From contig JASKKH010000011.1 of assembly GCA_030154265.1 (NCBI GenBank), forward strand, positions 1 to 57,235: a stretch of 57,235 nucleotides of DNA. Direction: 5' to 3'. The notes under the pieces are model-generated. The model was not told where the DNA came from. It saw only the letters and a list, made by a program, of their open reading frames with translations, and did no database searches. The translations under genes and the position numbers were made by a program. Below, piece after piece: positions 1 through 57,235 of the stretch. The stretch's first letter is position 1, and each line of letters opens with the position of its first letter. This DNA comes from Clostridia bacterium. Its GTDB lineage: Bacteria > Bacillota > DSM-521 > Neomoorellales > Neomoorellaceae.

Positions 1-294
1 CAACCAGCGAGGAAGCTCAGGGAAAAACTTAGCCGGATATTTATGTAATCCATGTGTTAAACTAGATTGGTCATAACTAATAAACAAAAACCTATCTTCA
101 TTATTGATAGGTAAATCAACAGGAATTTCTCCATCAACCCTTATAATTTTTTCACCAAACTCATTTACAATTTCTTTCACATTATCTAGAGGTTCGTTAT
201 CTTCAAGTTTTTGCGTTCCATTTCTTTTGAATTTTTTTGCAACCTTTGCTTCTATTTCATCAAGTGAGATAGGATAGTAATTTAATGCTTGCAT
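1..294 (-). CDS. DNA methyltransferase, N-terminal part (cut by window edge)
   Basis: The minus frame is open from an ATG at 292-294 to the window edge, giving 98 codons. An AAGGAGG ribosome site lies 10 bases upstream (305-311). A second ATG at 299-301 is in another frame and only 3 bases from that site, so it is unlikely. The last visible residues read LTHGLHKYPAKFFPELPRWL. I know the HGLHKYPAKF.P..P pattern from the N-terminal part of site-specific DNA methyltransferases of restriction or defence loci. The catalytic motif (DPPY or NPPY) lies outside the window. The gene is 134 bases downstream of, and on the same strand as, the interrupted DUF6119 gene, so both probably belong to one defence-type unit. 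The target base and specificity cannot be told. Confidence 0.65.
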   Translation of the reverse strand, partial: MQALNYYPISLDEIEAKVAKKFKRNGTQKLEDNEPLDNVKEIVNEFGEKIIRVDGEIPVDLPINNEDRFLFISYDQSSLTHGLHKYPAKFFPELPRWL

Positions 295-428
295 TTTGCA
301 TTTTCCTCCTTAACATTATGTTCTAAGAGGAGCAGAACAACTTGCTATTCTATAAAAATGAGCAAAAATCCTACCTTATAAAGAATAAAACTGAGAAAAG
401 GCGGTGAAAATTTTCCATACTAATCGAT

Positions 429-2018
429 TTATACCGATTTCTTTATTTTTAACTTAGATACCTTAAATCCCAAAAGATTTAATGCCCTGGTCGTTTGCAT
501 AAAGTTTAGTTTTGTAAAAAACGGAAGTGACTCCGGTAATTGCTTAGTGGATTCGTCAATAAAGGCGAACACAATTTCGTAGTCACTTGGATTAGGCTTG
601 GTGTCTGGAAAATACTTTGCAAAATGTTTATTTTCTTTAGAAACAAGCTGGCGTACTTTTCTCCTAAATTTTTGGTCTTGCAAAAAATTTTCTGCTGATA
701 CCCTACCTTGCGCAAATAAGTGGCTTAAGGTAGAAGAACCTCTTTTAGGTTTTACGTGAATAAACTGCCCATTTTCGGTAAACAAATCGCATAGCTCTAT
801 TTTATCTCTAGCAGTATCACATTGTATTAGTTTTTTATCCATTAGAACAGCGCTTTTCATCTTCTTTGCGGCACGTTTGTTATATTTAGTCTCGTTTTCT
901 GATCCTCGGCAGTCGGGCATTTTTACTTCTGCATCCGGAATATCTTTAACAAAATTTGACACGGTTTTTGCAAAATTAGTTTCAATATTAAACCATTTTC
1001 CCATTGTTAATACATAAAGCTCTTCGTCCAAAAACGTTTCAAAGACAATGCTATCGTAAAGCTTCCACATGGGGATGAGGTCTTCTTCTGTGGATATTTT
1101 TACAAGAATTTTACATTTCTTTAACCTTTTCAAGTCAAGTTTTTCAGGCTCGAAAGTTCTCAAAAAATCTTCTACCTCTAAATCCGGATAAATATCATCC
1201 GTCTTTTTATTGGTTGAATACTTGAAGCCTTCAATTCCGAGCCACTCAACTATCTCAGGCGGAGCAAGATGAATTTTCTCAAATTCTCCTCTTTTAAGAC
1301 GCTCTATTAACAATGTGTCAAGTTTTTCTAAAATGATAGGGTCTCTAACTTCAGATAGGTTGTCTATTCAGTGAAATTGTTCCTTGTATTTATCGCTATA
1401 GTAAGCAGCTAGAAACTTCGGCAGCTTTTCTTTTAAATCGCGAAAGAACATTTTTGCGTTAAATACAAGGGCATCCTTCCCGGTAATCTTTGCAGCTAAA
1501 GTTTGGTCTAACGGTTCGCCCGTTACCATATGCATTAAATCGCGCAGAATATCTAACCCAAACGCATCCATCGAAGAGCTTTTACTTGTTTGTTTTCTGG
1601 TTTGAACTGTCAGCTCTTCAATATTAGACGTGTCTAAACTTCTAAGCTTCGATGGGTCAACTGTGTTTAATGTGACTTTTAGTCCAAAGCCACGTTCATA
1701 GCAATCATCCTTAAGCATATAGTGGCCATACCCGAATGCAATTGCGAATAGCCTTTCTTCACAGTTAATAAACAATAATGCTCTTGTAGAAGCATTGTGT
1801 ACTTCTTTAGTCTCTTCATTACTTCCTTCTTGTAGAAAAGATAGCCATTTAGGTCGTTTTTTTCTGACTTCTCCAATGATAATTATGCCCGGCATATCTA
1901 GTTCTGGTGATATGTCGTATTTATCGTAATCAATTTTTTCTTTCAAGCAATCTTTCCAATTATGAAACTCCGGCTTAATTAGGAACACCGCTAATTGACG
2001 GGATTTTGGTTTTACCAT
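429..2018 (-). pseudogene. DUF6119 / TIGR04141 family protein, interrupted by one in-frame TGA
   Basis: Two open stretches (2018-1368, 216 codons; 1367-429, 312 codons to the TAA) lie in the same frame, separated only by TGA at 1368-1370. The joined product is 529 residues, the usual size for the sporadically distributed TIGR04141/DUF6119 family as I recall it. The N-terminal half starts MVKPKSRQLAVFLIKPEF. The C-terminal half carries HVKPKRGSSTLSHLFAQG, a recognisable family signature. The residues just after the stop read IDNLSEVRDP. My memory of the family has a Trp before this IDN, which would make the change TGG to TGA. The ATG at 2018 follows GAAAGGAT. The function is unknown; the family is found near restriction and other defence genes, as here. 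It could be a dead gene, two separate polypeptides (a TTG at 1313 could restart), a read-through product or a base error. Confidence 0.75.
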
Positions 2019-2166
2019 ATTTTATAATCCTTTCTCCCTTTTCTCATAATTTGCCTATACATGGTTGAAAGAATAGCGCATTATTTTTTAAATTCGACAT
2101 TATTACATATATTTCCTGCAACAATTATTAGTGTTTAATGACCTTCACACGTCCCTCTCCTGTTCC

Positions 2167-2312
2167 CTGTAAAACTGGAAAAACGGACGCAACAGTCCGT
2201 TTTCAGGTTGTTACTGTTGGATTGTTAATGTTAGACTTACGACAACTTGATGGTTATAATGAAAGGTAGCGAATTTAAATTAAAGCGATTCCTAAATACT
2301 GAACAGCATTTA
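2167..2312 (-). repeat. repeat copy A: gene 3' end plus terminator
   Basis: About 145 bases match 6623-6770 in the same orientation at roughly three quarters identity. Both copies contain the AAACGGAC/GTCCGTTT hairpin, a conserved stretch around ACGACAA.TTGAT, ATAATGAAAGGTA, and AAGCGATTCCTAAATACTGA. On the minus strand both encode VFRNR[FL]NL[ND]SLPFII[TV]IKLS followed by a stop, so the repeat is the tail of a gene family and its terminator rather than a simple non-coding repeat. The two copies flank the inositol cassette. Confidence 0.8.
2179..2202 (-). terminator. intrinsic terminator behind the decayed gene
   Basis: The 8-bp perfect stem AAACGGAC (2181-2188) / GTCCGTTT (2195-2202) has a 6-base loop. 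Read on the minus strand it runs into TTTTT. The same structure is at 6635-6659. Confidence 0.65.
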
Positions 2313-2650
2313 GGATTCGCTATATCTTCAAACGGGACAATCCCCCGAACCTCTTCACGGTCTGGATAACCCACAGCTAAAAAGGTAAAATCTATCCACA
2401 ATGATAACCGTCGGTTATATTAGCTGTATCAATATGCAACAAATGGTTTCCGAGGATATCCTGCTCCTGCCAGAATGTTTTATCCTTCTAAAATCTTCTT
2501 TATAATAGAAACGTAGCCAAATGGTGTTTTGGCACCAAATCTGCCGGCACAAAATGGTTAGAAACGCTGCTTTTACGTAGATCAAGGCTTTGGCGGATAA
2601 CATACTCGACCGGTAAAACCGGTGCTAAGGTACTTCTCCCGGAAAGAAAA
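2237..2650 (-). pseudogene. decayed gene of unknown family, minus strand
   Basis: No intact reading frame exists, but the minus strand gives protein-like stretches joined by shifts and stops. From about 2650 there is STLAPVLPVEYVIRQSLDL, further on QEQDILGNHLLHIDTANITD, then after a one-base shift IDFTFLAVGYPDREEVRG, ending FIITIKLS with TAA at 2237-2239. The last 20 codons recur at 6700-6765 with mostly synonymous differences, which supports real coding ancestry. A terminator follows at 2179-2202. I do not recognise the family. The upstream limit is unclear because it runs into the start of the PHP gene on the other strand. Confidence 0.4.
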
Positions 2651-2679
2651 CTAAAAATGAAAGAAGGACGGCGAAACTG

Positions 2680-3567
2680 GTGGAATCTGTAAGAACCGAT
2701 TATCACGTACATCCGGACTATTCCATAGATGCCTTCCCGGTAAAAATAAGGGATTATTGTCACCGGGCGTTGGAATTAGGACTTGGGGAGATTTGCTTCA
2801 CAACCCATTTAGAACTTGATCCCGTACGGCGGGAAATAGATAATTTCGTTTTTTTTAAGGGGAAAAAGCATTCGGTTCATGACCTGACCTGGCTAGACGG
2901 CTATTTTAGCGAAATTGCCCGGGCACGGGAAGAATTTGAGGCTGCAGGTCTCAAAGTAAAGGCCGGAATTGAGGTCGGGTACGACCGGGGTCTAGAAAAA
3001 GATATTGAAAAAATCGTTGAGGAGTATCCCTTTGATTTCGTAATGGGAGCTATCCACTGTCTTAACCACATTGCTATTTCTTCTATGAAGGAAAGCCCGC
3101 GCTATTTCAGTTCCCGGAGTCTCGCCGAAATACGCAACGATTACTTTACGACCTTAAAAGAGGCAGTCAAAACCGGGCTTTTTGATTGCATAGCTCACGT
3201 CGATCTTTACCGGCGGTATGGAATTAAACATTGCGGCCCTGGAATCTTAACCATTCACCGGGGTGCTATAGAACCGGTTTTTAAAGAAATGGCGCGCAAG
3301 GGAATGGGCCTGGAAGTTAATACCTCAAGCCGGCGCCGGGGATTGAAGGAATTTCACCCTTCTCCGGAAATAATTTCTTTGGCGGCGGAAGCAGGTATCA
3401 AAATTTTTACTGTTGGCTCTGACGCACACTCCCTCGATGACTTGGGGGACCATATCCAAGATGCTCTGGCTCTGCTGGAAGATTTTAACCTTTGCAACCA
3501 CGTTTTCACTCGGAGGCGTGCCGTTCCGTGTCTTCACAAAGCGATCGGCCAGAAAGCCGACCGGTAA
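2680..3567 (+). CDS. PHP-domain phosphatase, histidinol-phosphatase-like
   Basis: The 295-residue product belongs to the PHP metal-dependent phosphoesterase superfamily. Nearly the full set of metal ligands is visible: HVH at residues 9-11, TTHLE near 41, the Glu of GIEVGY, GAIHCL, AHVDLY and GSDAHSLDD. The nearest named relatives are HisK-type histidinol phosphatases, but there are no histidine genes here. It ends 18 bases from the convergent end of the inositol operon and shares its GC-rich base composition, so I infer a role in dephosphorylating an inositol phosphate intermediate; this is not proven. The GTG start at 2680 has only a distant AAGAAGG (2661-2667). The frame is open upstream, so the start is uncertain. 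Confidence 0.85.
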   Translation: MESVRTDYHVHPDYSIDAFPVKIRDYCHRALELGLGEICFTTHLELDPVRREIDNFVFFKGKKHSVHDLTWLDGYFSEIARAREEFEAAGLKVKAGIEVGYDRGLEKDIEKIVEEYPFDFVMGAIHCLNHIAISSMKESPRYFSSRSLAEIRNDYFTTLKEAVKTGLFDCIAHVDLYRRYGIKHCGPGILTIHRGAIEPVFKEMARKGMGLEVNTSSRRRGLKEFHPSPEIISLAAEAGIKIFTVGSDAHSLDDLGDHIQDALALLEDFNLCNHVFTRRRAVPCLHKAIGQKADR

Positions 3568-3585
3568 CAGGTGGAGCCGGCAGCT

Positions 3586-4917
3586 TCACATTAATTTACG
3601 GGCATTATAGAGGCGAGCCAAGGCCTGAAGGTGAGTAACGGTAGCAAGCAAGATTAGGGTGGCCGGAATCAGGTTTAAAATACCGCCCAGCATAATGATA
3701 AACAGGCGACCGTCGCGATTAGCCGGGAGGTAACGAAGTATACCGTCATAGGATTCAGGTATAAAGGGCTTGCCGGTCAGAGCATGAAACTTTTCCTTGA
3801 GCAGCATGGACATGGGCATTCCGGTGAGAGTGGCGGCGCAGGCTAGCAGCGCCAGGGAGTTCTCTGCCTTAGAACACCAGGCATATGCCATGCCAAGAAC
3901 AATTAAAAAATCTGCGTAACGGTCGAGCACGGCATCGAAAAGTCCCCCATAATTACTTTTTAAAAACTTTAGGCGGGCAATTTCCCCGTCAACCCCGTCC
4001 AAGATGGAACTGAGCTGCGCCAACAGTCCTCCATAAAGGGGATGCACCATAGCAAAAAAAACAGCTGAAGCCGCTGAAATTAAAAAAGAAAGGAAAGTAA
4101 CTTGATTCGGTGTTATGCTGGTCCGGGCGAAAAGTTTTGTTATCCGAAGGGAAACCCTGCGGTTTAAAACGCGGGAAACAAGACCATCTTTAGGGGGTAC
4201 CAGGGACTGAAGGAGAATTTTTTCAGCGTGGCGGTAGCTGGGAAGGTCATCCACATCAATCCAGGTGCCGTTAACGAAATGTAATTTTACTTTGCGCTGG
4301 CCGGCCAGTATGTTTACCGCATCGGTGAGGGTGTAGCGGCATTGAGAAATTGCCTCGGAAAGGGCTTCCAAAAGCGCCCCGGTGCCAATGAAAAGACCGC
4401 AGTCCACGGTGTTAAAATCACGCAGGTCTTTGCCCAGTTTTACGGCAAAATCCTGCTCAGCTTTTACCTTGGTACATTCCCCCAGGTCATACACGCTTTT
4501 CAGACGCCGGTCAGCAGCCAGCAAAAGTTCATCTTCGTTGATATTTGGCGCCTCGGCAACAAAAGCTTTAAGGACATCGAGTTCGAAGACGTGGTCCGAC
4601 ATTATTAAAATAAATTTTTCTCCCTGGCGGTAATTTTTTCGGAATGTGCAGGCGGACACGCCGTTTCCCAGTTCCCAGTCCGGGTTATGTAAATAGGTAA
4701 TGTTTACTCCGAATTTGCTCCCGTTCCCGAGATGGTCCTGAATTTCACTGGAATAACAGCCGGTTATAATTACAAAGTCATTGATGCCGCATTCCCGCAA
4801 AGCAAGAATGTTTCGCTCAATTAAAGAAAGGCCCAATAAGCGCACAAGAGGCTTGGGACCGCTAAAATGCGGCCTTAGCCTCTTCCCTTCGCCGGCAGCG
4901 AGGATAACGGCCCGCAT
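3586..4917 (-). CDS. bifunctional inositol-1-phosphate cytidylyltransferase / di-myo-inositol-phosphate-phosphate synthase
   Basis: The 443-residue fusion has two parts. Residues 1-235 are a sugar-phosphate nucleotidyltransferase (LAAGEGKRLRP at 7-16 and the acceptor Lys in GPKPLV). Residues about 250-443 are a membrane CDP-alcohol phosphotransferase with the complete motif D307-G...A314-R315-x8-G324-x3-D328-x3-D332 and several hydrophobic helices. This is the known architecture of IPCT/DIPPS: CTP + inositol-1-phosphate gives CDP-inositol, which is then condensed with inositol phosphate to phosphorylated di-myo-inositol phosphate. The ATG at 4915-4917 overlaps the TAA of ino1 (TAATG), so the two are translationally coupled. 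Longer upstream extensions of the frame would overlap ino1 and lack support. An alternative is synthesis of an inositol phospholipid head group, but the fused nucleotidyltransferase favours DIP. Confidence 0.85.
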   Translation of the reverse strand: MRAVILAAGEGKRLRPHFSGPKPLVRLLGLSLIERNILALRECGINDFVIITGCYSSEIQDHLGNGSKFGVNITYLHNPDWELGNGVSACTFRKNYRQGEKFILIMSDHVFELDVLKAFVAEAPNINEDELLLAADRRLKSVYDLGECTKVKAEQDFAVKLGKDLRDFNTVDCGLFIGTGALLEALSEAISQCRYTLTDAVNILAGQRKVKLHFVNGTWIDVDDLPSYRHAEKILLQSLVPPKDGLVSRVLNRRVSLRITKLFARTSITPNQVTFLSFLISAASAVFFAMVHPLYGGLLAQLSSILDGVDGEIARLKFLKSNYGGLFDAVLDRYADFLIVLGMAYAWCSKAENSLALLACAATLTGMPMSMLLKEKFHALTGKPFIPESYDGILRYLPANRDGRLFIIMLGGILNLIPATLILLATVTHLQALARLYNARKLM

Positions 4918-6008
4918 TAACGTTCCCTCCTGCCGGCAATAAATTCTTCTACCATCTTTTTGGCTTCGGTATCGGTGTATTGAATCGGCGGCGATTTCAT
5001 AGTAAAAGCCGAAATGGAAGTCAAGATACCACCAATTTTGCGATCTAGAGCCAGCTTCATGCACCTGATAGCATCTATAATAACACCGCCGCTGTTGGGC
5101 GAGTCTTCTACGGAAAGTTTTACATCCAATGTTAGTGGTACATTTCCGAAGCCCCTTCCCTCCATACGAATATGACAAATTTTATTGTCATTTAACCAGG
5201 GAATATAATCACTGGGGCCGATGTGAATGTTATCATCACTCAGGGAAACTTTCAGCTCTGCTTGTACAGACTGGGTTTTTGATTTTTTCTTGGATTTGAG
5301 CCTACTACGATTAAGCATGTTTAAGAAGTCCGTATTCCCACCGAAATTCACCTGGTAAGTACGGTCAAGAATTACCCCACGGTTTTCAAATAGTTTGGTT
5401 AGAGTTCGATGGACAATGGTGGCTCCCACCTGGCTTTTTACATCATCCCCTATAATGGGAATATTTTTTTCACGGAATTTTTCGGCCCATTTCTCATCGG
5501 AAGCGATAAAAACCGGCATGGCGTTAATAAATCCTACGTTGGCTTCCAGGCACGCTTCGGCGTAGAACCTGGCCGCTTTTTCGGACCCCACCGGCAGGTA
5601 GTTTATGAGGATTTCTGCACCGCTTTCCTTCAGGACTCTGGCCACATCACAGGGTTCCTGATCGGCAACAACAAAGGTTTTGTTCTCGTCATAATCGGCC
5701 ATGTGCTCAGATACACCATCCAGAACATGACCCATTTGTACCTCAACGGGATAGTCCGGCAGATCCTTGTAAAAGATGGTGGTACAGTTGGGTGCTGCAA
5801 AAATTGCCTCCTTAAGTTCTTTACCTACCTTGCGCCTGTCCACGTCAAACGCAGCAACTACGTTGATGTCTCCAGGTTTATATCCGCCAAGGTCATAATT
5901 CATAAGCCCGATTGTATTTTCCGGCGAGTTTTTGTACATTTCGATTCCCTGGAGCAAAGCACTGGCACAGTTGCCTACGCCTACAATAGCTATGTTTATT
6001 TTACCCAT
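4917..6008 (-). CDS. ino1: myo-inositol-1-phosphate synthase
   Basis: The 363-residue NAD-dependent enzyme converts glucose-6-phosphate to L-myo-inositol-1-phosphate. It has an N-terminal Rossmann motif VGVGNCASALLQG at residues 9-21, the loop GDDVKSQVGATIVHR that carries the catalytic Lys of the family, NFGGNTDFLNML, and a C-terminal SAFTMKSPP. The length matches the short bacterial/archaeal (Mycobacterium, Thermotoga) type rather than the roughly 530-residue eukaryotic type. The ATG at 6008 follows AAAGGAGG at good spacing. It is the first gene of the two-gene inositol operon and sits behind a leader of about 300 bases with an intrinsic terminator, which suggests control by transcription attenuation. 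Confidence 0.93.
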   Translation of the reverse strand: MGKINIAIVGVGNCASALLQGIEMYKNSPENTIGLMNYDLGGYKPGDINVVAAFDVDRRKVGKELKEAIFAAPNCTTIFYKDLPDYPVEVQMGHVLDGVSEHMADYDENKTFVVADQEPCDVARVLKESGAEILINYLPVGSEKAARFYAEACLEANVGFINAMPVFIASDEKWAEKFREKNIPIIGDDVKSQVGATIVHRTLTKLFENRGVILDRTYQVNFGGNTDFLNMLNRSRLKSKKKSKTQSVQAELKVSLSDDNIHIGPSDYIPWLNDNKICHIRMEGRGFGNVPLTLDVKLSVEDSPNSGGVIIDAIRCMKLALDRKIGGILTSISAFTMKSPPIQYTDTEAKKMVEEFIAGRRER

Positions 6009-6300
6009 TTTAATTCCTCCTTTTTTTAATTTTATTTGCAGCTTTTCTAATGAACGCCCCTTCTAGATAAAGGCATCCCCCCCTTGAAACAAAAAAACTC
6101 CCGATGCGTAACCGGGAGTGTCGTTTACTTCAGCCATTACACGAACAACTGGTACAACGATCACAGAAACTGTTTGATATGTTTTCATGTTTTCTTGATC
6201 AGGAAAGATACACTCCCTTAAAATACTTCTCTTCAAATAAGAGATTCTTTTCACCTTGCCGGTTATTAAAACCGGTAAAAAGATATCTGCAGTTTACCTA
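6009..6300 (-). promoter_or_regulatory. ino1 leader with terminator and competing anti-terminator pairing
   Basis: Read on the minus strand, the leader has a CCGGTT/AACCGG hairpin (about 6256-6275), then GGGAGTGT (6217-6210), then about 90 bases later ACACTCCC (6121-6114), which is the 5' arm of a strong terminator. GGGAGTGT is perfectly complementary to ACACTCCC over 8 bases, so two mutually exclusive structures are possible: terminator, or anti-terminator. The family is unknown to me. I see no T-box (TGGNACC), SAM, ydaO, PreQ1, ZTP or fluoride motif. A frame starting at an ATG near 6188 runs through the terminator but has no ribosome site. Confidence 0.55.
6091..6121 (-). terminator. intrinsic terminator inside the ino1 leader
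   Basis: On the minus strand ACTCCCG (6119-6113), a 9-base loop and CGGGAGT (6103-6097) are followed by seven T. It lies about 85 bases upstream of the ino1 ATG and downstream of the predicted promoter, so it is placed as an attenuator. Confidence 0.75.
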
Positions 6301-6317
6301 GTCTTTCTTTATTTATA

Positions 6318-6345
6318 AGTATATTTTATTAGCACTCAACGGCAA
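6318..6345 (-). promoter_or_regulatory. predicted sigma-A promoter of the inositol operon
   Basis: On the minus strand TTGCCG (6345-6340), a 16-base spacer and TATACT (6323-6318). It is placed about 300 bases before ino1, giving the long leader. The call rests on motif match only. Confidence 0.4.
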
Positions 6346-6622
6346 CGAATGCTGCCATTAATTATGGTATAAGCAAAATAATCCAATTTCAAGTCCCATT
6401 TTAGCGTTTTTTACCTTAAATAAGGCTTTAAAAAGAAAACAAGAAATGTGAATATTTAAATAATATTCATTTCCGGCGAATTATGCCCGATATTTTGGTA
6501 TTTTATTTAAGAATTGTTCAGTAAAGTCTTAGGTAACTATTAGGTGTCTTTGTGAATTAGTGCCACTGAATAATTATTTTATTAAATCTTACATATCCTC
6601 TCTATACATCTTTCGTCGGTCT
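6346..6622. other. non-coding stretch, nothing recognised
   Basis: AT-rich sequence between the predicted inositol promoter and repeat copy B. I see no gene, RNA or further repeat in it. Confidence 0.5.
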
Positions 6623-6770
6623 ATCGTAAAATAGAAAAAACGGACGCTACCGTCCGTTTGCGAGGGGGTTACTATTTATCTATTGCTTTACGCCTCACGA
6701 CAATTTGATAACTATAATGAAAGGTAAAGAATCCAAATTTAAGCGATTCCTAAATACTGAAAACTATTTA
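6623..6770 (-). repeat. repeat copy B: gene 3' end plus terminator
   Basis: This is the second copy of the element at 2167-2312. Only the last 20 or so codons of the minus-strand gene remain (reading back from the TGA near 6702); the frame is closed by a TAG just upstream. The terminator stem AAACGGAC (6638-6645) / GTCCGTTT (6652-6659) is intact with six T on the minus strand. The differences from copy A are mostly synonymous. Confidence 0.75.
6635..6659 (-). terminator. intrinsic terminator in repeat copy B
   Basis: 8-bp stem with a 6-base loop followed by T6 on the minus strand. It could also end transcripts of the small gene at 6810-7070. Confidence 0.6.
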
Positions 6771-6809
6771 TACTCTCATATATTATGGACTTTAGTTACT
6801 GTTTCTGTA

Positions 6810-7070
6810 TCACCGGCAACCACCAGCTTCATGTAGTTTAATTGCTTCATCCAGAAGCTCTTCATTGGATTCCATATATTGATTACCTAAAGTTTCTTCA
6901 GTAATGGATGTTCTTGCTTCTTCAACTTCTTTTGTAACTGTTTGATTGTTTTCAACTTCCTCAGTTTCGTTTTGGGTTGCCTCTTCATCCAATTTTTTGT
7001 TGTTGTTAGATGTCTTGCGTTGTTCATTAGCGTTATAAATCTTTTTTATCTGCTGCCAATACCAGGACAT
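6810..7070 (-). CDS. small acidic hypothetical protein
   Basis: 86 residues, preceded by GGAGGGATTGTAGGT before the ATG, a good ribosome site. The protein starts MSWYWQQIKKIYNANEQ, then is rich in Glu, Asn and Thr over residues 20-65 and ends HEAGGCR. There is no signal peptide and no membrane segment. I do not recognise a family. It reads toward repeat copy B, whose terminator may serve it. The low-complexity middle makes it possible that it is not a real gene. Confidence 0.45.
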   Translation of the reverse strand: MSWYWQQIKKIYNANEQRKTSNNNKKLDEEATQNETEEVENNQTVTKEVEEARTSITEETLGNQYMESNEELLDEAIKLHEAGGCR

Positions 7071-7188
7071 ACCTACAATCCCTCCATAATAAGAGCTTTA
7101 GGGTAATCACCATTAACAATCTATTCTCTATACTTTCAATTAGTTACTGGTAATTAGTTAAAGTCCATAATTTTTACCTCCACTTGTG

Positions 7189-7262
7189 TATTGAAATTGC
7201 GTCATAAATAGTTAATCCCGTACCACTTTTATAGTGATACGGGATACTTTTTTGGCATTAAA
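7189..7262 (+). repeat. terminator-type repeat, copy 1
   Basis: About 74 bases match 25853-25925. The core TCCCGTACCAC (7216-7226) / GTGATACGGGA (7234-7244) forms a stem with one mismatch and is followed by TACTTTTTT. The copy at 25.9 kb sits right behind the big SLH gene. Here no intact gene precedes it, so it may be the tail of a lost gene. Confidence 0.7.
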
Positions 7263-7330
7263 TTATCTTTTAAGTTTAATATTTTCTTTCTCATCAAGAA
7301 CCGCATAATAGGGGGTAAAAAAGACTGTGA

Positions 7331-7360
7331 TTGACAACTGTCCAGTATGTCGGTTATAAT
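7331..7360 (+). promoter_or_regulatory. promoter of tRNA-Pro
   Basis: TTGACA at 7331-7336, an 18-base spacer and TATAAT at 7355-7360, 13 bases before the mature tRNA. Both hexamers match the sigma-A consensus perfectly. Confidence 0.8.
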
Positions 7361-7373
7361 ATAATTTGCCTGT

Positions 7374-7451
7374 CGGGATGTAGCTCAGTTTGGCTAGAGC
7401 GCTGCGTTCGGGACGCAGAGGTCGCAGGTTCGAATCCTGTCATCCCGACCA
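7374..7451 (+). tRNA. tRNA-Pro (anticodon CGG)
   Basis: Full cloverleaf: acceptor CGGGATG / CATCCCG, D arm GCTC/GAGC, anticodon stem CTGCG/CGCAG with loop TTCGGGA, T arm GCAGG TTCGAAT CCTGT, discriminator A and an encoded CCA. The anticodon CGG reads CCG proline codons. Confidence 0.97.
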
Positions 7452-7473
7452 ATAATCGTTTGAAATAAACTGT

Positions 7474-7507
7474 TAAGCCTAGCTAATTATGGCTTAGCAT
7501 TTTTTTT
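7474..7507 (+). terminator. terminator behind tRNA-Pro
   Basis: TAAGCC (7474-7479) / GGCTTA (7491-7496) stem followed by CA and eight T. Confidence 0.7.
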
Positions 7508-7600
7508 AATGATTTCTTCAGGAATTAATTTTTTACTCTGTTAGATTGAAAAAGCAAACAAAATACTTACTACAATACATAATATCGGTTGCTACTAAGC

Positions 7601-7860
7601 GTAGTACAGATTATTTTTTCCCTGCAACTTCTACTGGCCTTTACCTTAGCTTTAATGATATCGATGTCTTCCGCAAACACACAAGTATTTGTTGATGGCA
7701 AAAAACTTGACGTCTCAACTATCGTACAAAGTGGTAGGACTTTTGCCCCATTAAGGTAATATTACAATTATTAGGAGCTAATGTTGATTGGGATGGGCAA
7801 ACACAAACAGTAAGGGCACAAAAAATGATACGATCGTTAAAACTTCATTACAGAAAATGA
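7601..7860 (+). pseudogene. copper amine oxidase N-terminal-like (stalk) domain, degenerate
   Basis: The first frame encodes a signal-peptide-like LLLAFTLALMISMSSA, then TQVFVDGKKLDVS and SGRTFAPLR, directly followed by TAA. After a small gap it continues LQLLGANVDWDGQTQTVRA, the second half of the same repeat, and ends at TGA 7858-7860. The family normally reads VPLRAIFEALGATVDWDG..., so several codons and the start are lost. An intact relative is at 34519-35376. It would have been a secreted cell-surface protein. Confidence 0.75.
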
Positions 7861-7889
7861 AATGAAAAAAGATCAGTCATGGTAAATCA

Positions 7890-7920
7890 ATATCGCCCGG
7901 AGAACCGGGCGATATTTTTA
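7890..7920 (+). terminator. strong intrinsic terminator
   Basis: 11-bp perfect stem ATATCGCCCGG (7890-7900) / CCGGGCGATAT (7905-7915), 4-base loop, then TTTTA. It ends the degenerate gene's transcript. Confidence 0.8.
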
Positions 7921-8011
7921 TTTTGGCAGGATAGTGATTCAAATAGTGTTGATGAAATATCGTTTTGTTATTATCTGTAGAATATAAACAAAAGAGAGAA
8001 CCTAACCTTTT

Positions 8012-8434
8012 TTACCCAAAATAACGCTTAATAAGACCTTCTAAAGCCTGGGCATGACGGGCTTCATCACGGGATGATTCGTCAAAGAAATCATGGGCAT
8101 GGTCAAGATTGTTCTCTTTAGCTTTAACCGCTGCTTCGCGTTTCCCTTTATTGGCCCCTATTTCACCTGCTAACATTTTTTCCAGGTTTTCTTTTGTACT
8201 TTCACTAATTTTACCATTTAATTCGGCATAATGAGCAGCGTGTTCAGCTTCCTCCCAGGCAATTTTCTCCAAAACAAGAGAGATTTCAGGATAACCTTCT
8301 CTGGCTGCTTGCCGGGCCATTGCTAGATAAAGCCCTACTTCTGTTGTTTCGCCTTTGAAATTAGCTTCAACTGCTTTTTCAACCTCTGTACCTTTTGTTA
8401 TTCCAAGTTTGACCTCATTAACCAAGTCTGCCAT
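8012..8434 (-). CDS. rubrerythrin-like diiron protein without rubredoxin domain
   Basis: 140 residues forming a four-helix ferritin-like domain. The diiron ligand motifs are [15 protein letters not shown] and DEARHA. The sequence resembles the diiron part of clostridial reverse rubrerythrins (NADH peroxidases) but lacks their N-terminal CxxC rubredoxin module, so it would need an outside electron donor. A role in peroxide or oxygen defence is likely from the family. I chose the ATG at 8434 (MADLVNEV) because ATGGAGGG, which an upstream start at 8449 would use as codons, is its ribosome site. The gene is monocistronic with its own promoter and a palindrome-like AT-rich site just downstream of it. 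Confidence 0.85.
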
Positions 8435-8451
8435 AAATAATCCCTCCATTA

Positions 8452-8511
8452 ATAATAATAGTAATCATTACCACTATCGTTAGTATAATACTTACATCCA
8501 TTTGTTGTCAA
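8452..8511 (-). promoter_or_regulatory. rubrerythrin promoter and possible PerR/Fur-type site
   Basis: On the minus strand TTGACA (8511-8506), 18 bases, TATACT (8487-8482). Between this and the gene is TAATGATTACTATTATTA, which matches its own reverse complement at 12 of 18 positions and resembles a PerR box. The promoter is well supported; the operator is a guess. Confidence 0.6.
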
Positions 8512-8626
8512 CCTTTTTCATAATAATTTCCTAAATAATTCTTACCATTTTTGGATAAATATTACAAATAAAAATTTACCCATTTATGTTTTATTATGGA
8601 CTTTTTTTGGAAAAATAAATTGTACT

Positions 8627-9757
8627 ATGAGTAAAAAATATTCTACTTGGCAAATCGCAGCAACTTTTGTTGGTACGGTAGTAGGAGCAGGCTTTGCTTC
8701 AGGTCAGGAATTACTCCAATTCTTCGGTTATTTTGGGTTTATAGGAGTAATTGGTTTAGCCCTAACAACAGTCTTACTTATTTTCTTTGGCTATATTGTC
8801 TTGAAGCTAGGTTATAAACTTCAAGCGGAATCACACCTGCCAGTCATGAACTTTGCTGGTGGGCGATGGGTGGGGCGTACTGTGGATATAATCACCACAT
8901 TTTTCCTATTTGGTGTTTTGGCTGTTATGGCTGCTGGCTCTGGGGCTGTTTTCAGGCAGGAATTTGGGCTTTCAACCTTATTGGGAAGTAGTTTGTTAAT
9001 AGGTTTAAGTTTAATAACGGTGCTTTTGGGTATAAACAGGGTTATAGAGGCCATTAGTTTTGTAGCCCCTATATTAGTTTTTTCGGTTCTTAGTATTAGT
9101 TTTTACACCATAGTAAAGAATTTTCCCGTACTCTTAACAAACCTTTCCTGGTCTGAGCCTCTTAATGCAGCAGCACCGAATTGGCTCCTTGCAGCTTTGT
9201 TATATACTTCCTATAACTTAGTTTTGGCAATAGCTGTATTGGCACCCTTAGGAGCCCTGGCAAAAGAAAATAAACTTTTACCAGGGGCTATTTTAGGAGG
9301 GGGTAGCCTGGGATTTTCAGCCATGGCAATTACCTTAGCTCTAATAGCAACTGCTCCTGCTGTAACAGCATTAGAAGTTCCTATGCTCCACATAGCGGGT
9401 AACCTTAGCCCGGTTTTTAGAACCTTGTATGGTGTTGTTTTATTAGCAGAGGTTTACACAACTGGTGTTAGCAGTTTATATGGCTTTGCAGCCAGGCTTA
9501 CTAAGCCCAATACTAAGAAGTTTCGTTTGTTGGCAATGGGGACCAGCTTTGTAGCCTTAGTAGCTTCTCAGTTTGGTTTTTCTCAATTGGTATCTATCCT
9601 TTTTCCACTGGTAGGTTATGGAGGGTTAGTACTATTAGGAGCTCTCGCTTTTTACTTTTTAAAAACACAATTTCAAGATGTACAATTACCTTTTCTGCGT
9701 TACCAGCCTGCCCCAGCACTTAAACCTCTAAAGAATGATAATAAAAAAGAAAAATAA
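8627..9757 (+). CDS. YkvI-family membrane protein
   Basis: 376 residues with about ten hydrophobic segments from residue 8 to 345. It starts with ATFVGTVVGAGFASGQE, the characteristic N-terminal helix of the YkvI family, which belongs to the larger amino-acid/Na-symporter-like (APC) fold group; the glycine-rich VGAGFASG is the unwound helix. No substrate can be assigned. The C-terminus is a short charged cytoplasmic tail (KPLKNDNKKEK). The ribosome site before the ATG is weak. It is followed after 23 bases by the SASP gene, so the two may be co-transcribed. Confidence 0.8.
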   Translation: MSKKYSTWQIAATFVGTVVGAGFASGQELLQFFGYFGFIGVIGLALTTVLLIFFGYIVLKLGYKLQAESHLPVMNFAGGRWVGRTVDIITTFFLFGVLAVMAAGSGAVFRQEFGLSTLLGSSLLIGLSLITVLLGINRVIEAISFVAPILVFSVLSISFYTIVKNFPVLLTNLSWSEPLNAAAPNWLLAALLYTSYNLVLAIAVLAPLGALAKENKLLPGAILGGGSLGFSAMAITLALIATAPAVTALEVPMLHIAGNLSPVFRTLYGVVLLAEVYTTGVSSLYGFAARLTKPNTKKFRLLAMGTSFVALVASQFGFSQLVSILFPLVGYGGLVLLGALAFYFLKTQFQDVQLPFLRYQPAPALKPLKNDNKKEK

Positions 9758-9780
9758 ATTAAAAGACGAGGAGTTACAGT

Positions 9781-10035
9781 ATGGGAAATAAAAAAAACAA
9801 TAAAAAAATATATTCCAAAAAAAAGGGTAAAAAGGAAGACCCCGAAATTCTTGCGTTAAAAATAGAATTGGCTGAAGAGTTAGGTTTGTTGTCAAAAGTA
9901 GAAGAAGGTGGATGGGGATCTTTAAGTTCATTTGAAAGTGGGAAAATTGGTGGACTGATATCAACCAGGTTACAACAAAAGAGGGAGTCTAAAAAGCTAA
10001 AAACAGGAGAAAAGGAAGAGATTAATGAAGGATGA
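9781..10035 (+). CDS. alpha/beta-type small acid-soluble spore protein, divergent
   Basis: 84 residues. After a Lys-rich start, residues about 21-70 follow the SASP pattern: LKIELAEELGL matches the first conserved block, and ESGKIGGLISTRL matches the second (GxxGGxMxxxLV). These proteins coat DNA in the spore core and are cut at germination. This variant, with GWGSLSSFESG, resembles the forms I know from Desulfotomaculum-type Clostridia rather than Bacillus. The ATG follows GAGGAG at 9768-9773. The position beside ytrH/ytrI and dnaE supports a spore-forming host. Expression would be from the forespore sigma factor, but I cannot point to the promoter. Confidence 0.75.
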   Translation: MGNKKNNKKIYSKKKGKKEDPEILALKIELAEELGLLSKVEEGGWGSLSSFESGKIGGLISTRLQQKRESKKLKTGEKEEINEG

Positions 10036-10216
10036 AAAGAACCTGAATAAAAAGGGAGCTCAAAATGAACAACCTGTCAGTAGTAAGGAAGATGACCGTA
10101 TTTCAAAACCTCAAAATTTCCCTCAAGGGAAAATTGGCTCAGGTTTTATGGCTACGGTTGCCGGGCAACCTTCCATAAGAGATACTGCTGACGAGGAAGA
10201 GTCAGGTAACTCTTGA
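10025..10216 (+). CDS. small hydrophilic hypothetical protein
   Basis: 63 residues, charged and low in hydrophobics (PQNFPQGKIGSGFMATVAG in the middle). The ATG overlaps the end of the SASP gene by 11 bases and has AAAGGAAG six bases before it, consistent with translational coupling. However, the last 94 bases overlap the 3' end of the convergent ytrI-like gene, so one of the two ends may be wrong. No family recognised. Confidence 0.4.
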   Translation: MKDEKNLNKKGAQNEQPVSSKEDDRISKPQNFPQGKIGSGFMATVAGQPSIRDTADEEESGNS

Positions 10217-10656
10217 GCTTCAACGTGAACAGTTAATTTGTCGCTTATTAAAACAAGAGTTACTTTAAGTTTAAATTGTCGAACGTTGACTTTTATAATA
10301 CGACCGTTAATCATAGCAGGAATAAGGGTAGGATTTAGACGGTCAACTTCTTGGCCTTTTAATGGAGCCAGGATATCCTGAATTTCCTGTTTCAACTCAT
10401 GAGTAGCTGCCCGTTTTTCTACTTCTGAATACTTGTTACCATTAAAAGTAATTACGGGTTCAATGCTAGTGATAACCTTGTGACTATGTTTGTCTAAGCT
10501 TTCCTTTAAGTTAGCTACTTCTTCATTAGCTTCGGTTAGTTCTTGTTCTAGTTCAGCTATGGTTAGGTGCAGTTGTTCTTGTTGATGAGAAAGTAAAAGG
10601 TTAACCATACTAGCTCCTATAATTACACCTAGGAGAAAAACAGCTAAATATCTCAT
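10123..10656 (-). CDS. YtrI-like sporulation membrane protein
   Basis: 177 residues: an N-terminal membrane anchor (YLAVFLLGVIIGASMVNLLL, residues 3-22), a coiled coil over about 25-60 (QEQLHLTIAELEQELTEAN), then an extracytoplasmic beta-rich part. It directly follows ytrH with a 4-base ATGA overlap, the same pair and the same place divergent from dnaE as ytrH-ytrI in Bacillus subtilis, where both are sporulation genes of the mother cell. Sequence similarity to Bacillus YtrI is weak; position and architecture carry the call. The C-terminal 31 codons overlap a small gene on the other strand. Confidence 0.65.
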   Translation of the reverse strand: MRYLAVFLLGVIIGASMVNLLLSHQQEQLHLTIAELEQELTEANEEVANLKESLDKHSHKVITSIEPVITFNGNKYSEVEKRAATHELKQEIQDILAPLKGQEVDRLNPTLIPAMINGRIIKVNVRQFKLKVTLVLISDKLTVHVEAQELPDSSSSAVSLMEGCPATVAIKPEPIFP

Positions 10657-10979
10657 GACTTACCTCCGGCAAGGGTCTGGATGATCCAGTAGCCTATTTG
10701 GGCACCAATAAATGCTATAACTATAAATATAAGCTGTTTAATAAAGATGCGAAGTTGCCCCTCAAAGAGTCCCTGACTTAAAATTTCAATTGCACTAAAA
10801 GTACCTCCCATGGCGGCAGCAATTGCCCAAATCTTAATTTCCATTGCTATTCGAGTCATAGTCCGTAATGGCGGCTGTCCTACTAAAATAGGAGCTAAAG
10901 AGCCAATTATGGCTGCACCCAGGACAACTCCTAATGAAGTGAAGAAAATGAGTAAGAGCTTAGAAAAAAAGCCTTCCAT
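10653..10979 (-). CDS. ytrH: sporulation membrane protein YtrH
   Basis: 108 residues with three membrane segments. The pattern GVVLGAAIIGSLAPILVGQPP, KIWAIAAAMGGTF and the C-terminal FIGAQIGYWII is that of the YtrH family, needed for efficient sporulation in Bacillus. I chose the ATG at 10979 because TAGGAGTG lies 8 bases before it; a longer frame start at 11015 has no ribosome site. It is coupled to the ytrI-like gene (ATGA). The divergent position to dnaE is conserved among spore formers. Confidence 0.85.
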   Translation of the reverse strand: MEGFFSKLLLIFFTSLGVVLGAAIIGSLAPILVGQPPLRTMTRIAMEIKIWAIAAAMGGTFSAIEILSQGLFEGQLRIFIKQLIFIVIAFIGAQIGYWIIQTLAGGKS

Positions 10980-11036
10980 GATTAAAACACTCCTAAAATT
11001 TTTTAGAAACCTCATTATCGCTTTTTACGCCTCTTA

Positions 11037-11067
11037 CATATATACGAACAAGTTTCTGGCGTATGAC
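11037..11067 (-). promoter_or_regulatory. possible sigma-E promoter of ytrH
   Basis: On the minus strand GTCATAC (11067-11061), about 14 bases, then CGTATATATG (11046-11037), resembling the sporulation sigma-E pattern (GTCATATT / CATACAAT). It fits the expected mother-cell control of ytrH, but the match is partial. Confidence 0.35.
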
Positions 11068-11108
11068 AACAAAAGGAATTTTATCGATAGATGTAGAATT
11101 TATTTTGC

Positions 11109-14100
11109 ATGAGTTCTTTTGTCCATCTTCATGTTCATAGTGAATATAGCCTTCTAGATGGAGCCAGTCGAATTGGCAATTTGGTTAGGGCTGCAAAAAA
11201 TATGAACATGCCCGCATTGGCCTTAACAGATCATGGGGTAATGTATGGAGCTGTAGACTTTTACAAAACGGCCAAGGAGGAAGGAATTAAGCCTATCATT
11301 GGTTGTGAAGTTTATGTGGCTCCACGCTCCCGATTTGATCGTGAACCGCATCGAGATGATTACCAATATCACTTGGTACTTCTTGCTATGAATGATATTG
11401 GTTATAGAAACTTGACTGCGGTGGTTTCTGCTGCCTATTTAGAAGGTTTTTATTATAAACCACGTGTCGATAGAGAATTGTTGGCTAAACATAGGCAGGG
11501 ACTTATTGCTTTGAGTGCCTGTATGGCCGGAGAGATACCCTTTTATTTTTTAAGAAGTCAAGATGAAGAAGCATATGAGACAGCGGCATGGTATAAGGAA
11601 GTGTTTGGCAAAAACTTCTTTTTGGAGATTCAGGATCAGGATTTACCGGAACAAAGGCAATTAAATCGTCAGCTTATTGAATTAAGTCATAAATTAAATA
11701 TACCTTTGGTAGCTACAAACGACGTCCATTACGTTTATCAAGAGCAGGCTCGCTTACAGGATGTCTTACTTTGTATTCAGACTGGCAAAAATATTCGTGA
11801 TCCTAACCGTCTTCGTTTCCCTAATGCTCAATTTTACTTAAAAAGTCCAGAGGAAATGGCCGCTCTTTTTAATGAGGTACCAACTGCTTTGACCAATAGT
11901 TTGGCTATTGCAGAACGGTGTAACTATGATTTTACCTTTGGGAAACTTCACTTACCGGCTTATGAAGTTCCCAATAATGAAGATACAATTAGCTATCTAA
12001 AGCATTTATGTTATAAAGGCTTAGAAGAACGTTATCCAAATGATAATGGAGTAGCACGTCAGCGCTTGGATTACGAGTTAGGCATTATTGAGCAGATGGG
12101 TTATCCTGGTTATTTTCTAATTGTTTGGGATATAGTTAATTTTGCCCGCAGTCGGGGTATACCCGTAGGCCCAGGTCGGGGTTCGGCTGCTGGTAGTCTA
12201 GTTGCTTATTGTCTGGGTATAACTTCAATTGACCCTTTACGTTATAATCTTCTTTTTGAACGTTTTCTAAATCCTGAACGGGTTAGTATGCCTGATATTG
12301 ATATGGATTTTTGCTTTGAACGTCGAGAAGAGGTTATACAATATGTCTTTGAAAAGTATGGCAGTGAACATGTTGCCCAAATTGTTACCTTTGGTACCAT
12401 GGCAGCTCGGGCCGCTGTAAGGGATGTTGGGCGTGCATTAGGAATACCCCTTAATGAAGTTGACAGAATTGCTAAGATGGTACCTGGTGAACTAGGCATT
12501 ACGTTAGAACGGGCTTTGGCTACTAACTCCGAATTAAAAGAAATCTATGAGAGTAGCCCAATTGTAAAAGAACTTTTGGATACAGCCAAAGGTCTTGAGG
12601 GAATGCCTAGACATGCTTCTACCCACGCTGCCGGTATAGTTATTACTAAAGAACCTTTGACCCATTACCTGCCTCTACAAAAAAATGGTGATGCTGTAAC
12701 TACTCAGTTTTCTATGCAGGTGGTAGAAGAACTAGGTCTTTTAAAAATGGATTTATTGGGTCTCAGGACTCTTACAGTTATTGGTCATGCCCGTAAAGCC
12801 ATTCATGAAAATTATGGTATAGATTTGGATATAAATGAAGTTCCTTTAGATGATCAACCTACTTATAATTTATTAGCCAGTGGAGAAAGTACAGGTATTT
12901 TCCAACTGGAAAGTAGTGGGATGCGGGCAATTTTAAAAGAATTAAAGCCGGAACGTTTTGAAGATATCATTGCTCTCGTTGCTTTATACCGTCCAGGACC
13001 TTTGGGGAGCGGTATGGTTACAGATTTTATAAAAAGAAAACATGGTTTAACCCCTATTAAATACCTTCACCCTTCATTAGAGCCAATTCTTAAAGATACT
13101 TATGGTGTAATTCTTTATCAGGAACAGGTTATGCGTATTGCCAGTGAACTGGCTGGCTTTTCCCTGGGACAAGCAGACCTTTTACGTCGAGCCATGGGCA
13201 AAAAGAAGCCTGAAGTTCTGGCAGCCCAACGTAATCGTTTTATTGAAGGAGCAGTCAGGAACAATATACCGCAGGATATAGCTATGAAGGTTTTTGAGTT
13301 AATGGAGTATTTTGCAGGTTATGGTTTTAATGCCAGCCATTCGGCAGCTTATGCCTTGGTTGCATATCAAACAGCCTATCTAAAAGCTTATTATCCTGCC
13401 GAACTAATGTCTGCTCTGCTTTCAAGTGTGTCTGAACATCTTGATAAGATGGGTCCTTATCTTACCGAATGCCAACGTTTGGGAATTAAGGTTTTGCCAC
13501 CTGATGTTAATGAAGCAGGAATTGATTTTACCGTATCCGGGGGAAATATTCGTTTTGGCTTGGCCGCTGTAAAAAATGTTGGTCGAGCTGCTGTTGAAGC
13601 AATCATAGCTGCAAGAGAGGAAGAAGGTCCTTTTACTTCGTTGTTGGATTTCTGCCGACGGGTTGATTCCCGTTTGGCTAACAAAAGAGTTGTTGAAAGC
13701 CTGATTAGATGTGGTGCTTTTGACTCGATACATAAAAATAGACGGCAGCTTTTATTTATTTTAGACACTTGTTTTGAGTTGGCAGCCCAGCGCCAGGAGG
13801 ATCGGCGTAGTGGTCAGATTTCTTTACTGGATATGGTGCCGGAAAAAGCAAATGAACCAACCTTGCCAGATATAAATGATTTTTCTCAGGCTGATATCCT
13901 TTCTATGGAGAAAGAACTTCTGGGTTTTTATTTGAGCGGACATCCTTTAGAACCTTATGCTGCAATTTTTAAGCGTAAGGTTACCCATTCCTTAGATAAA
14001 TTATCTGAGTTACCTGACGGGAGTCAGGTGGTCGTTGGGGGTATGATAAATAATTTTCGTCGAATTATAACTCGTAAGGGTGAACCTATGGCTTACATCA

Positions 14101-14570
14101 CCCTGGAAGACTTTAGTGGGAAGACAGAGGTTATTTTATTTCCCAGGGTATATGACCAAGGTCGGTCTTGGTTGGAAGCAGATAAAGTGGTTATCATAAA
14201 CGGACATATTGATAAACGAGATGAAGGTATTCAGGTTTTAGCTGATAAAATCAGGCTTCTAAAAATTGACTCTGATGAGGGAGAAAACTTTGATATATCA
14301 GATGCAATCAATGAAAATCATTCGGAAAACCAAAATCAAAAAAATATGAAATTGTATCTAAAGTTAATTAATAAGGAACAAATAGAAAAGCTGAAAGTGA
14401 CTTTATCACAATATCCTGGTAGCTGTCCCGTTTACATTTATTTAGAGGCTGACAGAAGAACCTTTATACTACATAAACAGCTATGGGTTAAACCTAACTT
14501 TAATCTTTTAGAAAGTTTGACAAACCTATTAGGAGGGAAAGATAAAGTCAAGCTAATAGCAGAAAAATAG
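11109..14570 (+). CDS. dnaE: DNA polymerase III alpha subunit, DnaE type
   Basis: 1153 residues, full length for DnaE. The N-terminal PHP domain has HLHVHSEYSLLDG (residues 6-18) and LTDHGVMYG. The polymerase core has GPGRGSAAGSLVAYCLGI, the catalytic PDIDMDF near residue 396, and KMDLLGLRTL near 545. A C-terminal OB fold is near 985-1060 (VVVGGMINNFRR, MAYITLEDFSG). It is a chromosomal replication polymerase; Firmicutes usually also have PolC elsewhere, and DnaE then extends primers. The start at ATG 11109 lacks a strong ribosome site. It is divergent from ytrH and 101 bases ahead of coaD. Confidence 0.97.
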   Translation: MSSFVHLHVHSEYSLLDGASRIGNLVRAAKNMNMPALALTDHGVMYGAVDFYKTAKEEGIKPIIGCEVYVAPRSRFDREPHRDDYQYHLVLLAMNDIGYRNLTAVVSAAYLEGFYYKPRVDRELLAKHRQGLIALSACMAGEIPFYFLRSQDEEAYETAAWYKEVFGKNFFLEIQDQDLPEQRQLNRQLIELSHKLNIPLVATNDVHYVYQEQARLQDVLLCIQTGKNIRDPNRLRFPNAQFYLKSPEEMAALFNEVPTALTNSLAIAERCNYDFTFGKLHLPAYEVPNNEDTISYLKHLCYKGLEERYPNDNGVARQRLDYELGIIEQMGYPGYFLIVWDIVNFARSRGIPVGPGRGSAAGSLVAYCLGITSIDPLRYNLLFERFLNPERVSMPDIDMDFCFERREEVIQYVFEKYGSEHVAQIVTFGTMAARAAVRDVGRALGIPLNEVDRIAKMVPGELGITLERALATNSELKEIYESSPIVKELLDTAKGLEGMPRHASTHAAGIVITKEPLTHYLPLQKNGDAVTTQFSMQVVEELGLLKMDLLGLRTLTVIGHARKAIHENYGIDLDINEVPLDDQPTYNLLASGESTGIFQLESSGMRAILKELKPERFEDIIALVALYRPGPLGSGMVTDFIKRKHGLTPIKYLHPSLEPILKDTYGVILYQEQVMRIASELAGFSLGQADLLRRAMGKKKPEVLAAQRNRFIEGAVRNNIPQDIAMKVFELMEYFAGYGFNASHSAAYALVAYQTAYLKAYYPAELMSALLSSVSEHLDKMGPYLTECQRLGIKVLPPDVNEAGIDFTVSGGNIRFGLAAVKNVGRAAVEAIIAAREEEGPFTSLLDFCRRVDSRLANKRVVESLIRCGAFDSIHKNRRQLLFILDTCFELAAQRQEDRRSGQISLLDMVPEKANEPTLPDINDFSQADILSMEKELLGFYLSGHPLEPYAAIFKRKVTHSLDKLSELPDGSQVVVGGMINNFRRIITRKGEPMAYITLEDFSGKTEVILFPRVYDQGRSWLEADKVVIINGHIDKRDEGIQVLADKIRLLKIDSDEGENFDISDAINENHSENQNQKNMKLYLKLINKEQIEKLKVTLSQYPGSCPVYIYLEADRRTFILHKQLWVKPNFNLLESLTNLLGGKDKVKLIAEK

Positions 14571-14671
14571 ATATTTTGGCTTTGTTTGCAGGAAAATGGA
14601 TAAATAAGGTGAATGGTTAAATAAAATTAAAAAAATAAATTAAAGGGAAGTCAGAGGGGTGATAATAAACA

Positions 14672-15157
14672 GTGAATATCGCTGTTTGTTCAGGAACATT
14701 TGATCCAGTTACAAATGGTCACCTTGACATCATAAAACGAGCTACCTCTTTTTTTGATAAAGTTATTGTTGGGGTTGCAGCGGACAATAATAAAAATACT
14801 TTGTTTCCTCTGGAAGAAAGATTAAGAATGGTAGAGATGACTACCAGAGATATGGACAAGGTGACAGCTAAAAGCTTTTCGGGATTATTAGTTGATTTTG
14901 CCCAGCGAGAGGGAGCAAAAGCTATTGTTAGAGGACTCAGGGCAGTCTCTGACTTCGAATATGAGTTTAAGATGGCTAGTATGAACAAAAAATTAAATAA
15001 TGAAATAGAAACTGTTTTTTTAATGACTTCAAGTAAATATTCTTACCTTAGTTCAAGTGTTGTCCGTCAGGTGGCTTCACTTGGAGGTTGTATTAAAGGC
15101 TTAGTGCCACCAGAAATTGAAAAAATATTGGTAGAGCGTTATAAGGGAATGACTTAA
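14672..15157 (+). CDS. coaD: phosphopantetheine adenylyltransferase
   Basis: 161 residues. It makes dephospho-CoA from ATP and 4'-phosphopantetheine, the fourth step of CoA synthesis. It has the nucleotidyltransferase signature GTFDPVTNGHLDII at residues 8-21, RGLRAVSDFEYEF, and SSKYSYLSSSVVRQVA with the ISSTxVR-like block. The start is GTG at 14672 preceded by GAGGGGTG. The length equals the family norm. It lies between dnaE and mtrB on the same strand. Confidence 0.96.
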   Translation: MNIAVCSGTFDPVTNGHLDIIKRATSFFDKVIVGVAADNNKNTLFPLEERLRMVEMTTRDMDKVTAKSFSGLLVDFAQREGAKAIVRGLRAVSDFEYEFKMASMNKKLNNEIETVFLMTSSKYSYLSSSVVRQVASLGGCIKGLVPPEIEKILVERYKGMT

Positions 15158-15194
15158 AGTAGTATACTAATTTTAGGGGGTAGCTAGCGTTTAA

Positions 15195-15428
15195 ATGAAT
15201 GACAAAAATCAAGTAATTGGTGCTGATTTTGTTGCCATAAAGGCATTAGAAAATGGTGTGACAATAATTGGTTTGACTCGAGGTAAAGACACCAAATTTC
15301 ACCATAGCGAAAAACTTGATAAAGGTGAAGTAATGATTGCTCAATTTACTGAGCATACTTCAGCTATAAAGATTCGTGGGCGAGCAGTTATATTGACTAA
15401 AAATGGGAGACTGGAAGCGGGGGAGTAG
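15195..15428 (+). CDS. mtrB: trp RNA-binding attenuation protein TRAP
   Basis: 77 residues, nearly the Bacillus length. It has the strongly conserved core [20 protein letters not shown] and [12 protein letters not shown]. The Lys/Lys/Arg set that contacts GAG/UAG triplets in Bacillus TRAP (Lys37, Lys56, Arg58) is present as KLDK and IKIRG. TRAP forms an 11-subunit ring that binds tryptophan and then trp leader RNA. No trp genes and no anti-TRAP lie in the window, so its targets are elsewhere. It is placed between coaD and a DUF2007-like gene, upstream of pfkA. The only Shine-Dalgarno-like run (AGGGGGT) is about 13 bases from the ATG, farther than usual. Confidence 0.93.
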
Positions 15429-15434
15429 CGGCAA

Positions 15435-15635
15435 ATGTGGACCGTAATCTATATTGCGGCCAACCGTAAACTGACCTTGCGCCTGAAAGGAATATTGGAC
15501 CAGGAAGGTATTATGGTTAGCTTGAGACCAATTGGCTCTTCAAAAGTTCAAGATTTAGGTGGATATGAAATACTGGTTCCTGAGTCTGAAGCAGAAGAAG
15601 CTAATGAAATAATAAACAATGCTTTAACGCGATAA
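15435..15635 (+). CDS. DUF2007-like small protein
   Basis: 66 residues starting MWTVIYIAANRKLTLRLKGI and containing LGGYEILVPESEAEEANEII. This is the ferredoxin-like layout of DUF2007-type putative signalling proteins, in which a small alpha-beta domain precedes a helix with repeated Glu. It starts 6 bases after mtrB and ends 24 bases before pfkA, so it is part of the coaD-mtrB-pfkA-pyk run. A role is unknown. Confidence 0.6.
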   Translation: MWTVIYIAANRKLTLRLKGILDQEGIMVSLRPIGSSKVQDLGGYEILVPESEAEEANEIINNALTR

Positions 15636-15659
15636 TGAATAAATAAGGAGGCAGCACCC

Positions 15660-16619
15660 TTGCGAACAATAGGGATATTGACCAGTGGTGGCGATGCTCC
15701 GGGAATGAATGCAGCAATAAGATCAGTAGTTCGAACAGCTGCATCATTAAATATAGAGGTGGTTGGTATTACACGCGGTTATGCTGGTCTAATCCAGGGT
15801 GATTTTCGCCGCCTTAATACCTCTTCAGTTAGTGACATCATCCATAGAGGTGGAACTATTTTATTGACTGCCAGATCTGAGGAATTTCGTACTAAAGCCG
15901 GGCGAGCTATTGCTTTGGAAAATTTATACCGAGAAGGCATTGAAGGTTTAGTTGTGGTTGGCGGTGACGGTTCCCTAAGTGGTGCTGTCCATTTAGCTAA
16001 AAAAGGTATGCCGGTAATTGGTATTCCCGGGACAATTGATAATGATATTGCAGGTACTGATTATACAATTGGTTTTGATACGGCTGTAAATACTGCTTTA
16101 AATGCAATAAGCAGTATTCGAGATACCGCAACATCCCATGAACGCATTTTTATTATTGAAGTCATGGGAAGACATTCAGGACAAATAGCATTGGCTTCAG
16201 GTATTGCCGGTGGAGCTGAGTCCATCCTTGTTCCAGAATATCCTGTTGACTATGATCGAGTAGTTGAACGTTTAGAGAATGCGCGACGACTTGGTAAACT
16301 CCATAGTATTATTGTTATAGCTGAGGGTGCAGGAAGTGCTATGGATGTAAATAAGGAAATCAGCAAACGAACAAAATTAGAAAGCCGTGTAACCATTTTA
16401 GGACATATTCAAAGAGGGGGTCCACCGACTGCTTTTGACGTTATATTAGCAAGTCGTATGGGTGCTATGGCGGTTAAACTTTTAGCTTCTGGGGTTACTA
16501 ATCGAATGGTAGGATTAGTAGATAACAAATTAGTAGATTTAGAGATAGAATCAGTTTTAAAAGAAAAAAAACAGATCAACCCTGATTTATACCGTTTGGC
16601 TGATGTATTAGCACTATAA
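15660..16619 (+). CDS. pfkA: ATP-dependent 6-phosphofructokinase
   Basis: 319 residues, the standard bacterial length. GGDAPGMNAAIRS at residues 10-22, GGDGSLSGA near 100-108, and GIPGTIDNDIAGTDYTIGFDT carrying the catalytic Asp in TIDND. Gly at GGDGS and at PGTID is the pattern of ATP- rather than pyrophosphate-dependent enzymes. MGRHSG and the allosteric-site region GGAESILVPE follow. It phosphorylates fructose-6-phosphate in glycolysis. The TTG start at 15660 is supported by AAGGAGG nine bases before it. pyk follows after 23 bases. Confidence 0.97.
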   Translation: MRTIGILTSGGDAPGMNAAIRSVVRTAASLNIEVVGITRGYAGLIQGDFRRLNTSSVSDIIHRGGTILLTARSEEFRTKAGRAIALENLYREGIEGLVVVGGDGSLSGAVHLAKKGMPVIGIPGTIDNDIAGTDYTIGFDTAVNTALNAISSIRDTATSHERIFIIEVMGRHSGQIALASGIAGGAESILVPEYPVDYDRVVERLENARRLGKLHSIIVIAEGAGSAMDVNKEISKRTKLESRVTILGHIQRGGPPTAFDVILASRMGAMAVKLLASGVTNRMVGLVDNKLVDLEIESVLKEKKQINPDLYRLADVLAL

Positions 16620-16642
16620 GTTGGGTGAGGGAGTTTAACGAC

Positions 16643-18391
16643 ATGCATACAAAGATAGTTTGTACTATAGGACCTGCAAGTGAACGTATTGATATTATAA
16701 AGGGTATGATCCGTGCTGGAATGAGTGTAGCTCGTTTTAATTTTTCCCATGGCAGCCATGAGGAACATAAAATTCGTATGGATGCTGTCCGTCGGGCAGC
16801 AGCTGAGATGGAAACCAGAGTAGCCCTTATGCTTGATAGTAAGGGACCAGAGATTCGCTTAGGTGAAATTAATGGAGAAGTAACCCTTAATGATGGTGAA
16901 GAAGTTATCTTGACAACAGAACCAATTATAGGTGATGCCAAAAAGCTGCCAGTAAATTTTGATCGACTGCCGAGAGATGTAGATCCTGGTGGAAAAATTT
17001 TAATAGATGATGGATTGGTTGAACTGGAGGTCATAGATACCACCAGTACAGAAATTCGTTGTCGGATTCGTAATGGTGGGGTTGTTTCTAGCCGTAAGGG
17101 AGTTAATGTTCCGGGTGCTGATATTAGTTTACCGTCTCTTACAGAACAAGACATTAAGGATTTAGAATTTGGTGTCCAGCAAGGAATAGATTTTATAGCC
17201 ATTTCTTTTGTTCGCATTCCAGCTGATGTTTTAGCTGTACGTCGGGAACTAGCAAAACGTAACTCTAAAGCAGCAATTATCGCCAAGATTGAAAATCGCA
17301 GTGGCATAAAAAATATAAATGAAATCCTCCAAGTTGCTGATGGTATTATGGTAGCCCGAGGGGATTTAGGTGTAGAAATTCCAGTTGAAAAGGTTCCTTT
17401 ATTCCAAAAGAAAATTATTCAGGCTTGTAACCGTGCTGGTAAACCTGTAATAACGGCTACCCAAATGCTAAACTCTATGATACATAATCCAAGACCGACA
17501 AGGGCTGAAGCAAGTGACGTGGCCAATGCCATATTCGATGGTACAGATGCGATTATGCTTTCTGGTGAAACGGCCATGGGTCGCTATCCCGTTAGGTCAG
17601 TAGTTATGATGGCAAGAATTGCTTCCGAGACGGAAAAAGAGTTAAAGTATGAAAATCACCTTATAAATAAAAAAAGACTGGATGATACACAATCCCCAAC
17701 AGATGCCATTAGTTATGCCAGTTGTAGTATTGCCCATGAGCTTGGTGCTGCTGCAATTATTACCCCAACTGCTTCCGGTTCTACAGCCCGCAGGGTTGCC
17801 AAGTATAGACCTGAAGCTCCTATTATTGCTACTAGTTCTAATGAAAAGGTTTTAAACCAACTTACCTTAGTTTGGGGAGTAGAGCCTCTACTTGTAAAAC
17901 CAACAAATGGTACAGATGAAATGGTTAATGAAGCTGTAGCAGCAGCGGTTTTAGCTAAAAAGGTAAAACAGGGTGATTTGGTTGTAATAACTGCTGGGGT
18001 GCCAGCTAATATACCAGGGTCTACCAATCTCTTAAAAGTCCATATTATTGGTGAGATTTTAGTTCAAGGTCGAGGTATTGGTAAGGATGTGACTAGTGGA
18101 CCGGTTTGTGTAGTAAATAATGCGGAAGAAGCCAATATAAAAGTCAAAAAAGGCGACATCATGGTAACTAAAACTACAGGGCCAGAGTATTTACCAGCTA
18201 TGGAGCGAGCAGCAGCAGTGATAAGCGAAGTAGAAGGTTTAAATTCACATGCTGCTGTATCTAGCTTGAGTTTAGGTGTCCCGGTTATTGTTGAAGCAAA
18301 GGAAGCTACTAAAAAGCTAGTTGATGGCATGGTAGTAACAGTTGATGTTGTTCGTGGCTTGGTCTACCGTGGCCATACAAGGGTCTTATAA
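16643..18391 (+). CDS. pyk: pyruvate kinase with C-terminal PEP-utilising domain
   Basis: 582 residues. The barrel begins MHTKIVCTIGPASER and has MLDSKGPEIRLG and the signature IIAKIENRSGI with the catalytic Lys. MVARGDLGVEIP and TATQMLNSM follow. Residues about 480-582 form an extra mobile PEP-synthase-like domain ending GLNSHAAVSSLSLGVPVIVE, which includes the His position of that domain, as in Bacillus and Geobacillus enzymes. I chose the ATG at 16643 over the GTG at 16625 because GAGGGAG lies between them. It forms a glycolytic pair with pfkA. Confidence 0.96.
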   Translation: MHTKIVCTIGPASERIDIIKGMIRAGMSVARFNFSHGSHEEHKIRMDAVRRAAAEMETRVALMLDSKGPEIRLGEINGEVTLNDGEEVILTTEPIIGDAKKLPVNFDRLPRDVDPGGKILIDDGLVELEVIDTTSTEIRCRIRNGGVVSSRKGVNVPGADISLPSLTEQDIKDLEFGVQQGIDFIAISFVRIPADVLAVRRELAKRNSKAAIIAKIENRSGIKNINEILQVADGIMVARGDLGVEIPVEKVPLFQKKIIQACNRAGKPVITATQMLNSMIHNPRPTRAEASDVANAIFDGTDAIMLSGETAMGRYPVRSVVMMARIASETEKELKYENHLINKKRLDDTQSPTDAISYASCSIAHELGAAAIITPTASGSTARRVAKYRPEAPIIATSSNEKVLNQLTLVWGVEPLLVKPTNGTDEMVNEAVAAAVLAKKVKQGDLVVITAGVPANIPGSTNLLKVHIIGEILVQGRGIGKDVTSGPVCVVNNAEEANIKVKKGDIMVTKTTGPEYLPAMERAAAVISEVEGLNSHAAVSSLSLGVPVIVEAKEATKKLVDGMVVTVDVVRGLVYRGHTRVL

Positions 18392-18522
18392 AAAGCTAAA
18401 ACTACTATAATCATAAACATCTCCCCCATGGTAGTAACTGAAGAGGGGGTAAATTAAGTGAATTTTGCTGGTCGGGTAAAGGTTCGGACAAAAGATATTG
18501 TTTAAAAGAGGTGACGGCCATA

Positions 18523-19920
18523 TTGATTAGGGAAACAAAAATAACAGATACAACTCTAAGGGATGGTCATCAGTCGTTATTGGCTACCAGGATGAAAATA
18601 GAGCATATGTTACCAATTGCAGAAAAACTCGATTCTGTAGGGTTCCATTCCCTGGAGGTTTGGGGTGGTGCTACTTTTGATACCTGTATGCGTTTCCTTA
18701 ATGAGGATCCCTGGGAACGTTTGAGGACTTTACGAAAGGCCATGCCCAATACCAAGCTGCAGATGCTCCTTCGCGGTCAAAACCTTTTAGGATATCGACA
18801 TTATGCTGATGATGTTGTTACCGAATTTGTTAAGGCCTGTGTAAGAAACGGAATTGATATCCTGCGTATTTTTGATGCCTTAAATGATGTTCGCAATATG
18901 GAATTGGCTATAAAAGTAACTAAGGAAGCCGGAGGCCATGCTCAGGCAGCTATCAGTTATACCATCGGACCTGTTTTTAATGATGGTTACTATTTAGACT
19001 TGGCTAAGAAGCTGGTTGAATTAGGCGCTGACTCACTCTGTATCAAGGATATGGCTGGTCTTTTATCACCAGCTGCAGCGTATCGCTTGGTAAAGAAGAT
19101 AAAGGCTAAATTAGATATTCCTATCCAGATTCACTGCCACTATACCAGTGGTATGGCTGCAATGACTTATTTAAAAGCCATCGAGGCTGGAGCTGATATT
19201 ATTGATACAGCTATGTCTCCATTAGCTTTAGGTACATCTCAACCGGCCACCGAAACAATGGTAGCAACTCTAAATGAGACCGATTTTCCAACAGGTATTA
19301 AGTTAGAAGACTTAAATGGATTCGCAAGTTATTTTAAAGATGTTCGTGCACAATATAAAGAGTTTGACTTAAGTAAAGGTATTGTTGATGCAAATGTTTT
19401 ACAGTACCAAGTCCCAGGTGGAATGATTTCTAACTTTATGTCTCAACTATCTCAGCAAAACGCTCTTGATCGTTTACCAGAAGTTTTAGATGAGGTGCCA
19501 CGTGTAAGAGCCGATTTGGGTTATCCACCTCTTGTAACACCTTCGAGTCAGATCGTTGGAGCTCAGGCTGTTTTAAATGTTTTAGCTGGAGAACGGTATA
19601 AGTTGGTATCTAAGGAGGTTAAGAATTACTTAAGAGGCTATTATGGCCAGCCTCCAGGGAAAGTTAACGAAGAAGTTCGCAAGAAAATCATCGGTGATGA
19701 AGAACCCATTACCTGCCGGCCGGCAGATTTATTAGAGCCTGAATTGCCTAAAGCCAATCGTGAGATAGGTTCCTATGTACAGAAGGAAGAAGATTTACTT
19801 TCTTATGCTATGTTCCCACAGGTTGCCAAAAAATTCTTAGAGGATCGGTATGCAGGCAATACTTTAGTTGACTTTGATATTTTAAAAACGGCTCATGGTA
19901 GTTATTATCCTTTTCCCTAA
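18523..19920 (+). CDS. pyruvate carboxylase subunit B / oxaloacetate decarboxylase alpha, without biotin domain
   Basis: 465 residues. A TIM-barrel carboxyltransferase: ITDTTLRDGHQSLLATR at the N-terminus with the metal-binding Asp, EVWGGATFD, the carboxybiotin Lys in LCIKDMAGLL, and IHCHYTSGMA with the metal His pair. A PYC_OADA conserved domain follows to about residue 440. The usual C-terminal biotinyl domain (MKM) is absent, so a separate biotin carrier must exist. It interconverts pyruvate and oxaloacetate. The TTG at 18523 is chosen because AGAGGTG (18507-18513) is 9 bases before it, which overlaps the alternative GTG at 18511. Confidence 0.88.
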   Translation: MIRETKITDTTLRDGHQSLLATRMKIEHMLPIAEKLDSVGFHSLEVWGGATFDTCMRFLNEDPWERLRTLRKAMPNTKLQMLLRGQNLLGYRHYADDVVTEFVKACVRNGIDILRIFDALNDVRNMELAIKVTKEAGGHAQAAISYTIGPVFNDGYYLDLAKKLVELGADSLCIKDMAGLLSPAAAYRLVKKIKAKLDIPIQIHCHYTSGMAAMTYLKAIEAGADIIDTAMSPLALGTSQPATETMVATLNETDFPTGIKLEDLNGFASYFKDVRAQYKEFDLSKGIVDANVLQYQVPGGMISNFMSQLSQQNALDRLPEVLDEVPRVRADLGYPPLVTPSSQIVGAQAVLNVLAGERYKLVSKEVKNYLRGYYGQPPGKVNEEVRKKIIGDEEPITCRPADLLEPELPKANREIGSYVQKEEDLLSYAMFPQVAKKFLEDRYAGNTLVDFDILKTAHGSYYPFP

Positions 19921-19969
19921 CAGTAATTTTCCTAGTAACAATTTAAGCCAGGTAGAGGGTAATTGATTT

Positions 19970-20006
19970 TAGGTGCGCACTCCTTGGAAGTAGCGCACCT
20001 AGTCTT
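19970..20006 (+). terminator. hairpin behind the carboxyltransferase gene
   Basis: Perfect 9-bp stem TAGGTGCGC (19970-19978) / GCGCACCTA (19993-20001). The following GTCTTAT is only weakly T-rich, so it may be an RNA-stabilising hairpin rather than a true terminator. Confidence 0.5.
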
Positions 20007-20069
20007 ATAACGGAAAGTTACGAGTTAGGTGTTTAAAAAGAAATAAATGAAAATTAAGGGGAGAAACCA

Positions 20070-20840
20070 ATGAGTAGCATCAATACGGCCTTTATGACTA
20101 AAAGGTTAACTGAGGTTTTGCACTTAGATACAGGTGTATTAGGAATCAAGCTCTATAAAGATAAAGAAGCCTTACCTATTTCTCCTGGTGATATAAAGGT
20201 TAATATTTGCCAATTGGTTTCAGCAGCACGTCACCAGGGAAGGGCTGTTTCAGGTATTCCAGAATCCATGGTATGTGCAATAGGAGCTGCTTGCACTGGA
20301 CTTATAAAAACCCCTGAACGCTTTAAAAACGGACAGGCTCCTTTAGGTAGATATGTAGCAAATGTAGAGGCCGGTAAGAAATTTATAGCTAATACTTTCA
20401 AATTGGGTGATGAAGGTAAAATTTACGATGGAATTTATATTGCTCCCTTAGAGTCCTATAAAAATGAAAAGCCAGACGTGGTGGTTATGTATGCTAACCC
20501 AGCTCAGACGACTCGCTTAATTCATTGTTGTTTGCATGAGACAGGAGAACCGGTTAAGGCTGATACTGTTGCTGAGGCAGCTTTATGTTCTTCCATAGGT
20601 TTTGTTTTAAAAGAGAAAAAGCCCATCATTGGGTTTCCATGTGTCGGTGATCGAACTTACGGAGGTACCCAAAAGGATGAGCTTATTTTTGCAGCACCTT
20701 TTGATATGTTAGAGGAATTAGTTAAAAATATGGAAAGTTTATTAAAAGGTTTTGGACAGCTATTTCCATTTGCCCCTTATAATGCATATACACCTACAAT
20801 GACACCTGCTTATACAATGCGTCGTGAAGATTTGGAATAA
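20070..20840 (+). CDS. DUF169 family protein
   Basis: 256 residues. It matches the DUF169 family as I know it: an N-terminal LGIKLYKDKEALP, NICQLVSAARHQGRAV, then CAIGAACTGLI and VVVMYANPAQTTRLIHC, ending with GFPCVGDRTYGGTQKDEL. Several conserved Cys (NICQ, CAIG, AACTG, HCC, FPCVG) suggest metal or thiol chemistry, but no function is established. The ATG follows AAGGGGAGAAACC. Its last 31 bases overlap the 3' end of the convergent minC. Confidence 0.82.
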   Translation: MSSINTAFMTKRLTEVLHLDTGVLGIKLYKDKEALPISPGDIKVNICQLVSAARHQGRAVSGIPESMVCAIGAACTGLIKTPERFKNGQAPLGRYVANVEAGKKFIANTFKLGDEGKIYDGIYIAPLESYKNEKPDVVVMYANPAQTTRLIHCCLHETGEPVKADTVAEAALCSSIGFVLKEKKPIIGFPCVGDRTYGGTQKDELIFAAPFDMLEELVKNMESLLKGFGQLFPFAPYNAYTPTMTPAYTMRREDLE

Positions 20841-21499
20841 ATAAAACTTGTATTCCGTGAAACTTTGCTCATATATGGTTCTACTATGATTTTTTCATTA
20901 ATAAGCTTAGCAATTTCCGGGAATGGTTCACTTTTTTGATTTGGAGAACAGGCTACTATTCCAGCAATACTTATTAATTGAGGTTCAAATTTATAGGCTA
21001 CAATGACGGCATCTTTTTTACCTTTAATTCCAGCATGAGCTTTACCTTTTAGGGTTCCCATAATTAAGATATTACCGCTGGCCTTAATGGTTGCTCCTAA
21101 ATGAATGTCTCCTAGAAACATAACGTTACCGTCATAAACTAGTTCATGGCCATTTCGTAAAGTACCTTCTCTTAAAAGTGTTTGTTCGTTGTTCTCTTGA
21201 GCTAAACTTGGTTCAGTTGAAGCTATTTTATGAACTTTCTTAGTACGTTTAATGGGCATAGCAATATTAGAGCTGGGAACAAGTCCGTGCTTTTCACATA
21301 TAGATTTTAATTCAGCTGTTTCTTGAAGACTCAAAGGGGAGGTCGGGACAAGGGCAAAGGGAGCACCCTTAAAAAATCCTTTTGCAGTAGTAAATTTATT
21401 TATTAAATTATTTTTTAATTCATTAAAATCCTTACTAGCGTCTAATAAGATCAGTAAACCGCCCCGTGTTCCTTTAATGGTAATACTATCTTGTGCCAT
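20810..21499 (-). CDS. minC: septum site-determining protein MinC
   Basis: 229 residues. The N-terminal domain (1-100, ITIKGTRGGLLILLD) binds FtsZ. The C-terminal domain from about 125 is the right-handed beta helix (GHELVYDGNVMFLGDIHLGA, GNILIMGTLKGKAHAG) that dimerises and binds MinD. It inhibits Z-ring assembly away from mid-cell. The ATG at 21499 follows GGAGGAG; the frame extends 17 codons further but has no better start. minD is not adjacent, unlike the usual minCD pair. The tail after residue 205 (SKVSRNTSFIYSKSSRRIV) overlaps the DUF169 gene and looks like a recent read-through extension. Confidence 0.9.
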   Translation of the reverse strand: MAQDSITIKGTRGGLLILLDASKDFNELKNNLINKFTTAKGFFKGAPFALVPTSPLSLQETAELKSICEKHGLVPSSNIAMPIKRTKKVHKIASTEPSLAQENNEQTLLREGTLRNGHELVYDGNVMFLGDIHLGATIKASGNILIMGTLKGKAHAGIKGKKDAVIVAYKFEPQLISIAGIVACSPNQKSEPFPEIAKLINEKIIVEPYMSKVSRNTSFIYSKSSRRIV

Positions 21500-21745
21500 T
21501 TTTCTACTCCTCCAGTGGATTATATATCTTGATGTATAAATATTCGCCATGAATTTTATTTTTTTTGGAAAGATTCGACCTTTAGAAGTATTTTCCTTCT
21601 TTAGGTTCCAATATTTTCAGATAATCTTAAAAATATGTCGCATTTCCTAAAATATAGTATAAAAGTATATTGGAACAATAAAAACAGTTTTATATTATAA
21701 TTACTAACCTGAACTATTAGAATATTACCGATACAGGGTGATAAG
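21500..21745. other. non-coding stretch
   Basis: AT-rich spacer between minC and a dead phosphatase gene. It contains minC's ribosome site and presumably its promoter; nothing else is recognised. Confidence 0.4.
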
Positions 21746-22051
21746 ATGAAAAATTTTGTAGTGGGTGATATTCATGGATGTATTAATTAATTAAATCTAC
21801 TCCTGGATTTAATTAATTTTGATGGTAAATATGGCCAAAATGTAATTGCTTTAAGAGGAAACCATGAACAAATGTTACTGGACAGTTTTATTGGTAATGA
21901 AGATGATAGTGAATTAATTTGTCTTGTCACTGGAGGGGTTAAAACTCTTAAAAGTTATAAAGAACATGGTGCAAGTATTAAAGATGATCCAGATTGGTTT
22001 TATAATTTGCCTTTTTATTATGAAACAGATAATAAAACTCCCAACAAATAG
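21746..22051 (+). pseudogene. calcineurin-like serine/threonine phosphatase, broken
   Basis: The frame begins MKNFVVGDIHGCIN, the first metal motif (GDIHG) of PPP-family phosphatases, then hits TAA at codon 15. It continues in the same frame with LNLLLDLINFDGKYGQ and VIALRGNHEQMLLDSF (the GNHE metal motif). The middle GDYVDRG block is missing by deletion, and the end is truncated after PFYYETDNKTPNK. Three independent defects make it a pseudogene. The intact family removes phosphate from proteins or hydrolyses Ap4A. Confidence 0.85.
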
Positions 22052-22135
22052 ATGTAATTTACGCATTTGTGTGTTGCTAGAAGACATAAAAACGGTTATG
22101 ATAAATAATAAAAAAATAAGAATGAGGGAGAAAGA

Positions 22136-22579
22136 ATGCCGAGACCAACCAAATTTCGGCGCGTTGAATTTATGCCGGGTGTCAACTATTTTAAACCAGC
22201 AGGTGTACCTTTGGTTCAATTGGAAGAAGTCAACTTAGCGATAGAAGAACTAGAAGCCGTTCGCTTAAAGGATATTGAAGGTTTAGAACAAGAAGAGTGT
22301 GCTAATAGAATGGGTGTTTCTCGTCCGACTTTTTTCCGTATATTAAATTCAGCTCGCTATAAAATTGCAGATGCTTTAATTTCCGGTAAAGCTATAAGTA
22401 TATCAGGTGGATGTTATCAATTAGCTAATCAGAAGGTTTTTTGTCGTAAATGTGGTAATGAGTGGCAGCAAGAACAACAGGGAGAAGCTTGCCCTAGCTG
22501 CGGTAGTGCAGATTTAGTTTATCCTAAAAACCGTCCTGGAAGAGGCCGTTGTCGGCACGGTTGGCGTGGTAAAGAGTAA
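22136..22579 (+). CDS. DUF134 family DNA-binding protein
   Basis: 147 residues. It starts [16 protein letters not shown], typical for DUF134. A helix-turn-helix covers about 42-85 ([34 protein letters not shown]). A zinc ribbon is formed by CRKCGNEW and CPSCGSADL, and the tail is basic ([11 protein letters not shown]). DUF134 proteins are presumed transcription regulators; some sit next to NifB- or Mrp-type genes, which are absent here. The ATG follows GAGGGAGAAAGA. It is monocistronic, with a strong terminator behind it. Confidence 0.88.
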
Positions 22580-22619
22580 AATCTAAAATCATATAAATAA
22601 CATGATTTTCAAACCAACG

Positions 22620-22664
22620 GAGGATAAATTTCGTAGTCTTCTACGATTATTTATCCTCTTTTTT
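22620..22664 (+). terminator. intrinsic terminator behind the DUF134 gene
   Basis: GAGGATAAAT (22620-22629) / ATTTATCCTC (22649-22658) stem, with an inner TCGTAG/CTACGA pairing, followed by TTTTTT. Confidence 0.85.
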
Positions 22665-22831
22665 GTGTTACATATTTCAATAATTTCCGACACCAAATCT
22701 CATTTTTACCTTTACCAATGATGCAAAATTTTGTAATATAAACACATGCTAAAAGTCAACAAATGGCAAAACAACCTACAAATCCTAAGAACATCAAGGG
22801 AAAGAAAAAGGTCTATATGGGAGAGTAGGAT

Positions 22832-25804
22832 ATGAAAAGAGTTAAAATTGAATTTGTTTTTTCAATGAGTGTGTTTTTAGCACTTTTGTCTGTTGTATCA
22901 TTTTTGTTACTTTTTCCGGGAACCGAACCAGCTATAGCAGCCGGGTTGGAAGGAGACGGGACAGAGGCTAATCCTTTTCTAGTTAAAAAACCGGAGGATT
23001 TTAATTACATCCGTGAACATACTGTCGCAGGAGCTGTTTATTATTATAAGCTCTTAAATGACATTGATTTAACTGGTTATCTTAGCGAAGGGGGAGCCGG
23101 ATATAACGAAGGCAATGGTTGGGAGCCTATAGGAACAAACAGCGATCAGCCATTTAAAGGTGTATTTGACGGGAACGGTAAGGTTATAAAAGGATTAACA
23201 ATAAATAGACCAGGTAGCAAGGATAATTATATTGGTTTATTTGGCTATATAGATGGGGCTACCATTAAAAATATTAAGTTAGAAAACTTAAAGATAAACG
23301 GCTATGACTATGTTGGTGGCTTGGTTGGTTATAGTAAGAACTCTAAAATCGAAAATTGCTATATAACAGGCAGTGTTTCAGGAAAAAGTTATGTAGGAGG
23401 ACTGGTGGGGAGTAACTTTTCTGGTAATATAAGCAGTTCTTTTTCTTTGGCAAATGTAACAGCAAAGGAATATATGGCCGGTGGTTTAATAGGTAAAAAT
23501 AACAATAGTACTATAAGAGATTCTTTTGCGACGGGGTCGGTAACCGGGAATAATGATGTTGGTGGTTTAGTCGGATATAACGAATCTGGCAGTATAATGA
23601 ATTCTTTTGCTGCCGGGACTGTAACTGGAAATCAGGTTATAGGTGGTTTGGTCGGTTATATTACTGTAGGGAGTAATATTAATAATTCTTATGCTACCGG
23701 AAATGTAATTTGTAATAATTGTGTTGGTGGATTGGTTGGCTACAATGAAGCAATTAGAAATATAAGCAATTCTTATTGGGATATTAATATTTCCGGACAA
23801 GTAACGAGTGCTGGTGGTGAAGGAAAAACCACTACAGAAATGAAACAACAAGTTACATTCTCAGGATGGGATTTTGAGGATACTTGGGCAATTATGGAAG
23901 GGTTAACCTATCCTTACTTAAAAAACGGGGCTAGATTAGATTTTGATGGAAAACAAACATTCTATGTATCTAATCAACCTGGATATGACTCAGTGCAGGG
24001 GAAAGTCTATAACAGTAATAATGAATGTTTTTTAGTCAAGTATACAGCACTTTATAATAATCAACCTGTCATAGAAAATGAAATAGTACAGACTAATATT
24101 AGTAATGGGGAAGAGTTTAGTCTTTCTGTAAATGAAGTAGTGTATAAAGAAAATGAACAATATAAGCTTTGGGTCTGGGCGGAAGATAGTTTTGGCTATA
24201 AATCTGCCCCTAATCTTTTAACAGTTATAAAAGATGTGACAAAACCGGAAGTTAGCTTAAGTTTAGAGGGTAGTACTACAGCAAAGAAAAGCCATTCCAC
24301 AACGGTAATGGTAACAGATGCAAACGAACTAGTTAGTTGTGAATACCAATGGACAACTGGTAGTGATTTCCCCAAAGGTGGTACGTGGACATCGCTTACC
24401 AGTGGAGATACGATTACTTTAGACGGTGAGACCGGAACCTATTACTTACATTTTCGAGCAATTGATGAAGCAGGAAATATTGTGGAAACTACATCTAATG
24501 GGTTTCATCTGGATAATGCGCCACCCCAGGTAAATTTAAGTGTAGAAGGGGATAGCACAGAAAAACAAACCCACTCTATAACGGTAACGTTGACGGATAT
24601 AAGTAAAATAGTAAGTAGTGAGTACCAGTGGTCACAAAGCAGTGATTTCCCTGCAGGCGGAACATGGTTACCTTTTGTTAGTGGAGATAAGATTACTATA
24701 GATGGTGTGACGGGAATTTATTATTTGTATATTCGAGCAACTGATGAGTTAGGAAATACTGCAGAGATTACATCTAATAGGTTTAACCTCGACAATACAG
24801 CACCGGATAGTCCTGTTCTATCTGTAGAGGATCAAACCGTGTCTACTGAAACGGTTCAAATTTCCGGAACGGCTGAAAAAGGGGCCAAAATAACCATTTA
24901 TGGAGGAACGGAAACACTAACCGGGCAAGCAGATGCCCATACGGGACAATTCAGTATTGAAATTTCTTTGAAGCCCAATCAAAGTAATATCTTAATGGTA
25001 ACGGCTATAGATATAGCGGGAAATACCAGTGAACCTGCCATGGTCACGATTACCCATAAAGATAAATCTACAGGCGAAAGCAACAAGGATAGAATCGTTG
25101 ATGTTGTAAACGAAGAGAATGATGATATTGGAAACGAAGAGAGTGACGATAATAGTAACAACAGAAGAAGTAAGAGTAGTGGAAGTAACAGGAGTCACCA
25201 TTACAATCAAGAAGTAAAACCTGACTATAACAAACTCGCTGTAGTCACAACAGAAAAAGAAAAGGCTACCTTAGGCTTTACAGATATTTCTGGTCACTGG
25301 GCAGAAAAAGATATTAATACGTTAGCCAGTTTAGGATACATCGGTGGATATCCGGACGGTACTTTTCAACCGGAAAAAGAAATAACCAGGGCAGAGTATA
25401 TTTCCATATTGGTACGAGCACTAAATTTAGAAAAGAAAACAGGAAAAATATTTAAAGATACAAAGGATCATTGGGCAAGGGAAGCCATTGCCACAGCATA
25501 TGCCCACGGGATCATTAATGGATATAATAATCAGTATTTTGGGGCCGATGATCCACTGACCCGTGAACAAATGGCTGCCATCTTAGTTAATGCATTAAAA
25601 CTTGAACCGGTTAAAACATATAAAACATTTGCAGATCAAGAAAATATATCTTCCTGGGCATTAGAATTCATTAAAACGGTGGTTGGACACAAAATTTTAG
25701 CGGGATATCAGGATAACACCATTCGACCGCAACAAAAAGCGACCCGAGCAGAAATTGTTTCCGTAATAGTTAGAGCTTTATCACAAAAGAATTTGCTACA
25801 CTGA
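22832..25804 (+). CDS. large secreted SLH-domain surface protein with GLUG and Ig-like repeats
   Basis: 990 residues. A signal peptide covers about 1-36 (ending AIAA). Then comes a GLUG-repeat region over about 120-330 with repeated YVGGLVGY and SFATGSVTGN units forming a beta solenoid. Two closely similar Ig-like repeats lie at about 470-655 (EYQWTTGSDFPKGGTW and EYQWSQSSDFPAGGTW), then another Ig-like domain (VSGTAEKGAKITIYGG-like) and a low-complexity Asn/Ser/Asp linker at 750-800. Three SLH domains end the protein (about 810-985: DISGHWAEKDI, HWAREAIATAYAHG, ISSWALEFIKTVVGH). SLH domains hold it to pyruvylated wall polymers. GGGAGAG precedes the ATG. It may act as an adhesin or in surface layer structure; no enzyme domain is seen. 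Confidence 0.88.
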   Translation: MKRVKIEFVFSMSVFLALLSVVSFLLLFPGTEPAIAAGLEGDGTEANPFLVKKPEDFNYIREHTVAGAVYYYKLLNDIDLTGYLSEGGAGYNEGNGWEPIGTNSDQPFKGVFDGNGKVIKGLTINRPGSKDNYIGLFGYIDGATIKNIKLENLKINGYDYVGGLVGYSKNSKIENCYITGSVSGKSYVGGLVGSNFSGNISSSFSLANVTAKEYMAGGLIGKNNNSTIRDSFATGSVTGNNDVGGLVGYNESGSIMNSFAAGTVTGNQVIGGLVGYITVGSNINNSYATGNVICNNCVGGLVGYNEAIRNISNSYWDINISGQVTSAGGEGKTTTEMKQQVTFSGWDFEDTWAIMEGLTYPYLKNGARLDFDGKQTFYVSNQPGYDSVQGKVYNSNNECFLVKYTALYNNQPVIENEIVQTNISNGEEFSLSVNEVVYKENEQYKLWVWAEDSFGYKSAPNLLTVIKDVTKPEVSLSLEGSTTAKKSHSTTVMVTDANELVSCEYQWTTGSDFPKGGTWTSLTSGDTITLDGETGTYYLHFRAIDEAGNIVETTSNGFHLDNAPPQVNLSVEGDSTEKQTHSITVTLTDISKIVSSEYQWSQSSDFPAGGTWLPFVSGDKITIDGVTGIYYLYIRATDELGNTAEITSNRFNLDNTAPDSPVLSVEDQTVSTETVQISGTAEKGAKITIYGGTETLTGQADAHTGQFSIEISLKPNQSNILMVTAIDIAGNTSEPAMVTITHKDKSTGESNKDRIVDVVNEENDDIGNEESDDNSNNRRSKSSGSNRSHHYNQEVKPDYNKLAVVTTEKEKATLGFTDISGHWAEKDINTLASLGYIGGYPDGTFQPEKEITRAEYISILVRALNLEKKTGKIFKDTKDHWAREAIATAYAHGIINGYNNQYFGADDPLTREQMAAILVNALKLEPVKTYKTFADQENISSWALEFIKTVVGHKILAGYQDNTIRPQQKATRAEIVSVIVRALSQKNLLH

Positions 25805-25852
25805 AAAAGGTTGGTGCATGTCCAAAATACACTAAAACTAGTTCTACTTTTA

Positions 25853-25925
25853 CATTGAAATGAGCGTCAAAAACAGTTAATCCCGTACCACTTTAGTAGT
25901 GATACGGGATAATTTTTTGGGATTA
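25853..25925 (+). terminator. terminator behind the SLH gene (repeat copy 2)
   Basis: Same element as 7189-7262. Stem TCCCGTACCAC (25881-25891, last base shared with the loop side) / GTGATACGGGA (25899-25909), then AATTTTTTGG. It can serve the SLH gene and, on the other strand, the convergent GH13 gene. Confidence 0.75.
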
Positions 25926-25957
25926 ATCCTTTATTTATTAAACAAATAATTCTCCTA

Positions 25958-27718
25958 TTATTTTAGTCTATATAATATTGCCCCATAATTTGCTTCCAGT
26001 GGAATTTGGATTTTTCCTTCCTTAACTTCAAAATTCCGGTTATTAAGCCCATCATGTAAAGAACAACCTTCCTCTATATCTAGTTCTTTTGCTTCTATTG
26101 TAGCGGTTTGAGGATAATCGCTGGCATTTAAAGCAATGATGATTTTTTCGTCATCTAAACGACGAGCATACGTGTAAACTTCAGCGTTGTCATCAGTTGC
26201 TAAAGGCTGAAAATAACCCTGCCTAAGTGGTTTTAGATTATTTCTTAGGCTAGTTAAACGCCTATATAAAGCGTGGATTTCTTTGTTCCATACTTCTGAG
26301 TTCCATGGCATGGTGCGCCTACAGTCAGGATCGGCTCCACCTGTCATTCCCACTTCATCTCCATAGTATATCATGGGAGCCCCTTGATAGGTAAATTGTA
26401 GAATCAATGCGGGTCTAAGGTGAATAATAGCTTCCTCATAACTACCCGAGTGACCATTAATACCTGATAAACCTTCCTGGAAGGCAGTAATTATTCTAGC
26501 GGTATCATGACTACCCATTAGGTTTAGCATAGCAAAATTAGCGGCTTCAGGATAACGAAGACGAATTAAGCCTAATAGGAAATCCAGGGTGGATATAGGG
26601 AAACGTCGACGAGCAAAATAGTTTAGTACCAGGTCCCTGAATAAGTAATTCATAACAGCGTCAAAGTGTTTCCCTTTAAGCCAGAATCGGGCATCATGCC
26701 AAATTTCACCGACGATGTAGGCTTCAGGGTTAGTTTCTTTAACTTCTTGGCGAAATTCAACCCAGAAAGTTGGTTCTATTTCGTTAGGAACATCTAAACG
26801 CCAACCATCTATTCCGGCTTCTCGTAGCCAGTATGTTCCTACTGAAAGCAGGTACTTACGTACCTCAGGATTTGTGGCTTTTAGCTTGGGTAAGCTTGGA
26901 ATGTTCCACCAACATTCATAGTTAGCGTGTGGTGAACTTCTGACGGGGAATTCACGAAAATAGTACCAGTCCTTATAGCGTGAGTTGGCTCCATTTAAAA
27001 CTGCATCTTTAAAAGCAAAAAAGTCTGTTCCAGTGTGGTTAAAAACCCCATCTAAGATTATATGCATATTTGCTGACTTTAGGGAATTTACCAGGTGTCG
27101 TAAAGTTGATTTATCCCCTAAAGCCGGATCTATTTTCATGTAATCACTAGTATTGTATCGATGATTAGAAGGTGAAGCAAATATAGGGTTTAGCCATAGT
27201 GCATTAACTCCTAGATATTTTAAATAGGGTATTTTGGCTTCAATACCCTCAAGGTCACCACCAAAAAAATTATCAAAAGTAGGTTTTTCACCCCAGGATT
27301 GAGTTCCGGGGGGGTCATTTTTTGGATTACCGTTATAAAAACGATCAGGGAATATTTGGTAAAAGATAGCATCATAAATCCAGTCTGGGGTGTTGAAGAT
27401 ATCCTCAGAAGACCACTTATAAGAAAACGGCTGACTGGTTTTGCTATATGTGGATTTCAAAAGATATGATGAGTTCTTATTTTCTTGTATTTTGAAAAAA
27501 TAACGGCATTGCCAAGGCTTAGATAGCTCGATCTCAGTTTGATAGTAAAAATAATGGGGAGTGCGAGCGTATAAATACATTGGAGCTGTCTTAAGGGATT
27601 TATCCTCATATATAACCTGACAGGTTTGTTTGTCGCGATAAAGAGTCTTAAGGCGTAATAGAAGTTTGTTGGGGGCTAAAGGCTGACAGAAACGTAGCGT
27701 AGGTTGGTGGTAAAACAA
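25958..27718 (-). CDS. GH13 alpha-amylase family enzyme, neopullulanase/cyclomaltodextrinase-like
   Basis: 586 residues. An N-terminal beta domain (1-105) precedes a GH13 barrel: YQIFPDRF near 120, DGVFNHTG at 223-230, the nucleophile D309 in GWRLDVPNE, the acid/base E338 in VGEIWHD and the third carboxylate D405 in GSHDTAR, followed by a C-terminal beta domain. No signal peptide, so it acts on maltodextrins or cyclodextrins in the cytoplasm. The start is TTG at 27718 with AAGGAGGAATTAGG before it. It is divergent from the branching-enzyme/phosphorylase operon and likely supplies or trims its substrates. Confidence 0.9.
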   Translation of the reverse strand: MFYHQPTLRFCQPLAPNKLLLRLKTLYRDKQTCQVIYEDKSLKTAPMYLYARTPHYFYYQTEIELSKPWQCRYFFKIQENKNSSYLLKSTYSKTSQPFSYKWSSEDIFNTPDWIYDAIFYQIFPDRFYNGNPKNDPPGTQSWGEKPTFDNFFGGDLEGIEAKIPYLKYLGVNALWLNPIFASPSNHRYNTSDYMKIDPALGDKSTLRHLVNSLKSANMHIILDGVFNHTGTDFFAFKDAVLNGANSRYKDWYYFREFPVRSSPHANYECWWNIPSLPKLKATNPEVRKYLLSVGTYWLREAGIDGWRLDVPNEIEPTFWVEFRQEVKETNPEAYIVGEIWHDARFWLKGKHFDAVMNYLFRDLVLNYFARRRFPISTLDFLLGLIRLRYPEAANFAMLNLMGSHDTARIITAFQEGLSGINGHSGSYEEAIIHLRPALILQFTYQGAPMIYYGDEVGMTGGADPDCRRTMPWNSEVWNKEIHALYRRLTSLRNNLKPLRQGYFQPLATDDNAEVYTYARRLDDEKIIIALNASDYPQTATIEAKELDIEEGCSLHDGLNNRNFEVKEGKIQIPLEANYGAILYRLK

Positions 27719-28106
27719 ACCTAATTCCTCCTTAATGAATTGGCTATTCTAAATTTTATGCCAAAAGTCCAATATTAGCCTTGCCTTTTATCTTATAAAT
27801 TATCATCTTACATAAACTTACCTACATAGAAATGTTTATTTTATATACCAGTTCTTTTATGAAAGATATCAGAATAAGTATAGAGGAGAATTTTATTTGT
27901 ATTAACTAGGAGGTATACCAAAATTTAACAAAAAATTAATTTATAATGATTGACTATATCTTATATATATGATATAAGTTAGAATTAGCTATATTTTATA
28001 TATATGATATAAGTTAGAATTAGCTATATTTTACAAAAATTACTATTAAAGTAATAGTAATACATATTGCATTGGGTACTATTTAAGAGAGGAAGTTGAC
28101 CCTAAT
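27719..28106. other. divergent AT-rich control region of the glucan genes
   Basis: 388 bases between the GH13 gene and the DUF4912 operon. It must hold both promoters. It contains a 35-base tandem duplication (separate entry) and an orphan AGGAGG near 27909 with no gene behind it. Confidence 0.5.
27954..28033 (+). repeat. 35-bp tandem repeat, two full units and a partial third
   Basis: Units 27954-27988 and 27989-28023 are identical except one base (TATATC / TATATT), followed by 10 bases of a third. Each contains a near-palindrome TTATATATATGATATAA. It lies about 75-150 bases ahead of the glucan operon, so it may be a doubled operator or simply an AT-rich promoter duplication. Confidence 0.8.
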
Positions 28107-28541
28107 ATGTTTTTCAATTATCAACAGAATGCTTTAGTTTGTTTGCCACAAGACTTACATTGTCTTTATGTCTATTGGGACTTTACACCGGGGAGGTTAG
28201 ATACCTTAAAAGATTTTTTGAGTTATGTCCATCCTAATATGACTTTAGCAATCCGCTTAATGAGAGATAACAAAACATTACTAGAGAAAAAAATAGATAT
28301 AAATGATTTAGAGTATGGTGGTTGTTATTTTGGCAACCTGGAAAATAAAAATAACTATTATGTTGAATTGGGAGCAAAAGCTCCTGATGGAAAGTTTGTA
28401 TTGCTTTATCGTACTCAAGAAATTAATATGCAACCCTTAGAAAGAGATGATGAGTCTAAACCTAGCGAAGATTTGATGCCGATATTTGAATGGATAATTT
28501 CTGATAATCAACAACCTTTCAGTAATTTTAGCTGGTCCTAA
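28107..28541 (+). CDS. DUF4912 family protein
   Basis: 144 residues. It starts with LVCLPQDLHCLYVYWDFTPG, the typical DUF4912 opening in which a short beta domain begins with a D(P/L)xxLYxYW block; the rest is a beta-sandwich-like sequence with YYVELGAKAPDGKFVLLYRT. These proteins are repeatedly found just before GH57 branching enzymes, as here (15 bases upstream), and I infer a carbohydrate-binding or accessory role. No catalytic residues are seen. First gene of the glucan operon; AGAGAGGAAG precedes the ATG. Confidence 0.8.
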   Translation: MFFNYQQNALVCLPQDLHCLYVYWDFTPGRLDTLKDFLSYVHPNMTLAIRLMRDNKTLLEKKIDINDLEYGGCYFGNLENKNNYYVELGAKAPDGKFVLLYRTQEINMQPLERDDESKPSEDLMPIFEWIISDNQQPFSNFSWS

Positions 28542-28556
28542 AGGAGTCGTTTTATT

Positions 28557-31367
28557 ATGATTATGCAAAATAAAGAAGATAATAAGTTGGGTTATGTTGC
28601 CTTACTTTTACATGCTCATTTACCCTTTGTCCGTAACATGGAATCATACATAAGTCTTGAAGAAAAATGGTTATATGAAGCGATTACTGAGACATATTTA
28701 CCTCTTATTATAAGTTGGGAACGGTTAGCAAAAGAAGGGGTAGATTTTAAACTTAACTTATCTTTATCACCTACATTAATAAGTATGCTAATGGATCCGA
28801 GGCTAAACGAACGTTATGGTCGCTATTTGAATAACCTGAGGGAACTTGCTGAACGGGAAAGGGGACGGACTTTTGATGACCCTTTATTTTATCCCGTGGT
28901 AAGTCGTTATCACCAAAGGTTCGAAGAAATTCATGATTATTTTAATGATTATCAGGGGGATTTACTTGCCCCACTGAAACGCCTTAAAAAGCAGGGATTT
29001 TTAGAGATAATAACAACATGTGCTACCCACGGATATTTACCTTTAATGTTAAACAAGGAAGCTTGGAAAGCTCAGGTGCAGGTGGCTTTAGATTTATTTG
29101 GTGAAGTTTTTGGAGAGCTTCCAATAGGGATGTGGTTACCAGAGTGTGGTTATACCCCGGGTGTTGAAAAGATTTTAGAGGGAGAAGGAATTAAATACTT
29201 TGTCACATCTACTCATGGTTTGTTACAAGCAAAACCTAAACCAAAGGGAGCTGTTTATGCTCCTGCTAAGATTAAGAATAGTAAGGTTTCAGTTTTCGGA
29301 AGAGATTGGGAGACTTCACACCAGGTATGGAGCCGTACAGAGGGTTATCCAGGTGATTTCTCATATAGAGAGTTTTACCGAGATATTGGTTATGACTTAG
29401 ATTTTGCTTATCTGAAACCTTATCTTGTTGGTGGAATTAGAGGCGACACTGGTCTTAAATATTATCGTATTACGGGTAAAACTGATTATAAAGAGCCATA
29501 TGATTGGGATGCAGCTCTAGCTAAAGCAAAAGAACATGCTAGTAACTTTATTTTTAATCGAGAACACCAGTTGGCCCATTGGTCTAAAATTGTTCCAGAG
29601 AAGCCCATTGTGGTTGCACCCTATGATGCGGAATTATTTGGACATTGGTGGTTTGAGGGACCTGACTGGTTAGAAGAGGTTATGCGAATAGCTGCCCAAA
29701 AAACGTCTAAAGTTGGATTAACAATTCTATCAGACTATCTTGAAGAAAATCAGCCTAAAGAAGAGGTAAGTTTAAGTTTTTCCAGTTGGGGGGAAGGCGG
29801 CTATAATCGAGTTTGGTTAAATTCCACAAATGACTGGATGTATACTCACCTACATCGTTCAGAAAAGATAATGGTTGATTTAGCAGAAAGCTGCCTGTCT
29901 CCTACTCCCTTAGAAGAGCGGGCATTAAATCAAGCATGTAGAGAGCTATTACTGGCCCAGAGTAGTGACTGGCCCTTTATTCTTAATAGTCAAACTACTG
30001 TAGATTATGCTAAGAAACGTTTTCAGGGCCACTTGGATAATTTTAATAAGATAGTGAAAGATTATCTAAATAAAACCCTTAAAAACGATTTAATATCAGA
30101 GTTAGAAACCGAGAATAAGATTTTTCCACAAATTGATTTTCGCGTTTTTGGCGCAAATAGAAAAACACCTGTAAAATTGACGGGTATTAATAAAAATAAA
30201 CCAACAGTTATTATGCTAAGTTGGGAATTTCCCCCTAAACATGTTGGTGGATTGGGTATTCATGTTCGTGACCTTTCGGAGGCCTTGGTACGGCAAGGGG
30301 TTGATGTTCATGTCATAACTTTAGCTCCTGGCGAAAGGTCTTTCTCCAAAGTGGAAAAAGGCGTTGGTATTCATTATTTAGCAACTTACCAGCAACCCGA
30401 GAAGGAAATTGATTTTCTGTCCTGGATTTTACAATTAAACCTTGTAATGACTGAATTCGGGCGGAAACTAATTACTTTCTGTCAATCAAATCAAATAATT
30501 ATCCATGCTCATGATTGGCTTGTAGCTTATGCTGCCCAAGAACTAAAAAAAGCGTTTAACTTACCACTTATTGCTACAATCCATGCCACAGAATATGGAC
30601 GTAATAAAGGTCTTCATAATGAAACAAATAAGGCTATACACCATATAGAGCAGGAATTGGTGAATAAAGCTGAAAAAGTAATTTGTTGTAGTCGCTATAT
30701 GAAGGAAGAAGTTGAGCGTCTTTTTAAGCCTGCTCTGTCTAAGGTCAAGGTTATTCCTAATGCAGTTCGACCAATAGATGATATAACCAGGACAAATAAT
30801 AATCATAATATCCTTTTTGTAGGACGTCTGGTAATAGAAAAAGGAGTCCAAACTTTAATTGAGGCCTTTTCCAGACTTGTTAGCTTTTATCCCGAAGCAC
30901 GTCTTACGATTGCGGGTGATGGCCCTTATGGCAAGGAACTGAAAAATTTAGTTAACAGTTTAGGTATTAATAATCTGGTTCAGTTTACGGGTTTTGTTTC
31001 AGAAGGAGAGCGCAATCAACTTTTAGCTCGTAGTTGTATGGCTGTTTTCCCCAGTCTTTATGAACCTTTTGGAATTGTTGCTTTAGAGGCCATGGCTGCT
31101 GGCTTACCAGTTATTGTTTCCCGTACGGGAGGATTTGCTGATTTTGTTGAAGATGGTTTGAGCGGATTGTTTTTTGAGCCTGGAAATGTGGAAGACTTGA
31201 CACGTTGCTTGGTTAGTATTTTCCAGGATCCTATTTTGGCAGAAAAATTAAGCATTTACGGTCAAGAGAAAGTTATGAAGGAATTTACCTGGGAAGCCGT
31301 AGCCTGCCAAACTCTCTCGCTTTACCAGGAAACTAAAACGCGGAAAGATTATATGACAGCCAGTTAA
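28557..31367 (+). CDS. GH57 1,4-alpha-glucan branching enzyme fused to GT4 glycosyltransferase
   Basis: 936 residues with two enzymes in one chain. Residues about 10-530 are a GH57 branching enzyme: HAHLPFVR at 19-26, the nucleophile E196 in WLPECGYTPG, D357 in APYDAELFGHWWFEGP, and a C-terminal DUF1957 helical part. Residues about 548-930 are a GT4 GT-B glycosyltransferase: MLSWEFPPKHVGGLGIHVRD, GRLVIEKGVQTLIEAF, and the E-x7-E motif in YEPFGIVALEAMAAG. The second half probably extends alpha-glucan (glycogen-synthase-like) or makes maltose-1-phosphate; its donor cannot be told. The fusion would place chain extension and branching together. Between DUF4912 and glucan phosphorylase, spacing 15 and 14 bases. 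Confidence 0.9.
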   Translation: MIMQNKEDNKLGYVALLLHAHLPFVRNMESYISLEEKWLYEAITETYLPLIISWERLAKEGVDFKLNLSLSPTLISMLMDPRLNERYGRYLNNLRELAERERGRTFDDPLFYPVVSRYHQRFEEIHDYFNDYQGDLLAPLKRLKKQGFLEIITTCATHGYLPLMLNKEAWKAQVQVALDLFGEVFGELPIGMWLPECGYTPGVEKILEGEGIKYFVTSTHGLLQAKPKPKGAVYAPAKIKNSKVSVFGRDWETSHQVWSRTEGYPGDFSYREFYRDIGYDLDFAYLKPYLVGGIRGDTGLKYYRITGKTDYKEPYDWDAALAKAKEHASNFIFNREHQLAHWSKIVPEKPIVVAPYDAELFGHWWFEGPDWLEEVMRIAAQKTSKVGLTILSDYLEENQPKEEVSLSFSSWGEGGYNRVWLNSTNDWMYTHLHRSEKIMVDLAESCLSPTPLEERALNQACRELLLAQSSDWPFILNSQTTVDYAKKRFQGHLDNFNKIVKDYLNKTLKNDLISELETENKIFPQIDFRVFGANRKTPVKLTGINKNKPTVIMLSWEFPPKHVGGLGIHVRDLSEALVRQGVDVHVITLAPGERSFSKVEKGVGIHYLATYQQPEKEIDFLSWILQLNLVMTEFGRKLITFCQSNQIIIHAHDWLVAYAAQELKKAFNLPLIATIHATEYGRNKGLHNETNKAIHHIEQELVNKAEKVICCSRYMKEEVERLFKPALSKVKVIPNAVRPIDDITRTNNNHNILFVGRLVIEKGVQTLIEAFSRLVSFYPEARLTIAGDGPYGKELKNLVNSLGINNLVQFTGFVSEGERNQLLARSCMAVFPSLYEPFGIVALEAMAAGLPVIVSRTGGFADFVEDGLSGLFFEPGNVEDLTRCLVSIFQDPILAEKLSIYGQEKVMKEFTWEAVACQTLSLYQETKTRKDYMTAS

Positions 31368-31381
31368 AAGGAGAGAAAATA

Positions 31382-33928
31382 ATGCATCCAGCTCATATCT
31401 TTTTTGTTCAACCGCGATTACCGGAAGTTTTACAACCTCTTAGAGTTCTGGGCTATGACCTATATTGGCATGATAACCTGGAAACAGAGGCTCTTTTTTG
31501 TGATTTAGACCCTGTTCTCTGGGAAAAATGTGGACATAATCCTGTAATGTTGCTGCGCCAGATACCAGATAAAAGGTTAAAGGATGTGGCAGCGAATGAT
31601 AAGTATGTAGGTCAATTAAATTGGATTTGGGATAAATATCAATTTCATCACAAAGAAACTATATCTTTATCCAAGTATGGTTTGGCTAAAGATACAGTAA
31701 TTGCTTATTTTTCTGCTGAGTTTGGTTTAGCCCAGGCTTTACCCATGTATTCTGGTGGACTTGGTATTCTTGCAGGTGATCATTTAAAGTCAGCAAGTGA
31801 TTTAAACTTACCCCTGGTTGGTGTAGGGCTTTTATATAAACAAGGTTATTTTCATCAACGTCTTGATAAACACGGCTGGCAACAAGAGATATACCCTGAC
31901 TATAATTTTTATGACCTTCCATTAAAATTGGTAACAAATGATGATGGTAGTCCAAAAACCATTAAGTTAAATTTTCCTGAACGCCTAGTTACAGTTCAAA
32001 TCTGGCGTGTCAAGGTTGGTAGAATTACTCTTTATCTTTTAGATACTAATTGTCCTGAAAATAATGAAGCTGATAAAAGTATTACCGATGTACTATATGG
32101 GGGCGATAAAGAAAAGCGTATTCAGCAGGAAATAGTCTTGGGTATTGGTGGCATGAGGGCCCTTGAAGCCTTGGGTATTGAAGAGACCATATGTCACTTA
32201 AATGAAGGTCATTCTGCATTCTTAGGGCTGGAACGTATTAAGCAGTTAAGGGAAAAATATAATCTTGATTTTGCATCAGCCCGGGAATTGGCATCCAGTG
32301 GTAATATTTTCACTACTCATACACCAGTACCAGCAGGCATAGATGTATTTCCAATTTACCTGATAGATAAGTATTTAACACACTATTACCAATCATTAGG
32401 GCTTTCTCGCAACGAATTTTTATCCTTAGGAAGACAGGATCCCTATAATCAACAGGAAGAGTTTAATATGGCAGTATTGGCTCTTCGCCTTTCATCATGG
32501 GCCAATGGAGTAAGTAAACTTCATGGTCAAACTGCCCGTCGGATGTGGCAAGGGCTTTGGCCGGAACTTCCATTAGAAGAAACACCAATAACCTCCATTA
32601 CCAACGGCATACATGTTCCTACTTGGATTGGGGGTAGGATGGCGGCTTTATATGAGAAGTATCTTGGTTCTGATTGGAGAGAAAATGCCTCTAATGAAAA
32701 AAGCTGGGATGGTTTAGATGAGATACCTGATGAAGAATTATGGATGGCCCATGAAAAACAAAGAGAAGATTTATTAAGATTTGTTCAAGAAAGATTAACC
32801 AATCAGTCTGAAGTAACAGCTGCAGATCGAGCAGAAATTACAGCTGCCGGAAGACTTGATCCTAAAGCTTTGACCATCGGTTTTGCTCGCCGTTTTGCAA
32901 CATACAAGCGACCTAATTTACTTTTCTATGATATGGAACGTTTAGCTGGCATACTGCGAAATTCTAAACGGCCGGTTCAGTTTGTATTTGCAGGAAAAGC
33001 CCATCCAAGAGATGACAATGGTAAAAAGTTAATTCAACAAATTATAAATTATAGCCGCCAGTTTGAATTTCAGTCCAAAATATTCTTTATCGAGGATTAT
33101 GACATAAATGCCGCTCGCCATATGATTCAAGGGGTTGATGTATGGTTGGCTAACCCACGCCGCCCCCTTGAAGCCAGTGCTACAAGTGGGATGAAAGCGG
33201 TTATAAATGGGGCACTTCATGTTTCTACCCTAGATGGCTGGTGGGCAGAGGCTTATAGTCCAGAATTAGGCTGGGCTATTGGTAATGGTGAGATTTATAA
33301 TGATTTAGATTACCAGGACCATATTGAAGCCCAATACCTGTATAACTTGCTGGAAGACAAGATAATTCCGCTTTTTTATGACCGTGATGACAATGGTTTA
33401 CCTAAAAGTTGGCTAAAAATGATGAGGAAATCAATTAAGACCTTCGCACCAACTTTTAATACCCATCGGATGCTAAATGAATACATTGATAAGTTGTATG
33501 CTCCTGCAAGTCAACTTTATCAAAAACTAGAGGCTAATAACCAAGAAAAAGCTAAAGCTTTGGCAGCTTGGAAGGATAAAATGTATGCTAATTGGTCCCA
33601 GGTTAAGATAGAAAAGATAGAAGATAACCGGGAAAAGGAACTCGAAGTAGGGAATAATATACCTGTTAGAGCGGAAATTTATCTTGGCTTACTGAAACCG
33701 GAGGACGTCAATGTAGAAATTTACTATGGAATGGTTGATGATGGAAATATTATCAAAGGGAATACAGTAAAAATGTATTCTTACCAGCCTCAAGGCGAGG
33801 GTAGGTATGTTTATACTGGGACAATTCCTTGTGATAAATCAGGTCGGCAGGGATATAACTTAAGAATTAAACCCTATCATGAGGATTTGGCTCACCCTTA
33901 CTTAAGTGGATTAATTACATGGGGATAA
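31382..33928 (+). CDS. glgP: alpha-glucan phosphorylase (GT35), long form
   Basis: 848 residues. Residues about 12-100 match the DUF3417 N-terminal extension of the Thermotoga/Mycobacterium-type phosphorylases. The core has AEFGLAQALPMYSGGLGILA, NEGHSAF and the PLP Lys in SATSGMKAVINGALHVS, followed by TLDGWWAEAY. It releases glucose-1-phosphate from alpha-1,4-glucan. It follows the GH57-GT4 gene by 14 bases, so synthesis and breakdown of the polymer share one transcript. AAGGAGAG precedes the ATG. The extra C-terminal part after 740 is beta-rich, as in this subfamily. Confidence 0.93.
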   Translation: MHPAHIFFVQPRLPEVLQPLRVLGYDLYWHDNLETEALFCDLDPVLWEKCGHNPVMLLRQIPDKRLKDVAANDKYVGQLNWIWDKYQFHHKETISLSKYGLAKDTVIAYFSAEFGLAQALPMYSGGLGILAGDHLKSASDLNLPLVGVGLLYKQGYFHQRLDKHGWQQEIYPDYNFYDLPLKLVTNDDGSPKTIKLNFPERLVTVQIWRVKVGRITLYLLDTNCPENNEADKSITDVLYGGDKEKRIQQEIVLGIGGMRALEALGIEETICHLNEGHSAFLGLERIKQLREKYNLDFASARELASSGNIFTTHTPVPAGIDVFPIYLIDKYLTHYYQSLGLSRNEFLSLGRQDPYNQQEEFNMAVLALRLSSWANGVSKLHGQTARRMWQGLWPELPLEETPITSITNGIHVPTWIGGRMAALYEKYLGSDWRENASNEKSWDGLDEIPDEELWMAHEKQREDLLRFVQERLTNQSEVTAADRAEITAAGRLDPKALTIGFARRFATYKRPNLLFYDMERLAGILRNSKRPVQFVFAGKAHPRDDNGKKLIQQIINYSRQFEFQSKIFFIEDYDINAARHMIQGVDVWLANPRRPLEASATSGMKAVINGALHVSTLDGWWAEAYSPELGWAIGNGEIYNDLDYQDHIEAQYLYNLLEDKIIPLFYDRDDNGLPKSWLKMMRKSIKTFAPTFNTHRMLNEYIDKLYAPASQLYQKLEANNQEKAKALAAWKDKMYANWSQVKIEKIEDNREKELEVGNNIPVRAEIYLGLLKPEDVNVEIYYGMVDDGNIIKGNTVKMYSYQPQGEGRYVYTGTIPCDKSGRQGYNLRIKPYHEDLAHPYLSGLITWG

Positions 33929-33944
33929 AAGGAGGGGCAATTAT

Positions 33945-34304
33945 ATGATAGCAAAGGATATCATGAGTACCAATTTAATCATGATTAATGCTAATGCCAA
34001 GATTTATGAGTTAACTAAGTTACTTGCGGATAACCATATTAGTGGTGTTCCTGTGTACGATGAAAGTAATAACGTGGTTGGTATGGTTAGTGAGGCTGAC
34101 CTGATTGGCTTGAAAAATGGAAATTGTGTAAGGGATATTATGAATACCGAAATTGTGGGTGTAGATGTTAATACACCGGTTGAAAAGGTTGCTTCCATTT
34201 TAAATGAAAAAAAGATAAAAAGGGTACCAGTTTATGCTAATGGTAGTGTAGTAGGTATTATCAGTCGAGCAGATATTGTTGCGGCCATGGCTAAGGAATG
34301 TTAG
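33945..34304 (+). CDS. CBS-domain-pair protein
   Basis: 119 residues: two CBS motifs and nothing else. The first has AKDIMSTNLIMINANAKIYE and NHISGVPVYDESNNVVGMVS; the second has VRDIMNTEIVGV and IKRVPVYANGSVVGIISRAD. Such proteins bind adenine nucleotides and sense energy state. It is 16 bases after glgP with its own AAAGGAGGGG, ahead of a terminator, so it ends the glucan operon and may tie it to the adenylate pool (inference). Confidence 0.9.
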   Translation: MIAKDIMSTNLIMINANAKIYELTKLLADNHISGVPVYDESNNVVGMVSEADLIGLKNGNCVRDIMNTEIVGVDVNTPVEKVASILNEKKIKRVPVYANGSVVGIISRADIVAAMAKEC

Positions 34305-34321
34305 ATGATTATGATTATATT

Positions 34322-34355
34322 AAAGGGTTGTGCAGGAGGCACAACCTTTCATTTT
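34322..34355 (+). terminator. terminator of the glucan operon
   Basis: AAAGGGTTGTGC (34322-34333) / GCACAACCTTT (34339-34349) stem with a 5-base loop, then CATTTTG. Confidence 0.8.
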
Positions 34356-34518
34356 GTTCTGATTTAATATCACTCAAAAAAAAAATTACCTTCCTTATAA
34401 AGGCGCATTTATTTGGGTTAATAAATAAGTATTATTCTAAATAAGAATTATGTTTGGAACCTAAGGTTAAATCTAACGTCAGTTAATATTGAAAGAAATA
34501 TTGAGAGGGGGAAAGTTA

Positions 34519-35376
34519 TTGAAAAGGATAATCGTGGCTTTTCTTTTGTTTTTTCTTACAGCTTCTCCAGTCTATGCTATAGACGTAGCAGTTAATGGCA
34601 AACAAGTTAACTTTGATGTTGAACCGAAGGTTCAAGATGGTCGTACATTGATACCCGTACGTTTTGTGGTTGAAAAATTAGGGGCCAGGGTTACGTGGAG
34701 TCCAAGTGCTCAAACTGTTGGCATTTATAAGGGAGACATAAGTATTACCCTTGGAATTGGTTGTAGTATTGCCTATATTAATAATGAACGGTATACGTTA
34801 GAAACACCACCCGTTATAGTCGAGGGGCGCACCCTAGTTCCACTTAGATTTATTTCAGAATATATGGGGGAAAGTGTGGTTTGGGACAAAAATGAGAAAT
34901 TCATCTATATAGGCGATAGACAGCTTCCCTTTGAAACATTTGATGGCAACCGTTGGGTAACAATGGAACAAATTAAAGGCAAATGGTATCTTAAAAGAGA
35001 ATTCCAATATCAGGATTTTGCTGTTATTCAATCAGAAGATGACTATTTAAGTAAGCCTCCACTAAAAACCATTACACCTATTAAACCACCAAAAAATGAT
35101 TATAGTAAGTATCTTGTTTTATGGGCATATCTAGGTGAAGCTTCAACAGGTGGTTATGGTATTCACTTTCAGAAAATAGTTCGAAACGGTGATGTCATTA
35201 CAGTAACCTTACAAAGAATATCTCCAGCACCAGGAGTCATAGTTACCCAGGCATTTAGTTATCCCGAAGAATTTGCTCGTATCGAGCGGTCTTATCTACC
35301 TGAAAAGGGAGTTTTTCGTTTTATAGACCAGGACGGAAAATTACTTAAGACTATAGAATTCAATCAGAATATATAA
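34519..35376 (+). CDS. secreted protein with copper amine oxidase N-terminal-like domains
   Basis: 285 residues. The signal peptide RIIVAFLLFFLTASPVYA is followed by two copper-amine-oxidase N-terminal-like (stalk) repeats: VAVNGKQVNFDVEPKVQDGR with TLIPVRFVVEKLGARVTW, and ERYTLETPPVIVEGRTLVPL with GESVVWDKNEKFIYIG. A C-terminal domain of unknown type follows (GEASTGGYGIHFQKIVR, a pattern seen in protease-complex/PrcB-like domains). The TTG at 34519 is chosen since GAGAGGGGG precedes it; upstream extension lacks a ribosome site. Exported wall-associated protein of unknown role. Confidence 0.8.
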   Translation: MKRIIVAFLLFFLTASPVYAIDVAVNGKQVNFDVEPKVQDGRTLIPVRFVVEKLGARVTWSPSAQTVGIYKGDISITLGIGCSIAYINNERYTLETPPVIVEGRTLVPLRFISEYMGESVVWDKNEKFIYIGDRQLPFETFDGNRWVTMEQIKGKWYLKREFQYQDFAVIQSEDDYLSKPPLKTITPIKPPKNDYSKYLVLWAYLGEASTGGYGIHFQKIVRNGDVITVTLQRISPAPGVIVTQAFSYPEEFARIERSYLPEKGVFRFIDQDGKLLKTIEFNQNI

Positions 35377-35391
35377 GAATACCAATTATAT

Positions 35392-35447
35392 TAACCATGG
35401 ATAAAGATTTTTTTGACTAAAAGGTCGTCCATGGTTATAGTTTTTAG
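35392..35447 (+). terminator. terminator behind the secreted protein gene
   Basis: TAACCATGG (35392-35400) / CCATGGTTA (35429-35437) stem with a long loop, then TAGTTTTT. Confidence 0.6.
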
Positions 35448-35612
35448 AGGTATCCAGGGGTAACTACTATGAACAAATATAGTAAATTTTATAGACAGTT
35501 AATAACCTTTTTAAAATCAGGAATAAATTAAAAAAATAATTAGTGAATAATTAATTTAACTACTAGAAAACATAAAAATACCAGCTATATTGCAGAGAAT
35601 AGGAGGTATTTT

Positions 35613-36053
35613 ATGTCTCAAAATAAACTTGGGGATATTATGACTCGCAATATTGTTACTGTCAGTCCGCAGCAGACAATTAGTGAAGCAGCACAGATTA
35701 TGAGCCAGTACAATATTGGTTCTGTACCTGTTGTACAGAACGGCCAGTGTGTAGGTATAATTACTGATAGGGATATTACTTTGAGAGTAACAGCAAAAGG
35801 GCAGGATGCAGGTATGACAAAAGTTGAATCTGTCATGTCCAAAAATGTTGTTACCGGTAATCCGCAGATGTCAGTCCAGGAAGCAGCCAATCTAATGGCT
35901 CAGAATCAAATTCGTCGTCTTCCAGTAGTCGACAATAATAATCAAATTTGTGGTATTGTTGCATTGGGAGATTTGGCCGTACAGAATGTTTATCAGGACG
36001 AGGCAGGAGAAGCCTTATCCAGTATTTCCGAACCGGCTTCACCGCAGATGTAA
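35613..36053 (+). CDS. CBS-domain-pair protein
   Basis: 146 residues with two CBS motifs: LGDIMTRNIVTVSPQQTISE plus YNIGSVPVVQNGQCVGIITD, and VESVMSKNVVTGNPQMSVQE plus IRRLPVVDNNNQICGIVALG. A short polar C-terminus (ASSISEPASPQM-like) follows. It is a single-gene unit with ATAGGAGG before the ATG and a terminator behind it. Probably a nucleotide-binding regulatory protein of unknown partner; distinct from the CBS gene at 33945. Confidence 0.9.
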   Translation: MSQNKLGDIMTRNIVTVSPQQTISEAAQIMSQYNIGSVPVVQNGQCVGIITDRDITLRVTAKGQDAGMTKVESVMSKNVVTGNPQMSVQEAANLMAQNQIRRLPVVDNNNQICGIVALGDLAVQNVYQDEAGEALSSISEPASPQM

Positions 36054-36073
36054 TAACAACACGAAAACATTAA

Positions 36074-36114
36074 TTTGGGGATAGTTGGAATTTTAACTAT
36101 CCCCAAACTTTTGT
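36074..36114 (+). terminator. terminator behind the CBS gene
   Basis: TTTGGGGATAGTT / AACTATCCCCAAA perfect 13-bp stem followed by CTTTTG. Confidence 0.85.
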
Positions 36115-36317
36115 TTTCTAAAATGATAAGGCGTTAGTTCTTTTCCATCAGATTTTTATTTTTCTTTTATACATAATATCTAAATATTGGTCTTATAAAA
36201 ACTAATAATTACTTTTACTTATATTTCCTTAACTTTAGATGGAAATTTGAAGGTTTTCGGCTATTTTTTCCGAAATAAACAATTGTTTAGCATTTAAGAA
36301 AAGGAGATTGAAGCTTT

Positions 36318-36812
36318 ATGAAACAAACAGAGGCTTTTTTAAATGCACTTCAGGAATGGGAAGAGAGTGCTCAGCCAAAAATACAGGATTTTGGGAAGCT
36401 AATTTTCTTCCTGGGGTACAAACTGGGTTTAAAGGTAGCTGTAGCTGATTTTAAAATGCTAGAGGAGAGAATAAAATATCTAATACAAAATGAGAGAATA
36501 GATGAAGACTTAATAGTAAATGGTCTGGTAAATGCGGTTACAGAAATACTTGAGAGAAATATAGAATTGCATGGTGAATTAATTTTGGATAACGAACAAT
36601 TATTAAAAAGTAAGTTTTTGGATGAAGCAAATAAAGAATTTGTTAAAAGAGAGTTAGAATTTCTTAAAGACAGGCGCTATCTGCCTCAAGCCAGATATGA
36701 GTTAGATGTATGGAATAAGATTGTTGCTAAAAATCTTAGCAAGGCAGAGAGAAGACGTTGGGAACTCGAGAGAGCGGCCCATGAAAAATGTAAAAACAGA
36801 AGACATCACTAA
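36318..36812 (+). CDS. hypothetical helical protein
   Basis: 164 residues, highly charged, mostly helical and without membrane segment or signal peptide. It starts MKQTEAFLNALQEWEESAQP; the C-terminal third is very basic (AERRRWELERAAHEK, KNRRHH). AAAAGGAGATTGAAGCTTT precedes the ATG, a good ribosome site, and a terminator follows. I do not recognise a family. The His-rich end could bind metal, but this is speculation. Confidence 0.65.
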   Translation: MKQTEAFLNALQEWEESAQPKIQDFGKLIFFLGYKLGLKVAVADFKMLEERIKYLIQNERIDEDLIVNGLVNAVTEILERNIELHGELILDNEQLLKSKFLDEANKEFVKRELEFLKDRRYLPQARYELDVWNKIVAKNLSKAERRRWELERAAHEKCKNRRHH

Positions 36813-36868
36813 ATGAATTGGGAAATTAATCTTACTGCCAGACCAAACAACTCAAACACAAAATGCTT

Positions 36869-36897
36869 AAAAAATGGGCTTTATTAGCCCATTTTTT
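36869..36897. terminator. bidirectional terminator
   Basis: AAAAAATGGGCT / AGCCCATTTTTT perfect 12-bp stem with a short loop, between two convergent genes; it works on both strands. Confidence 0.85.
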
Positions 36898-36986
36898 AAA
36901 ACCTAAAATGAGAACACACTTGTATTCATACTTTTGCAATCACTAACACTCCAAATAAAGTTATGCTATATTTATATTTTCTTTAC

Positions 36987-38770
36987 TTATAATAATTTAA
37001 TAAACTTGTCTACAATCTCAGGATCAAACTGTATGCCACTATAACGTTTTAATTCTGCTATTGCTTCATTTATGGTCATTGCTTTCCGGTAGGGTCGATC
37101 ATTTGTCATAGCATCATAAGCATCTAAAATGGCCAAGATTCTACATTCCAATGGTATTTCTTTACCTTTAAGTCCGAAAGGATAACCCTTACCATTCCAC
37201 CACTCATGATGTTTTAAAATTAAGTCTGCTACAGAGGTGAGTTTCGGTACTGCCATGGCAATGCGGTGACCTATTTCACAGTGTCTTTGCAAAGTTTTCC
37301 TTTCCTGGGAAGTTAAAGCTGCTTTTTTTAAAAGAATGTTTTCGGGAATACCTATTTTACCAATGTCATGAAACTCAGCCAACAACATCATAATATTTAT
37401 TTTGGGGCCGTTTAAACCCAAGGATTTTCCTATTTCATGAACTAAATTTTGTAATCTTTCAGCATGTCCTTCGATAATAAAATCCCTTGTTTTTAACATT
37501 TCTTTAAAAGTTTTAATGATGGTACTTCTAGAGCTTTTTGTGTTCAATAGTTTTTCCTGGTACATATTATTGTCAGCTTCTTTAAATAGTTCGCTCATTT
37601 TCATGGATGTTTTATCTCTAACAGCAAAACCAACAGATAAGCTCAAAGGCAGTTCGGGATTCATTTCATTGTATTTTTCAATAGAGTCCTTTATACGCAG
37701 GCAGGCTTTTTCGACGTCTTCTTCATTACAGTCGGGAAGGAGTATGGCAAATTCATCTCCCCCGATACGAGCAACCACGTCATTTTCACGAAAAGATTTT
37801 TTAATTACTTTAGCAGCATTTTGAAGTAATTTATCTCCAGTATTATGTCCCATAGTATCATTGACTAGTTTTAAACCATCTAAATCACATAAAATTATAC
37901 CAACCGTGGAAGCTTGCTCTTCTTCTAAACTTTGCATTTTTTGTTCAAAATAAGTTCGGTTATATAAATTGGTAATAGTATCATGCAAGGCAAAATAGTT
38001 TAATCTTTCTTCCATAAGTTTACGTTCAGTTATGTCGCGAATGATTTTTAATAAAATTAGTTCGTCGCCAACTTTTACACCACCTTGGCAATTAACTTCT
38101 ACAGGAAATGTGCTACCATCTTTTCGCCTGTGATATGTTTGATAGATTACACCTTCTTCTCGTTCTGCTTTTTTCTTTTGTATTTTAATTTTTTCATCTG
38201 CTGGTGGTATTTCAAGTTCTGACATTTTCATTTTGAGTAACTCATTTTGATCATAACCGTATGCTTTAACAGCAGCTTGATTGGCTTCTAAAATAAGTGA
38301 ATCGCTGCTGCGAACAAATAAAATAATATCAAGGGCATTATTTGAAACAAGTTGATATTTTTTTAATACTTCTTCTGCTTGGAAGTATTCAGTAACATCA
38401 CGGACTATTGCCGAGATACCTATAATATTTTTTAATTGATCTTTTATTGGGGATATTGTACAGCATACATAAATCTTCTTTCCGTCTTTACGTATATTTA
38501 ATTCATTAAATAAGTTGATAGTTCACCTTTCAAAATATCTTTAAAAATTTGCTTTATTCTTTTTTCTGATGGAAATAGAGGAAATATGTAAGAGCCGACC
38601 ATTTCTGTGGCGGAATATCCATATATTTTTTCTGCTCCATTATTCCAACTAGTAATAATCCCATCTAAGGTCATCCCAATTATTGCATCAGAGGTGGATT
38701 CAACTATTAAGGCCAGTTGTGCCAGTGAAGTTTCCAGGTGTCTTTGTTTGGTTAATTCATCAAATCTCAT
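36987..38770 (-). pseudogene. PAS-PAS-PAS-GGDEF-HD-GYP cyclic-di-GMP protein, frameshifted
   Basis: The first 90 codons (38770-38498) hold a PAS domain (STSDAIIGMTLDGIITSWNN) and stop at LSTYLMN. In the next frame the sequence continues without a break: FNELNIRKDGKKIYVCC, VRDVTEYFQAEEV, a second PAS (LDIILFVRSSDSLILEAN), a third sensor part ending IIRDITERK, GGDEF (RIGGDEFAILLPD, active site intact) and HD-GYP (HDIGKIGIPEN, HHEWWNGKGYP). A one-base change near 38520 therefore splits one gene. The 414-codon downstream part could still be made from an internal start at 38231. The family makes (GGDEF) and breaks (HD-GYP) cyclic-di-GMP. Confidence 0.85.
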
Positions 38771-39219
38771 AACTGACCTCCTTACTTACCTACTTATCCT
38801 TTACATCGATGATTTGTCTTATAGATTTAGGCAGCTGATTTTTTACTGTATATTTTTTATTTTAGATAAATTGGTATAACAAATTAAATTATTAAGAAAA
38901 ATCAAAACGAGGGTTGAGTCTATTTACTAAAATTCCCTTTTTCTGATTATATCTCTCTAATAATATCAATAGCAACTATAATATTTAAAAATATCTTTAC
39001 ATTTAATATTATCATAATTATCATTTATTCTCCAGGGTTTGAAAATCATGGTAAATGGTATCAATTAACTTTAATAGTGGAATTATTAGCCTGCTACTGA
39101 TGCGATTTAACAAATTTTTTACTTTTTAAAAAGGAGTGGAAGCAGGTTATTAATTGTATATATTGAAATAATAAAGTATATAGTTTTTATTACCTGGAAG
39201 GTTCTAAGAGGTGTATTTT
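38771..39219. other. non-coding stretch upstream of corA
   Basis: About 440 AT-rich bases. It contains the ribosome site of the frameshifted GGDEF gene (GGAGGTCAG on the minus strand) and, before corA, CCTGCT (39091) and AGCAGG (39140) as possible distant stem arms. I do not see an M-box magnesium riboswitch. Confidence 0.4.
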
Positions 39220-40146
39220 ATGTTGGCCATATATAACTCAGTGGAAGATAAGATTACTAAAGTGGACCAATTCCAAAAAGGAGCATGGATTAATCTTGTT
39301 AATCCTACAGAGGAAGAAATAGGTATTGTAGCCCGGCAAACAGGTATTTATCCTGAATTTTTAAAGTATCCCCTTGATGAAGAAGAAAGACCTCATATGG
39401 AAATTGAAGATAATCAAATTCTAATTATTATAGCTGTGCCCGTAGTTGAAAATAAGATAGGAAATTATACTACCATTCCATTGGGGATAGTAGTAACTGA
39501 GAATTTTATAGTTACTATTTGTTTAGAAGAACTAAGTATGTTAGAGGGTTTCATAAATAATAAAGTCAAGGGATTAGCAACTTTTAAGAAAACTAGATTT
39601 GTCTTTCAAATTTTTTATTATAATGCGTTGCTGTATTTAAAGTATTTGCGTGAGATTGATAGAAGAACCGATGAAATTGAGCGTGAACTACAGAAATCAA
39701 TGAGAAATAAAGAACTGATCAGGCTTTTAGATTTAGAAAAGAGTTTAGTCTATTTTACAACTTCCCTTAGATCTAATGAGATTATTATGGAGAGGATTTT
39801 AAGAGGGAAGATATTAAAAATGTATGAGGAAGATCAGGATTTATTAGAAGACGTGATCATAGAAAACAAACAGGCAATCGAGATGGCTGACATACATAGT
39901 AATATATTAAGTGGTATGATGGATGCTTTTGCTTCTATAATTTCTAATAATTTAAATATAGTTATGAAGTTTTTAACGGCTATTACTATAATTTTAGCTT
40001 TACCAACTATGGTTGCTAGTTTTTTTGGTATGAATGTACCTGTACCTTTTCAAAACTCACCACATGGCTTTATGTTTGCAATTGGAATTTCAGTATTCCT
40101 TTCATTTGCTGGTATAGTTTATCTTATCAAAAAGGACATGCTTTAA
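39220..40146 (+). CDS. CorA-family divalent cation transporter
   Basis: 308 residues. A cytoplasmic alpha/beta funnel and long helix (about 1-245) precede two C-terminal membrane segments (about 250-272 and 285-303), with the family signature GMN in FFGMNVPVPF and basic residues at the very end (KKDML). It forms pentameric Mg2+/Co2+ channels. The loop after GMN reads VPVPFQN rather than the MPE of classical CorA, so the ion is uncertain. I chose the ATG at 39220 because AAGAGGTG lies 6-13 bases before it; three codons further upstream is a GTG inside that site. Confidence 0.88.
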   Translation: MLAIYNSVEDKITKVDQFQKGAWINLVNPTEEEIGIVARQTGIYPEFLKYPLDEEERPHMEIEDNQILIIIAVPVVENKIGNYTTIPLGIVVTENFIVTICLEELSMLEGFINNKVKGLATFKKTRFVFQIFYYNALLYLKYLREIDRRTDEIERELQKSMRNKELIRLLDLEKSLVYFTTSLRSNEIIMERILRGKILKMYEEDQDLLEDVIIENKQAIEMADIHSNILSGMMDAFASIISNNLNIVMKFLTAITIILALPTMVASFFGMNVPVPFQNSPHGFMFAIGISVFLSFAGIVYLIKKDML

Positions 40147-40265
40147 ATTTATAAATTTACATCTTGTTTTTTTACCTCAGCTGCTAAACCGAACTCACGC
40201 AAAAAATCCTCGTCTACGATTTGATTTAAAACAATAAAAACCTGTAATTTTAAACCTCGGCGATT

Positions 40266-40583
40266 ATGTTGGATTTTACTTTTGACCTTTATAATCTCAT
40301 GAAACTGTGCAGTTACCTGAACCACAACATCTTTGACAGCTTAAAAAATCTAAATAAGGGAATTAAGGTGGAAGTCGGTTCTGAAGAAGTAGCAGTTGAT
40401 CTTAAAGTCATTCTTCAATATGGTAAATCTGCTCCGAAAATATATGAAAACGTAGTGAAAGAAATTCAAAAAGCTGTATACAACATGACTGGATTAAAAG
40501 TAGTAGAAGTTAACATGACAGTAGAGGGTGTACAACTAGCTAAAGAAGAGCAGGAAGACAAGACTGAAGAGCGTGTCAAATAA
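40266..40583 (+). CDS. Asp23/Gls24-like protein with replaced N-terminus
   Basis: 105 residues. The second half (KGIKVEVGSEEVAVDLKVIL, YENVVKEIQKAVYNMTGLKV, VEVNMTVEGV) is a clear Asp23/Gls24 C-terminal half. The first 30 residues (MLDFTFDLYNLMKLCSYLNH...) do not look like the usual GxIxISxxVIxxIA start, and there is no ribosome site before the ATG. The gene may be a truncated remnant, or it may start elsewhere. A minus-strand frame over the same start region also looks protein-like (QVTAQFHEIIKVKSKIQ), hinting at a fusion point. Asp23 proteins are alkaline-shock, envelope-associated proteins. Confidence 0.6.
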   Translation: MLDFTFDLYNLMKLCSYLNHNIFDSLKNLNKGIKVEVGSEEVAVDLKVILQYGKSAPKIYENVVKEIQKAVYNMTGLKVVEVNMTVEGVQLAKEEQEDKTEERVK

Positions 40584-40599
40584 TTATTTGCTTAAAGGT

Positions 40600-40630
40600 A
40601 GCGGTTGTTCACCCTGAACAGCTGCTTTTT
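40600..40630 (+). terminator. terminator behind the Asp23-like gene
   Basis: AGCGGTTGTTCA (40600-40611) / TGAACAGCTGCT (40615-40626) stem with one G-T-type mismatch, 3-base loop, then TTTTTG. Confidence 0.75.
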
Positions 40631-40760
40631 GTTTAATTTAAAAAAATTTATCTAAGTAAAGAAATCCAGAAGGGAATTTAGGCAAATTGTTTAAAAATAA
40701 CAAGGGGGATTTTAAGTACTTATTTTCTATAAAATAAGAAATCCAAAGGTTGGGATTAAA

Positions 40761-41582
40761 GTGAAGAAAATATTAGTTATCGATGATTCAGGATTAATTA
40801 GATTACAGTTAAATCAGATTTTAAAAAATGCAGGCTATGAAGTTTTGGAAGCAGTCACCGGTGAACAGGTTATCAATGATACTTTTCATCGGGATTATTC
40901 CCTTAAGGATATGGATTTAATTATTCTGGATCTTTATCTAGAGGATATACATGGGCTTGAAGTATTTAAAAGTATTGTTTATAAATATCCTAATATTCCT
41001 GTCATTATACTTACCGGTGAAAGCAAAAAAGAAAATGTATTGAAATGTATTGAAATGGGCGCAAAGGATTACATTGTAAAACCCTTTAAAGGAAAAGAGT
41101 TATTATCACGTGTTAGAAAAATATTACCTTTGGACATAGGAGAGGATACAGGAAATAACCTTGAAGAAGACATAACAAAATTTTATAATGTAATTATAAA
41201 CGAAATTGATCGTGCAATTAGGGCCAAAAGTCCCTTGGCTTTTGTTAGATATAGATTTAAGGGAATAAACATTAATTTAGAGAAAATATATATGGGCACA
41301 GTTGAAGAATTAAGGGAAATAGATCAAACTTTCAAAATGGGAAACGACATTTTACTAATGCTTCCTTTTACAGATAAAGAAGGTGAGGTAGTTGTTTCTC
41401 ATAAACTTCTTGAAGCGTGGAAGGAAGTAGAAAAAGAAATAAATGTAGACCAAATGGATATAAAAAAAGTTTTCTTTCCGGATGATATCGAAGACAGTAA
41501 GTTAATTGAGAACTACCAAAAGGATGAAATAAAAAATATTATTATAAAAAAACTGAACTTAAACTCTAAATCTAAAGTGTAA
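40761..41582 (+). CDS. response regulator with degenerate C-terminal domain
   Basis: 273 residues. Receiver domain at 1-123 with the acidic pair in VIDDSG, the phospho-acceptor Asp in LIILDLYLEDIHG, Thr in ILTGES and Lys in DYIVKPFKG. The C-terminal part (140-260) contains LAFVRYRFKGININLEKIYM and NDILLMLPFTDKEG, which resembles a GGDEF fold that has lost the GGDEF motif. The start is GTG (40761) after AAAGGTTGGG. Placed 51 bases before the lamin-tail GGDEF gene, it may act in the same cyclic-di-GMP circuit; no histidine kinase is in the window. Confidence 0.8.
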   Translation: MKKILVIDDSGLIRLQLNQILKNAGYEVLEAVTGEQVINDTFHRDYSLKDMDLIILDLYLEDIHGLEVFKSIVYKYPNIPVIILTGESKKENVLKCIEMGAKDYIVKPFKGKELLSRVRKILPLDIGEDTGNNLEEDITKFYNVIINEIDRAIRAKSPLAFVRYRFKGININLEKIYMGTVEELREIDQTFKMGNDILLMLPFTDKEGEVVVSHKLLEAWKEVEKEINVDQMDIKKVFFPDDIEDSKLIENYQKDEIKNIIIKKLNLNSKSKV

Positions 41583-41633
41583 CTTTGTACTGGTAACGAT
41601 TTTTGAAATCCTTTGCCGAGAGGCTTATGAGAA

Positions 41634-44062
41634 ATGGATAAATGCAAATTATTTAAAATAATCTTATGTTTTTTAATTTTTATACATATACCGACACTAT
41701 ACCTTTATGCTCAGAATAAAGGCGAAACGTCTTTATTGATTAATGAAATTATGGCTTCCAACGGGGATACCATTCTTGATGAATACGGTGAATCAGGTGA
41801 CTGGATAGAAATTTTTAATGCTTCGGAAAAAGCTATCGACATAGCCGGATTTTATATTTCGGATGAACAGGATGAACCTTTAAAATATCGTATACCTGAA
41901 GGCTATCCTGAAAAAACAACTATTCTGCCGGGTGGATATTTATTACTTTGGGCAGATGATAAACCCGAAAGGGGGCCACTGCACCTTAGTTTTAAACTAT
42001 CTAAAGAAGGAGAAGGTGTTTTTTTAACTACTTCGGATAAGTCTTCTATAATAGATGAGGTGGTTTTTGGGAAACAAAGGCGAGACGTATCTTACGGAAG
42101 GAAGTTTAAGGACAGAGATGAATGGGCTTTTTTTACAGAACCTACACCGGGATTGCCTAACCGGGGGCTAGGCCTGCCTTCCTATAAAATAGCAGGCTTT
42201 TATCTTTTTTATAAAGAAAACAGAGCAGAAATTTTTATAATTACAGGCCTTACATTGGTTATGATACTGTTGATAGTTATGTTACTATGGATGGCTATAA
42301 AACTCAAGGAAGAAAAAATTAAACATAAGACTTTAATAGATGCAGTTCCTGAAGTCATTATGCAGTTAGATAGAGAAGGGAAATGTGTTTGGATAAATGA
42401 ATTAGGCACTAAATTTTTTGGCGAAGGTATAAACGGCTGTCATATTAATAATTTTTTGGTAAACTCAAGTGATAGAGAAAAAGTCAGAGAAGCTTTTGAA
42501 TCTCTTTTTGAGGGGAATGAGAAAGTTATAATATCAGAAACTCTGGTAAAAGGAAAATCCGGACAGATTAGACTATTAAAATGGTGCTTTGTAAAATTAA
42601 AAATGAATAACAAAGTTTGTCAGGTCATTGCTACTGCTCGGGATATTACAGAAAAAAGAAAAAAGAAAATACAGTTAAAAACCAATGAAAAAAGATATCG
42701 CGATCTTTTTGAAAATAGCCCGGTAGGACTTCTCAAATGTGATTCTAAAGGAAATATTATTGATATTAACAAGCATATGCTTGAAATTCTGGGGTCTCCC
42801 GATAAAAAAGAAACTCTTAAGTTCAATCTTTTAACGTTACCCAATCTAAAAGAATCAGGTATTAGTGGGCATTTGGAAAAAGTATTTAAAGAAAATGTAA
42901 TTATAGAGAATGAACGAAAATACACTTCAATGTGGGGAAAAGAAATATGGCTCTATTATAAAATTTATCCTGTGACTGATGAAAAAGGCAGTGTAATAGA
43001 AGCTGTTGCAGCATGTATTGACATTACAGAACGGAGAAAGGCAGAGGAAAAAATAAATTATTTAAGTTTTCATGATAGTCTAACGGGTCTTTATAATAGA
43101 GCATATTTCAGGGAAGAATTAAAACGTCTTGATACAAAAAGGCAGCTACCAATAAGTATCATCATGGGGGATGCAAACGGCTTAAAACTTGTCAATGATG
43201 CTTTTGGCCATTACGAAGGTGATAAATTATTAAAAAAATTGCTCATATTTTAAAAGAAAGCTGTCGTCAAGAAGATATTATTGCTCGGTGGGGAGGGGAT
43301 GAGTTCATAGTTCTTTTGCCCCAAACCAATGAGGATAAAGCAATAAAAATTGCGACTCGGATAAAGAAAGGCCTAAGTGAAGCTGAGGATAAACCTATTA
43401 AGCCTAGTATGTCTTTGGGCGTTGCAACGAAAAACAGTGACCGCCAAAAAATTGAAGAAGTATTAAAAGAAGCAGAAGATAGAATGTATAGAAATAAATT
43501 GATTGAGAGTAAAAACATCCGAAATTCAATTATTGACAGCCTGCAGAACAGATTGAAGGAAATTGAAACAAAAGAACATTGCTGTCGATTGCAGGAACTG
43601 GTATTAAAAATTGGGCGAGCCCTTGAATTACCCGATAACCAATTAGATGAACTTGCTTTGTTGTCTTTACTTCATGACATTGGAAAGGTTGTAATACCTA
43701 AAAACATCTTTATGAAAGGAGATAGTTTATCTCAGGAAGACCAGGAAATTATTAAAAAACATTCGGAAACAGGTTATCGTATTGCTTTAGCATCTCCTGA
43801 TCTGGCACACATTGCTAATGCTATTTTGGCCCATCACGAACATTGGGATGGTTCAGGCTATCCCCAGGGCCTTAAGGAAAAAGAGATACCCTTTAATGCA
43901 CGTGTTCTTGCCATTGCCCATGCTTATGAGATTATGACTGGTGGTTATTTTAATAAACAGCCGATAAGTCATGAAGAAGCTTTAGAGGAACTTAAAAAAT
44001 ATGCCGGTAGTCGATTTGATCCCAAACTAGTAAAAAAATTTGTTGAGATAATGTCTAATTAG
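41634..44062 (+). pseudogene. lamin-tail - TM - PAS - PAS - GGDEF - HD-GYP protein, -1 frameshift at an A7 run
   Basis: Signal/anchor at 4-24, then an extracytoplasmic lamin-tail domain (about 33-180: LLINEIMASNGDTILDEYGE, GDWIEIFNASEKAIDIAGFY, LPGGYLLLWADD), a membrane helix at about 197-220, two PAS domains (DAVPEVIMQLDREG, NSPVGLLKCDSKGNI), and the first half of GGDEF, ending LLKKLLIF at 43253. The next frame continues exactly: IAHILKES, RWGGDEFIVLLPQ and HD-GYP (HDIGKVVIPKN, HHEHWDGSGYP). The junction TTATTAAAAAAATTGC holds seven A; eight would restore one frame, and a -1 slip on A AAA AAA would too. It could be a real frameshift mutation, programmed slippage or a base error. Confidence 0.85.
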
Positions 44063-44077
44063 GAACGGTATTATTTT

Positions 44078-44118
44078 GCCCTTGGCCTATCCTGATGGTA
44101 AGACCAAGGGCTCTTATT
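44078..44118 (+). terminator. terminator between convergent genes
   Basis: GCCCTTGG (44078-44085) / CCAAGGGC (44104-44111) perfect 8-bp stem, then TCTTATT. Confidence 0.65.
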
Positions 44119-44157
44119 AAGCATTATTTTCATGAACGGGCTGTATACTTACAACTG

Positions 44158-46545
44158 TCAAAGGGCTTGACTTGCTATTTTAACTGCTTCCTGGGCGTCT
44201 CTGGCATAGTAATCTGCATTTATCATATCAGCATAGCGCTGATTAAGGACTGCACCACCCACCATTACTTGGCAATCCAGGTTTGCGGCTTTCAGCTGTA
44301 CTATTGTTTCCTTCAAGTTGGGAATGGTCGTAGTCATTAAGGAGCTTAAACCTACCAGCCTTGCCTGGTGCTGACGGGTGGCTTCTACCACAACTTCAGG
44401 TGGCACATCTTTGCCTAGGTCAACCACATTATAACCGTAATTCTCTAACAGTACTTTGGCTATATTTTTGCCAATGTCGTGGATATCGCCTTTTACAGTA
44501 GCTAAAATTATTGTGCCTTTATTAACATTGTTGGTATCCAATTCCTGGCGTAGACGGTTGAAGGCTAGCTGGACCACCTCGGCAGATTGCATCAGTTGGG
44601 GTAAGAAGAATTCGCCTTTCTCATATTTATCTCCCACTTCGTTTAGTGCCGGAACAAGTATATTATCTACCACAGTCATTAGGGTTTTCCCCTCCGAAAG
44701 AACCTTTTCTACGAGTGGTATTACCCCATCTTTTAACCCGTTAACTACTGCCTGGTACAGAGTGTCAGCGGCATTTTTTGGTGTATCTACTTCAGGTTTT
44801 GTAGTCCTATCTTGATTGCTATATGCCGCAATATAATTTTTGGAATCTATATCCCTGCAATTTAGTACCTGGGCTGCCTTTACAGTGTCGACCATGTCAG
44901 TATCATGGGGGTTTAAAATAGGGGCATCCAGGCCGGCGGCCAGCGCCATAGCCAGGAAAGTACGGTTTAATAGCTTGCGGTTAGGTAAGCCAAAGGAAAC
45001 ATTACTGATCCCCAGCACTGTAGGAACTCCCAGGTGTTCCTTTACTAACTGTACTGCTTTAATTGTCTCAAGCACTTCTTGTTGCTGGGCACTGGCAGTG
45101 AGTGCCAAACAATCTATTAAAATGTCTTCTCGGGGTATACCGTACTGTTCAGCCTTGTTTACTATCTTTTGGGCTATTTTTAACCTGTCTTCTGCTTTCT
45201 TTGGTATACCAGAATCGTCTAAGCATAATCCCAGAACGCAGGCACCATAACGTTTTACGAGGGGTAGGATAGTTTCCAAACTTTCTTTCTTACCGTTTAC
45301 TGAATTGACCAGTGCTTTGCCATGGTATGCTTTTAAAGCCTCTTCAATAGCTTCAGGATTGGTGCTATCTATTTGCAGTGGTACGTTGACTACCCTTTGT
45401 ACCGTATTAACTGCCTTAACCAACATAGCAGGTTCATCGATATCCGGTAAGCCAACGTTAACGTCTAGTAATGCAGCTCCTTCTTCCACTTGCTTTACTG
45501 CTTCCTGAACTATTTTGGCTAGTGACCCCTGGCGAAGCTCCTCTGACATAGCTTTTTTTCCGGTGGGATTAATGCGTTCACCGATGATATGTACCGGCTG
45601 GCCGCTTCCCAAAATTACTGTACGGGTGCTCGAAGTCACATAGGTTTTGGGTTGGTATTGTGGAGCAGGGGGTGTCAAATTTTTAACTGCTTCTTTAATG
45701 GCAGCGGTAAATTCCGGGGTGGAGCCACAACAGCTGCCTACCAGGGAGGCCCCTGCCTCTACCAATTGGGGCGCATAACTCCCCATTTTTTGAGCACTGA
45801 GGGGGAAGACTGTTTCATTTCCTTTTAATACTGGTAAACCGGCATTAGGCATTACTAAGAGTGGTACTTTACTTACTCGGTACATTTCAGCAATAACTTG
45901 GCGTAATTCTTCCGGTCCACCGGAACAGTTAGCTCCTACTATATCTGCTCCCATTGACTGTAGTGTGATTACTGCAGTTGCCGGATCTGTTCCCATTAAT
46001 GTACGACCGTCACTTTGAAAAGTCATGGAACAGATAACCGGTACTTTAGATGCAGCATCTTTAGCAGCCAACAGCGCTGCCCTGGCTTCCCCAAGGTCGG
46101 ACATTGTTTCAATACAAATAATATCAGCACCAGCCTTTACACCAGCACTAATTTGTTCCTTAAATACCTTGTATGCTTCAGTAAAAGAAAGGGGACCGTT
46201 GGGCTGCATCATTTTACCTGTAGGACCCACTGATAAGGCTACTAACGTTCCGTCTGTTGCCCCTTCTTTGGCTGCTTTAACAGCGGCGGCATTTAATTCA
46301 GCCACCCTGTTTTCCAGACCAAACTCTGCCAATTTTATTCTATTGCCACCAAAGGTGTTGGTTTCAACGATGTCCGCACCGGCCTTGGAGTACATCCTGT
46401 GAATATTTTTTATGGCTTCTGCTTGTTCAACGTTCAGTAATTCCGGGCAGCCTTCGTTTAACAAACCTTGTTTTTGCAACATTGTACCCATGGCACCGTC
46501 AAAAACTATTATCCTACTGTGTAATATTTCCATTAGATTTGGCAC
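44158..46545 (-). CDS. metH: cobalamin-dependent methionine synthase, lacking the activation domain
   Basis: 795 residues: a homocysteine S-methyltransferase barrel (1-300, zinc Cys in GANCSGGPEE and GSCCGSTPEF), a pterin/methyltetrahydrofolate barrel (about 330-580, HIIGERINPTGKKAM), then the B12-binding cap and Rossmann domain (about 590-795; GDIHDIGKNI with the Co-ligating His, LSSLMTTT). The fourth, AdoMet-binding reactivation domain of E. coli MetH is missing and is encoded by the gene just upstream. I chose the GTG at 46545 because AGGAGTG is 6 bases before it; this overlaps the end of the upstream gene by 32 bases, so they are translationally coupled. It methylates homocysteine to methionine. 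Confidence 0.93.
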   Translation of the reverse strand: MPNLMEILHSRIIVFDGAMGTMLQKQGLLNEGCPELLNVEQAEAIKNIHRMYSKAGADIVETNTFGGNRIKLAEFGLENRVAELNAAAVKAAKEGATDGTLVALSVGPTGKMMQPNGPLSFTEAYKVFKEQISAGVKAGADIICIETMSDLGEARAALLAAKDAASKVPVICSMTFQSDGRTLMGTDPATAVITLQSMGADIVGANCSGGPEELRQVIAEMYRVSKVPLLVMPNAGLPVLKGNETVFPLSAQKMGSYAPQLVEAGASLVGSCCGSTPEFTAAIKEAVKNLTPPAPQYQPKTYVTSSTRTVILGSGQPVHIIGERINPTGKKAMSEELRQGSLAKIVQEAVKQVEEGAALLDVNVGLPDIDEPAMLVKAVNTVQRVVNVPLQIDSTNPEAIEEALKAYHGKALVNSVNGKKESLETILPLVKRYGACVLGLCLDDSGIPKKAEDRLKIAQKIVNKAEQYGIPREDILIDCLALTASAQQQEVLETIKAVQLVKEHLGVPTVLGISNVSFGLPNRKLLNRTFLAMALAAGLDAPILNPHDTDMVDTVKAAQVLNCRDIDSKNYIAAYSNQDRTTKPEVDTPKNAADTLYQAVVNGLKDGVIPLVEKVLSEGKTLMTVVDNILVPALNEVGDKYEKGEFFLPQLMQSAEVVQLAFNRLRQELDTNNVNKGTIILATVKGDIHDIGKNIAKVLLENYGYNVVDLGKDVPPEVVVEATRQHQARLVGLSSLMTTTIPNLKETIVQLKAANLDCQVMVGGAVLNQRYADMINADYYARDAQEAVKIASQAL

Positions 46546-47215
46546 AACTATCACTCCTGTTTCTATAAGGGCAATTTGTAGCATTGCAGTAACTACATTT
46601 ATTAGCTAACGGGATAGCCGTTTCCTCCCTGAGATTAAAACCAACAATTCCAAGAATGCTTTTTCGGGGTATTAACATGTTGGTGTTTGTAACCCTGATA
46701 CCTATACTTTCGGCATTAACTGCTGCTGCTAATTTACGGTTTATCTCAAGGGGTACATCCCCATAACCGCTGCAAAAACGCCAGGTGATGTGGTAACCTT
46801 GCTTTTTGGCAATAAACTTTAGCTTATCTTGCAGCTGGTCGGCCACCTTTTCTACTGCGTCGCTGCCAACGGCATCCAAAATGGTACCGCCGGCATATTC
46901 CTTTTGCCTAAATAATTCGGCCACTTTACTTTCCAACTGTGGTCCTATGGTGGCGGCCACGAGGCAAACTTTTTTAGAATGTTTTAAGTGCTTAACAATA
47001 TCCTTGCCGGGTAGTATTAAATCAGCCTCCGGCAGTTCAACACCCGTTGAGTTAATATTAACAGTGTTAAATATACGGTAAGTGGTGTTCGGTTCTAACA
47101 GTGTTAGTCCAAGTGATATATAGTAATCAATTTTTTCCTGCATTGAGTTGTTGATATTAGTTTTACCTGGGTTATATCCTAAGTATCTTAATACTACATT
47201 TTTATCTATGTTCAA
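46514..47215 (-). CDS. methionine synthase activation-domain protein
   Basis: 233 residues matching the MetH reactivation domain as a separate protein. RFCSGYGDVPLEINRKL corresponds to the RxxPGYG AdoMet-binding motif of E. coli MetH, with Ser in place of the usual Pro. LIPRKSILGIVGFN follows. The C-terminus has a Cys cluster (KCSYCNATNCPYR) that may bind a metal or an Fe-S cluster. It is expected to reductively methylate inactive cob(II)alamin on MetH. The TTG start at 47215 follows GAAGGTG. First gene of the two-gene unit with metH. Confidence 0.88.
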   Translation of the reverse strand: MNIDKNVVLRYLGYNPGKTNINNSMQEKIDYYISLGLTLLEPNTTYRIFNTVNINSTGVELPEADLILPGKDIVKHLKHSKKVCLVAATIGPQLESKVAELFRQKEYAGGTILDAVGSDAVEKVADQLQDKLKFIAKKQGYHITWRFCSGYGDVPLEINRKLAAAVNAESIGIRVTNTNMLIPRKSILGIVGFNLREETAIPLANKCSYCNATNCPYRNRSDSCAKSNGNITQ

Positions 47216-47335
47216 TGTATAACACCTTCAAATAACTACATTATTATAACCATATAAATTCCGTAAAACTGCAAGAAAATCCTGCGAAGAGCTAAAAATT
47301 ATTCCTATAATAATAAAAATACCAAGGTTTTTTAG

Positions 47336-47495
47336 AAACCTACCACTACCCGGGTTTTTTCGTTTTTATCCATTGCCTGTAAAGCATCGTTTAAGTGGCA
47401 AGTGGAATATTAAAGGTATTTAAATGATCAGGACGATTAAGAGTTATTATTCCAATGTTTTCCTTTTTATCTACTTTAACAGCCGTATAACCCAT
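47336..47495 (-). pseudogene. enoyl-CoA hydratase/isomerase N-terminal fragment
   Basis: From an ATG at 47495 with TTAGGAGAG before it, the frame reads MGYTAVKVDKKENIGIITLN and RPDHLNTFN, the standard crotonase N-terminus, then stops. A shifted frame continues LNDALQAMDKNEKTRVVV, which fits the next family segment. The rest of the gene (over 200 codons) is gone. It is a remnant of a fatty-acid or butyrate-pathway gene. Confidence 0.8.
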
Positions 47496-47761
47496 AGTTA
47501 TCTCTCCTAAAATTTATTATTAAATAAGGTTAGTATTATATTATCTAAAAAAAGAATATGAAGCAATTTTGAAATTATTTTTTAAATTAATAATATTTAT
47601 TTTATAGGTTTTAGTTAAAAAGGAAAATTAAACAAGATAAACAAGTTTAAGAGGTGTAGTAGTATGGGTGGCCAGAGATATGAAGTTACGGAAAAATTTA
47701 CATGACATATGAAATCTTTTTATTCAAAAAATAATAGAGAAAATCTTAAGGAGGTGTAGAT
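47496..47761. other. non-coding stretch upstream of hsp20
   Basis: AT-rich. It holds a 13-codon open frame at 47664 with a fair ribosome site (AAGAGGTG) that is too short to call, and presumably the hsp20 promoter. I see no clear CIRCE inverted repeat. Confidence 0.4.
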
Positions 47762-48217
47762 ATGGCAGGCTTAACTCCACGTGGTCGTAATAGGTGGGGC
47801 ATAACTCCAGTTGATTTTTTTAGAAACTTTTTCGATGACGACATGTTTGAAAGCTATTTTAACAATGCTTTGATGCCTATGTGGGGGTTTAGAAGAGGAT
47901 TTCGTGCTGACATTAAGGAAACCGATAATGAATATATTGTAGAAGCCGAATTGCCTGGAATGAAAAAAGACCAGATTGAGATTGACTTCAACAATAATAT
48001 TCTTACCATTTCGGCAAGACGGAATGACGTTGTCGACGAGGAAAGGGATAATTACATTCGAAGAGAACGCCGTTATGGGGAAATGCGTAGAAGTTTCACG
48101 GTAGAAAATGTTCGTGAGGATGAGATAAGGGCAGAATATAATGATGGTATTCTCAAAATTACCATGCCTAAGCAGAATACAGGAATGCAAAAGAGGCGAA
48201 GGATTGATATTCATTAA
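47762..48217 (+). CDS. Hsp20 / alpha-crystallin small heat shock protein
   Basis: 151 residues. An N-terminal arm with FFRNFFDDDMFESYF precedes the alpha-crystallin domain at about 48-140: DIKETDNEYIVEAELPGMKK, YGEMRRSFTVE (the GxFxRxxxLP-type block) and AEYNDGILKITMPK. A short basic tail ends RRRIDIH; the C-terminal IxI-type anchor appears as IDI. An ATP-independent chaperone holding unfolding proteins. AAGGAGGTG precedes the ATG. Single-gene unit with its own terminator. Confidence 0.95.
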   Translation: MAGLTPRGRNRWGITPVDFFRNFFDDDMFESYFNNALMPMWGFRRGFRADIKETDNEYIVEAELPGMKKDQIEIDFNNNILTISARRNDVVDEERDNYIRRERRYGEMRRSFTVENVREDEIRAEYNDGILKITMPKQNTGMQKRRRIDIH

Positions 48218-48227
48218 AAATTAAACT

Positions 48228-48256
48228 AAAAGGCTGTTGGCTATCGACAGCCTTTT
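48228..48256 (+). terminator. terminator behind hsp20
   Basis: AAAAGGCTGT (48228-48237) / ACAGCCTTTT (48247-48256) perfect 10-bp stem. Confidence 0.8.
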
Positions 48257-48349
48257 AACCCCTTACACTACTGTTAATTGGTAAAGTTGTAATAGGGAAA
48301 TAATATAGTCTTTTAAAATAAAGATAGGAGCGCAGAGCATGTCATTTAT

Positions 48350-48430
48350 CGATATAATCGGATGACTCCAGAGGACATGCCTATTGATCTTTTGTTGCAC
48401 ACCCCGGGAGGCCTTGTGCCTCTAGATTAA
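48350..48430 (+). pseudogene. fragment of SDH_sah (ClpP-like serine dehydrogenase proteinase) gene
   Basis: The frame reads RYNRMTPEDMPIDLLLHTPG then GLVPLD and stop. The string TPEDMPIDLLLHTPGG is the conserved core of the SDH_sah/ClpP-like membrane protease family around its active site. Only about 27 codons remain, preceded in another frame by an ATG with a ribosome site (48339). Clear remnant. Confidence 0.75.
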
Positions 48431-48510
48431 ATTTTGGAAAAAAGTGTTGACTGTAATGTAAATAGGTTATATTATAATAAATAAATGTTCATTAAAAAGA
48501 GGTAAAAAAT

Positions 48511-49098
48511 ATGGCTAGGCCAATAGATCCAACAAAAATAGAGAAAATTAAAAAGGCTGCAATGGATTTAATAGTCAAATATGGTTATAGAGGTGCTTCA
48601 ATTGGAGCTATCGCAAAAAAAGCAGGAGTTTCTACTGGATATTTGTATAGACATTATGAAAGCAAAGATGAATTAATAGAGGATTTAATAGAGTCCAATT
48701 TAAAAAAATTTCATGAAATATTTTGTAAAACAATGGATGAAAAAAGTACTGCAAAAGATATTATTTATAATTTTGTAAATATATTATTTAGTGTAGCAAT
48801 TACTAATCCAATTCTTGCAAAATTTTTATGCGCCCTTGTCTTTGATCAGAATTTTCAAGTTAAAAAAAGAAGGGAGAATGATAAAAGAGTTAGGGAATTG
48901 GTAAGTGATGTGTTACGAATAGGAATTAAGAATGGTGAAATAAATCTTAAAACTACATTAGAAGAAATAATGCTTGTATTGTTTACTATTACATTTAGCT
49001 ATATATCAATGAATATAAATGAAAATTATAATGAAGAAAAATTTGGAGAAAAGCAAGCTGGAAGAATAACAGAAATTTGTTTAAATGCTTTAAAATAA
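48511..49098 (+). CDS. TetR-family transcriptional regulator
   Basis: 195 residues. N-terminal helix-turn-helix: AAMDLIVKYGYRGASIGAIA, KKAGVSTGYLYRHYESKDEL (residues about 13-55). The C-terminal ligand domain is AT-coded and divergent. It is directly upstream of an RND efflux pair on the same strand, with a perfect 18-base palindrome between them (49150-49167), so it most likely represses the pump and perhaps itself. Codon use (AGA, ATA, TTA) matches the pump genes and differs from the rest of the window. Confidence 0.92.
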   Translation: MARPIDPTKIEKIKKAAMDLIVKYGYRGASIGAIAKKAGVSTGYLYRHYESKDELIEDLIESNLKKFHEIFCKTMDEKSTAKDIIYNFVNILFSVAITNPILAKFLCALVFDQNFQVKKRRENDKRVRELVSDVLRIGIKNGEINLKTTLEEIMLVLFTITFSYISMNINENYNEEKFGEKQAGRITEICLNALK

Positions 49099-49149
49099 TT
49101 TTTTTTAAAAAATAAATGAATAATAAGTTATTATAAAAAACAAAATAGA

Positions 49150-49167
49150 TGAATGAAAATTCATTCA
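49150..49167. promoter_or_regulatory. palindromic operator, probable TetR site
   Basis: TGAATGAAAATTCATTCA is a perfect inverted repeat with 8-base arms, followed by another half site (TTGAATGG). A related half, ATGTTCATT, lies between the tetR promoter and its start (48485-48493). Confidence 0.65.
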
Positions 49168-49506
49168 TTGAATGGTTTGAATTTTCTACAAATTATCTAA
49201 AGTATAGGTAGTGTCAAAAGTTTTATGAAAAATAAATTTAGAGAAAAATAGTCTTATATATTTGATGGCGTAAGTCTTTTGTAAATTTTTTTTTGAATTT
49301 TTATTTAGAATAGTAATACTTTAACTGCTTTATTTAAAACTTTTGCCTCCTTTTCTGTTTTTCGGGTTTGGTTTGAACACTGTAAAATACTCTGAATTTC
49401 AGGGGGTGGCAAGGTTTTGATATAGAAATTTTTTGAAATTAATAGGTTAAGTCAAAAATTATTATAAATTTTCTGATAATACCAGTATGGGAGAGGGGAA
49501 ATTTTT
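49168..49506. other. leader region of the efflux genes
   Basis: About 340 AT-rich bases between the palindrome and the adaptor gene. No gene recognised; GAGAGGGG at the end is the adaptor's ribosome site. Confidence 0.4.
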
Positions 49507-50589
49507 ATGAAAAGATTTTTAGCAATTTTATTAATTATGAGCATGATTTTCCCATTAGCAGCATGCTCAAAGACTGAAGAAACTGTAGTAAAAAGGGCTA
49601 GAGCAGTTAAGGTTAAAGAAATACAAGAGAGTGAAAATCCAGTAACCTTAAGCTATATAGGAACAGTTGACTCTAAGGATATAGTTAAGTATAGTTTTAA
49701 AACTACCGGGAAATTAGGAAAAGTTTTTGTAGAAAAGGGGGACAAGGTTAAGAAGGGAGATAAATTAGCTCAGTTAGATATGCAGGATTTAAATTTTCAA
49801 ATATCTGCTGCTAAATCAAGTCTGGATACAGCAAAACTTAATATTAAAAAAGCTGAAGATTCACTAAATTATTATAAAGATTTATTTTATAAAAATGAAA
49901 AGTTATATAAAGAAGGAATCATATCAAAGGCCCAATATGATCAGATAAAACTTCAAAAGGATACAGCAGAAACTACATATAATCAAGCTAAATCTCAATT
50001 TGAAGCTGCAAAGACTGATTATGAATATAAGTTAAGCTTACTTGAAGATGCAACTATTTATGCAAATCAAGATGGAAGTATAGTAGATACCTATTACGAA
50101 GAAGGAGAACTTGTTCCTCAAGGATATCCTGTTGTCAGTGTAAGAAGCTCTAGTCAGATAGTAAATGTGGGAATAGCTCAAAGAGATCTTAAAAAGATAA
50201 AAATTGGGACAAAAGCTGTTGTAGATGTTGAAGGAGAAAAAGCTAACGGACTAATAACTAATATAGCTGAAGCTCCGGATGCAACTACAAGAACATACAA
50301 CGCCGAAGTTACAATAAAAGATAAAAACTTTAGATTAGGTTCAATTGCTAAGGTAGAATTTGATATAGGAAAAGAAAGAGGAATTTGGATTCCTGTATCA
50401 GCTATCATGTCTGATGGAGAAGACTATGTATATATTGTTCAAGAGGATAGAGCCTTCAAGAGAATAGTTGAACTTGAGGAAATTTATGAGGATAAGATTA
50501 TGGTAAAGGGAGTGAATCCTGGAGAATTACTTGTTGTAAGTGGAATGAAAAATTTAATTGATGGTTCTAAAGTAAACATCCGGGAGTAG
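49507..50589 (+). CDS. RND efflux periplasmic-adaptor (MFP) lipoprotein
   Basis: 360 residues. Lipoprotein signal MKRFLAILLIMSMIFPLAAC with the modified Cys at 20. Then the MFP layout: barrel-sandwich half (GKLGKVFVEKGDKVKKGDKL), a helical hairpin of about 100 residues (AAKSSLDTAKLNIKKAEDSL, coiled coil), the second sandwich half (ATIYANQDGSIVDTYYEEGE) and a beta-barrel. It links the RND pump to the outside; in a one-membrane cell it would extend into the wall. It ends 12 bases before the pump gene. AGA/ATA-rich codons. Confidence 0.92.
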   Translation: MKRFLAILLIMSMIFPLAACSKTEETVVKRARAVKVKEIQESENPVTLSYIGTVDSKDIVKYSFKTTGKLGKVFVEKGDKVKKGDKLAQLDMQDLNFQISAAKSSLDTAKLNIKKAEDSLNYYKDLFYKNEKLYKEGIISKAQYDQIKLQKDTAETTYNQAKSQFEAAKTDYEYKLSLLEDATIYANQDGSIVDTYYEEGELVPQGYPVVSVRSSSQIVNVGIAQRDLKKIKIGTKAVVDVEGEKANGLITNIAEAPDATTRTYNAEVTIKDKNFRLGSIAKVEFDIGKERGIWIPVSAIMSDGEDYVYIVQEDRAFKRIVELEEIYEDKIMVKGVNPGELLVVSGMKNLIDGSKVNIRE

Positions 50590-50601
50590 GAGGGAGCTTA
50601 A

Positions 50602-53600
50602 GTGAACAGTTTAATAAAGAAACTGATAGAGGAAAGGAAGGTTATCCTATTTTTAGCAGCAATAATTGCATTTTTAGGAGCCTATGCCTATTATGTATTA
50701 CCCAGACAGGAGAATCCTGATGTAGCAGCTCCCTTTGCTATGATTATTACTCCATATCCAGGAGCTTCAGCAAAGGATGTAAATGATTTGGTAACTAAAA
50801 AAATAGAGGATGAATTATATGACCTGGATGGATATGACTATGCAAAATCAACATCTAAGGAAGGTTTATCTATTGTAGTGGTTGCCTTTGAAACTGGTAC
50901 AGATGCAGACAAGGCAATGCAGGATGTAAGGAATGCCGTAGCTGATGCAAGAAGTGAGCTTCCGAGTGGTGCTCTTGATAGTATTATTGATACAGATCTT
51001 ACAGAAACAGCAGGTATCATAATAAGTCTATCAGGAGATAATTATAGCTACGAACAATTAGCTTCTTTTGGAGAACAGTTTAAAGATAGATTATCTGATA
51101 TTGAGGGAATATCGAAGTTTGACATAGAAGGAGACTTAGATAAAGAAGTAAAGGTCGATGTTGATATAGCAAAACTAAATCAATTGGGGATATCCCTGGG
51201 AGATTTGTATAGTATACTTCAAGCTCAAAATATAGAAATACCATCCGGGGATATAGAAACAGAAAGTGGGAAAATAAAGGTAAAGGTTCCGGGGATATAT
51301 ACATCATTAGATGATATAAGAAATACTATAATAGCTGTGTCTCCTGAAACTGGAGTTGTTACAAGGCTATCTGATGTTGCCAATGTATATATGGGATTAG
51401 AAGAAGGAGTAGAAAAATATAAGCAAAATGGTAAGAATGCAGTTCTTTTAACGGGATACTTTAAAAAAAGTAAAAATGTAGTTCTACTAGGTAAGGAAGT
51501 TAGAAAGGCACTAGATGAAGTTAAAGCTACTCTTCCAAAGGATTTAATAGTTGAAGAGGTTATTTATCAACCCGATGATGTAAGTAAATCTGTAGATGAT
51601 TTTATGGTAAATCTTGTTGAAGGTATAATTTTCGTTGTAATAGTAGTGTTTTTGGGAATGGGATGGAGAAATGCTATAGTAGTTTCTACGGCTGTACCTC
51701 TTTCTATACTCATGACTTTTGGTGTAATGTATTTGAAGAGCATATACATACATCAAATATCTCTGACAGCTCTAATTGTTGCTTTAGGGATTCTTGTAGA
51801 TAATGCTATAGTTGTAAGTGATACTATTCAGGTAAGGTTAGATAATGGAGAAGAAAAGTCGGATGCAGCCTTTAAGGGAACAAGTATGTCAGCTATCCCG
51901 ATATTTACAGCTACCCTTACAACGGTGGCAGCTTTTTCACCTCTTTTAGGGATTCCGGGAGTAGCAGGAGATTTTTTGGAAGCAATTCCTCAAGTACTTA
52001 TTATATCAATAGTTGCAGCATATATAGTAGCTATGTTTATAATTCCGGCAATGGCTGCAGTTTTCTTTAAAAAGAGCAAAAAGAAAGGTGATAAAGAAGG
52101 TATCGTTAGAGTATTTTTTAAAAAAGCCTTAAATATAGGATTAAAAAAGAAGTTAGTAACTACTATATCTGTATTTATAGTATTTGTTATTGTTATAAAA
52201 GTAGTAATGCCAATGCTTCCATCAGAGTTTTTTCCTTTTGCTGATAAGAATGTATTTTATATAGATATGGAAACTGAAGTTTCAGGGGATATGGATGCTA
52301 CAGAAAGGCTGACTGATGAAGTTGTAGAACTATTGTCTAATGAACCTGAGATAACTGGCTATACTGTTGCTGTAGGAAACGGGGTACCAAAGTTTTATAT
52401 TACTGTACCACCGGCTACCCCATCACAGGATTATGCTCAGATGGTATGTAAGTTTGACCTTGGAGATAAAAAAAGTAGGAGATTTAAAAATAATGAAGAA
52501 TTTGCAGAACATATACAAAGGTTATTAGATGAAAATATTTCCGGAGGAAAATGTACTGTAAACTTGCTTAAGATGGCAAAACCGGGGTCCAAGGTAGTAG
52601 TTAGAGTTTCAGGAAAAAATATAGATCGTTTAATAGAGGTAGCTGAACATATCAAAGACGGCTTGAGGGAAATTCCGGGGACTACAAATGTACGAGATGA
52701 TATGAAGGATAGAACATATCAATATGAAATAAATGTAGATGAAGATAAGGCAATGAATCTTGGAATAACTAAATATGATATACAGAGAGAGATTAACATA
52801 GCATTGTATGGAGCTAAACCTTCTGTTTACAGAAGGGATGGTAATGAATATAACATACTTTTACAAAGTGATATAAATACTATTGAAGAATTGGAAAACC
52901 TTGAGATAAAATCTTCGATAACTGAAAACAAAATACCTCTTAAACAATTTGCTACTGTAGGATTTGGTTCTAAGTTAGATGCTATAATGAGATATAATAG
53001 GAAACAAACTATAACAGTAGAATGTGATACTCTTCCAGATGGAAATGCTGTATTTATTGAAAATAAACTTGAGAATGAGATTTTACCGAAAATTGATACA
53101 GCAGGTGTAAAAATAGATTTTGATGGGGAAAGAGAAAGTATTTCCGAAAATTTTGGTATAGTTGGTATACTGGCTATATTGGCCGTATTTTTAATATATG
53201 TAATATTGGTGATACAATTTAATTCATTTATTCAACCACTCGTTATATTAGTAACTATACCTTTATCATTAATAGGCTCAATTCTTGGATTGTATATATT
53301 TAATCAGCCACTATCACTTACAGGATTTTTAGGTATCATAGCCTTAATAGGACTGGTGGTAAAAAATGGTATTCTTCTTATAGAATATATAAATGATGCA
53401 AGAAAAGAAGGTTATGAAATAGATGAAGCATGTGTTGATGCTGTAGGAAAGAGATTTAATGCCATAATACTTAGTGCTGCAACTACAATTATGGGACTTT
53501 TCCCTCTTGCTATTTCAGGAAATGCTTTGTTTGCACCTATGGCAGTATCTTTAATGTCAGGGCTTATGGTATCTACTTTCTTAACTATGGTTGTAATTCC

Positions 53601-53673
53601 TGTTATATACAGTTTAATTGAAACATTTATTGAAAAAAGAAAGAATAAGAAGAAACTATCAGTACAAATTTAG
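50602..53673 (+). CDS. RND-family efflux permease (HAE-1 / AcrB-type)
   Basis: 1023 residues with the two-fold RND plan: TM1 at about 14-30 (VILFLAAIIAFLGAYAYYVL), a first large outside loop to about 330, TM2-6, then TM7 near 515 and a second loop to about 850 before TM8-12. The proton-relay pair appears in TM4 as LGILVDNAIVVSD (Asp). The substrate cannot be told; drugs, fatty acids or surfactants (SwrC-like) are typical. The start is GTG with AGGAGGGAGC. No outer-membrane channel gene follows, as expected for a Firmicute. Arginines are almost all AGA/AGG. Confidence 0.95.
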   Translation: MNSLIKKLIEERKVILFLAAIIAFLGAYAYYVLPRQENPDVAAPFAMIITPYPGASAKDVNDLVTKKIEDELYDLDGYDYAKSTSKEGLSIVVVAFETGTDADKAMQDVRNAVADARSELPSGALDSIIDTDLTETAGIIISLSGDNYSYEQLASFGEQFKDRLSDIEGISKFDIEGDLDKEVKVDVDIAKLNQLGISLGDLYSILQAQNIEIPSGDIETESGKIKVKVPGIYTSLDDIRNTIIAVSPETGVVTRLSDVANVYMGLEEGVEKYKQNGKNAVLLTGYFKKSKNVVLLGKEVRKALDEVKATLPKDLIVEEVIYQPDDVSKSVDDFMVNLVEGIIFVVIVVFLGMGWRNAIVVSTAVPLSILMTFGVMYLKSIYIHQISLTALIVALGILVDNAIVVSDTIQVRLDNGEEKSDAAFKGTSMSAIPIFTATLTTVAAFSPLLGIPGVAGDFLEAIPQVLIISIVAAYIVAMFIIPAMAAVFFKKSKKKGDKEGIVRVFFKKALNIGLKKKLVTTISVFIVFVIVIKVVMPMLPSEFFPFADKNVFYIDMETEVSGDMDATERLTDEVVELLSNEPEITGYTVAVGNGVPKFYITVPPATPSQDYAQMVCKFDLGDKKSRRFKNNEEFAEHIQRLLDENISGGKCTVNLLKMAKPGSKVVVRVSGKNIDRLIEVAEHIKDGLREIPGTTNVRDDMKDRTYQYEINVDEDKAMNLGITKYDIQREINIALYGAKPSVYRRDGNEYNILLQSDINTIEELENLEIKSSITENKIPLKQFATVGFGSKLDAIMRYNRKQTITVECDTLPDGNAVFIENKLENEILPKIDTAGVKIDFDGERESISENFGIVGILAILAVFLIYVILVIQFNSFIQPLVILVTIPLSLIGSILGLYIFNQPLSLTGFLGIIALIGLVVKNGILLIEYINDARKEGYEIDEACVDAVGKRFNAIILSAATTIMGLFPLAISGNALFAPMAVSLMSGLMVSTFLTMVVIPVIYSLIETFIEKRKNKKKLSVQI

Positions 53674-53700
53674 AATCAAAGATTTATATTATTTACTTAC

Positions 53701-53745
53701 AATCCTTGGAGCAGTGAGTAATTTTCACTGTTTCAAGGATTTTTA
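53701..53745 (+). terminator. terminator of the efflux operon
   Basis: AATCCTTGGAGCAGTGA / TCACTGTTTCAAGGATT long stem with one bulge, then TTTTTATAT. Confidence 0.85.
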
Positions 53746-53856
53746 TATGATATCAATCAGATATTTACTAATATTATTTCAAGTTTTAATATAGGCCTAG
53801 TATAACTGTAACTGCCGAATACTGTGGAGCATTATCTTGTAAGGAGGTACTGCCTA

Positions 53857-53988
53857 ATGAGTTTTAATCACTATATCTGGAAATACCTTTACCAGAAGGG
53901 ATTAAGGGCTGCGGATGAAGTAGAAACGGCTTAACAGAAAGGTATTTTGACACAAGCAGAACGTGATGACATTTTGGGTACTGCATAA
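53857..53988 (+). pseudogene. XkdX-like small phage protein with in-frame TAA
   Basis: After TAAGGAGG the frame reads MSFNHYIWKYLYQKGLRAAD, EVETA, TAA, then in the same frame QKGILTQAERDDILGTA and stop. The pattern (short N-terminal helix, YxxGL...V..AVxKGxITxxxxxxI.G) is that of the XkdX family found in tail/lysis regions of Bacillus-type prophages. One nonsense change separates the two halves. Confidence 0.6.
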
Positions 53989-54055
53989 TAGGGCTGAAAT
54001 GTGCATTTACTCCATCCCGTATTTAATTTTAGGTTTTTGGGGTATTTAGGGGTTT

Positions 54056-54085
54056 TTGACAGTAAAGATTTTCTATTTCTATACG
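54056..54085 (+). promoter_or_regulatory. possible promoter of the second SLH gene
   Basis: TTGACA (54056-54061), 18 bases, TATACG (54080-54085), about 40 bases before the GTG start. Motif match only. Confidence 0.45.
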
Positions 54086-54125
54086 AATATAGTAATGAGG
54101 GACAATTTTAAAAGGGGGGCATGTT

Positions 54126-55313
54126 GTGAAGAAAGTTGGTTTATTTTTATTAACAATTCTTGTTTCATTATCTATGTTGACAAGCCTGGTCTTAGCAGGT
54201 CCGAGTCCAGTCTTGGCAGGTTATGGTAAGTCCGTGAGCCATAGTGCATCTGGAAGACATAGTGCATCTGGGAAACATAGTATGTCTGGGAGCCATGGTG
54301 TGTCTAAAAGCCCAGATAAAGAAAAAATAAAAGTCAAGAAGCCAGATAAAGAAAAAATAAAAGCCAAGAAGAAAGCAGAAAACCGTATCCAGACTCGGCT
54401 TAAAAACAAGTCATCTAAGCAAAAACTCGAAATCCGCAAACGACTTGAGGAACGGATGAAACAGACTGTTAAGCGTGAATTTAAAGATACCCAAAAACAC
54501 TGGGCTAAAAACGATATCCAAAAGGTACAAAACCTGGGGTTAATCGGTGGATATCCAGACGGAACATTTAAGCCGGATGCACCTGTTAGTAGTGTAGAGG
54601 CAATGATCATGGCAGTTCGCATGGCTGATATTTTGAATACTGAAGATGAAGCTATTGAAGAGGAAGTTACCGAAGAAGAGGTTGTCAAAGAAGAAGTTGA
54701 GGAAGAAGATTTAGAGGAAGCTGAATTAGAAGAAGGTGAATTAGAAGAAGGTGAAGAAGAGGATATCTCTGATGTACCTGACTGGGCGAAAGATGCAGCC
54801 AGGAGGGCTCATGCATTAAAAATTATTAATCTTAACCGATTCCATAGCCATGTTCAAGCCACAAGGGCTCAGGCAGCGGTAATGTTGGCAAAAGCATTGG
54901 GAATGCAGCCGGTAGAAATAGATACTTCCGATATAACATTTAGTGATGCAATACTGATATCTCCCGAAGATGTTGGTTATATTTTGGCATTAAAAGAAGC
55001 TGGAATAATTAAAGGCACTCCGGATGGCAAATTCAATCCTAACAGCACTATAACCCGGGCTGAAATTGCAGCTATGTTATCCAGAATAGTTGATGCGATA
55101 GAAGACGATGAAACCACTGAAAACGAGATAACTGACCAGGCAACAGAGCCTAATGAAAACACGGATGTTCAGACTAACAACGAAAACGAGACAACTGACC
55201 AAGCAACTCAACCAAATGAAAATACAGAAGATAGTGAGCAGGCCAGTAAAAGTGAAGCAACCCAGGATGCTGAACAACCTTCCAGTAGCGAAGAAGGTAA
55301 CGGTTCTGAGTAG
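54126..55313 (+). CDS. secreted SLH-domain protein with Ser/His repeats and acidic linkers
   Basis: 395 residues. Signal peptide 1-31 (LFLLTILVSLSMLTSLVLA), then a repeat HSASGR-HSASGK-HSMSGS-HG at about 38-58, a very basic helical part (60-120), an SLH domain (FKDTQKHWAKNDIQKVQNLG, GGYPDGTFKPD), a Glu-rich linker (175-213), and two further SLH-like units (VPDWAKDAARRAHALKI, YILALKEAGIIKGTPDGKFN). The tail is rich in Glu, Asn, Thr and Gln with the repeat TTDQATQPNENT. The start is GTG after AAAGGGGGG. Anchored to the wall; may bind metals or charged polymers (inference from composition). It lies inside prophage remnants. Confidence 0.85.
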   Translation: MKKVGLFLLTILVSLSMLTSLVLAGPSPVLAGYGKSVSHSASGRHSASGKHSMSGSHGVSKSPDKEKIKVKKPDKEKIKAKKKAENRIQTRLKNKSSKQKLEIRKRLEERMKQTVKREFKDTQKHWAKNDIQKVQNLGLIGGYPDGTFKPDAPVSSVEAMIMAVRMADILNTEDEAIEEEVTEEEVVKEEVEEEDLEEAELEEGELEEGEEEDISDVPDWAKDAARRAHALKIINLNRFHSHVQATRAQAAVMLAKALGMQPVEIDTSDITFSDAILISPEDVGYILALKEAGIIKGTPDGKFNPNSTITRAEIAAMLSRIVDAIEDDETTENEITDQATEPNENTDVQTNNENETTDQATQPNENTEDSEQASKSEATQDAEQPSSSEEGNGSE

Positions 55314-55354
55314 TAACTAAGAGATAATGTAATGTAATCCCGAGTTTGGACATA

Positions 55355-55386
55355 GCCCCCCATGAAGTTTATGGGGGGTAATTTAT
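55355..55386 (+). terminator. terminator behind the second SLH gene
   Basis: CCCCCCAT (55356-55363) / ATGGGGGG (55371-55378) 8-bp stem, then TAATTTATT. Confidence 0.7.
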
Positions 55387-55442
55387 TCAATAAACACCTT
55401 TGAGGGAGGCGTTATTTTTATGCCAAAAAGAGAGGAAGTGTT

Positions 55443-55673
55443 TTGAGTGAGCAAGACCTAAGAGAGTTGCGAAATGACATTAAAAACATATTAGAGCAAT
55501 TAACAGCGTTAAGAATAGACCTTGCCAAAAACTACGTCACAAAAGACGAGTTTAAATCATATGTCAAACAAGAAAACGCAAACAAATGGAAAGTCGCCGG
55601 GTTTGGTGTAGCCTTAGGCGGCTTTATTTTTGGAATAATTCAGTGGGCTGTTAGACTTGCAGGTGGTGATTAG
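55443..55673 (+). CDS. XhlA-like phage lysis-associated membrane protein
   Basis: 76 residues: an N-terminal coiled coil (LRELRNDIKNILEQLTALRI) and one C-terminal membrane helix (VAGFGVALGGFIFGIIQWAV, about 50-69), the layout of hemolysin XhlA-type proteins that assist holins. The start is TTG (MSEQDL) with GAGAGGAAG before it. It lies 3 bases ahead of the holin-like gene, with a broken amidase next: the usual phage lysis order. Confidence 0.75.
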   Translation: MSEQDLRELRNDIKNILEQLTALRIDLAKNYVTKDEFKSYVKQENANKWKVAGFGVALGGFIFGIIQWAVRLAGGD

Positions 55674-55676
55674 ATT

Positions 55677-56048
55677 TTGGAACAAGTAATATCGCTCATA
55701 ATACCTTTTATTGTGCTTGCAATATTGAGTGTGATGATTGATAAATTTACCCTGTTTCTTGAGGGTGTTATGAAACTTATCCCCGGCCTTCCCGACAGTT
55801 TTGAATGGCCCGTTGCCTATATATTTGTATTGGCAACGGGCTATATAGTTTGTTGGCAAGGTAACTATGATTTGTTTGCATATCTTGATATTAACTTTCG
55901 TCAGCCATGGCAGGGCTGGCTGATGACGGCTTTAGTTATATCAGGGGGCAGTGCTTTTGTGCGGAATAGTTTCGATGTAGTAGACAACATCCCGGCAAGC
56001 CTAGGCGGGATAACATCAACAATTAAAAAAATCTTTGGTGTTAAGTAG
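55677..56048 (+). CDS. holin-like phage membrane protein
   Basis: 123 residues with hydrophobic segments at about 5-25, 45-62 and 80-98. Small size, membrane content and the position between an XhlA-like gene and an amidase point to a holin, which opens the membrane for the lysin. The start is TTG (MEQVISLIIPF) right after the previous stop. I do not recognise the exact holin family. It appears intact although its amidase partner is dead. Confidence 0.65.
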   Translation: MEQVISLIIPFIVLAILSVMIDKFTLFLEGVMKLIPGLPDSFEWPVAYIFVLATGYIVCWQGNYDLFAYLDINFRQPWQGWLMTALVISGGSAFVRNSFDVVDNIPASLGGITSTIKKIFGVK

Positions 56049-56063
56049 AAAGGAGCGGTTTAT

Positions 56064-56396
56064 ATGCGTATTGTGTTAGATCCGGGTCATGGTGGGCAAG
56101 ACCCCGGCGCAGTGGCAAACGGTCTAGTAGAGAAACGCCTGACATGGATATTGCAAACAAAGTAAAGAAAAAACTTGCTAACGTTAACGCAGACGTTATT
56201 GTGGTGCAGCCCAGCGCAAAAAATCCCAACAGCACAGGTCGTGAGGAAGTTAACTTACCACCCCAAATTGCTAATCAACTGGGTGCTGATTTTTATCTAA
56301 GCCTCCACATCAATGCAGGTGTATTTGATTTTTTTGAATAAGATACCATCAAATGATGGTAAAGGACAAAGCGCGGAGTTAGTTAAAAGAATAGCT
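56064..56396 (+). pseudogene. N-acetylmuramoyl-L-alanine amidase (Amidase_3), multiply frameshifted
   Basis: ATG 56064 after AAAGGAGCGG. The first frame reads MRIVLDPGHGGQDPGAVANG (zinc His in PGHGG) and ends at TAA near 56162. The second frame continues MDIANKVKKKLANVNADVIV, LGADFYLSLHINAG (second zinc His). A third frame continues IPSNDGKGQSAELVKRIA. The downstream half of the enzyme is lost. A dead phage or sporulation-type lysin. Confidence 0.9.
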
Positions 56397-56926
56397 TTAA
56401 CCTGGCCTCATTCCGGGGCTTTTTTATGTTTAGAATAAATACAAATTCTCAACATACCATTTCGTTGAACTCACCAAAATGGTCACTTTACAAAACAACC
56501 CCAAAAAGCCCTTCTACTTAACTTGGATACCCCGTTAAGCGAAAGCATAAAAAACCTCGGCTTGAACCGGGAAAATATAGATGGCATTGGAAGTGGCTTG
56601 CAAAGCAAAAAAGCTGATGTTAAAGAGGCTGAATAAAAAAACTCCGGGTGTTACCTGGAGAATGGTAACCTAAAATGGGCTAATTATAACAAGGAAGATT
56701 TTCGGAAGAAATTAATAATGGGTTTAGGGATTTTATCGCCAAATTGCCGCCAAATTCCCATGGTGGTCAAAATGGTGGTCAAAAGCAAAATGCAAAATAA
56801 AAAAGGCTTACAGTAAAACTCTGAAAGCCTTTGTGAAATTATTTTTTTGTGCGGTATTTGTGCGGTGTCAGCAAGTTTTATTACCGCACTTGCAAAAAAT
56901 AAAAGGCCCGAAAGCCTTGATTTTAC
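56397..56926. other. phage-derived debris between amidase remnant and tRNA-Leu
   Basis: No intact gene. It contains a protein-like plus-strand stretch ending at 56635 (TPLSESIKNLGLNRENIDGI) of unknown family, and an open stretch 56690-56800 ending KLPPNSHGGQNGGQKQNAK then TAA, which may be the C-terminal end of a tyrosine integrase given the tRNA beside it. A hairpin AAAGGCTT (56802-56809) / AAGCCTTT (56825-56832) follows. Confidence 0.4.
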
Positions 56927-57014
56927 TGGTGCCGAAGGCGGGGGTCGAACCCGCACGGCCTCAACGGCCACTGGATTTTGAGTCCAGCGCGTCTGCCAAT
57001 TCCACCACTTCGGC
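56927..57014 (-). tRNA. tRNA-Leu (anticodon CAA)
   Basis: Class II tRNA: acceptor GCCGAAG / CTTCGGC, anticodon stem CTGGA/TCCAG with loop CTCAAAA, long variable arm TGGCCGTTGAGGCCGTG, T arm GCGGGTTCGACCCCCGC, discriminator A and encoded CCA. The anticodon CAA reads TTG leucine codons. Its 3' end faces the prophage debris, the usual side for a phage attachment site. Confidence 0.97.
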
Positions 57015-57235
57015 ATGTTTGGTATGTTTGTTAGTTAGTTTTGAACTGGGTAGTTAACATTATAGCATGTTATAGCCATGAAACCGACCAAGAACTATTG
57101 TACAATTTTTAGTCGCTTTTTGCAAGTCATTTTTGTTTTGAGCTATTTGCGTTGTAAGCATTTTACCCTCTGGGAGGCTAACGCCCATACCAGACATGGA
57201 CGTTTTCCAGGCCACAGGACAGGAAGAATAACTAA

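What the first reader, a model, noticed from the sequence alone, without database searches (positions are those of the whole stretch)
6009..6345. Unassigned attenuator/riboswitch-like leader controlling an inositol operon
Upstream of ino1 on the minus strand there is a predicted promoter, a leader of about 300 bases, a strong intrinsic terminator (6121-6091) and, 90 bases before it, GGGAGTGT (6217-6210) that is perfectly complementary to the terminator's 5' arm ACACTCCC (6121-6114). Two exclusive folds are the hallmark of transcription attenuation. None of the riboswitch consensus motifs I know fits. For a compatible-solute type product one would expect an osmotic, temperature or metabolite signal. 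Seen: the pairing and terminator. Inferred: the regulatory role.
Basis: partly seen in the sequence, partly recalled or inferred. Interest (0 to 1): 0.7.

Follow-up and report, generated by a model that had tools for sequence, protein, structure and literature searches.

The report
Heat-shock operator controlling a thermoprotectant operon
The stretch before the inositol genes carries the DNA switch that bacteria normally use for heat-shock chaperones (the HrcA/CIRCE operator), followed by an RNA stop signal that may fine-tune it, so these bacteria appear to make a heat-protecting inositol compound as part of their heat-shock response.

Summary
The promoter (-35 6392-6387, -10 6369-6364) is followed at 6355-6329 by a CIRCE-type operator, the binding site of the heat-shock repressor HrcA (15/18; right half GAGTGCTAA perfect). 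Of 15 loci with ino1 at least 82% identical, 14 have such a site at the same place. Four Thermaerobacter-like genomes carry a variant, and one complete genome has a perfect CIRCE before PHP-ino1-IPCT/DIPPS. The other strong sites examined precede groES, hrcA or htpG/hsp20. The operon most likely makes di-myo-inositol phosphate, a thermolyte.

The attenuator reading is partly supported. In 12 of 14 leaders an upstream strand can pair with the terminator's 5' arm; in nine alignable leaders this antiterminator and a competing hairpin (P1) are supported by covariation. But the window's own GGGAGTGT is not conserved in its closest relative and does not sit where the relatives' strand sits. No Rfam family fits; the trigger is unknown. 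Heat opening of P1 is possible but unproven.

Best reading: HrcA heat-shock control plus a leader attenuator, a new target of a known regulator.

The parts
6364..6392 (-). sigma-70-type promoter of the ino1 operon: -35 TTGAAA 6392-6387, 17-nt spacer, -10 TACCAT 6369-6364
   Evidence: aligns with TTGAAA-17-TATAAT in L006 and similar promoters in other relatives
6329..6355 (-). CIRCE-type HrcA operator GCAGCATTC-N9-GAGTGCTAA (15/18; right half perfect), about +1 to +28 of the transcript
   Evidence: only three better sites in the genome: hrcA and two groES promoters; 14 of 15 close ino1 loci
6091..6358 (-). transcribed leader up to the terminator
   Evidence: fold z-score -2.7
6210..6217 (-).
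   Evidence: p = 0.013; not conserved in L006; analogous, not homologous in position, to the strand in relatives
6180..6209 (-). ATCTTTCCTGATCAAGAAAAC region resembling the 5' strand of the P1 hairpin of relatives (CUUCUGAUUAA)
   Evidence: weak model R1 hit 6087-6194, 20 bits, E 0.46; resemblance read by eye
6097..6121 (-). intrinsic terminator hairpin, 5' arm ACACTCCC 6121-6114; T-run follows to 6091
   Evidence: terminators at the equivalent place in relatives
4917..6008 (-). ino1, myo-inositol-1-phosphate synthase (363 aa)
3586..4965 (-). bifunctional CTP:inositol-1-phosphate cytidylyltransferase / di-myo-inositol-phosphate-phosphate synthase (IPCT/DIPPS); the real start is a little inside this frame, next to the end of ino1
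   Evidence: (PDB 4mnd, E 5e-57)
2680..3567 (+). PHP/HisJ-family phosphatase-like gene, convergent with the operon; lies directly before ino1 in several other genomes

Best explanation
The ino1-IPCT/DIPPS operon makes di-myo-inositol phosphate, a thermoprotective compatible solute, and is a member of the HrcA heat-shock regulon. HrcA bound at the CIRCE-type site at the transcription start (6355-6329) represses it. When heat inactivates HrcA or unfolded protein titrates GroE, the operon is derepressed together with groESL and dnaK. Downstream, the transcript passes a leader terminator (6121-6091). In most relatives the GGGAGUGU strand is either held in hairpin P1, which lets the terminator form, or pairs with the terminator's 5' arm, which gives read-through: a second, attenuation-type layer. 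Shown by sequence and comparison: the operator, its conservation and position, the operon content, the terminator, and covariation of P1 and antiterminator in relatives. Inferred: HrcA binding, heat induction, actual antitermination, and that the diverged window leader still switches.
For: The genome has hrcA with a perfect CIRCE at its own promoter; only four sites with at most 3 mismatches exist in 2 Mb: hrcA, groES, a second groES, ino1. Among 110 upstream regions, every site scoring 14/18 or more is in a Bacillota ino1 locus, and none of the 60 shuffles of any of those sequences reached the observed score. In 14 genomes the ino1 site is one of very few relaxed matches; the others examined precede groES, hrcA, htpG/hsp20. 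Four Thermaerobacter-like genomes share TTGACAGCC-N9-GAGTGCTAA upstream of ino1. One complete genome has a perfect 18/18 CIRCE before PHP-ino1-IPCT/DIPPS. Leader: antiterminator complementarity in 12 of 14 leaders; P1 partner permutation p about 5e-5, antiterminator p 7e-4; antiterminator covariation 0/500, including pairs lying in the terminator loop; a model of the leader finds only ino1 leaders strongly among 398 genomes. In Pyrococcus furiosus the same gene (PF1616) is heat-induced, log2FC 4.0 (PMC10746257).
Against: The window's left CIRCE half matches at only 6 of 9, and most relatives have TTAGCAGCN rather than TTAGCACTC on the left, so affinity for HrcA is unproven. One close locus (L015) and most of the more distant ino1 loci lack the site. 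The window's antiterminator pairing is not conserved in L006, and the window leader matches the relatives' leader model only weakly. Predicted P1-to-antiterminator transition temperatures vary from under 5 to 75 C or more and do not track estimated growth temperature significantly (rho 0.49, p 0.18).
Confidence: 0.72

Rival explanations
1. Thermo-attenuator: the P1 hairpin, rich in A-U and G-U pairs, melts on heating and frees GGGAGUGU to pair with the terminator's 5' arm, so the RNA itself senses heat in addition to HrcA.
For: Fold calculations shift from P1 to antiterminator on heating in 7 of 9 relatives; conserved wobble pairs in P1 keep it weaker per pair than the antiterminator.
Against: Transition temperatures scatter widely; no significant link to estimated growth temperature; the window leader shows no such shift; a longer, weaker hairpin tends to give this trend in any nearest-neighbour calculation.
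Confidence: 0.2
2. Metabolite- or protein-responsive attenuator (riboswitch or RNA-binding protein) that feeds back on inositol phosphate or another signal.
For: A covarying three-strand leader unique to ino1.
Against: P1 is a plain hairpin with variable loop and outer stem, without a conserved complex pocket; no Rfam match.
Confidence: 0.25
3. In this window the leader no longer switches; the terminator merely lowers basal expression and control is by HrcA alone.
For: Antiterminator not conserved in L006; weak model match; L007 has CIRCE with no terminator leader at all; the full-length fold favours the terminator at all temperatures.
Against: The 8-bp complement in the window is better than chance (p 0.013) and dominates before the 3' arm is made.
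Confidence: 0.35
4. The CIRCE-like sequence is a structural 5' RNA hairpin rather than an HrcA operator.
For: It is transcribed and is an inverted repeat; the left arm departs from the DNA consensus in most loci.
Against: The right arm is exactly the HrcA half-site; in Thermaerobacter-like genomes the match overlaps a TTGACA -35-like element, so its left arm is probably not transcribed; one genome has the perfect palindrome.
Confidence: 0.08
5. Leader-peptide attenuation (valine-rich ORF 6254-6063).
For: An ORF with several valine codons overlaps the leader.
Against: The aligned frame in L006 carries an in-frame TGA; other relatives have little room for an ORF between CIRCE and P1; no ribosome-binding site at a proper distance.
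Confidence: 0.03

Closest known systems
HrcA/CIRCE class I heat-shock regulon (Bacillus subtilis groESL, dnaK; also Campylobacter, Lactobacillus)
   Same: Operator TTAGCACTC-N9-GAGTGCTAA at the promoter or start site, repressor HrcA encoded in the same genome, relief on heat or GroE shortage (PMC3842655, PMC8533110)
   Different: Target is a compatible-solute operon rather than chaperones; the left half-site is usually TTAGCAGCN; a terminator leader follows
Phr heat-shock regulon of Pyrococcus furiosus and MIPS (PF1616)
   Same: Inositol-1-phosphate synthase for DIP is heat-induced (PMC10746257); direct Phr control of this gene is my recollection of the literature
   Different: Archaeal, unrelated repressor and operator; would be convergent wiring
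Terminator/antiterminator leaders (riboswitch, T-box, trp-type)
   Same: Two exclusive folds sharing the terminator's 5' arm
   Different: No known aptamer, tRNA-binding or leader-peptide part

Membership tests
CIRCE (HrcA operator) | TTAGCACTC-N9-GAGTGCTAA with 9-nt spacing | tested here: inconclusive
   Window 15/18, right half 9/9, left 6/9; L006 17/18; L252 18/18
CIRCE (HrcA operator) | Overlaps promoter or transcription start | tested here: met
   Begins 9 nt after the -10 hexamer in the window and close to it in relatives
CIRCE (HrcA operator) | hrcA present and itself CIRCE-controlled | tested here: met
   L001, perfect CIRCE before hrcA
CIRCE (HrcA operator) | HrcA binds and heat derepresses | not testable with these tools
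   needs gel shift or expression data
Transcription attenuator | Intrinsic terminator in the leader | tested here: met
Transcription attenuator | Conserved alternative antiterminator helix | tested here: inconclusive
   Met with covariation in relatives, not conserved for the window's own strand in L006
Known riboswitch, T-box or other Rfam cis-regulator | Match to an Rfam model above gathering score | tested here: not met
RNA thermometer | Temperature-dependent opening near physiological temperature | tested here: inconclusive
Leader-peptide attenuator | Conserved leader ORF with regulatory codons | tested here: not met
   in-frame stop in L006
DIP biosynthesis operon (ino1 + IPCT/DIPPS) | Fused cytidylyltransferase and CDP-alcohol phosphotransferase next to ino1 | tested here: met
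   (4mnd E 5e-57); the Thermococcales NCBIfam equivalog is matched below its cutoff

The most novel reading that the evidence does not exclude
Thermoprotectant synthesis is under double heat control: an HrcA operator at the promoter and, just downstream in the same transcript, an RNA attenuator whose wobble-rich hairpin opens with temperature, a new class of heat-responsive transcription-terminating leader.
Probability: 0.15. Interest if true: 0.85.

Novelty: new variant of a known kind. Interest (0 to 1): 0.62.

Why it matters
HrcA is known mainly as a chaperone regulator. Here it appears to control synthesis of a small-molecule thermoprotectant, linking protein-based and solute-based heat protection in bacteria as Phr seems to do in archaea. 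It gives a testable idea of why ino1/DIP genes occur patchily in Bacillota that look moderately thermophilic. The gene neighbourhood also nominates a PHP-family protein for the phosphatase step of DIP synthesis, which I recall as unassigned. The covarying leader is a candidate new cis-regulatory RNA.

Tried and rejected
Rfam matches in the leader are all below gathering score (atoC 27.7 of 50 on the opposite strand and others). Leader peptide rejected (in-frame stop in L006). The leader as a general mobile element rejected: the model hits only ino1 leaders strongly in 398 genomes, and the weak hits inspected (L141, L145) are ordinary terminators. A promoter downstream of the terminator: none found by the scan. 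Growth-temperature correlation: 16S not available; amino-acid based estimates gave rho 0.49, p 0.18, and an apparent stronger trend on less sequence did not hold. Wider searches for more close ino1 loci returned no new ones. Literature searches for HrcA/CIRCE with inositol or compatible solutes returned only papers where these terms appear to co-occur incidentally, judged from titles and abstracts.

Full report
Observation. The terminator has a 9-bp stem and a T-run. The complement to its 5' arm is better than dinucleotide shuffles of the leader at p = 0.013, so it is more than chance but weak on its own. No Rfam family reaches threshold.

Directly after the promoter TTGAAA-17-TACCAT (6392-6364) lies GCAGCATTC-GTTGCCGTT-GAGTGCTAA (6355-6329), a CIRCE-type operator with a perfect right half. 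In the 2-Mb genome only four such sites with at most 3 mismatches exist: before hrcA (0 mismatches), groES (1), a second groES (2) and ino1 (3); the reversed control pattern gives one. At 3 mismatches the site alone would be marginal, so conservation decides.

Conservation. I collected ino1 loci from the phylum and from genome contigs. Of 15 distinct loci with Ino1 at least 82% identical, 14 carry the site with at most 2 mismatches to TTAGCA-N12-GAGTGCTAA, close downstream of the -10 hexamer; L015 does not. The best case among these is L006, TTAGCACTC-N9-GAGTGCTGA. Most have TTAGCAGCN as left arm. In each of 14 genomes searched the ino1 site, where present, is one of very few relaxed matches, and the other strong ones examined precede groES, hrcA, htpG/hsp20. 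Four Thermaerobacter-like genomes carry TTGACAGCC-N9-GAGTGCTAA 516 to 1343 nt before ino1, where the left arm looks like a -35 box. A complete genome (G286) has a perfect CIRCE right after a TATAAT-type promoter and before PHP-ino1-IPCT/DIPPS. There, a terminator-like hairpin also lies between PHP and ino1, so co-transcription is not certain. Three different layouts with the same operator before the same pathway make a chance or purely structural origin unlikely. Other, mostly more distant ino1 loci lack a site within the upstream DNA inspected.

Operon. ino1 is followed by a fused cytidylyltransferase / CDP-alcohol phosphotransferase whose best solved relative is IPCT/DIPPS (4mnd, E 5e-57). 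The product is therefore most likely di-myo-inositol phosphate, a thermolyte of hyperthermophiles. Amino-acid composition puts these genomes at roughly 48-67 C, a rough estimate only. In Pyrococcus furiosus ino1 is strongly heat-induced (PMC10746257).

Leader. Eleven relatives in addition to the window have, between CIRCE and ino1 (in L015 between promoter and ino1), a terminator whose 5' arm is complementary to an upstream strand; L006 and L107 do not. In the nine that align best (A1) this upstream strand GGGAGUGU is the 3' side of a hairpin P1. P1 strands prefer their own partner over those of other loci (mean -17.0 against -11.9 kcal/mol, permutation p about 5e-5) and so do the antiterminator strands (-16.2 against -13.2, p 7e-4) (the strands were chosen by hand from the folds). 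On the MAFFT alignment the antiterminator has four pairs with changes on both sides and 0 of 500 shuffles reach its covariation score; some of these pairs involve bases in the terminator loop, so they are not explained by the terminator stem itself. P1 alone on that alignment is less clear (51/500), partly through a one-base misregister in L012. A covariance model finds only ino1 leaders strongly among 398 genomes.

The window's leader. It has diverged: the model scores only 20 bits, its GGGAGTGT lies upstream of the P1-like sequence instead of downstream, and its closest relative L006 reads GGGAACAT there. Fold calculations let the pairing form before the terminator's 3' arm is made, after which the terminator wins at all temperatures. 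Whether it still switches is open.

Trigger. Heating shifts P1 to antiterminator in silico in 7 of 9 relatives, but midpoints range from below 5 to 75 C or more and do not track estimated growth temperature significantly. I treat a thermo-attenuator as a possibility, not a result.

Verdict. The finding is real and more interesting than filed, for a different reason: an HrcA/CIRCE operator at a thermoprotectant operon. I found no report of this in the open literature held here, judged mainly from titles and abstracts; subscription journals are mostly not held.

Noticed in passing
window 2680-3567 (+); L252; L249, L250, L251, L255: A PHP/HisJ-family gene next to the operon lies directly before ino1 in five other genomes, in one under a perfect CIRCE; candidate for the phosphatase that turns phosphorylated DIP into DIP.
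   Followed up: partly
window 429-1313 and 1368-2018 (-): Two adjacent ORFs match the C-terminal and N-terminal parts of DUF6119 (PF19614), as if one gene were split.
   Followed up: no
ino1 upstream regions of L009, L011, L027: A second conserved hairpin (CGTTTTGAAA...TTTCAAAACG) sits between the terminator and the ribosome-binding site of ino1.
   Followed up: no
L010 and L106 leaders: Extra terminator-like hairpins with the same ACUCCC/GGGAGU theme; in L106 about 200 nt separate two of them.
   Followed up: no
ino1 loci with the P1 leader versus L006, L007: Loci whose leader carries GGGAGUG have a CIRCE left arm without CACTC (mostly TTAGCAGCN), while L006 and L007 keep CACTC/CACCC; the change may avoid pairing between operator RNA and leader.
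   Followed up: no
phylum-wide: ino1 is patchy (2 of 22 genomes in the window's class) yet up to 94% identical in another family, with operator retained: suggests transfer of the regulated cassette.
   Followed up: partly
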